27,546 nt of DNA from a virus. Position numbers and translations under genes: made by a program. The stretch is taken from the IMG/VR virus record IMGVR_UViG_3300033388_004136, positions 1-27,546 of that record; one strand, 5' to 3'. Shown here in pieces: positions 1-27,546 of this stretch. Positions within the stretch are counted from its first letter, which is position 1. Each line of letters starts with the position of its first letter. The notes under the pieces were generated by a model. It searched no databases. It saw only the letters and a list, made by a program, of their open reading frames with translations, and was not told the DNA's origin.

Positions 1-7
1 CTTTTAA

Positions 8-16
8 AATCTGTAT
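8..16 (+). repeat. AATCTGTAT motif, copy 1
   Basis: First of three exact copies of the 9-mer AATCTGTAT (others at 533-541 and 630-638). All three lie in the two intergenic stretches around the first gene, and I saw no other copy in the window. A TATAAT hexamer follows at 21-26, so the motif may belong to a promoter. The role is inferred; the identity of the copies is seen. Confidence 0.5.
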
Positions 17-20
17 AATT

Positions 21-26
21 TATAAT
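21..26 (+). promoter_or_regulatory. possible -10 box (TATAAT)
   Basis: A perfect sigma70-type TATAAT lies 74 bases before the first start codon. A -35 hexamer at the usual distance would fall at the window edge and cannot be judged. The surroundings are very AT-rich, so a chance match is quite possible. Confidence 0.25.
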
Positions 27-37
27 AATGGTTTATC

Positions 38-61
38 GGGGCTGAGCCATTAATCAGCCCC
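38..61 (+). terminator. perfect 8-bp GC-rich hairpin
   Basis: GGGGCTGA at 38-45 pairs perfectly with TCAGCCCC at 54-61 around an 8-base loop. The following bases (TTACAAAAATTC) are not a good U-tract, so this is a weak intrinsic terminator, or a leader hairpin for the next gene, whose Shine-Dalgarno site begins about 22 bases later. Confidence 0.5.
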
Positions 62-99
62 TTACAAAAATTCAAAACCCATAGAGGAGTGTATGTAAA

Positions 100-513
100 A
101 TGAAACTAAGTGTTTATAGTAGAATTGTGTTGCTAAACAACCTTCCGCCACAAGGCGATATAACATCAATTCGTATTGTGCGTGTTTTACGTGAAGAATT
201 AAGTTTAAGCGAAGATGAACATAAATTAGTTAATCTTCAAATTGATGAAGAAACTCAAAACTTGACATGGAACCCTCAACTTGACCCAATGAAAGATATT
301 GAAATCGGTGAACGTGCGATGGAAATTATAAAAGAAACGGTTAAAAAATTCACCAAGTTCTCGGAAGAGCGCGAAACGATGAACTCACAGAATCTTGAGG
401 TTATTGAGCAGTTTTTATCAGTTGAAGAAATAGATAAAATTGTTGTAGAAGTTAAGGAAGCAAAAGCCAAAGAAAGGGATAAGGAAAAAGCTGAAAAGGA
501 GAAACAAAAATAA
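100..513 (+). CDS. small conserved-type phage protein upstream of scaffold
   Basis: 137 residues. The start is supported by a strong Shine-Dalgarno (AGAGGAG) about 11 bases upstream. The N-terminal half (through 'LPPQGDITSIRIVRVLREEL') looks like a compact folded domain. The C-terminal quarter (from about residue 108) is a highly charged Lys/Glu helix ending in repeated KEKAEKEK-like sequence, likely an extended or coiled tail. Small acidic-to-charged proteins of this kind are common near portal and scaffold genes in podophages, but I do not recognise a named family. It sits alone between two structured intergenic regions, suggesting its own transcript or a boundary position between the packaging and head modules. 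The function is unknown. Confidence 0.75.
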   Translation: MKLSVYSRIVLLNNLPPQGDITSIRIVRVLREELSLSEDEHKLVNLQIDEETQNLTWNPQLDPMKDIEIGERAMEIIKETVKKFTKFSEERETMNSQNLEVIEQFLSVEEIDKIVVEVKEAKAKERDKEKAEKEKQK

Positions 514-526
514 TTTTAAAAACAAC

Positions 527-545
527 TTGCATAATCTGTATGCAA
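527..545 (+). repeat. AATCTGTAT motif copy 2 inside an inverted repeat
   Basis: TTGCAT (527-532) and ATGCAA (540-545) form a perfect 6-bp inverted repeat around AATCTGT. TTGCAT is also a fair -35 hexamer with a TATATT 17 bases downstream (550-555), so this could be a sigma70 promoter, an operator, or a hairpin-type phage promoter. The pairing is seen; the role is inferred. Confidence 0.4.
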
Positions 546-624
546 ATATTATATTATAAAATAATAGCAATAATGCTACTATATTGTGGGTGAGGTTTTA
601 TCCCATAAGAGAATAAAATCACAA

Positions 625-642
625 GTTCAAATCTGTATGAAT
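625..642 (+). repeat. AATCTGTAT motif copy 3 inside an inverted repeat
   Basis: The 9-mer at 630-638 is flanked by TTCA (626-629) and TGAA (638-641), with a G-T pair possible outside (625 with 642). The flanks differ in sequence from those of copy 2 yet still pair, leaving a similar exposed core. It precedes the structured leader of the scaffold gene. Confidence 0.4.
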
Positions 643-651
643 ACTTTATCG

Positions 652-705
652 ATAAGGCTCACAACGCTGGAATGTCCAGCGGTATGTAAACCGTGAACAC
701 CTTAT
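652..705 (+). promoter_or_regulatory. structured leader upstream of the scaffold gene
   Basis: A nested fold can be drawn: ATAAGG (652-657) with CCTTAT (700-705), TCAC (659-662) with GTGA (693-696), and inside these a strong hairpin CGCTGGA (665-671) with TCCAGCG (675-681) over a 3-base loop. A small GGT...ACC arm (681-683 with 690-692) is also possible. It ends 16 bases before the Shine-Dalgarno of the scaffold gene, so it could set translation or mRNA stability of the head genes. I do not recognise a known RNA family. Confidence 0.4.
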
Positions 706-730
706 ATGAAAAGCTCGAATGGAGAATAAA

Positions 731-1993
731 ATGAATAAGAAAATACAGGAAGAAGAAGCGTTAGCCAAGGTTGAAAAAAGCAATGAAATCCATGCTCAAA
801 TTTATAGTAAGGATGGAAAGGTTTTGGAAAATCAGGATAGTTCTGATGTAAAAACAAATGTATCGCCTGTTGATGCCGATGTTAAGGATAAACAGCCAGA
901 ACCAGTAAAACAAGATAGTAATATTGTTGAACCGGCAAAAGTTGATGATTCCAAAAAATCTAAAAAACAGGTTGACAAAAAAACAAAACAGAGCAGTGAC
1001 TTTGAACAAAAGTATAGTGTGTTGCAAAACAAGTACAATGCTGAGGTGCCACGCTATGCCTCGCAACTAAAAGAAAAAGAAGATGAAATCAAGAAGCTTA
1101 AAGACTTAATAGTTGATATAAGTAAAGAACAGCCAAAGGGAGAACCTAAAAAAATACCTGAAAAGGCTTTTGACGTTCAACCTGCTTCTACTACGGCAAC
1201 GGAAGTGGAAGTAAAACCGTTCGATATAGAGGTCGCTAAACAGCTTAAGCCAGAAGATAAATCTGATTTTGGTGACGAATGGGTTGACCTTGTCATCAGA
1301 GGTGCGAACGAAGTTGTAGACCTTAAATTAAAGGAATACAATCCTAAGATTATAGATTATATAAATAGCAGAATCCGTCAGATAGAACAGAAGCTTGCTT
1401 CTATAAATCTTGACGATATTAAAAATGAGCTAAAAGTTGTTAAAACAGAGCAAGCTCAAACTGCCGAAGAAAAATATATTTCATATCTTAATGAACATTG
1501 TTCTGGTTGGGATACTGTTAGAGATACAAATGAATTTGCGGAATGGCTAGGGCGGCCATCGCCAGAATCAGGATATTTAAGGAAAGATTTGTTACTTGAT
1601 GCCCATAGCCGTTTGGATGCGGGCAGAGTTGCACTTCTTTATAACGCTTTTATGAAAACCCTAGAGAACAGCAATATTAGTAATGAAAATTTTAATAAGC
1701 CTGTTGAGTCGAATATTGCTGAAAATGTTGTGGCTACTGAAGTTACTGAAGAACCAACTATACCTGTAAAAACTGTACAAGAACCGCAGTTTAAAGCAGA
1801 GATAGGGAATTATATTGAACCAAGCAGGTCTGTTGCTGGCAATGTTTCTGTTGGCAATAATGAACCTGTGCCAAGTTATGATGAAATTGCAAAAGCACAA
1901 AAACAACTTCGTGCTGGGACAATAACTATTGACCAGTTCAATAATGTGGTTCGTAAAGTTACAAATCTTATGTCACAGAATGCAAAGCGGTAA
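731..1993 (+). CDS. capsid scaffolding protein
   Basis: 420 residues from the chosen start. An upstream in-frame ATG at 719 overlaps the Shine-Dalgarno GGAG (721-724), which is spaced six bases before 731, so 731 is preferred. The protein is acidic and low in aromatic residues. It has a disordered N-terminal third, a coiled coil at about residues 90-130 (containing 'LQNKYNAEVPRYASQLKEKE', typical of podophage scaffolds), a helical middle with a Gly-Trp plus 'EFAEWL' segment near 257-273, and a short helical C-terminal module at about 382-413 resembling the coat-binding helix-turn-helix of P22-type scaffolds. It directly precedes the major capsid gene, the classic position. It would direct procapsid assembly and leave or be degraded before DNA packaging. 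No protease motif is visible. Confidence 0.8.
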   Translation: MNKKIQEEEALAKVEKSNEIHAQIYSKDGKVLENQDSSDVKTNVSPVDADVKDKQPEPVKQDSNIVEPAKVDDSKKSKKQVDKKTKQSSDFEQKYSVLQNKYNAEVPRYASQLKEKEDEIKKLKDLIVDISKEQPKGEPKKIPEKAFDVQPASTTATEVEVKPFDIEVAKQLKPEDKSDFGDEWVDLVIRGANEVVDLKLKEYNPKIIDYINSRIRQIEQKLASINLDDIKNELKVVKTEQAQTAEEKYISYLNEHCSGWDTVRDTNEFAEWLGRPSPESGYLRKDLLLDAHSRLDAGRVALLYNAFMKTLENSNISNENFNKPVESNIAENVVATEVTEEPTIPVKTVQEPQFKAEIGNYIEPSRSVAGNVSVGNNEPVPSYDEIAKAQKQLRAGTITIDQFNNVVRKVTNLMSQNAKR

Positions 1994-2021
1994 GATGGGA
2001 TAACTTAAGGGAGTTTATAAA

Positions 2022-2963
2022 ATGGCTGTTTATAATCGTGCAGCTGGTATGCCTGACTATTCATCTAGTTCAGGTGGTTATTTTATTCCCGAATTATGGT
2101 CTCCTCGTATTCAGGTAAGGTTTTATGCCAAAAGTGTATTCAGAGATATTTCAAATACGATGTATGAAGGCGAAATCAAGAAATTCGGTGATGTAGTTAA
2201 TATTCGTACATATCCTGATATTACAATTGGTAATTATGTCAAAGGTCAGACACTTGATATTCAGGTGCCTAGTTCCACACCGACTTCATTGACAATCAAT
2301 AGCGGTAAATATTTCAATGTTCTTGTTGATGATGTTGATGAAGCTCAGTCAGACATAACTTTACTTGACGAGTTTTCCAAAACTGCTGGTGAGCAGATAG
2401 CAGAAGCAATTGATAAAGATGTTCTTCAGAATATCTATTCAGATGCGGATGATAATAATGTTGGTGCATCCGCTGGTGTAGAAACCAGTGGATTTGATTT
2501 GGGTGCTGCGGATGCCCCCGAATCTCTTACAAGTGCGAATATTCTTGATTATATCGTTGACTGTGGTACAGTTCTCGATGAACAGAATGTTCCTGAAGAT
2601 GAGAGATGGATGGTAATGCCGCCCCTTTTCACCAATCTTATAAAGAAATCGGATTTGAAAGATGCTTCTCTCACTGGTGACAAGGAATCTATAATTCGGA
2701 ACGGTCGTATTGGTATGATAGACAGTATGACTATTTACAAATCAAACCATCTATATTCCGTGACAGACAGTACAACAAGTACAACTTGTTTCTATTGTTT
2801 GTTCGGACATCCGATGGGGGTTTCGTTCGCTGAACAGTTGGTTGAAACATTTACTATCCGTGCAAATAATACATTCGGTCAGTTCGTTAGAGGGTTGCAT
2901 GTATATGGATATGATGTTACAAAAGCCTCTGCTCTTGGTTACTTATATGCTGATAAAGGTTAA
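2022..2963 (+). CDS. major capsid protein (HK97 fold)
   Basis: 313 residues, with a good Shine-Dalgarno (AAGGGAG). The N-terminus has an extended arm, then 'ELWSPRIQVRFYAKSVFRDI'. A spine-helix-like segment 'LLDEFSKTAGEQIAEAIDKD' lies near residues 110-130. The conserved coat signature 'ERWMVMPPLFTNLIKKSDLK' begins at about residue 194, followed by 'NGRIGMIDSMTIYKSNHLY' and a closing beta segment. These elements, the size and the position after the scaffold match coat proteins of many marine and environmental podophages. It forms the icosahedral shell. There is no delta-domain or prohead protease gene nearby, so maturation probably relies on the separate scaffold. Confidence 0.9.
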   Translation: MAVYNRAAGMPDYSSSSGGYFIPELWSPRIQVRFYAKSVFRDISNTMYEGEIKKFGDVVNIRTYPDITIGNYVKGQTLDIQVPSSTPTSLTINSGKYFNVLVDDVDEAQSDITLLDEFSKTAGEQIAEAIDKDVLQNIYSDADDNNVGASAGVETSGFDLGAADAPESLTSANILDYIVDCGTVLDEQNVPEDERWMVMPPLFTNLIKKSDLKDASLTGDKESIIRNGRIGMIDSMTIYKSNHLYSVTDSTTSTTCFYCLFGHPMGVSFAEQLVETFTIRANNTFGQFVRGLHVYGYDVTKASALGYLYADKG

Positions 2964-2980
2964 AGGAAAGGTGATATAAA

Positions 2981-3457
2981 ATGTCTACAACTTATGATTA
3001 TATCGAAACCACCTCTGACCAACATTATGGTGCAGGATTTCCAGCTGCTGGTAGCGACAAATTCTATGTGCTTAGCCGTACATTTGATGCGGCTCAGGCA
3101 CTTACTGATGTTGGTGCTAGTGCTTGGGTTGCCAATGACGTTGTGAAACTTATTAATATTCCAGCGAGAACATTAGTTGTTGGTGTTTCATGCTATATGG
3201 CAACGGCTGGTGCAGAATCTACTAGTTCTGCTACGCTAGATATAGGTGATGGGGACGACCCAAACGGTTGGGAAGATGGTATTGATGCTACCGCTGCGTT
3301 TGATATTTTTAGTCTGACGTATGCGAATGGTGGCTCTGTTACCGATAAAGATAACGGATTTTACGCGGATGCCGATACTATTGATGTCGTTCTAGCAGAC
3401 CAAATTTGGACAGATGGTGTATTCACTATAAATGTTGCATGTGTGGATATGTCATAA
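2981..3457 (+). CDS. probable capsid decoration or head-associated protein
   Basis: 158 residues with Shine-Dalgarno AAAGGAAAGGTG. The composition is rich in Ala, Asp, Thr and Gly, with alternating hydrophobic residues predicting an all-beta fold. No Lys-rich, membrane or catalytic segment is seen. It contains 'INIPARTLVVGVSCYMATAG', a pattern common in small virion proteins encoded right after coat genes. It lies 17 bases downstream of the capsid gene and before an intrinsic terminator, so it is probably co-expressed at high level with the coat protein, as expected for a cement or head-decoration protein. It could instead be another structural protein of unknown location. Confidence 0.6.
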   Translation: MSTTYDYIETTSDQHYGAGFPAAGSDKFYVLSRTFDAAQALTDVGASAWVANDVVKLINIPARTLVVGVSCYMATAGAESTSSATLDIGDGDDPNGWEDGIDATAAFDIFSLTYANGGSVTDKDNGFYADADTIDVVLADQIWTDGVFTINVACVDMS

Positions 3458-3468
3458 AAAGTAATGGT

Positions 3469-3508
3469 AAGAGGGGATTGGGATATATTCCCTCTTATCT
3501 AAATTTTT
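3469..3508 (+). terminator. intrinsic terminator after the capsid genes
   Basis: AAGAGGGGAT (3469-3478) pairs with ATTCCCTCTT (3487-3496) through ten base pairs including one G-U, around an 8-base loop. The run ATCTAAATTTTT follows and ends in five T at 3504-3508. This is the clearest terminator in the window. It would insulate the highly expressed head genes from what follows. Confidence 0.75.
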
Positions 3509-4276
3509 ATGGTAATGTTTATGATAGATTTAGTTAAGAAAAAGTGTATGAAGTGTGGTATTGAAAAAAATATCAATGAATTTTATAGGAATAAATCTAC
3601 GAAAGATGGATTGTGTTCATATTGTAAAAATTGTACAAAAAAACATAACAAAAAATATCATTGTGAAAATAGAGATGCATTGAATAAGCAAAAAAGAGAG
3701 CATTACCAAAGAAATAAAATTGAAGCTCTTATAAAAGCAAAAGATTATTACCGAAAGAATAAAGAAAAAGTACGTGAAAAAAATAGAAAATATAATTTAG
3801 AAAACCGTCGTGAGTATTATTACCAAAATAAAGAAAGGATACGTGGGCGAGAAAGATTATATCGTAAGGAAAATCCTGAAAAAATACATAAGAAAGATGG
3901 TAAATATAGTAAAAAGAGAAGGCAAAATCCACAATATAGAGTTTCTATGAATATATCGAGGGGTATATCTCGTTCGCTCATAAAAGGTAAAAATAAACAA
4001 CATTGGGAAGATATTGTGGAGTATACCATTTTTGATTTAAAAGAACATTTAGAGTCTCGATTTAGTGAAGGTATGTCTTGGGACAATTATGGATTTTATG
4101 GTTGGACAATTGACCATATTATCCCTATATCGCTCTGGGAGTTTACATCTTATCAGGACCACGAATTTAAGCAATGTTGGGCTTTGGCAAATTTACAACC
4201 GATGTGGTCCAGTAAAAACTATAGCAAAGGAAATAGATTAAAACCACAACTAAAACAACAAAGGAGAGAAGGATAA
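3509..4276 (+). CDS. freestanding HNH endonuclease (homing type)
   Basis: 255 residues. N-terminal zinc ribbon: C13-x2-C16 paired with C39-x2-C42 (C36 nearby). The middle (about 45-150) is an Arg/Lys/Tyr/Asn-rich helical stretch with repeated 'YxxNKExxR' units, probably for DNA contacts. The C-terminal HNH nuclease has 'IDHIIPIS' with catalytic His203, then 'ALANLQPMWSSKNYSKGNR' with Asn228 and Asn237. Such genes are selfish elements that cut phage genomes lacking them. The ATG at 3509 touches the T-tract of the preceding terminator and no Shine-Dalgarno is visible there or at the alternative starts 3515 and 3521, so the start is uncertain and expression is probably low. The gene is more A-rich than its neighbours, consistent with independent arrival. 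Confidence 0.88.
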   Translation: MVMFMIDLVKKKCMKCGIEKNINEFYRNKSTKDGLCSYCKNCTKKHNKKYHCENRDALNKQKREHYQRNKIEALIKAKDYYRKNKEKVREKNRKYNLENRREYYYQNKERIRGRERLYRKENPEKIHKKDGKYSKKRRQNPQYRVSMNISRGISRSLIKGKNKQHWEDIVEYTIFDLKEHLESRFSEGMSWDNYGFYGWTIDHIIPISLWEFTSYQDHEFKQCWALANLQPMWSSKNYSKGNRLKPQLKQQRREG

Positions 4277-4277
4277 A

Positions 4278-4814
4278 ATGAATAAGAAGCCGAAATATTT
4301 TCTTAAAGGGAACTCGCCCCATGTCTTGTCCTATAACCCAGCCTTTTTAAATGACCCAGACTTCATGCCTCTATTTGATGATTTTCAAATAGATTTATAT
4401 CAGGCACACATGCGTGAAACAAAAGGAAAACCTACAAAAAAGGTAACAGACTTCATAAAATCCACCAACTCATCGCCCGTGCCAGAGAAATTGGCTGCCG
4501 AACAGAAGGATACTGATAACAAAGCAAACGAAACGGTTGTTACATCGGCAACATTAAGTATGGTAGAAAGTGAAGTTATTGACATTGACAAGATAGCCGA
4601 GCAACCTCAGGTAAGACAAATTACACCAAAATTACCAAATCTGATTGTTATGAAAAAATCTGATATAATAAAAATTGGTGAAGATATCGGTGTTAAGCTT
4701 AATAATGATATGCTTCGGCGCGATATGATTGCTAAAGTAAAGACGTTTTTTGATGAGAAGGAAAAAATTAGACGTATGGAAGAAATTGAAAAGCAGAGAT
4801 TTCCACGTGCGTAA
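4278..4814 (+). CDS. small virion-module protein with C-terminal HeH/SAP-like domain
   Basis: 178 residues, with a very strong Shine-Dalgarno (AAAGGAGAGAAGG) that overlaps the end of the HNH gene. Residues 1-50 contain 'YFLKGNSPHVLSYNPAFLND', a short conserved-looking segment. The middle (about 55-115) is Ser/Thr/Glu-rich and probably disordered. Residues about 124-158 ('KKSDIIKIGEDIGVKLNN' then 'RRDMIAKVKTFF') look like the helix-extended-helix SAP/LEM/Rho-N-like motif often seen in small phage proteins encoded beside head-completion genes. Nucleic-acid binding is therefore possible but not shown. Position between capsid and adaptor genes suggests a role in head completion. Confidence 0.6.
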   Translation: MNKKPKYFLKGNSPHVLSYNPAFLNDPDFMPLFDDFQIDLYQAHMRETKGKPTKKVTDFIKSTNSSPVPEKLAAEQKDTDNKANETVVTSATLSMVESEVIDIDKIAEQPQVRQITPKLPNLIVMKKSDIIKIGEDIGVKLNNDMLRRDMIAKVKTFFDEKEKIRRMEEIEKQRFPRA

Positions 4815-4831
4815 AAAGAAAGTAATAAACT

Positions 4832-5803
4832 ATGACTCTTGCTGGACTCAAAACTGCTATTAATTATAAACTTCGCAATTATGGATATGTTGAATGGGAA
4901 GAACCTGAAATAACTTTTCTAATTAATGAAGGTTATAACGAATTTAACAACATGACTCATTGTCTCAGGAAACGTGGGCAAATTATTATAGTACCAGATC
5001 CTTCATTGTATGCTGTACCATCTGATAATATTGTAATTACACGTGCCACATGGGACGGTACACCGCTGGTTGTTAGAACTGTTGCCGAAATAGATTCAAT
5101 ATATGAAACAAATTGGCGGGCAACAGAAAGCACTCAATTGCGTGCTATAATGCAAGACTCAGAAGGATATGGATATGTACGTACGTATCCAATTATAACT
5201 AGTCAAAACAATATTGGGCATTTAGTAGCAGGAACTGATTCTAATAATTATAGATGTATATTAAATCATACATCAGCAAGTAGTAATAAACCAATAACTG
5301 GTGATGATTATGCAACATATTGGGAGGCATATAGCAGGGCTGGCACTTGGGCTAATGACACATTATATGGTGTTGGAGATGTTGTAGTCGGTACGGATAG
5401 TAAGGATTATAAGTGTATAGTGGCACATACTTCTGCTACAGCAACAAATAAACCGATTACTGGTTCAGCATATAGTACTTATTGGGAAGTTATTACAGGA
5501 ACATGGGCAACAGCAACCGATTATTATAAATATTTAGAGCTTGAGTTGGATTATGTGTATAAACCGACCGATTTATCCGTTTCGACAGATTCACCGTCAA
5601 TACCGGCACAGTATCATCAAGCGTTGGTTCATTATGTGGTATCGCAATCCAAAACAGACGAAGTTCAATCAAATCAAAGTTCTGGCTGGGCAAGTATACA
5701 TTGGAATAGATTTATACAATATGTAAGACGGTGCAAAAATGAAATGGGACGTGGGATAATTGCTGGGAAAAACGATAGGATAATACCGCAAAAATTTATA
5801 TAG
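4832..5803 (+). CDS. head-tail adaptor with two inserted carbohydrate-binding-like modules
   Basis: 323 residues; Shine-Dalgarno weak (AAAGAAAG). Residues 1-127 have the helical opening of connector/adaptor proteins ('ITFLINEGYNEFNNMT'), and residues about 225-323 give the helical closing part ('SIPAQYHQALVHYVVSQSKT' to 'MGRG'). Between them lie two repeats, 128-168 and 171-220, each with 'GTDSxxYxCIxxHTS' then 'NKPITG' and 'YWE'. The second has a full 'GTWANDTLYGVGDVV' lead, and the pattern resembles CBM5/12-like chitin-binding modules found on phage virions. It is the first of three tandem adaptor-like genes. It ends in TAG; reading through would add only eight residues before a TGA. Adaptor role inferred from fold pattern and position. 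Confidence 0.7.
   Translation: MTLAGLKTAINYKLRNYGYVEWEEPEITFLINEGYNEFNNMTHCLRKRGQIIIVPDPSLYAVPSDNIVITRATWDGTPLVVRTVAEIDSIYETNWRATESTQLRAIMQDSEGYGYVRTYPIITSQNNIGHLVAGTDSNNYRCILNHTSASSNKPITGDDYATYWEAYSRAGTWANDTLYGVGDVVVGTDSKDYKCIVAHTSATATNKPITGSAYSTYWEVITGTWATATDYYKYLELELDYVYKPTDLSVSTDSPSIPAQYHQALVHYVVSQSKTDEVQSNQSSGWASIHWNRFIQYVRRCKNEMGRGIIAGKNDRIIPQKFI
5213..5335 (+). repeat. CBM-like module 1 (coding repeat)
   Basis: Encodes residues 128-168 of the adaptor. It shares the pattern GTDSxxYxCIxxHTS...NKPITG...YWE with the next module but lacks the leading Trp-containing strand, so it looks like a shortened copy. Confidence 0.65.
5342..5491 (+). repeat. CBM-like module 2 (coding repeat)
   Basis: Encodes residues 171-220. 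It has the complete arrangement of W173, a Tyr, GD-x-V, Y-x-C, HTS, NKP and YW that is typical of small chitin-binding-like beta modules. The aromatic residues would form the sugar-facing surface in known relatives. Confidence 0.65.
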
Positions 5804-5849
5804 AAACAAAAGAATGAAGTAATATGAAAATTTTAGAATGGAGTAAATT

Positions 5850-6524
5850 ATGGCGGCAATGACAGATAAAACAAAAGCCAATCTTGTAACCGAGGTGCGT
5901 GCTTTAATTAATGAGCCGAATGCTGTGTTGTTTTCCGATGCTGATATTGAGGCGGAAATAGATTTTGCTGCTAATGAAATGACAAAAGCTGGGCTGACTG
6001 GTGAAACTTTTACAAGCCAAGTTATAAGTGATAGTACGCAGGAATATGCTTATACTACGAATTTACCACGACCAGAGGCGGTTATTTATTATGGTGCATC
6101 TGAAACAGCACCGGGTGCGACAGCAAAAACACTTATTAAAACACATCCACGGCAAATGGGTAGAATTGCTAGTAGAACTGTTGCTGGTCCACCGGTTGAA
6201 TGGTGGTTTGTGGATGAGAAAATATGGTTATATCCGATACCTAGTTCGAGTGAAGATGGGCATTATATAAAAATAATTGCACATAATTACCAATCTTATG
6301 TTGAGGGGGTTGTGCCTGATTATTTGCAGGAATATATAATATGGTATGTGTTGGCAAAATGTATGGAAAAAAAGAAAAATTATGCTGCTGCACAGCAATA
6401 TATGGCAATATTTGATTCATTTATTATGTTTCATCGGCTTGATGGTATATATCCAAAACCTGTTGATAGTAAGGATATGATGGTTCAGCAAGATAGAACA
6501 CGTGTAATTCAGGAAAGTAGGTGA
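5850..6524 (+). CDS. head-tail adaptor/connector paralogue 2
   Basis: 224 residues. A Shine-Dalgarno (TGGAG) supports the start. The opening 'EVRALINEPNAVLFSDADIE' and following helices align with the next gene's 'EVRRLLNEPTELVFNDTEID'. The centre has 'KIWLYPIPSS', and the later helix is 'VPDYLQEYIIWYVLAKCMEK', all recurring elements of phage adaptor proteins of the gp6/gp11-like type that sit between portal and tail. It is clearly a paralogue of the following gene and more distantly of the preceding one. It stops with TGA inside the Shine-Dalgarno region of the next gene, so translation of the two is likely coupled. Confidence 0.7.
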   Translation: MAAMTDKTKANLVTEVRALINEPNAVLFSDADIEAEIDFAANEMTKAGLTGETFTSQVISDSTQEYAYTTNLPRPEAVIYYGASETAPGATAKTLIKTHPRQMGRIASRTVAGPPVEWWFVDEKIWLYPIPSSSEDGHYIKIIAHNYQSYVEGVVPDYLQEYIIWYVLAKCMEKKKNYAAAQQYMAIFDSFIMFHRLDGIYPKPVDSKDMMVQQDRTRVIQESR

Positions 6525-6530
6525 TATTAA

Positions 6531-7196
6531 ATGGCAGCATTAACAAAAGCAAACGCATTAGCAGAAGTAAGACGATTATTAAATGAACCTACCGAACTTG
6601 TATTTAATGATACTGAAATAGACGAGTGGCTAGATAGGGGTGCAAGATGTACATCGGCGTTGACATTATGTGAACCAGCTACAGAGTTTGAGAATTTTGA
6701 GGTGAATACTATACATTATACACTAAGCACACATTTTATTAAAGTTAGGTCTGTTATGTATTCATCAGCAACGGGTGTACCAATTAATGGATTACAGAGA
6801 ATGGATATAAGGTGGTTGGGCAATGCATATTCATCGACTTTATCAACACCGAAATTTTGGTATTTACATGGTGACACGTTAATAATATATCCATGCCCCA
6901 CATCTGCATTGGCTGCGAGTGATGCTGGTGTTGAAGTTTATGGTTATGTTGTAGTAGAGGATTATGGTACAAATGGAACAAATTTACCAGATTATTTAAA
7001 CTATTTTGCTGTTAACTATGCGGTTGCACAGGCATATATTAAGGATGGGAAACATAGCAAAGCTGCATTAGAAATGCAAAAATTCATGCGTGGTTGTATG
7101 TTCCATCGCAGAGACAAAATAGACCAGATTGAGAATGTTGATACTGTTGATATGAGGAAAATTCCAGATGTGACATTACCTGCTCAGCAACGATAA
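6531..7196 (+). CDS. head-tail adaptor/connector paralogue 3
   Basis: 221 residues. The start follows a TAGGTGA Shine-Dalgarno overlapping the upstream stop. It has the same domain order as the preceding gene: 'EVRRLLNEPTELVFNDTEID' helix, a beta section with 'DTLIIYPCPTSA', then 'LPDYLNYFAVNYAVAQAYIK' and a C-terminal helix with an Arg-rich 'RGCMFHRRDK', comparable to 'FIMFHRLDG' in paralogue 2. It would form or cap the ring below the portal. Whether the paralogues make one mixed ring or stacked rings cannot be told from sequence. Confidence 0.7.
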   Translation: MAALTKANALAEVRRLLNEPTELVFNDTEIDEWLDRGARCTSALTLCEPATEFENFEVNTIHYTLSTHFIKVRSVMYSSATGVPINGLQRMDIRWLGNAYSSTLSTPKFWYLHGDTLIIYPCPTSALAASDAGVEVYGYVVVEDYGTNGTNLPDYLNYFAVNYAVAQAYIKDGKHSKAALEMQKFMRGCMFHRRDKIDQIENVDTVDMRKIPDVTLPAQQR

Positions 7197-7205
7197 GGAA
7201 TTAAT

Positions 7206-10200
7206 ATGCCTCCCAAAAAAATAATTGTAGATACAAAAATTAATGCTGAGCTTAATTCTGAAATACCTATAGCATCGGATGAAATTACTTCTATTACGGG
7301 ATTAGGTACACCAAATATCAATACTGATATACCTATTGCTGGTACTGAGGAAACGGCTCGTATTGAACAACCAATAGTAAATATCAATACTGATATACCT
7401 ATTGCTGGCGATACATATGGTTCTGCGACAAAAATAAATACAAATCTTTCCACAGAATTTCCCATTGCTCCTGATACATTAGTTCAGGCTATAGAAACAC
7501 GTGCCGAATTGGTAAGTGATTTTCCTGTAGCTGAATCTGTTCCATTAGAGCGGTTTGAATTATCAACTGCTAAGGGACGATGGTTGCCAAAAGGCGATGC
7601 TATTGCCATTGGTGCTGAAAATTTCAGTGAATTGGAAAATTTCAGATACACTGATTTTGGATTGGAGGGTGTTGGTGGATTTACTGAAATAAATACTAGT
7701 GAGCATTTAGGAACAACCGATTTTACCAATGGCATACAGTTAAAAACGAATTATGATACTAATGGTGATGGTATAAATGATAGCCATGTTTTAATGCAAG
7801 GTACTTATAGTGGTACAAGATATATTATTACACACGATGGGAATGTACCCGATGCTAGTAATTTTAATTTTTATATCACCGCTGATGTAAATGATACGTT
7901 GAATTTTACAAGTAATGAAGGCGGTCCATCAGATATAACAATTACACCTAAAGCTTATACTGGCATTACATTAGCTGCAGAAATAGAAACACGGTTAAAT
8001 GATAATAATACATTAACTGGTACTGGTACAATTACATTTGAGGTTACTTTTTCTGGTGGTAGATTTACAATAGATGCTTCTGATGGTGGTACGGCGATAA
8101 AAATAAATGATTCTGAAAGTAATGCAGCAGATAGTATTGGGTTTACAGAAGACCAGGGCGGTGTTGGTATTGATAAAATATATAGTGATACGTTGGTTAG
8201 TAATATTTTATATACCGAGAATGCTTCCGCAGGTGTTGCAAGAATGTCGCAGTTGCCAAACAAGAATATTGGTATATGCGATGGTGTTGATGATTTGATA
8301 TGGGCTGGCGATGAAATGCCAATTAGTGCATTTTTGGAAAGTGTGAATAATACATATGCAAATACAGAGGATTTACCTGATTATACTAATATTGTAACTA
8401 ACAACAATACCACAAGTTATGTTACGGTAAAGGCTTTGGCAGACAGTAGCTATCTTATTGGGGCAATACGACCATTATCTGGTATATATATAAATGTTGG
8501 GACAGTAAATACTGGTACTCCATCAACAATGACCGTATATTATTATACTGGTGCAGATACAATATCAACTGAATTAATGAAAGTTGACGGGACATCGGAT
8601 GGTACTGTCACTCTTGCTCATGATGGATGGGTTACATGGACTCCTCCGCCTGGAGATAAACCATATTATATATCAGGATATTATCTTTATTTTTACCGAA
8701 TTTTAATAAGTAAAATTGCTAATTCTCCCACAATAATTAACATAACAGCAAGGTCTGAAATGCGTAATATAGTTGATTTATGGGATGGTATATATAGAAC
8801 ATGCATATATGCATTAAGACATGATGATAGTCTTGAGGCGCCAGCACCTAAAAATATAGAATATACATTAGAAGTTTCAGATGTATCATATTCATATCTT
8901 GATGAAGATTTTGCTAACAGTTCCAGTGTACAGGGTATACCATTAACATCTGGTGGTGCTTCCGGCGATTTTACAACGAGTGATTATTTATATTTTATGT
9001 TTGATGAACCAATTATAGGATTAAAATTTGTTTTAAAAGGCAATAGTGGCAGTAACCAGCACGTTAAGGTTTATTATACGAGTGGAGTAACTGGAACGTG
9101 GGCGCAGGTTGATGTAAGAAGAGATTCTACAAAACAAATTGGTGGTTCAGCATCATTCAATAGGTCTGGTTTTGTTGTATGGGATGATGATATAACAGAT
9201 GAAAGAAAAGTTACAATAAATAGTATTACTGGATATGCATATAAGATAATGACATCTAATGATATTAAAAATACATATTTATATATAGATGCTGTATATG
9301 GTATTCCCAAGGGGCGTGTTGTAAACAACAATTACGTATTCCCGTTCCAGTATAAAAACCGTGCAATGTGGTGTGGTTCACAAGCCGATAAGGAATATAA
9401 TCGAGTAGATTACAGTAAAGCAAACGCACCTGATGTGTATAATGGTGAAGATGCAAGTGGATATTTTAATGAACGTTCTCTTTATTTTGGCGGTAGTGGG
9501 GCATTAACGTGTGCCGTTGAATTATTTAATCAGTATGGACAAGATGTGTTTACCGCCGCACTATTTTTTAAGAACACTGAAGCATATATGTTGACTGGCG
9601 ATATGCCAGAAGATTTCAGGATATTGCCGATTTCACATAGTATCGGATGCCCAGCGCCATTAACAATAACATCTGCCGAAGTATCATATAAAGCATTGGA
9701 TGCACCCGCACAAAATGTTGCAATATGGTTATCTGATAAAGGCCCAATGATGTTTATTAGTAATACAATTCATGCAATTCCTGGTGTGGAAAATTATTTC
9801 GACCCTAGTGATAGCAATAGCATCGATGTTGATTATATAGATAAAGCGAGTGCATGGTTTGACCCAACATATCAAGAATGGAATTTATTAGTACCAATAA
9901 AAGTAAATGGTGCAGCACAATCCATAAACAATACATGGCTTGTTTATGATTTAAGGCGGTCGAAATGGTATCAAAAAACACTAGATGATAAATTCCCGCA
10001 GGGTGCATTCCCAGTTCAAGACCAATATGGTATAAACTATATATATGGATTTGATAATGGTGGGTTTTTATTAAGAATGGAAGATGGATTAGCGTGGGGA
10101 ACCGGTGGTAGCACAATTCAAAATAAGGTAACAACCAGCGATTTTTTTTTCACAAACAGCACGTGGGATAGAACGCGTATAAGACGGTTAACAAGTATGT

Positions 10201-10784
10201 TTAAAACCGATACCGCTGGTGATGTTACGGTAAAATATTATAGAAATACAAAAACAGACTATGAAACCGTATCGGCGTTACCAGATACTAATGTTATGAG
10301 TTTAACGTATCACCGCGTGCGGCATTTAATATCGTACCTAAATTTAACAGCGTGGACGCACAGATTAAGTTATTTATTTAATAATTGTTCATCATTAAAA
10401 CCAGTATTTCTTGGATTATCGTTGATGTGGGAACGTGATACAGAAGAACTTACAAATATGATTGAAATAGGCGATGATAATGATGTAATGAAATTTATCA
10501 GTGACCAAGGTTCTGCCGATATAGATGTTGGGGATGGATTATATTCGATAGATGTTGCGGTTCAAGTATTACAAGATGCTATGAATGCCGATAATACATT
10601 AACTGGTACTGGTACTATTTCTTTTGTGTGTAGTATAAATTCTGATAGAAAATTAGTAATAGATGCGGGAACTGACCATACAATTGACTATACACATACT
10701 GGCAGTACTGGTGGAACTACTTGGGGATTTACTGGTAATGCAGATGAAGCACAAACTATAACAGCTAATAATCCAATAGCGTAG
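7206..10784 (+). CDS. giant tail nozzle/stabilisation protein (beta-rich)
   Basis: 1192 residues, Shine-Dalgarno AAGGA. Residues about 10-110 contain five units ending in 'EIPIA/DIPIA/FPIA/FPVA'. The conserved entry of nozzle proteins follows ('SELENFRYTDFGLEGVGG' at 141-158), then a very long beta-rich body with 'VVNNNYVFPFQYKNRAMWCG' and 'DVFTAALFFKNTEAYMLTGD' segments typical of the propeller-like tail tube proteins of podophages (T7 gp12 / P22 gp10 functional class). A flagellar-cap-like domain occurs at 222-319 and again at 1089-1186. Residues 988-1084 are the family C-terminal region, repeated as the separate next gene. It would form the tail channel below the adaptors. A T9 run at 10142-10150 is a slippage-prone site. 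Stop TAG. Confidence 0.75.
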   Translation: MPPKKIIVDTKINAELNSEIPIASDEITSITGLGTPNINTDIPIAGTEETARIEQPIVNINTDIPIAGDTYGSATKINTNLSTEFPIAPDTLVQAIETRAELVSDFPVAESVPLERFELSTAKGRWLPKGDAIAIGAENFSELENFRYTDFGLEGVGGFTEINTSEHLGTTDFTNGIQLKTNYDTNGDGINDSHVLMQGTYSGTRYIITHDGNVPDASNFNFYITADVNDTLNFTSNEGGPSDITITPKAYTGITLAAEIETRLNDNNTLTGTGTITFEVTFSGGRFTIDASDGGTAIKINDSESNAADSIGFTEDQGGVGIDKIYSDTLVSNILYTENASAGVARMSQLPNKNIGICDGVDDLIWAGDEMPISAFLESVNNTYANTEDLPDYTNIVTNNNTTSYVTVKALADSSYLIGAIRPLSGIYINVGTVNTGTPSTMTVYYYTGADTISTELMKVDGTSDGTVTLAHDGWVTWTPPPGDKPYYISGYYLYFYRILISKIANSPTIINITARSEMRNIVDLWDGIYRTCIYALRHDDSLEAPAPKNIEYTLEVSDVSYSYLDEDFANSSSVQGIPLTSGGASGDFTTSDYLYFMFDEPIIGLKFVLKGNSGSNQHVKVYYTSGVTGTWAQVDVRRDSTKQIGGSASFNRSGFVVWDDDITDERKVTINSITGYAYKIMTSNDIKNTYLYIDAVYGIPKGRVVNNNYVFPFQYKNRAMWCGSQADKEYNRVDYSKANAPDVYNGEDASGYFNERSLYFGGSGALTCAVELFNQYGQDVFTAALFFKNTEAYMLTGDMPEDFRILPISHSIGCPAPLTITSAEVSYKALDAPAQNVAIWLSDKGPMMFISNTIHAIPGVENYFDPSDSNSIDVDYIDKASAWFDPTYQEWNLLVPIKVNGAAQSINNTWLVYDLRRSKWYQKTLDDKFPQGAFPVQDQYGINYIYGFDNGGFLLRMEDGLAWGTGGSTIQNKVTTSDFFFTNSTWDRTRIRRLTSMFKTDTAGDVTVKYYRNTKTDYETVSALPDTNVMSLTYHRVRHLISYLNLTAWTHRLSYLFNNCSSLKPVFLGLSLMWERDTEELTNMIEIGDDNDVMKFISDQGSADIDVGDGLYSIDVAVQVLQDAMNADNTLTGTGTISFVCSINSDRKLVIDAGTDHTIDYTHTGSTGGTTWGFTGNADEAQTITANNPIA
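7313..7408 (+). repeat. 30-bp direct repeat in the N-terminal coding repeats
   Basis: An exact 30-base repeat occurs at 7313-7342 and 7379-7408, 66 bases apart. It encodes the same 'NINTDIPIAG' decapeptide in a series of five related units at the N-terminus of the nozzle protein. Identity at silent positions suggests recent copying. Confidence 0.85.
8005..8029 (+). repeat. 25-bp repeat, first copy (cap-like domain)
   Basis: Identical over 25 bases to 10591-10615 in the same gene, some 2.6 kb apart. Both encode 'NTLTGTG' in the centre of the two flagellar-cap-like domains. Confidence 0.85.
10591..10615 (+). repeat. 25-bp repeat, second copy (cap-like domain)
   Basis: Partner of 8005-8029. 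Protein similarity extends beyond the exact match, including a following 'IDAG/IDAS' strand and a closing Gly-Phe-Thr. Confidence 0.85.
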
Positions 10785-10791
10785 GCATCTC

Positions 10792-11187
10792 ATGGATATA
10801 AACTGGTTAAGGTATTTAAGATTATTATTACATAGTGATGATAGTGGTGATATTGATATTGGACATTTTAAGAATACAAGAACTATACAATCTGACCAAT
10901 ATCGTGTAACGGATGATATATATACGGCAAAAGAACAGAATATAAAGAATAAGATATTATCTGGTAAAATAGATGGTAGAAGCCATAAGGTATTTATAAG
11001 AACTGATAATTATACACAGAAACCGAAATTGTATAATATCGGGATTGGATTACAATATGAACGTGAGGCTGACCTTGATGCATCTAATTTATGGACAGAG
11101 GATATAACGGTATTTGCACTTTTGATAGATAATGCTGGCCATTATTTATTGATAGATAATGCTAACAATAAACTTTTAATTTCTTAA
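10792..11187 (+). CDS. stand-alone paralogue of the nozzle protein C-terminal region
   Basis: 131 residues. Residues 5-95 ('LRYLRLLLHSDDSGDIDIGH' onwards, ending 'GIGLQYERE') align along their length with residues 988-1084 of the preceding 1192-residue protein ('IRRLTSMFKTDTAGDVTVKY' to 'GLSLMWERD'). The C-terminus carries a short repeat, 'LLIDNAGHYLLIDNANNKLL'. The start has only a weak AGG site, seven bases after the previous stop, so translational coupling is likely. A frameshift fusion to the upstream gene is unlikely because this frame closes at 10777-10779. It may be a tail protein in its own right or the remnant of a gene duplication. Confidence 0.65.
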   Translation: MDINWLRYLRLLLHSDDSGDIDIGHFKNTRTIQSDQYRVTDDIYTAKEQNIKNKILSGKIDGRSHKVFIRTDNYTQKPKLYNIGIGLQYEREADLDASNLWTEDITVFALLIDNAGHYLLIDNANNKLLIS

Positions 11188-11196
11188 TAAAATAAA

Positions 11197-13458
11197 ATGG
11201 CTTATAACGAAGATAAAATACTTGGTAGTTTAAATGAAATATCGGATATAGCTGATGTTGATAAATTAGTTATTGAAGATGCTGATATACCAACAGAAAT
11301 TAAACGTGTTTCAATGTCTGATATAAAGATATATTGTATGCGTGGAATTGATGATTCACCGGTTGATGGTGTTACAACTAAATCAATATCGTCAAATTGG
11401 GCTTATGACCACGCGGCAAATATAACGACTATTCATTTACCAGACCAGTCTGGAAAATCAGATGGGTCGGTATTAAAAACTGATGGTTTAGTAGCTTCTT
11501 GGACAACAAGTATAGGCACAGTGCCTATTGATGATATTGAGCATGGTACTGACCCGACTGCATGTGATGTACCAACTAATCTTTCGTTATCCGAAACCGG
11601 GGATAATGCTTCTATTGATGGTACTCAAACTGCATGGGTTATTCTTACATGGTTTGCAATATCAGATGATAAATTAAGCCATTACTTGATAAGATATAAG
11701 CAACATTCGTTTACATATTATACATATACTACTTCTAAGGTAAATATAGTAACCATTGATGGACTTATACCTAAAGTTTCTTATGATTTTGGTGTGGCAT
11801 CTGTAAATAAAGCAGGGGTAGCTTCAGATTTTTGCACAAATATTACAGAAACGACTTCAGATGACGATTCTCCACCCGCTACCGTTACAGGCGTTTCTGC
11901 TACTGGTGGTATACAATATGCTATTATTGAATGGGATGAAAATTCTGAGGCTGATTTGGCTGCTTATTATATTTACCGTAATACAGTAGATGATTCTGGT
12001 ACAGCATCGATTGCGGGTGGTTCAAGAACGAATTATTTTATAGATGGGAATAGAACGGGTGGAACGGAAGTTTTTTATTGGGTAAAAGCGATGGATACAT
12101 CTGGCAATAAATCCGCAGCATTTTCTACAGTTGCGAGTTGTATTCCACATAATGTAACATCTGATGATGTGGTTACTTTAGCTGGGAGCAAGGTACTAAT
12201 AGATGGTGCTGTATATCTTTCAAATTGGCGGCATAGTTTTGATTTAACTAAAATAGATGGTGGTAAGATATATACAAGTTCGATTACTACTTCACAATTA
12301 AATTTTACACCAGTACAGAGTACCGATGTTATTGCAAGTATAAATGCGAGTGCTGAAGGGATAACGATAGAAGCTGATAATATTACCATATCGGGAGCAT
12401 CCACATTTTCTTCTGGATATGACCCTACCACAAAAGTAGCTACTCTTGGTGGTTCATATAGCAGTACGTCATCTGGTGCAAGAGTAAGGATATTCCCTGA
12501 CGCAAATACAGGTATTCAGGTTATTGATGATGTTACCAATGATGTATTTAAAGCATTGGTAGGTGGTACTGATGTTGGGGATGTTATAATAGGTGATTAT
12601 ACGGGGGCTAACGGTGCTAAATTTGATAAGAGTGCAGGGACGTTTGATGTTAGAGGGAAATTGACTGCCAATGATATCCAGGCTGGGGGAACAATAACAG
12701 GAAGTACAGTACAGACAGCAGCAAGTGGGGTAAAAAGAGCAGTTATAAGTGGGGTAAACAACAATATACAATTATTAGATGCTGCTGATGCAGTGCTTAT
12801 TAATATAGACGATACGATAAATCCTGGACCGGGAGCAGCGCCGGGTATACAAATAAATAATGGATATTACTATGCGTATGGTGGTACCAATAGGTATACT
12901 TTTATGACAAACAGCAGAGTACAGGTAAGAGGGGATTATGGCTCATCTTTATTTGTTGGTCATAGCCATGAAACTATCAACGCCGAGGATGGTGTTTTCG
13001 AGGCTAATATTGCCTCTGGAAAAACTGGGAATTTATTCCTTGGTACATTAAATCTTATAAAACAATTTTCAGTTGACCAAGCTGGAAATATGTATGTGAA
13101 GGGCGCTATAACGTGCGATTCAACGGTTGATGGAGTAAATATTTCAGCTCATGCTGGAAACAAAACATCCTTTCATGACCATGATACAAATCCCCATACA
13201 ATGACAATAGATGGTGTAGATGTATCAGCTCATGCAAATAATGTAAATGCTCATCATGCTCAAAATCATAATAATACAGCTCATACGACAAATTATACTC
13301 CTCAATCCATATTTGATTCTCATAAAAACGATAATGATGCTCATCATAACGAATCGCATACGCTCGGTTCGCATAGCGATGTATATGATGGGTCGCCCAA
13401 TGATGGGCAATATCTTAGGTGGGATGCATATCATAGTAGATGGCAACCCTCAAATTAA
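11197..13458 (+). CDS. tail fibre with two FN3 domains and His-rich tip
   Basis: 753 residues; no clear Shine-Dalgarno precedes the ATG. Residues 1-120 form a virion-attachment-like N-terminus. FN3 domains span about 125-219 and 226-318 ('VTGVSATGGIQYAIIEWDEN', 'YYIYRN', 'FYWVKAMDTSGNKS'). A region resembling central tail-tip/fibre proteins follows ('GGKIYTSSITTSQLNF', 'AEGITIEADNITISG'), then beta-helical repeats. The last 105 residues (649-753) contain 15 His, many as AHH, HDH, SAH and DSH, and end in 'QYLRWDAYHSRWQPSN', a usual fibre terminus. Histidine-rich fibre tips in T4-type phages bind iron along a trimer axis, so a similar metal-bound trimer is possible. No chaperone or hydrolase domain is seen. 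It should bind the host receptor. Confidence 0.8.
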   Translation: MAYNEDKILGSLNEISDIADVDKLVIEDADIPTEIKRVSMSDIKIYCMRGIDDSPVDGVTTKSISSNWAYDHAANITTIHLPDQSGKSDGSVLKTDGLVASWTTSIGTVPIDDIEHGTDPTACDVPTNLSLSETGDNASIDGTQTAWVILTWFAISDDKLSHYLIRYKQHSFTYYTYTTSKVNIVTIDGLIPKVSYDFGVASVNKAGVASDFCTNITETTSDDDSPPATVTGVSATGGIQYAIIEWDENSEADLAAYYIYRNTVDDSGTASIAGGSRTNYFIDGNRTGGTEVFYWVKAMDTSGNKSAAFSTVASCIPHNVTSDDVVTLAGSKVLIDGAVYLSNWRHSFDLTKIDGGKIYTSSITTSQLNFTPVQSTDVIASINASAEGITIEADNITISGASTFSSGYDPTTKVATLGGSYSSTSSGARVRIFPDANTGIQVIDDVTNDVFKALVGGTDVGDVIIGDYTGANGAKFDKSAGTFDVRGKLTANDIQAGGTITGSTVQTAASGVKRAVISGVNNNIQLLDAADAVLINIDDTINPGPGAAPGIQINNGYYYAYGGTNRYTFMTNSRVQVRGDYGSSLFVGHSHETINAEDGVFEANIASGKTGNLFLGTLNLIKQFSVDQAGNMYVKGAITCDSTVDGVNISAHAGNKTSFHDHDTNPHTMTIDGVDVSAHANNVNAHHAQNHNNTAHTTNYTPQSIFDSHKNDNDAHHNESHTLGSHSDVYDGSPNDGQYLRWDAYHSRWQPSN

Positions 13459-13479
13459 TAGAAAAAGAGAGGTGTAAAT

Positions 13480-14007
13480 ATGAACATATATGATTATCAA
13501 AGAGCGGGTGCTAATATACCAGCCGTATCTGGTTACGCTGGTGCAAAACGTGCGGTGCCACAAACTCTTATGCGACAACCAACTGCCGAGATGGGCGAAT
13601 TTAGTGCGCGTGAAGCAATAGATGCAATGAACAGATTAAGTAATATTGAACAAGCACAACACGAACTAAATATGGAAAAACAAATGTTGGGAACAATGGG
13701 TAAGGAAAATATAAAAGGTAGTATACTCACTGCTGGTGGAATAGGATTAAAAGGATTGCAGGCATGGGAAACGGGGAAAGAGCAGGAAAAACAGGATATA
13801 CGAGCTAAATTACGATTGGATGCTCAAGATGCCATAATGAAATCAGTGCAAAAATATCCTGATTTATATGCACAAGCATATTTAGCGAATTTAAAATCTA
13901 TTTATATGAAACCAATTCCAAAAACATTCAGACAAGAATTGCTTTCACCGATACCTAGTAAATATACTCAGCCACAATTAGGACAATTTGGGGGAGGGAT
14001 GCAATAA
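13480..14007 (+). CDS. probable internal virion protein (small)
   Basis: 175 residues with Shine-Dalgarno AGAGAGGTG. Helical, Ala/Gln/Met-rich; a helix-forming stretch with a 'GSILTAGGIGLKGLQAWETG' segment at about 80-100 could insert in a membrane or form an amphipathic helix. The termini are Pro- and Gln-rich. It overlaps the next gene by one base (TAATG), so the two are translationally coupled. The position between fibre and giant ejection protein, the helical composition and the coupling fit the small internal-core proteins of podophages (P22 gp7 / T7 gp14 functional class), but no family is recognised. Confidence 0.5.
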   Translation: MNIYDYQRAGANIPAVSGYAGAKRAVPQTLMRQPTAEMGEFSAREAIDAMNRLSNIEQAQHELNMEKQMLGTMGKENIKGSILTAGGIGLKGLQAWETGKEQEKQDIRAKLRLDAQDAIMKSVQKYPDLYAQAYLANLKSIYMKPIPKTFRQELLSPIPSKYTQPQLGQFGGGMQ

Positions 14008-15155
14008 TGCCATATGATAATTATTCATATATGTCACCAATACCAATAATGTATTCACCGCAGGCACAAGCGGTAACTGGACTTAGAACACCAGTACCAT
14101 ATGGTGAGTATATTCGGTCGCAGGCACAATATTTACCAGCTATGTATAAACAGCGTAGAATGGCTGGTATAGAGCGAGAAAGAATGGAAGAAGAAAAAAA
14201 ACGTGCAAAAATAATGGAACAGCAAGCAAGCAGAGAATTTGGTTTAGGTGTAACTAGTGTTACTGGACAAACATTACTAAGTCCAACTGTATATGAAAAA
14301 TTCACAAAACCAGTTTCATATGAACTATATGAACGTGGTATTAAAAAACCATATAGTATGTTCATGCCAGAATCACCAGTGCCTGCTATAACTGAAAGAA
14401 CGCTATCACCATTGCCTACTATAACCGAAACGACATTATCTCCAGTGCCTACTGCAACTGAAACAACATTAACACCAGTACCTAGCGTGGGTACAACAAC
14501 ACCTACTACAGCAACACCGGGTATAGGTAGTAAAGCATTAAAATATACTGGTAAAGCATTTCAGCTTGCAAAACCTGTATCTGCTGGGGCAACCACTGGT
14601 TCGTTAGTAAGACAAACTAATATTGGTGAATATATGCATAAAAGGGTTGGCGGTGGTGAACGTGAATGGGATGTTGGGTTAGGTGCGGCTACTGGTATGG
14701 CTGCTGGTGCGGCTACTGGTGCAGCGTGGGGTTCGGTTGTTCCTGGTCTTGGTAATATTGTCGGTGCTGGATTAGGTGTGGCAGCAGGTGCATTTTATGG
14801 ATATAAACAACGTGGTGGCTGTATAATAGTAACTGCATGTACAAGTCCAGACTCAAAAGAAGTGGAAATTTGCCGTAAATTTAAAGATATGTTTTTGGGT
14901 AAAGATGAACTCCGTGGTTACTATATGCTTGCCGAACAAATAGTGCCAATAATAAAACACAATGATGAATTAAAAGATGCGGTCAAGAAACATCTTGTTG
15001 ATAGATTAGTTGATTATGCTGAAATAACGCTTGGGCATAAAACAGAGTTTAAATATAAAGATTCGGCTGAAATATCAACTAAGTTTATCAATATATGTAG
15101 AAACATTGGCAAAACAATACCAAGATATGTAAGAGAAAACGGGGAGGTAATATAA
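14007..15155 (+). CDS. internal virion protein with glycine-zipper and CFI-box-like domain
   Basis: 382 residues, coupled to the upstream gene by a TAATG overlap and to the downstream gene by a TAA-ATG junction. Parts in order: Tyr/Pro-rich N-terminus; charged helix around 50-75; three 11-residue repeats of type PxPxxTETTLS at 124-156; a glycine/alanine-zipper membrane stretch at about 223-265 ('GLGVAAGAFYGYKQ'); then C272-x5-C278 followed by 'EVEICRKFKDMFLG' and 'LRGYYMLAEQIVP' to about 314. That last block strongly resembles the CFI-box domain of bacterial proteins (Cys-x-Ile-x-T-A, then ReFRD, then YY). A membrane-inserting internal protein ejected with the genome is the likeliest role. 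The catalytic or structural purpose of the Cys pair is unknown. Confidence 0.6.
   Translation: MPYDNYSYMSPIPIMYSPQAQAVTGLRTPVPYGEYIRSQAQYLPAMYKQRRMAGIERERMEEEKKRAKIMEQQASREFGLGVTSVTGQTLLSPTVYEKFTKPVSYELYERGIKKPYSMFMPESPVPAITERTLSPLPTITETTLSPVPTATETTLTPVPSVGTTTPTTATPGIGSKALKYTGKAFQLAKPVSAGATTGSLVRQTNIGEYMHKRVGGGEREWDVGLGAATGMAAGAATGAAWGSVVPGLGNIVGAGLGVAAGAFYGYKQRGGCIIVTACTSPDSKEVEICRKFKDMFLGKDELRGYYMLAEQIVPIIKHNDELKDAVKKHLVDRLVDYAEITLGHKTEFKYKDSAEISTKFINICRNIGKTIPRYVRENGEVI
14376..14483 (+). repeat. 33-base coding repeats (PxPxxTETTLS)
   Basis: Three imperfect 33-base units and the start of a fourth encode residues 124-159 of the CFI-box-like protein. Pro/Thr-rich repeats of this kind act as flexible spacers. 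Confidence 0.75.
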
Positions 15156-15794
15156 ATGGCAACATTTCCTAATCCTTACGGCGGAACGATGCGCGGGCTT
15201 GAGAATATTCAAGCAGCAATAAGCGGGCTTTCTGAACAGTATGCACAAAGAAAACGTGATGAACGTGCATCACAGTTGGAATTAAAGCAATTAGAGATAG
15301 ATAAAGCTAGAGTAGAAGCTGAGCAGGAAATGGGATTGATTGGAGCTAAGCGGCAAAGATATATAGATGAAATGGCTGCTTATGAATCTTATGCGGATAG
15401 ACTTGAGAGAGCACAGGAAGCAAGCCGAAGAGCATGGGAAACAGAGCAACAACTTGATATACAAGGGAAACAGCTTGATTTACAAGGGAAACAGCTTGAT
15501 TTAGCACAAGAACGAGACCCTATATTGACTATTGAAGATTTAACTAATTTAAAAGAAGCTAAGCCTTTTGGCGGTTCATTTGGTGGTTCTATAGATATGC
15601 ATATAAAAATGTTAGAAGCAGGTATACCAGTAAGGAAAAGTGATTTAATGAGTGGGTTACAATCGGCTATAAATCAAATATATCCTGCTGATGCAACTGA
15701 AGCAGAAGCAATGATATATAATTTAAACCGAGATATAGACCTTGCTGGATTAGCTGGTGAACTCCCTAATTCAGAGAAAGTCATGGATTATTAG
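15156..15794 (+). CDS. internal virion protein, N-terminal part of a gene split by an amber codon
   Basis: 212 residues up to TAG at 15792-15794. A strong Shine-Dalgarno (GGGGAGG) sits inside the end of the upstream gene. 'MRGLENIQAAISGLSEQYAQ' is typical of the helical N-termini of phage internal proteins. A long coiled coil follows (about 30-120) with two 21-base tandem units encoding LDxQGKQ at 15453-15494. The reading frame stays open past the TAG, without another stop, into the next listed coding segment, giving 405 residues if read through. It may be a recent nonsense mutation, a sequencing error or real readthrough. Its position in the internal-protein block suggests a core or ejection protein. 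Confidence 0.65.
   Translation: MATFPNPYGGTMRGLENIQAAISGLSEQYAQRKRDERASQLELKQLEIDKARVEAEQEMGLIGAKRQRYIDEMAAYESYADRLERAQEASRRAWETEQQLDIQGKQLDLQGKQLDLAQERDPILTIEDLTNLKEAKPFGGSFGGSIDMHIKMLEAGIPVRKSDLMSGLQSAINQIYPADATEAEAMIYNLNRDIDLAGLAGELPNSEKVMDY
15453..15494 (+). repeat. 21-base tandem repeat in a coiled-coil gene
   Basis: Two adjacent 21-base units (15453-15473 and 15474-15494), differing at one base, plus the start of a third, encode heptads of LDxQGKQ. A 21-base period keeps the coiled-coil register. Confidence 0.85.
15792..15794 (+). other. in-frame amber codon (TAG followed by CAA)
   Basis: The TAG lies between two open segments of the same frame (15156-15791 and 15795-16370). The next in-frame ATG is 42 bases later with no Shine-Dalgarno, unlike most neighbours, so this TAG interrupts one coding sequence rather than separating two normally organised genes. 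Confidence 0.65.
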
Positions 15795-15836
15795 CAAAAA
15801 GATTATCTAAAAAAACCTGCTGCTGCAAAAGCCAGA

Positions 15837-16373
15837 ATGGTAATTATTCCATATGATATGGTGGAAGTTGAAGATAAAATGGATAAATATAGGGAATCTA
15901 TTGATTATGATGCATCCAAAGAAAAGGATATGTATAATACATATTTTGAGCAATCAAGAAAACCATCAGTTAGATTGGATGATACTGAAGAGAAAAACAA
16001 ACTTATAAGTGAAATGCCATTACATAATTACTATTTTGATTATAAAACTGAGCTTGCACCTGGTGGAAGAAGAGAAATGGTACAATCAGAGGTACTAGGC
16101 GAAGAAGCAAACAGAAAAACTGCTTTAAATAATTTACTTAAAGCATATCCACAATTAGAAAAATTATCACCAGAAAATATGGGGAGTTTGTTTGGTAGAT
16201 ATATGAATGGTGAAAATATTACTGATTTAATTAAAGAATATGGTGTGATTACAGGGGAACATATTTCTTCTATATCAAGATTGGTAGTACCAACTTTTAT
16301 GCAAAAAGAATATCCTAAAATAAAATATCCTACTATTACAAAAACAAAACCAGCAGGTTATTATTGGGAATAA
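15837..16373 (+). CDS. C-terminal part of the amber-split internal virion protein
   Basis: 178 residues if started at 15837, but the frame is open from 15795 directly after the TAG, and the 14 codons before this ATG look coding ('QKDYLKKPAAAKAR'). No Shine-Dalgarno precedes the ATG; a later in-frame ATG (15879) has only a poor GGAAG site. The content is mixed helical, with 'ENMGSLFGRYMNGENITDLI' and a Lys/Pro-rich C-terminus ending 'KTKPAGYYWE'. It is most simply the C-terminal half of the upstream gene. If translated alone it would need re-initiation. The function is unknown beyond membership of the ejection-protein block. Confidence 0.6.
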   Translation: MVIIPYDMVEVEDKMDKYRESIDYDASKEKDMYNTYFEQSRKPSVRLDDTEEKNKLISEMPLHNYYFDYKTELAPGGRREMVQSEVLGEEANRKTALNNLLKAYPQLEKLSPENMGSLFGRYMNGENITDLIKEYGVITGEHISSISRLVVPTFMQKEYPKIKYPTITKTKPAGYYWE

Positions 16374-16391
16374 AAAAGGATTTATTTATTA

Positions 16392-19300
16392 ATGCCATAT
16401 ACAGATGAACAAATAAATAGAATATTATCATATTCAGAACAGCCTACTACACGGGCATATCCAACCACACGTCCGACATATGCCGAATTTATCCCTGAAT
16501 CATTAAAAGAAATAGGGCGTGGTGCAGAAAAGTTTTATTTAAGTGCCACATTGCCTATGATTGACCCGGATATTGCCGAACAAAATAGACGTGAAGCTGA
16601 ACTTGCACGTATTCAATCAGCATCTGAACAATACGAAAAGCGGTTTACTTCGCCAAAAGCACCAGGTACAATGCGTTTATTAGCCAAAGATGTTATACCA
16701 AATATTGGATATAGTGTTGGTATGTCTGGACCTGTTGTTGCTGCTAGTGTAGCAGGTTCACCATTACTTGGTCTTATTACTGCTGCTGGAATGTTGCATC
16801 CTGCATTACGTTCTTTAAGACGGCAAAAAATGGATGACCTTGAAAGAACAACACGGCAACGCATAGAGCCTATTCTTGGTAGAAAAATAACAGATGATGA
16901 GTGGAACCGTGAAATAGAACGGCACGATTACGCAACGCTTGCGAAAAAATCTGCCGCGTATGAGGTCTATCCAGAATTAATCGGTAGTGTTGCATTAGGT
17001 CTTATATTCAAAGCAGGTGGACCATTTGCCAGAAAAGCGGTAACAAAAGTTGTGGGTCGTATAGCACCAAAAGCTGGTCAAGAGGTTGGTGAAATATTAG
17101 CTAAGCCAGGCATTATTTCTGCTTTTGCTGGTGGTGTTGGTGTATTTACTGAAACACAACTTGAGGAACAAATTACAGAATTATATACAAATTACAATCA
17201 GGCAAGATTGGATTGGGAACATGGATTAGCTGGCGAACCAGCAGACGAAAATCCATATAGTGCAGTATCATTTATTATGCCAGGTATACCAACTAGTATC
17301 CCTAAATTAGCTGAAACATTAAAACAACAGGCAATTCCTGTTGGGCTTACAACAATTACGATGGGTGCAGTGCTTGGTGGTGGTGCAACTGCTGTCGATA
17401 TACATAATGTTAATAAAATGAGGCGTGATTTTAAGTTTGATAACGCCGATATGCGTAAATCTGTTATTAATAAAATCTGGAACGGATTAAACGAAACCAA
17501 AAATTCAGATGTGGCGATAAAATCAGCTGAAGCATTAAGGGATAAATATGGTAAGGAACAAAATCCGGAGTTATGGACTGCGTTAGATAATATTATTTCA
17601 GCGTTTAGAGATTACGATGCCACCGCAAAAACTGGCGATAGTATGATGCGTGAACGTGCGTTTAATAGATTTGAGTTGTTACGCAGTGATGAAGCGTTAA
17701 GTAAATACGGTAATCTTGGTGATACAACAGAAACTAAACATGATATATCAAGAATATTAACTAAACTTAAAGAACTTGCACAAGCCGATGGTGTAAATGT
17801 TGCTATTGAAAATGCAAATATATTAAGGGAAAATGCAAGCGAACTCGGATTAACAGATACGGTAAATTCTATTGATAGATTTATAAATTCATCGCGTGGG
17901 ATTGAAAAACAGCGTGTGAAAGCTGTTGAAAAAGAAATAATAAAACAGCAAACATCAGAACAAAATATAGCGGCGGCTATTCAAGATGCCGCACAAAGAA
18001 TTAATCAAGGTGAGGATGTATGGGATGTTATTGCTGAAACAAATAAGAAAAAGAATATAGAGAAAGCTAGGAAAAATAAAGCCGACCGCGCAAGAATTGA
18101 AGCTGAACGTGTGCAAATTGTAGGTGCTATTCAGGATGTAGCTAATAGAATGAAAGCCGAAGAAGAAATTGGTGCTGAAATACCATTAGGTGAAGGATAT
18201 GCACCACCAGTTGCCGAAGCTGTTGTACCTGCTATTCAGCCAGAGGCGGGAATTGTTGAGCCGACCGTTACTATCCCTGAAGTCGAGAAAGTTGTTCCTG
18301 AGGCACAGAAACCTACCAGAGAGGCAATTCCTGTTGAACCTACAGCAGAAAAAATCCTATCGAGAATAAAATATCGTGGTAAAATGTATAATGTTGTTAA
18401 AACACCAGAAGGTAATTTATTCTTAAAAAGCAAAACAGCGACAATACCATATTCTTATGAGCAATATGATAAGTATATTAGTAGGGTTGAGGCTGGTAGA
18501 AAAGCTATTGGTACAAGACTTGAGGATAAAACATTATTCCATCCTGACGAATTTGATGATAAACCAGCATTATCAGTATTATTAGGTGCGGGTTTAAACA
18601 TTAAATCTGGTACAAGCGAAGGATATAAAGTTAGTGGTGAATTACGAGATTTATTTGATGGTGTTATGGTGGGTACTTCTGGGGTAAATGCAAAACTACC
18701 TTATGACCCGAAAGGTAAGTCTAATACCGATGACTTAGTTTATGCTTATAATACTGCAATAAGAGAATCTGGCGAAGCTGGTAGAGAATTTACATTATCT
18801 ACATTTAATGAGTTGATACAAGAAGCCCATAGGGAAATGGGTGAATTATATGCCCAACATAAAAGTTTTGAGAAATATGGAGCTGACCAATTAACTTACG
18901 ATGAGAGTGTTGAATATGAACAGTTGAATAAATATTTAGGGATTGATGAAGATTTTTACAGAGAAAAATTAAGAAATGCAATACCAGAAGAAGCAAATAA
19001 AATAATAGATGAAATTGTATTGGCAAATGAGCAAGAACTTAATAATTTACATAAAGAGGTAAGGGAAAATGAACAAGCAGAAACGGAAGAAATACGGAGA
19101 AACATACAGGAAAGCGTTAAAGGCGAGGCTGATGAAAGTGGTATTACAGAAGAAGATGTTAATCAAGCAATAAGGGAACTTGATGAATATTTTACAACAG
19201 GTGTGTCTACGGAAACATTCATTGAAACAGCGGTAGAACAAATTCCCCGTGAAAAACTTAAAGAAGTAGCGTATAGAAAACCAAAAGAACTTAATGAAAT

Positions 19301-22300
19301 TGTAAACAATAAACCACTACTTTCTGACGAAGATTGGAATAGTGTTCCTGATGTAGAAAAAAAAGCTATTATGGGTAATTTACCAGATTTTATAGAAATG
19401 GCAAAAGCGTGGAATAGAAATAGTCCTGCTATGATAAGGGATATGAATGATGGTTCTAGTTTCTCAATAAAAATTACTGGCGATACTAATCCAGTAAAAT
19501 CAATAGGTGGGGAATTATATCAACGTAGGCAGGATACACCGATTCCAGACCATACAACCGCGATGTTTAATACATTTGATTCCGTAACTGGCACACCAAT
19601 AAAAGAAGGTGATTCTGTATGGTTTTTTGAGGACGGTCGTATACTTTTAGAAGATACATTTACTTTTTTACCCGATGTTGTTAAACAAGGTACGCTGTTT
19701 GATATGCAGGTATATTTACAAAGTAAAGGTAAAAAAGCGAACGATACGGTTAATAAAGTTACACCTGATGATACTAATTTAGTCGAACAATCTCAAAATC
19801 CTGATACACAATCTAATATATTTACTGATGAAGAATTGCAGGCAATGACTAAAGACCCAAATCAAACAGAATTGTTTAGTGAATATACCAAACTTTCTGG
19901 TGATTATATACCATTGCCGATGGAAATGGTTAATGATATTGTGAATAAAGTAACTAAAGTATTTGCCAATAAGCCAAATATAAAAGTTATTGATAATATA
20001 TACCAACCAACCAAAAAAGAAAATTTGGAAAAACTAAAATCAATCGGTACGCTTGGCAATCCCAATTCCACAATAGTTGGATTATTCGACCCTATTGACG
20101 ATACGGTTTATTTGTCCACCAGGGCTATGCGTAACGAAACTGATGTTGTTGAAGCTATATTGCATGAAACAATTGGACATTATGGTTTACGCAATGTTAT
20201 TGGTAAACAATTAGAACCAGTGTTAAAGCAAGCATATAATTACTATAAAACGAATAATCCTGACAAATTAAATAAAATAGCCGATTTATATGGATTTGAC
20301 TTAGAAAAAAATTCAAAGCATAGAATGCAAACAGCGGAAGAACTATTAGTTGACGCTGTTATTAATCCACAAGAAGCACCTATTATTCATAACCGCGTTA
20401 TAACCGTGATAAAGAATTTTATAAACCGTATACTGCGAGCTATTGGTATTTCACCGACAGAAAAAACCATTACAATAAATTCAGAAAAAGATATAATTAA
20501 CCTAGCAGAACGTGCACGCGATTATGTTCTCGGGCAATCAAGACTTATTGGTGCACCAAAAAACATAACTGGTCGGAATACTGTGCTTATGCCAGAAACC
20601 ATATTAAATAATTCTGATATTTTTATAAATGAATTTAATGATATTGTTGCATCCATACGCGATAACAACGAACACCATGATATTGAAAAAATTAAAGGCG
20701 AAGTTATAGTACGTGGTATAGAAAAACTATATCAGCAAGGAAAGAAAAAGCCGACTATCAAACAAAATAAACAAATATTTGAAGCGCGTGACCGTATTAA
20801 ATGGTTTGATAAAAAGTATGATAATGATATGTTGAACGAAATGTATAAAACGCTTAATGCTATTGCAAATCGCAAGTTTGGTGATTCACGCAAAAAAGAT
20901 ATACCGCTTATTCAGTGGATTGCAGGTTCCCCAGAGTATGTTAAGAATATACCATCATTTGAAGCGTTTATAAAATTGGCTTATAATAGTTCAAATGTTA
21001 AGCGGTTATTACATAACCAAATGTTAGGCGAAGAATTAGGCGAAGGAAATGCTTTGACACGTTTGGTTAAATGGGGACATAAAAAAGGGAATGAAAAAGA
21101 ATATGCCCAAATGGGCGAAGTATGGTTTGAGAATGACAGAAATAAAACCGATTATGCTAGAGAAGAAACTAAAAAAACCACACAGCTTATGTTGGACATA
21201 ATAGATGAAAATCTAAAGGAAATGCCTGATTTAAATAAAATAGATAGAATGAATACTGAACGGCAATTATTGGAAAATCAGCGTAAGGATAAAACAAAAA
21301 CAGAATTACAACGACAAGGATTTTCTGAATCAGCAATACAAATATGGTTGGATATACGTGATTCGTACGATAGAGCATTGGAAACATTCATAAGATTAGG
21401 TAAAATTACAATCAAAAATGCCAAAAAAGAAAATATGGCTATACCAACCATCTTGTTTGATGATAGCATAACAGGCACATCGTATAAAGTAAATCTTATG
21501 GATAGTGTTCGTGAAATGGCTGAAATGCGTGGATGGTATGCACCACGTTTAAGGCAACCAGGTAGATTTGGATTACGTGCAGATGCTGAGGGATTATCAC
21601 CAGTACTAAAATATTTTACTACAAAAATACAGCGTGAAAAATTCAAGTTGGATTTAATAGAACAGGGATATGATAAACAGCATAATGCTAAATTTGAATA
21701 TAGGGAAAGTGAGGAATTGCCCGATACATTCAATGTATATGAAAATATATTGGGTATAGAAAAAACTATTGAAGAAGTTTTAGGACGTATGGATTTTACA
21801 TTCTACGAAAGTCTTGATAAAATAAAAGGATTAGATACACGCACTGTTGATTATGTAAAAGTAGATGGTACAAAAGAACAGCATTTTATAGTTGATATGG
21901 ATGGTGATAAATATTCCGAAGTGTTTAAGAATATCGGTGGTAAAAGATATGAAGAACAATCTGGTTCTGGTAATTTAGTATGGCATTTTACCGATACAAA
22001 AAATATAAAAGATAGGGTGCTTAATGGAATAAATACTGATTATAAAGCAAGACGAACAGTAAGTGATGATTTCGCGATACGGTTACTTAGCAATACCGCC
22101 AACCTTATTAAATCTGGTAGTTGGCGTGCTACAACAATAAAACGTGGAAAAGAAGTTGGTGCAGAAGTTGTACGTGGTTATGAAGAGGATTTAATTAAAT
22201 CTTCTGGTACATATTTTAGTAGAACATCGGCTGGTTTAGCGAAGTCTGAGGTTGCGCAACAATTAATGGAAGCTATTTCTGGATTTTATGATAGAAGTGG

Positions 22301-23960
22301 CAAAAAATACGAACGTGCCGATTTTCACAGTGATGAAGAATTTGTTGATTTTATAAGAGAAAACCGTATTAATCCTATAATACAAAGAAGAGCATATAAT
22401 CATGCACATAAAACACTTGAGTCGCTTTTATCGTCAAATACATTTGTAGAAAATGCAATGAGTTTTGCAAAATCCATGATGATTATAAAATATCTTGCTG
22501 GTACTATTGCTTCACCGTTTGTTAATGTTACTTCAATGGTTACATCGGTAGCACCGTCAATGAATCAATATGCCAAAGTTCCGTGGAAACAAATTCCTAT
22601 GCAACTTATGAAAGGTGCAAAATATTATATTGAGTATCGTTTTGGCAGATTAAAAAATATTCCAGATGATGTTATTAAACTATTAAAAAAATTAGACGAA
22701 GCAAGTCTTGATAGAGCACAATATTATAATGACCAATTGGCATGGCTTAAATCAAAAGAAGGTGCATGGGCTGCCAATATGGCAAATAAACTCATGTGGA
22801 TATTTGAACAATCCGAACGGTTTAATCGTGGTGCAACCATTATTGGAACATACGATTATATTAATAAACATAATACAAAGAAATTAAGTTTTGATGAATT
22901 AGTGGAACAATCAGAAGAAATATCAAATAAAGCACATGGTATATATGATAAAAGCACTGCACCATTTTGGGCACAGGGTAAAACCACATTACCTGTTGTA
23001 TCGCGTGGTATGTATACATTTATGAAATTTTCACATAACTATATGCAGAATATGGCAGAAATGTTTTTATCTAGTGAAACCACAAAAAAAGAAAAGATGA
23101 TGAATGTAGGATGGATGATGTTCGCACCAATGGTTCTTGGCGGAATTGGTGCTATACCACTTGCTGGCGCAGTCGATGATTTAGATGAAATGGTTGGTAA
23201 TCCATTAGAAAAATCACTTAATAAAATATTCAACACTGACGATTATATGGGCGACTTTTACAGAGCGGTAGAGGAAAACTTTGGCACTACCGCTGACAGA
23301 ATCGCACATGATGGTGTTATAGGTGCGGTTACACCAGTAACTGTACGTGGTTCGCTAGCTGTTGAAGTTCCTGACCCAACCGAAACTGCACCGTGGTCGT
23401 TGGTAAAAGATATTGGTTATGGATTCAGCGATATAAAAAGAGGTGATATATTGAGGGGTTCGGAACGATTATTACCAAGGTTTATAGCTTCGTTTATACG
23501 TGCAATCCGCGAGGCTAAGTACGGGGCAACCACAAGAACTGGAGCACCGATATTTTACGGTACAGAACAAATTAAACCGACCGCGGGTGAAACGGCATTG
23601 CGTATGCTTAGTTTTTCACCTGTTATGGTTACTAGAAAAAAAGAAGAGGTGTATAAAGCACAAACAATAAAACGTAAATATGACGAACGTAGAACCGATA
23701 TATATGCTCGATATAGAAGATATTTACAGAAATCAACCAAAGACCGTACTACTAAAGAACTGGCTAAAATAATGAAAATGCGTAAAGATTATAACGATGA
23801 CGTTAGAGAAAGACGCAAAACCGACAAACGTTATCTCGGCATATCATTAATAACTAACGAAAGTTTTAGACGTGCGGTTGGTAGTATGAGAAGAGTACCG
23901 AAGATTGAGCGTGGGAGAGCGATGGAAGAAATTACAGTCGGTCGTGGCGAAATATATTAA
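16392..23960 (+). CDS. giant polyvalent ejection protein with HExxH metallopeptidase motif
   Basis: 2522 residues, the largest gene here; Shine-Dalgarno AAAAGGA about 12 bases upstream. The N-terminus has hydrophobic or glycine-rich segments at about 101-134, 194-210, 241-253 and 317-335. Helical and coiled-coil regions lie around 500-610, followed by a Pro/Glu/Val-rich linker. A zinc-peptidase site 'EAILHETIGHYGLR' has H1258, E1259 and H1263, with E1316 or E1317 ('AEELLVDAV') as likely third ligand. Long helical regions follow. A C-terminal part around 2190-2262 ('FWAQGK', 'RGMYTFMKFSHNYMQN', then a hydrophobic helix) resembles the LPD38-type domain of phage polyvalent proteins. It occupies the place of T7 gp16-like ejected proteins. 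I see no transglycosylase. The peptidase may act on a host protein or in virion processing. Confidence 0.8.
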   Translation: MPYTDEQINRILSYSEQPTTRAYPTTRPTYAEFIPESLKEIGRGAEKFYLSATLPMIDPDIAEQNRREAELARIQSASEQYEKRFTSPKAPGTMRLLAKDVIPNIGYSVGMSGPVVAASVAGSPLLGLITAAGMLHPALRSLRRQKMDDLERTTRQRIEPILGRKITDDEWNREIERHDYATLAKKSAAYEVYPELIGSVALGLIFKAGGPFARKAVTKVVGRIAPKAGQEVGEILAKPGIISAFAGGVGVFTETQLEEQITELYTNYNQARLDWEHGLAGEPADENPYSAVSFIMPGIPTSIPKLAETLKQQAIPVGLTTITMGAVLGGGATAVDIHNVNKMRRDFKFDNADMRKSVINKIWNGLNETKNSDVAIKSAEALRDKYGKEQNPELWTALDNIISAFRDYDATAKTGDSMMRERAFNRFELLRSDEALSKYGNLGDTTETKHDISRILTKLKELAQADGVNVAIENANILRENASELGLTDTVNSIDRFINSSRGIEKQRVKAVEKEIIKQQTSEQNIAAAIQDAAQRINQGEDVWDVIAETNKKKNIEKARKNKADRARIEAERVQIVGAIQDVANRMKAEEEIGAEIPLGEGYAPPVAEAVVPAIQPEAGIVEPTVTIPEVEKVVPEAQKPTREAIPVEPTAEKILSRIKYRGKMYNVVKTPEGNLFLKSKTATIPYSYEQYDKYISRVEAGRKAIGTRLEDKTLFHPDEFDDKPALSVLLGAGLNIKSGTSEGYKVSGELRDLFDGVMVGTSGVNAKLPYDPKGKSNTDDLVYAYNTAIRESGEAGREFTLSTFNELIQEAHREMGELYAQHKSFEKYGADQLTYDESVEYEQLNKYLGIDEDFYREKLRNAIPEEANKIIDEIVLANEQELNNLHKEVRENEQAETEEIRRNIQESVKGEADESGITEEDVNQAIRELDEYFTTGVSTETFIETAVEQIPREKLKEVAYRKPKELNEIVNNKPLLSDEDWNSVPDVEKKAIMGNLPDFIEMAKAWNRNSPAMIRDMNDGSSFSIKITGDTNPVKSIGGELYQRRQDTPIPDHTTAMFNTFDSVTGTPIKEGDSVWFFEDGRILLEDTFTFLPDVVKQGTLFDMQVYLQSKGKKANDTVNKVTPDDTNLVEQSQNPDTQSNIFTDEELQAMTKDPNQTELFSEYTKLSGDYIPLPMEMVNDIVNKVTKVFANKPNIKVIDNIYQPTKKENLEKLKSIGTLGNPNSTIVGLFDPIDDTVYLSTRAMRNETDVVEAILHETIGHYGLRNVIGKQLEPVLKQAYNYYKTNNPDKLNKIADLYGFDLEKNSKHRMQTAEELLVDAVINPQEAPIIHNRVITVIKNFINRILRAIGISPTEKTITINSEKDIINLAERARDYVLGQSRLIGAPKNITGRNTVLMPETILNNSDIFINEFNDIVASIRDNNEHHDIEKIKGEVIVRGIEKLYQQGKKKPTIKQNKQIFEARDRIKWFDKKYDNDMLNEMYKTLNAIANRKFGDSRKKDIPLIQWIAGSPEYVKNIPSFEAFIKLAYNSSNVKRLLHNQMLGEELGEGNALTRLVKWGHKKGNEKEYAQMGEVWFENDRNKTDYAREETKKTTQLMLDIIDENLKEMPDLNKIDRMNTERQLLENQRKDKTKTELQRQGFSESAIQIWLDIRDSYDRALETFIRLGKITIKNAKKENMAIPTILFDDSITGTSYKVNLMDSVREMAEMRGWYAPRLRQPGRFGLRADAEGLSPVLKYFTTKIQREKFKLDLIEQGYDKQHNAKFEYRESEELPDTFNVYENILGIEKTIEEVLGRMDFTFYESLDKIKGLDTRTVDYVKVDGTKEQHFIVDMDGDKYSEVFKNIGGKRYEEQSGSGNLVWHFTDTKNIKDRVLNGINTDYKARRTVSDDFAIRLLSNTANLIKSGSWRATTIKRGKEVGAEVVRGYEEDLIKSSGTYFSRTSAGLAKSEVAQQLMEAISGFYDRSGKKYERADFHSDEEFVDFIRENRINPIIQRRAYNHAHKTLESLLSSNTFVENAMSFAKSMMIIKYLAGTIASPFVNVTSMVTSVAPSMNQYAKVPWKQIPMQLMKGAKYYIEYRFGRLKNIPDDVIKLLKKLDEASLDRAQYYNDQLAWLKSKEGAWAANMANKLMWIFEQSERFNRGATIIGTYDYINKHNTKKLSFDELVEQSEEISNKAHGIYDKSTAPFWAQGKTTLPVVSRGMYTFMKFSHNYMQNMAEMFLSSETTKKEKMMNVGWMMFAPMVLGGIGAIPLAGAVDDLDEMVGNPLEKSLNKIFNTDDYMGDFYRAVEENFGTTADRIAHDGVIGAVTPVTVRGSLAVEVPDPTETAPWSLVKDIGYGFSDIKRGDILRGSERLLPRFIASFIRAIREAKYGATTRTGAPIFYGTEQIKPTAGETALRMLSFSPVMVTRKKEEVYKAQTIKRKYDERRTDIYARYRRYLQKSTKDRTTKELAKIMKMRKDYNDDVRERRKTDKRYLGISLITNESFRRAVGSMRRVPKIERGRAMEEITVGRGEIY
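20163..20180 (+). other. HETIGH zinc-binding motif (coding)
   Basis: Codons for residues 1258-1263 of the giant protein. It matches HExxH and is followed by Tyr-Gly-Leu-Arg, as in metallopeptidase domains of phage polyvalent proteins. Confidence 0.8.
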
Positions 23961-24019
23961 TAGGAATATGTATATATCACAATATTCAACTTGCATTACA
24001 ATAGAAGGGATGGTATATT

Positions 24020-24196
24020 ATGACAATGAACAGAGATAGCGATAATTGGGGGATAAAGATTAATTGGCATGATTTGATTGCCATAAAACATGATATAAGT
24101 ATTGTGATAGATAGATTAAATTCGGTACTGAATATATTGAATGATTATATAGAAGACGATTCTATAAATGATAATATTTGGAAAAATAATAAGTAA
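24020..24196 (+). CDS. 58-residue protein of unknown function
   Basis: A clear Shine-Dalgarno (AGAAGGGA) precedes ATG at 24020. The product is short and mostly helical: 'NWHDLIAIKHDISIVIDRLN' followed by 'SVLNILNDYIEDD' gives a heptad-like pattern of Ile/Leu and an acidic end. There is no signal peptide and no full-length membrane helix. It opens the accessory and lysis region after the giant ejection protein. It could be a small oligomeric tail or lysis-accessory protein, but nothing in the sequence decides this. Confidence 0.55.
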   Translation: MTMNRDSDNWGIKINWHDLIAIKHDISIVIDRLNSVLNILNDYIEDDSINDNIWKNNK

Positions 24197-24222
24197 ATAT
24201 ATAATTTAAAAAGGATGGGAAA

Positions 24223-24660
24223 ATGAAAAAAACATTTATGATATTTCTTGTTGTATTATCCATTGTCGGTATTTTGTTTGCACAGGAAGTATTGGATATT
24301 ACAACAACATTGGAAAATTCAGCAACAGACCTGCCAGCATTCGGCACAAGAGGTGCTAGGAAAATAATAGTTTGGTACAGTATGCCCGATTCGACTGACA
24401 CCCTTTATACTAGGATTACTGGTGCAAGTAAATTAGCAGATACATTTGTAAACTTAGATTCTAATGGTGATACAACCAAATATTCATTATCAGTGGGACA
24501 ATCTGAATGGGGTTTTGGTATTGTGATTGAGCACGTTCCTCCATTCCTAAAAATAGAAGTTGACAGCTTAGCATATTCGGACGATACAGTGTGGGATATG
24601 GCGACTGGTACTCGATATAGTGATGATGTCGTTACTATTCGCACTCAATTAATATATTAA
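24223..24660 (+). CDS. secreted protein of unknown function (signal peptide)
   Basis: 145 residues with Shine-Dalgarno AAAGGATGG. The N-terminus is a textbook Sec signal: MKK, a hydrophobic core at residues 4-19, and a cleavage site LFA|Q at 20-21. The mature part (about 125 residues) is rich in Thr, Asp, Ser and Val with alternating hydrophobics, so a small beta-sandwich is likely. No Cys-anchored lipobox and no C-terminal anchor are seen. The next gene encodes another signal-peptide protein 14 bases downstream, so the two are probably co-translated and exported to the host periplasm or surface during infection or lysogeny. No family is recognised. Confidence 0.7.
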   Translation: MKKTFMIFLVVLSIVGILFAQEVLDITTTLENSATDLPAFGTRGARKIIVWYSMPDSTDTLYTRITGASKLADTFVNLDSNGDTTKYSLSVGQSEWGFGIVIEHVPPFLKIEVDSLAYSDDTVWDMATGTRYSDDVVTIRTQLIY

Positions 24661-24674
24661 GGGGAATTGATAAT

Positions 24675-25541
24675 ATGAAAAAACTGATAGTTTTAATTAC
24701 AATTGTGTTATTATTATATACTGTTCCACAAATACAAGCACAATTGATTAAAATCCAGAGTGAAGATTTTGAAGCGTATGATGCAAATATTCAAAAAGTA
24801 GTGGGAACAGTTGGGGATGACAGTACAAATTGGAAAACAGCTTATGATAATTATGTAGTTATAGATTATGCTGGTATATATACCTATGATGCTGATATAT
24901 CAACTACAATCGACCTTACCGACCAGTATCATAAACTTACGATATTTACCGCTGATATGGAAGAAAGTGTAAGTAATGGTGCTCATGCTACAGATAATAT
25001 TACGATTGGTGCTACAGGTACATATTTAGTAAGATATGATATCTGCTGTGAGGTAGCCGCAGGAGCTAAAGACTTTGCATTTGATGTTTTTGAGATAGCC
25101 GCCGCTGCATCAGGAACTGCAATTACAGGAATAACCGAGGCAACCCCAGGAGTTGTAACGACATCAGAAAATCATGGCCTAGAAGATGGTGATAAGATTA
25201 AAATAACCGGTGTGGTTGGTATGGTTATGGTTAATGATAAGCTTTTTACTGTAGCAAATAAGACTGATAAGACTTTTGAATTAACGGATGATGAAGGTAT
25301 TGATGTCAATACTGCTGGTGTAGCGTGGTCATCTGGGGGTACTGTTCACGTTGCTACACAATTATACATAACACATGCACACTCTGAAGCTTCTAATCAG
25401 GATATAGCAAGAACAACTGCTGCTGGTGGTTATGTATTATTGACAAAAGATAATGTAGTTGAAATGTATGTTAAGAATATTACTGATGCCACTAATATTT
25501 TAATTATAGATGGACAATTTAGAATAGAAAGAAAAAAATAA
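24675..25541 (+). CDS. secreted jelly-roll-like protein with inserted E1-FCCH-like domain
   Basis: 288 residues, Shine-Dalgarno AAGGGGA. Signal peptide at 1-22 (MKK, Leu/Ile-rich core, cleavage IQA|Q). Residues about 30-145 and 226-288 read like the two halves of a C1q/TNF-type jelly roll ('NITIGATGTYLVRYDICCEV', later 'YVLLTKDNVVEMYVKNITDA' and the closing strand 'DGQFRIER'). Residues 149-224 between them match the phage form of the E1-FCCH domain: 'ITGITEATPGVVTTSENHGL', 'GDKIKITG', 'FTVANKTDKTFELT', 'SSGGTV'. Such jelly rolls are usually virion-bound in phages; the export signal makes this one unusual. It may bind a surface ligand after secretion. Confidence 0.7.
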   Translation: MKKLIVLITIVLLLYTVPQIQAQLIKIQSEDFEAYDANIQKVVGTVGDDSTNWKTAYDNYVVIDYAGIYTYDADISTTIDLTDQYHKLTIFTADMEESVSNGAHATDNITIGATGTYLVRYDICCEVAAGAKDFAFDVFEIAAAASGTAITGITEATPGVVTTSENHGLEDGDKIKITGVVGMVMVNDKLFTVANKTDKTFELTDDEGIDVNTAGVAWSSGGTVHVATQLYITHAHSEASNQDIARTTAAGGYVLLTKDNVVEMYVKNITDATNILIIDGQFRIERKK

Positions 25542-25553
25542 AGGAAAAGTAAT

Positions 25554-25589
25554 ATGGCAGATTATCCAACAGAAGGTAACGTGAGATAA
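25554..25589 (+). CDS. 11-codon open reading frame, possible remnant
   Basis: ATG with a good Shine-Dalgarno (AAAGGAAAAG) opens an 11-residue frame (MADYPTEGNVR) and stops with TAA. The start site looks functional but the product is tiny. It could be the broken start of a lost gene or a leader. Low confidence that the peptide matters. Confidence 0.2.
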   Translation: MADYPTEGNVR

Positions 25590-25603
25590 AATAGGGGTGT
25601 ATT

Positions 25604-25717
25604 ATGCCTGATAAAAATGGAAAAGGTCCAAGACAAAGAAGTCCATATCCAAGTAAAAGAAGGGGTGGTCGTAAAAAGGGTAAATGTTCTCCAGCAAAAC
25701 AATCCAAAAAAAAGTAA
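25604..25717 (+). CDS. 37-residue basic protein, weakly DUF5320-like
   Basis: Shine-Dalgarno AGGGGTG precedes ATG at 25604. The opening MPDKNGKGPR followed by RRGGRKKGKC recalls the short conserved MPxxDGTGPxG...TGRxxGxC pattern of DUF5320-type microproteins. Lys and Arg make up over a third of residues and there is one Cys. It lies 15 bases before the endolysin gene in the same direction. A nucleic-acid or anionic-surface binding role is possible from charge alone. Confidence 0.55.
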   Translation: MPDKNGKGPRQRSPYPSKRRGGRKKGKCSPAKQSKKK

Positions 25718-25732
25718 GGGGTCTAGTATATA

Positions 25733-26143
25733 ATGCCTTATTTTAGTGCTACATCAGAAAAAAAATTAGCAACTTGTCATCCTAATATAATAACTATCTG
25801 TCGTACCGTTATTCAAGATTATGATTTTACTATCCTTTGTGGATATAGGGATAAAATTTCTCAGAATGCTGCTTACCCTAAATATACCACAGTAAAATAT
25901 CCTGGTAGTAAACATAATAAAATTCCAAGTTTAGCCATTGATATTATCCCTTATGACCACATAAGGAAATGTATAGTTCCGTGGGATGCTTATGAAGAAA
26001 TGGCAATGCTTGCGGGTCATATGCTAATGGCAGCTTATATGTTGGGGATAAAAATTCGGTGGGGACATGATTGGAATAAAAATGGAATACTATGGGATGA
26101 GAAAGGAAAATTAATTGATAGACCTCATTTTGAACTCATCTAA
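25733..26143 (+). CDS. M15-family endolysin (L-alanyl-D-glutamate peptidase type)
   Basis: 136 residues, essentially the length of the phage T5 endolysin, which it resembles from end to end. Recognisable parts are an opening 'SEKKLATCHPNII', 'DFTILCGYRDKISQNAAY', the zinc motif 'SKHNKIPSLAIDIIP' with H61 and D70, 'IKIRWGHDWN', and the terminal 'DRPHFEL' with H132 as third zinc ligand and D129 as probable catalytic acid. It would cut the peptide stem of peptidoglycan between L-Ala and D-Glu in hosts with a compatible wall. There is no signal peptide, so a holin or similar is needed for release; the next gene is a candidate. The Shine-Dalgarno is AAGGGG. Confidence 0.9.
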   Translation: MPYFSATSEKKLATCHPNIITICRTVIQDYDFTILCGYRDKISQNAAYPKYTTVKYPGSKHNKIPSLAIDIIPYDHIRKCIVPWDAYEEMAMLAGHMLMAAYMLGIKIRWGHDWNKNGILWDEKGKLIDRPHFELI

Positions 26144-26216
26144 AGAAACTTCCTATTGAAATTATTGAACATTTTGAATTTTGAATTAATAGAATAAAAA
26201 AAAGGAGAAAAAAAGA

Positions 26217-26672
26217 ATGTTTGAGATTATTGGAGCAATCGTTCTTGGTATTTTATATGGTTTAATACAAGGAATGATTATGACACAAGATAGAGACGAA
26301 ACGCATACTGGATTCAAGTCTGGTATTAGGGGACATGTATTATTCGGAATATATCATTTTCTATTTACTTTGTTTTGTGCTACATTAATATTTTTCTCAA
26401 TTTGTATATATGCACAATTCCCTGGTTGGCATATTATACCATTTATTAAATACGGAATGGTTGTATTAGGATTTTTATTTATCTCATGGGAATGTAGTGA
26501 AATATTATATCCATATATCAGATGGGGTAAATTAAAAAGAAACATTGGTTATTACGAACATTTAGTTATAGCTGATTTTTATTCTAAACGTTTATATGGC
26601 AAACAAGTATTTTATGCACATTTTATTAGAGTTATTGTTGGTATATTATTATTAAGATTCGGGAGTACATAA
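26217..26672 (+). CDS. four-helix membrane protein, holin candidate
   Basis: 151 residues with Shine-Dalgarno AAAGGAG. Hydrophobic helices at about 4-22, 40-68, 72-92 and 133-148, with a charged loop (TQDRDETHTG) after the first and a basic segment between the third and fourth. The position directly after the endolysin makes a lysis role plausible, but it is longer than most holins and has no diagnostic motif, so it may be an unrelated inner-membrane protein such as a superinfection factor. Confidence 0.55.
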   Translation: MFEIIGAIVLGILYGLIQGMIMTQDRDETHTGFKSGIRGHVLFGIYHFLFTLFCATLIFFSICIYAQFPGWHIIPFIKYGMVVLGFLFISWECSEILYPYIRWGKLKRNIGYYEHLVIADFYSKRLYGKQVFYAHFIRVIVGILLLRFGST

Positions 26673-26675
26673 TAA

Positions 26676-27546
26676 ATGAACAATAAAAGAACACAGGAAG
26701 ATATAGCAAAACAACGGACTTCAGACCTTATTGTTGGACTCACGAGCAAAATAAATTCAGCTACACTCAGCGCCGCTCAAGTTAACGCCGCGTGTGATAC
26801 AGCATTAACGGACTACGATGCACCAACACGTGCAGAAGCAACTGCCGATAAAGTCGCAATTATTACAGAAGTTAATGCAAACGAAACCAAAATTGACGCA
26901 GTTAAGGGTGATACCGCAGCATTACTATTAGATACAGCAGTTATTGGCGCTTTAGGGGCTGGATTAACGGCAATCCCTTGGAACTCAGATTGGGATACCG
27001 AGGTACAAAGTGAATGTGCAGATGCATTAACAACTTACGATGCACCAACAAAAGCCGAAATGGATGCTGGGCATGCTTTACTCGCGACACCTGCTCAAGT
27101 TGCAACAGCATTAACGGATTATGATGCACCAACAAAAGCTGAGCTTGATACTACAGAAAGTAATATTAGGGGGGCTGATAGTGATACACTTAAAACACTT
27201 TCTGACCAAATTGATGGTATAGGTGGAGGTGGTGGTGGTGATGCTACAGAGGCAAAACAGGATATTATTATTGCCGATATTTCAGCAGCAGTTCCTGACA
27301 CACCAACAGCAAAATCATTGCAAGATATATTAAGTAAAGCTGATGGCTCAAATACTTTTGATAATACAACTGATAGTTTAGAAGCAATTAGTGAATACAT
27401 AAGATTTAAAAAAGCTTTTACAATAACAACAACTACATCAGCATCCTATGTAAATATGATGAATTTATCAACAGTGGGGGAACTTATAGCAGTTGGCATT
27501 GAATCAAGGAATGTGGGAGCAGACCAAGTATTTTGTACGATTAATG
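26676..27546 (+). CDS. repeat-rich fibre-like structural protein, 5' part only
   Basis: The reading frame is open from ATG at 26676 to the window edge (290 complete codons, no stop). GGGAG ten bases upstream supports the start. The N-terminal part is Ala/Thr/Asp-rich and helical with three 'ALTxYDAPTxAE' repeats, an acidic Ala-rich section between, a run of Gly ('GIGGGGGGDA') near residue 190, then a new region with 'ATSASYVNM'-like beta sequence. Repeats of the 'YDAPTKAEMDA' type followed by Gly linkers are common in phage tail fibres and other elongated virion proteins. It is the first gene after the lysis genes and could encode a second fibre. Confidence 0.65.
   Translation, partial: MNNKRTQEDIAKQRTSDLIVGLTSKINSATLSAAQVNAACDTALTDYDAPTRAEATADKVAIITEVNANETKIDAVKGDTAALLLDTAVIGALGAGLTAIPWNSDWDTEVQSECADALTTYDAPTKAEMDAGHALLATPAQVATALTDYDAPTKAELDTTESNIRGADSDTLKTLSDQIDGIGGGGGGDATEAKQDIIIADISAAVPDTPTAKSLQDILSKADGSNTFDNTTDSLEAISEYIRFKKAFTITTTTSASYVNMMNLSTVGELIAVGIESRNVGADQVFCTIN
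26802..27144 (+). repeat. three ALTxYDAPTxAE coding repeats
   Basis: Units begin at about 26802, 27023 and 27108, each starting GCATTAAC and sharing GATGCACCAACA. They encode helical/linker repeats in the partial fibre-like gene. Confidence 0.8.

Follow-up and report, generated by a model that had tools for sequence, protein, structure and literature searches.

The structural proteins of tailed phages are made and assembled in the cytoplasm. Why, then, would a phage carry two adjacent genes for exported proteins in its late region, and what might their products do beyond the inner membrane? Such a pair had been predicted in the viral DNA examined here, a stretch of 27,546 nucleotides (IMG/VR record IMGVR_UViG_3300033388_004136; the window). 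Both reading frames are open on the + strand at the predicted positions, they lie 14 bp apart, and each begins with a candidate signal ending in an A|Q site, so that the pair of adjacent signal-peptide proteins is borne out. Their features are as follows:

24212-24219, + strand: ribosome-binding site of ORF A, AGGATGGG (from the sequence)
24223-24660, + strand: ORF A, 145 aa, predicted exported orphan protein
24223-24282, + strand: predicted signal peptide of A, 20 aa, ...GILFA|Q (n/h/c-region heuristic)
24283-24657, + strand: mature A, 125 aa, net charge -9, no Cys, five D[ST][AILMVT] motifs
24660-24665, + strand: ribosome-binding site of ORF B, AGGGGA (from the sequence)
24675-25541, + strand: ORF B, 288 aa, predicted exported protein with an FCCH insert
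24675-24740, + strand: predicted signal peptide of B, 22 aa, ...PQIQA|Q (n/h/c-region heuristic)
24858-25142, + strand: first half of a possible C1q/BclA_C-type jelly roll of B, conserved in contigs L011 and L029
25143-25295, + strand: E1_FCCH domain of B (Pfam PF16190), between both jelly-roll halves
25338-25538, + strand: second half of the possible jelly roll of B (conservation, and Pfam after removal of the insert)

Both ribosome-binding sites are purine-rich. The N-terminal segments, MKKTFMIFLVVLSIVGILFA|QEV in A and MKKLIVLITIVLLLYTVPQIQA|QLI in B, combine a positive n-region, a hydrophobic core, and an A|Q site, as in a Sec signal of the signal peptidase I (SPI) type. We called signal peptides with our own heuristic, which looks for n-, h-, and c-regions and an AxA-type site without a further transmembrane segment, a combination that it finds in both proteins. 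Tested on two stretches of Escherichia coli K-12, with assumed class labels, it flags 17 of 21 exported proteins, 1 of 43 that are cytoplasmic, and 1 of 25 from the membrane. In the podophage of the window, the proposed signal-peptide check singled out A and B alone (2 of 23 genes), and none of the 62 genes called on an overlapping 49-kb contig of the same phage, which ends before A, was flagged. A signal-peptide-like start arose in 65 of 5,000 shuffled sequences of A (1.3%) and 29 of 5,000 of B (0.6%). No other 19-residue stretch is strongly hydrophobic in either protein (best mean outside the N terminus, 0.91 in A and 1.27 in B), and no lipobox was found in them; therefore, a cleavable SPI signal is the natural reading. 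Sec export of A and B, late in infection as the original prediction had it, is thus well supported at the level of sequence.

Two other classes of exported protein were considered and rejected. Spanins and the superinfection exclusion proteins Llp, Cor, and Ltp are marked by a lipobox cysteine or a retained transmembrane anchor; A and B have no lipobox, and their only hydrophobic stretch is N-terminal. Neither protein gave a C-terminal T9SS domain match (Pfam E values up to 1; NCBIfam E values up to 0.1), as would be expected of T9SS cargo.

The surroundings of the pair agree with its assignment to a phage late region. Upstream lie genes for a capsid protein (phrog_267), three SU10-type adaptors, and a 2522-aa protein; downstream lies an endolysin gene (phrog_465), with nothing but a basic ORF of 37 aa and another, very short ORF between it and ORF B. 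The capsid protein has matches in 387 phage records, of which 280 belong to Mycobacterium phages, and the best among the matches listed are Rhizobium phages at 40%, with HMO-2011 at 29%. From these matches, the very large protein, and known features of the group, we infer that the window phage is an HMO-2011-like podophage. In Rhizobium phage RHph_TM3_14A, the six genes after a 2307-aa protein are all small (46 to 171 aa), and only the 171-aa protein is flagged, with several hydrophobic stretches visible by eye. The 37-aa ORF of the window (25604-25717) is very basic, and in RHph_TM3_14A, too, the large protein is followed by a small basic gene. Scans for promoters and terminators gave results at chance level, and no tRNA was found in the four loci scanned (L008 to L011).

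We looked for relatives of both proteins. None was found for A in 50,697 phage records or, with peptide patterns, in the IMG/VR viral contigs, and PDB sequences gave nothing convincing; by inspection alone, A is probably beta-rich. In B, the E1_FCCH domain (PF16190) is recognized with an E value of 1e-10 and 42 bits against a cut-off of 29.5. Of the 23 phage records matching B, the best 20 align only from residue 158 onward, and they are annotated as tail, stabilization, baseplate-like, FCCH, or hypothetical proteins. A PDB sequence search with B returned essentially the FCCH domain (best E value, 0.01) and one phage tail protein (0.22), and the single match in a plasmid search was FCCH-only. 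Two relatives share 63 to 64% identity with B over 226 aa, one in L011 (64% over residues 62-286) and one in L029 (63%), and both have signal peptides. Once the insert is removed, the best Pfam match of all three proteins is BclA_C, which we take to be a C1q-type jelly roll, with E values of 0.23, 9.4e-5, and 0.0027 and scores of 11.8 to 22.7 bits, below the cut-off of 38. Comparison of the B jelly roll with two phage C1q-type proteins lacking signal peptides was not significant (hhalign probability, 4.9%), and an AlphaFold2 model of B from three sequences (pLDDT, 36) was not used; a C1q/BclA-type jelly roll in B is therefore given as possible. As an exact pair, A and B are not a conserved unit: A has no relative in the collections searched, and only B recurs.

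The relatives of B reside in long-tailed phages whose capsid protein is unrelated to that of the window. L011 has a tape-measure-type protein (PF10145), from which we label the group siphophage, a phrog_29 capsid protein, and no DNA match to the window. Its B relative is the third of three adjacent signal-peptide genes, and in both L011 and L029 the B relative closes a run that opens with a small protein, SP1. The middle gene of L011 led to contig L013, with four consecutive signal-peptide genes. A search with the capsid proteins yielded 17 loci, 13 distinct once identical ones were merged (L017 and L023 are the same contigs as L011 and L013), and 10 with enough upstream DNA to be judged; L020 and L030, which begin just before the scaffold gene, and the short L031/L032 were left unjudged. 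Among these 10 distinct contigs, six (L011, L013, L018, L024, L026, and L029) carry one to four signal-peptide genes before the scaffold gene, and four (L021, L022, L025, and L033) carry none there. The cassettes directly precede genes for the scaffold (phrog_172), a putative decoration protein, and the major capsid protein (MCP). At the same place, L026 has a pair unrelated in sequence to the other signal-peptide proteins.

The sister contigs L013 and L022 align at 88.6% before the cassette (306 bp) and at 90.5% after it (4038 bp), and L022 is without the roughly 3-kb cassette of L013. This suggests that the cassette was gained or lost as a block, and there is good reason to regard it as accessory. 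In L033, a 22-codon ORF joins a signal-peptide-like start to GTGTLVP, the end of SP2 proteins, and is a possible deletion remnant. The signal and mature part of SP2, the middle gene of the run, lie in different frames in L029 (3055-3144); in L024, the automatic caller took a later start of SP2, and the earlier ATG gives the signal. We left outside the cassette count two flagged membrane proteins of L013, six flagged genes of G003 (one with a lipoprotein-like start and one with a further hydrophobic stretch), and three of G006, as well as weaker alternative starts in L011, L024, and L025, one L014 protein, the RHph_TM3_14A 171-aa protein, and an 82-aa ORF of L033 (406-654) whose start is twin-arginine-like. 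The 50,697 phage records included no match to SP1 or SP2, genome contigs scanned with the capsid alignment and with that of the B pair contained no relative, and a PDB sequence search with SP1 and the insert-free B jelly roll gave nothing convincing. The undescribed small system that had been proposed thus stands in a modified form: signal-peptide genes with fiber- or adhesin-like domains recur, optionally, in a second phage lineage, and the exact combination of A and B does not.

Is the export signal itself maintained? Among the five SP1 proteins, pairwise identity is 15 to 55% in the signal peptide and 48 to 65% in the mature part, and the signal is the less conserved of the two in 9 of 10 pairs, L018-L029 being the exception (0.55 versus 0.49). 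At the aligned cleavage site, Q is invariant (5/5), following AYA, ASA, GHS, AAG, or GHA; the first-choice site of the heuristic differs from it in three of the five proteins. By inspection, A|ET is kept in all three intact SP2 genes, again not as the heuristic's first choice. SP3 and SP4 of L013 and an L029 protein have in common an N-terminal signal peptide and GDVF[ILV]NG, followed by differing C-terminal parts. Since SP1 signals drift faster than the mature part and yet keep their character, export is probably selected in this family.

The sequences themselves show the predicted signals, that these recur and keep their character in one family, and that the cassette is there or missing as a whole; the role that we propose goes further. 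We tentatively favor, as the leading candidate among several, the reading that cassettes of the A/B type encode late, Sec-exported, adhesin-like proteins that occupy receptors or envelope sites. A and B would belong to a broader kind of optional cassette, with one to four adjacent genes that join an export signal to fiber- or decoration-type domains: a possible C1q-like jelly roll with an FCCH insert, a small beta-sandwich, a repeat stalk, and a beta-helix, the last two read by eye and without a family match. Made late, A and B would cross the inner membrane through the Sec machinery of the host, and SPI would cleave off their signals. The cassette proteins would then fold in the periplasm, accumulate late in infection, and bind envelope or surface receptors. 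Occupation of these sites could prevent further phages from adsorbing to a cell already doomed and spare released progeny from being caught on debris. Receptor masking seems the likeliest role for an optional late module; that an unrelated virus group has comparable optional sets of genes suggests that some phages export adhesin-like proteins through host secretion. C1q domains of marine phages have been described as host-recognition modules (PMC3909814).

The genes near the cassettes suit a surface role. In a Pfam scan covering ten proteins, family-2 glycosyltransferases were found above the cut-off in L011 and L026, a family-1 glycosyltransferase in L013, and methyltransferases in L011, L013, and L029; the glycosyltransferase genes lie upstream. 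The location of the cassettes, adjoining head genes in the siphophage group and the endolysin gene in the window, also suits virion decoration or lysis. Moreover, the search for lipoprotein and T9SS sorting signals was negative, so that in a diderm host the proteins might stay in the periplasm and never reach the surface. We rejected the idea that they are decoys of the phage's own fiber: none of the cassette proteins matched anything encoded outside the cassette on its own contig (E <= 0.01), and the window fiber at 26676 matched nothing at this threshold, so that, within these partial contigs, they are not simple copies of the phage's own receptor-binding protein. Two membrane-protein ORFs precede the cassette in L013 (4995-5944), and the first of them shows a weak, below-cut-off similarity to PMT_2 (mannosyltransferase).

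Second in rank, and doubtful, comes virion decoration outside the cytoplasm, in which head-fiber or decoration proteins would mature in the periplasm, perhaps glycosylated, and join capsids at lysis. The position of the siphophage-group cassettes just before the scaffold, putative decoration, and MCP genes would fit it, as would the common N-terminal module and varied C-terminal parts of SP3 and SP4, which recall the shared attachment end of fibers. Signal-less copies of the SP2 C-terminal domain are present in L014 (55%) and L015 (47%); the L015 copy follows a capsid gene (phrog_24667) by about 2.4 kb, with six called small genes between. Among ten L014 and L015 proteins scanned, one of L014 had a weak tail match (E value, 0.0085). 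The gene next to the signal-less domain in L014 encodes a C1q-type protein (below the Pfam cut-off), also without a signal peptide, whose start, MPVFINGV, resembles the mature start of SP3 and SP4. In HMO-2011, small genes annotated as tail fiber or C1q stand in a row, and the heuristic flagged none of 22 genes checked in its structural region. Judging from these few cases, virion-type modules may have acquired an export signal, and a virion-type ancestry of the cassette domains, which speaks for the favored adhesin reading as well, can fairly be supposed.

The virion reading also draws on the motif D[ST][AILMVT], the O-glycosylation motif reported for Bacteroidota (PMC8550257). Seventeen cassette proteins contain 49 copies of it (expected, 29.1), a count reached in none of 400 shuffles, and the other called proteins of at least 90 aa contain 242 (expected, 243.1). 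The excess stems from A (5 versus 1.3 expected), SP1 (3.2 versus 0.5), and partly SP2. However, the B family is poor in the motif (0.3 versus 2.4 expected), SP3, SP4, and the L026 pair have about as many copies as expected, and because homologs are not independent, the enrichment is only a lead. Further against this reading, the proteins would reach capsids only at lysis, and we know of no tailed phage that assembles virion parts extracytoplasmically in this way. A wider proposition, which we consider unlikely, is that some tailed phages make virion-surface or adhesive proteins via Sec and the periplasm, possibly O-glycosylated, to coat progeny or host at lysis, on a cassette exchangeable between unrelated lineages.

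It is improbable that these are general envelope-modification or moron-type genes unconnected with receptors, as an optional cassette with glycosyltransferase and methyltransferase neighbors might be taken to be. Porphyromonas gingivalis phages offer a close parallel: as here, they carry genes of unknown function with SPI signals cut before Q (the Q-rule), for which action on the envelope is supposed (PMC10367356). The consulted portion of that report describes no fiber-type domains or cassettes, whereas the present genes encode virion-type domains and sit in the structural or lysis region of two other lineages.

Ranked next, and likewise improbable, is a role as lysis helpers, in which small exported beta-sandwich proteins like XepA and YomS would target the membrane or the periplasm as infection ends. 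The endolysin gene follows A and B at a short distance, and the SP1 model, a beta-sandwich (pLDDT of 73 for the best of five, 50 to 64 for the others), has XepA (6i56_B; Z score, 10.7; 104 residues aligned; rmsd, 3.1), a phage baseplate protein (10.4), and YomS (6i5o_A; 10.3) as its top three PDB matches. These Bacillus prophage proteins belong to lytic cassettes, and XepA is reported to be exported in phage development, absent from mature particles, and cytotoxic (PMC6834076). Yet domains of a subtilisin-type protease, furin, and birnavirus VP2 also match at Z scores of 9.4 to 9.8, and since unrelated jelly rolls score 9 to 9.8, a tie within 1 to 2 Z units, the fold match is generic. Against a viral fold library, the model gave 94 matches at E <= 0.001, with TM scores of at most about 0.6 among the best 50, and many of those listed are uncharacterized phage proteins. 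XepA is a two-domain cytotoxic pentamer, no sequence relation between XepA/YomS and the present proteins was found, and runs of exported genes are not described in the available text (PMC6834076). Moreover, B resembles a binding module, and the siphophage-group cassettes adjoin head genes. Nor can the fold result be transferred to A; the hhalign match of A to SP1 covers only the signal peptide (probability, 4%), and we do not claim A as an SP1 homolog.

Finally, the hydrophobic N termini are very unlikely to be uncleaved anchors, a possibility named in the original prediction, or chance hydrophobic starts: cleavage of A and B is a prediction, and for three of the five SP1 proteins the heuristic prefers a site other than the aligned Q site, but small residues at -3 and -1 and the invariant Q are kept while the SP1 signal drifts, shuffles rarely give such starts, and up to four signal-peptide genes stand in a row.

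How do the cassettes compare with known exported phage proteins? T4 Sp, Llp, and Cor are exported superinfection proteins; unlike the lipoproteins among them, A and B have no lipobox, and the likeness is one of description only. The same holds for the T4 antiholin RI, a Sec-exported, superinfection-linked protein with a cleavable signal peptide (PMC8385771). The arrays of HMO-2011-type marine phages encode C1q domains along with other binding modules in successive small genes (PMC3909814), as here, but HMO-2011, a distant capsid relative (29% identity), lacks the signal peptides, by our heuristic. Phage genes with signal peptides are already on record (PMC10367356 and PMC5723332). In the literature searched, which largely leaves out subscription papers, we found among the papers listed no report of signal-peptide-bearing fiber-type cassettes; exported phage proteins being known, it is this recurring cassette that may be new. 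Recurring, optional, fiber-like proteins with kept export signals would imply that some phages use binding modules beyond the membrane, which would open a new level of competition, among phages and between phage and host, or a new site of virion maturation.

Some features bear on the host. Q at P1', the Bacteroidetes Q-rule, is found in A, B, and the aligned site of all five SP1 proteins, and fits a Bacteroidota host. By inspection, SP2 sites precede E and SP3 and SP4 sites precede D, so the Q-rule is not general to cassette members. Shine-Dalgarno matches precede 63 to 75% of genes against 6 to 19% of random sites in six sequence sets, a frequency unusual for Bacteroidota. High Q-values are also reported outside Bacteroidota, for example, in Ignavibacterium (PMC5837995). 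The co-assembly behind L018, L022, and L028 comes from Ace Lake, Antarctica (PMC8542988).

Other observations concern the window upstream of the pair. An endonuclease VII-like gene (3509-4276) lies between the capsid and adaptor genes. The three SU10_adaptor-type genes stand in a row (4832-7196), and the first holds a weak CBM_5_12 chitin-binding match below the cut-off. In the gene for a 1192-aa protein, an identical 30-bp direct repeat (7313-7342 and 7379-7408) encodes NINTDIPIAG twice. IMG/VR contig 3300033145_001073 overlaps positions 1-23416 of the window at 99.98 to 99.99% identity and ends before A; a 69-bp in-frame segment of the 1192-aa protein gene (9792-9860) is missing from this otherwise near-identical contig (99.98%).
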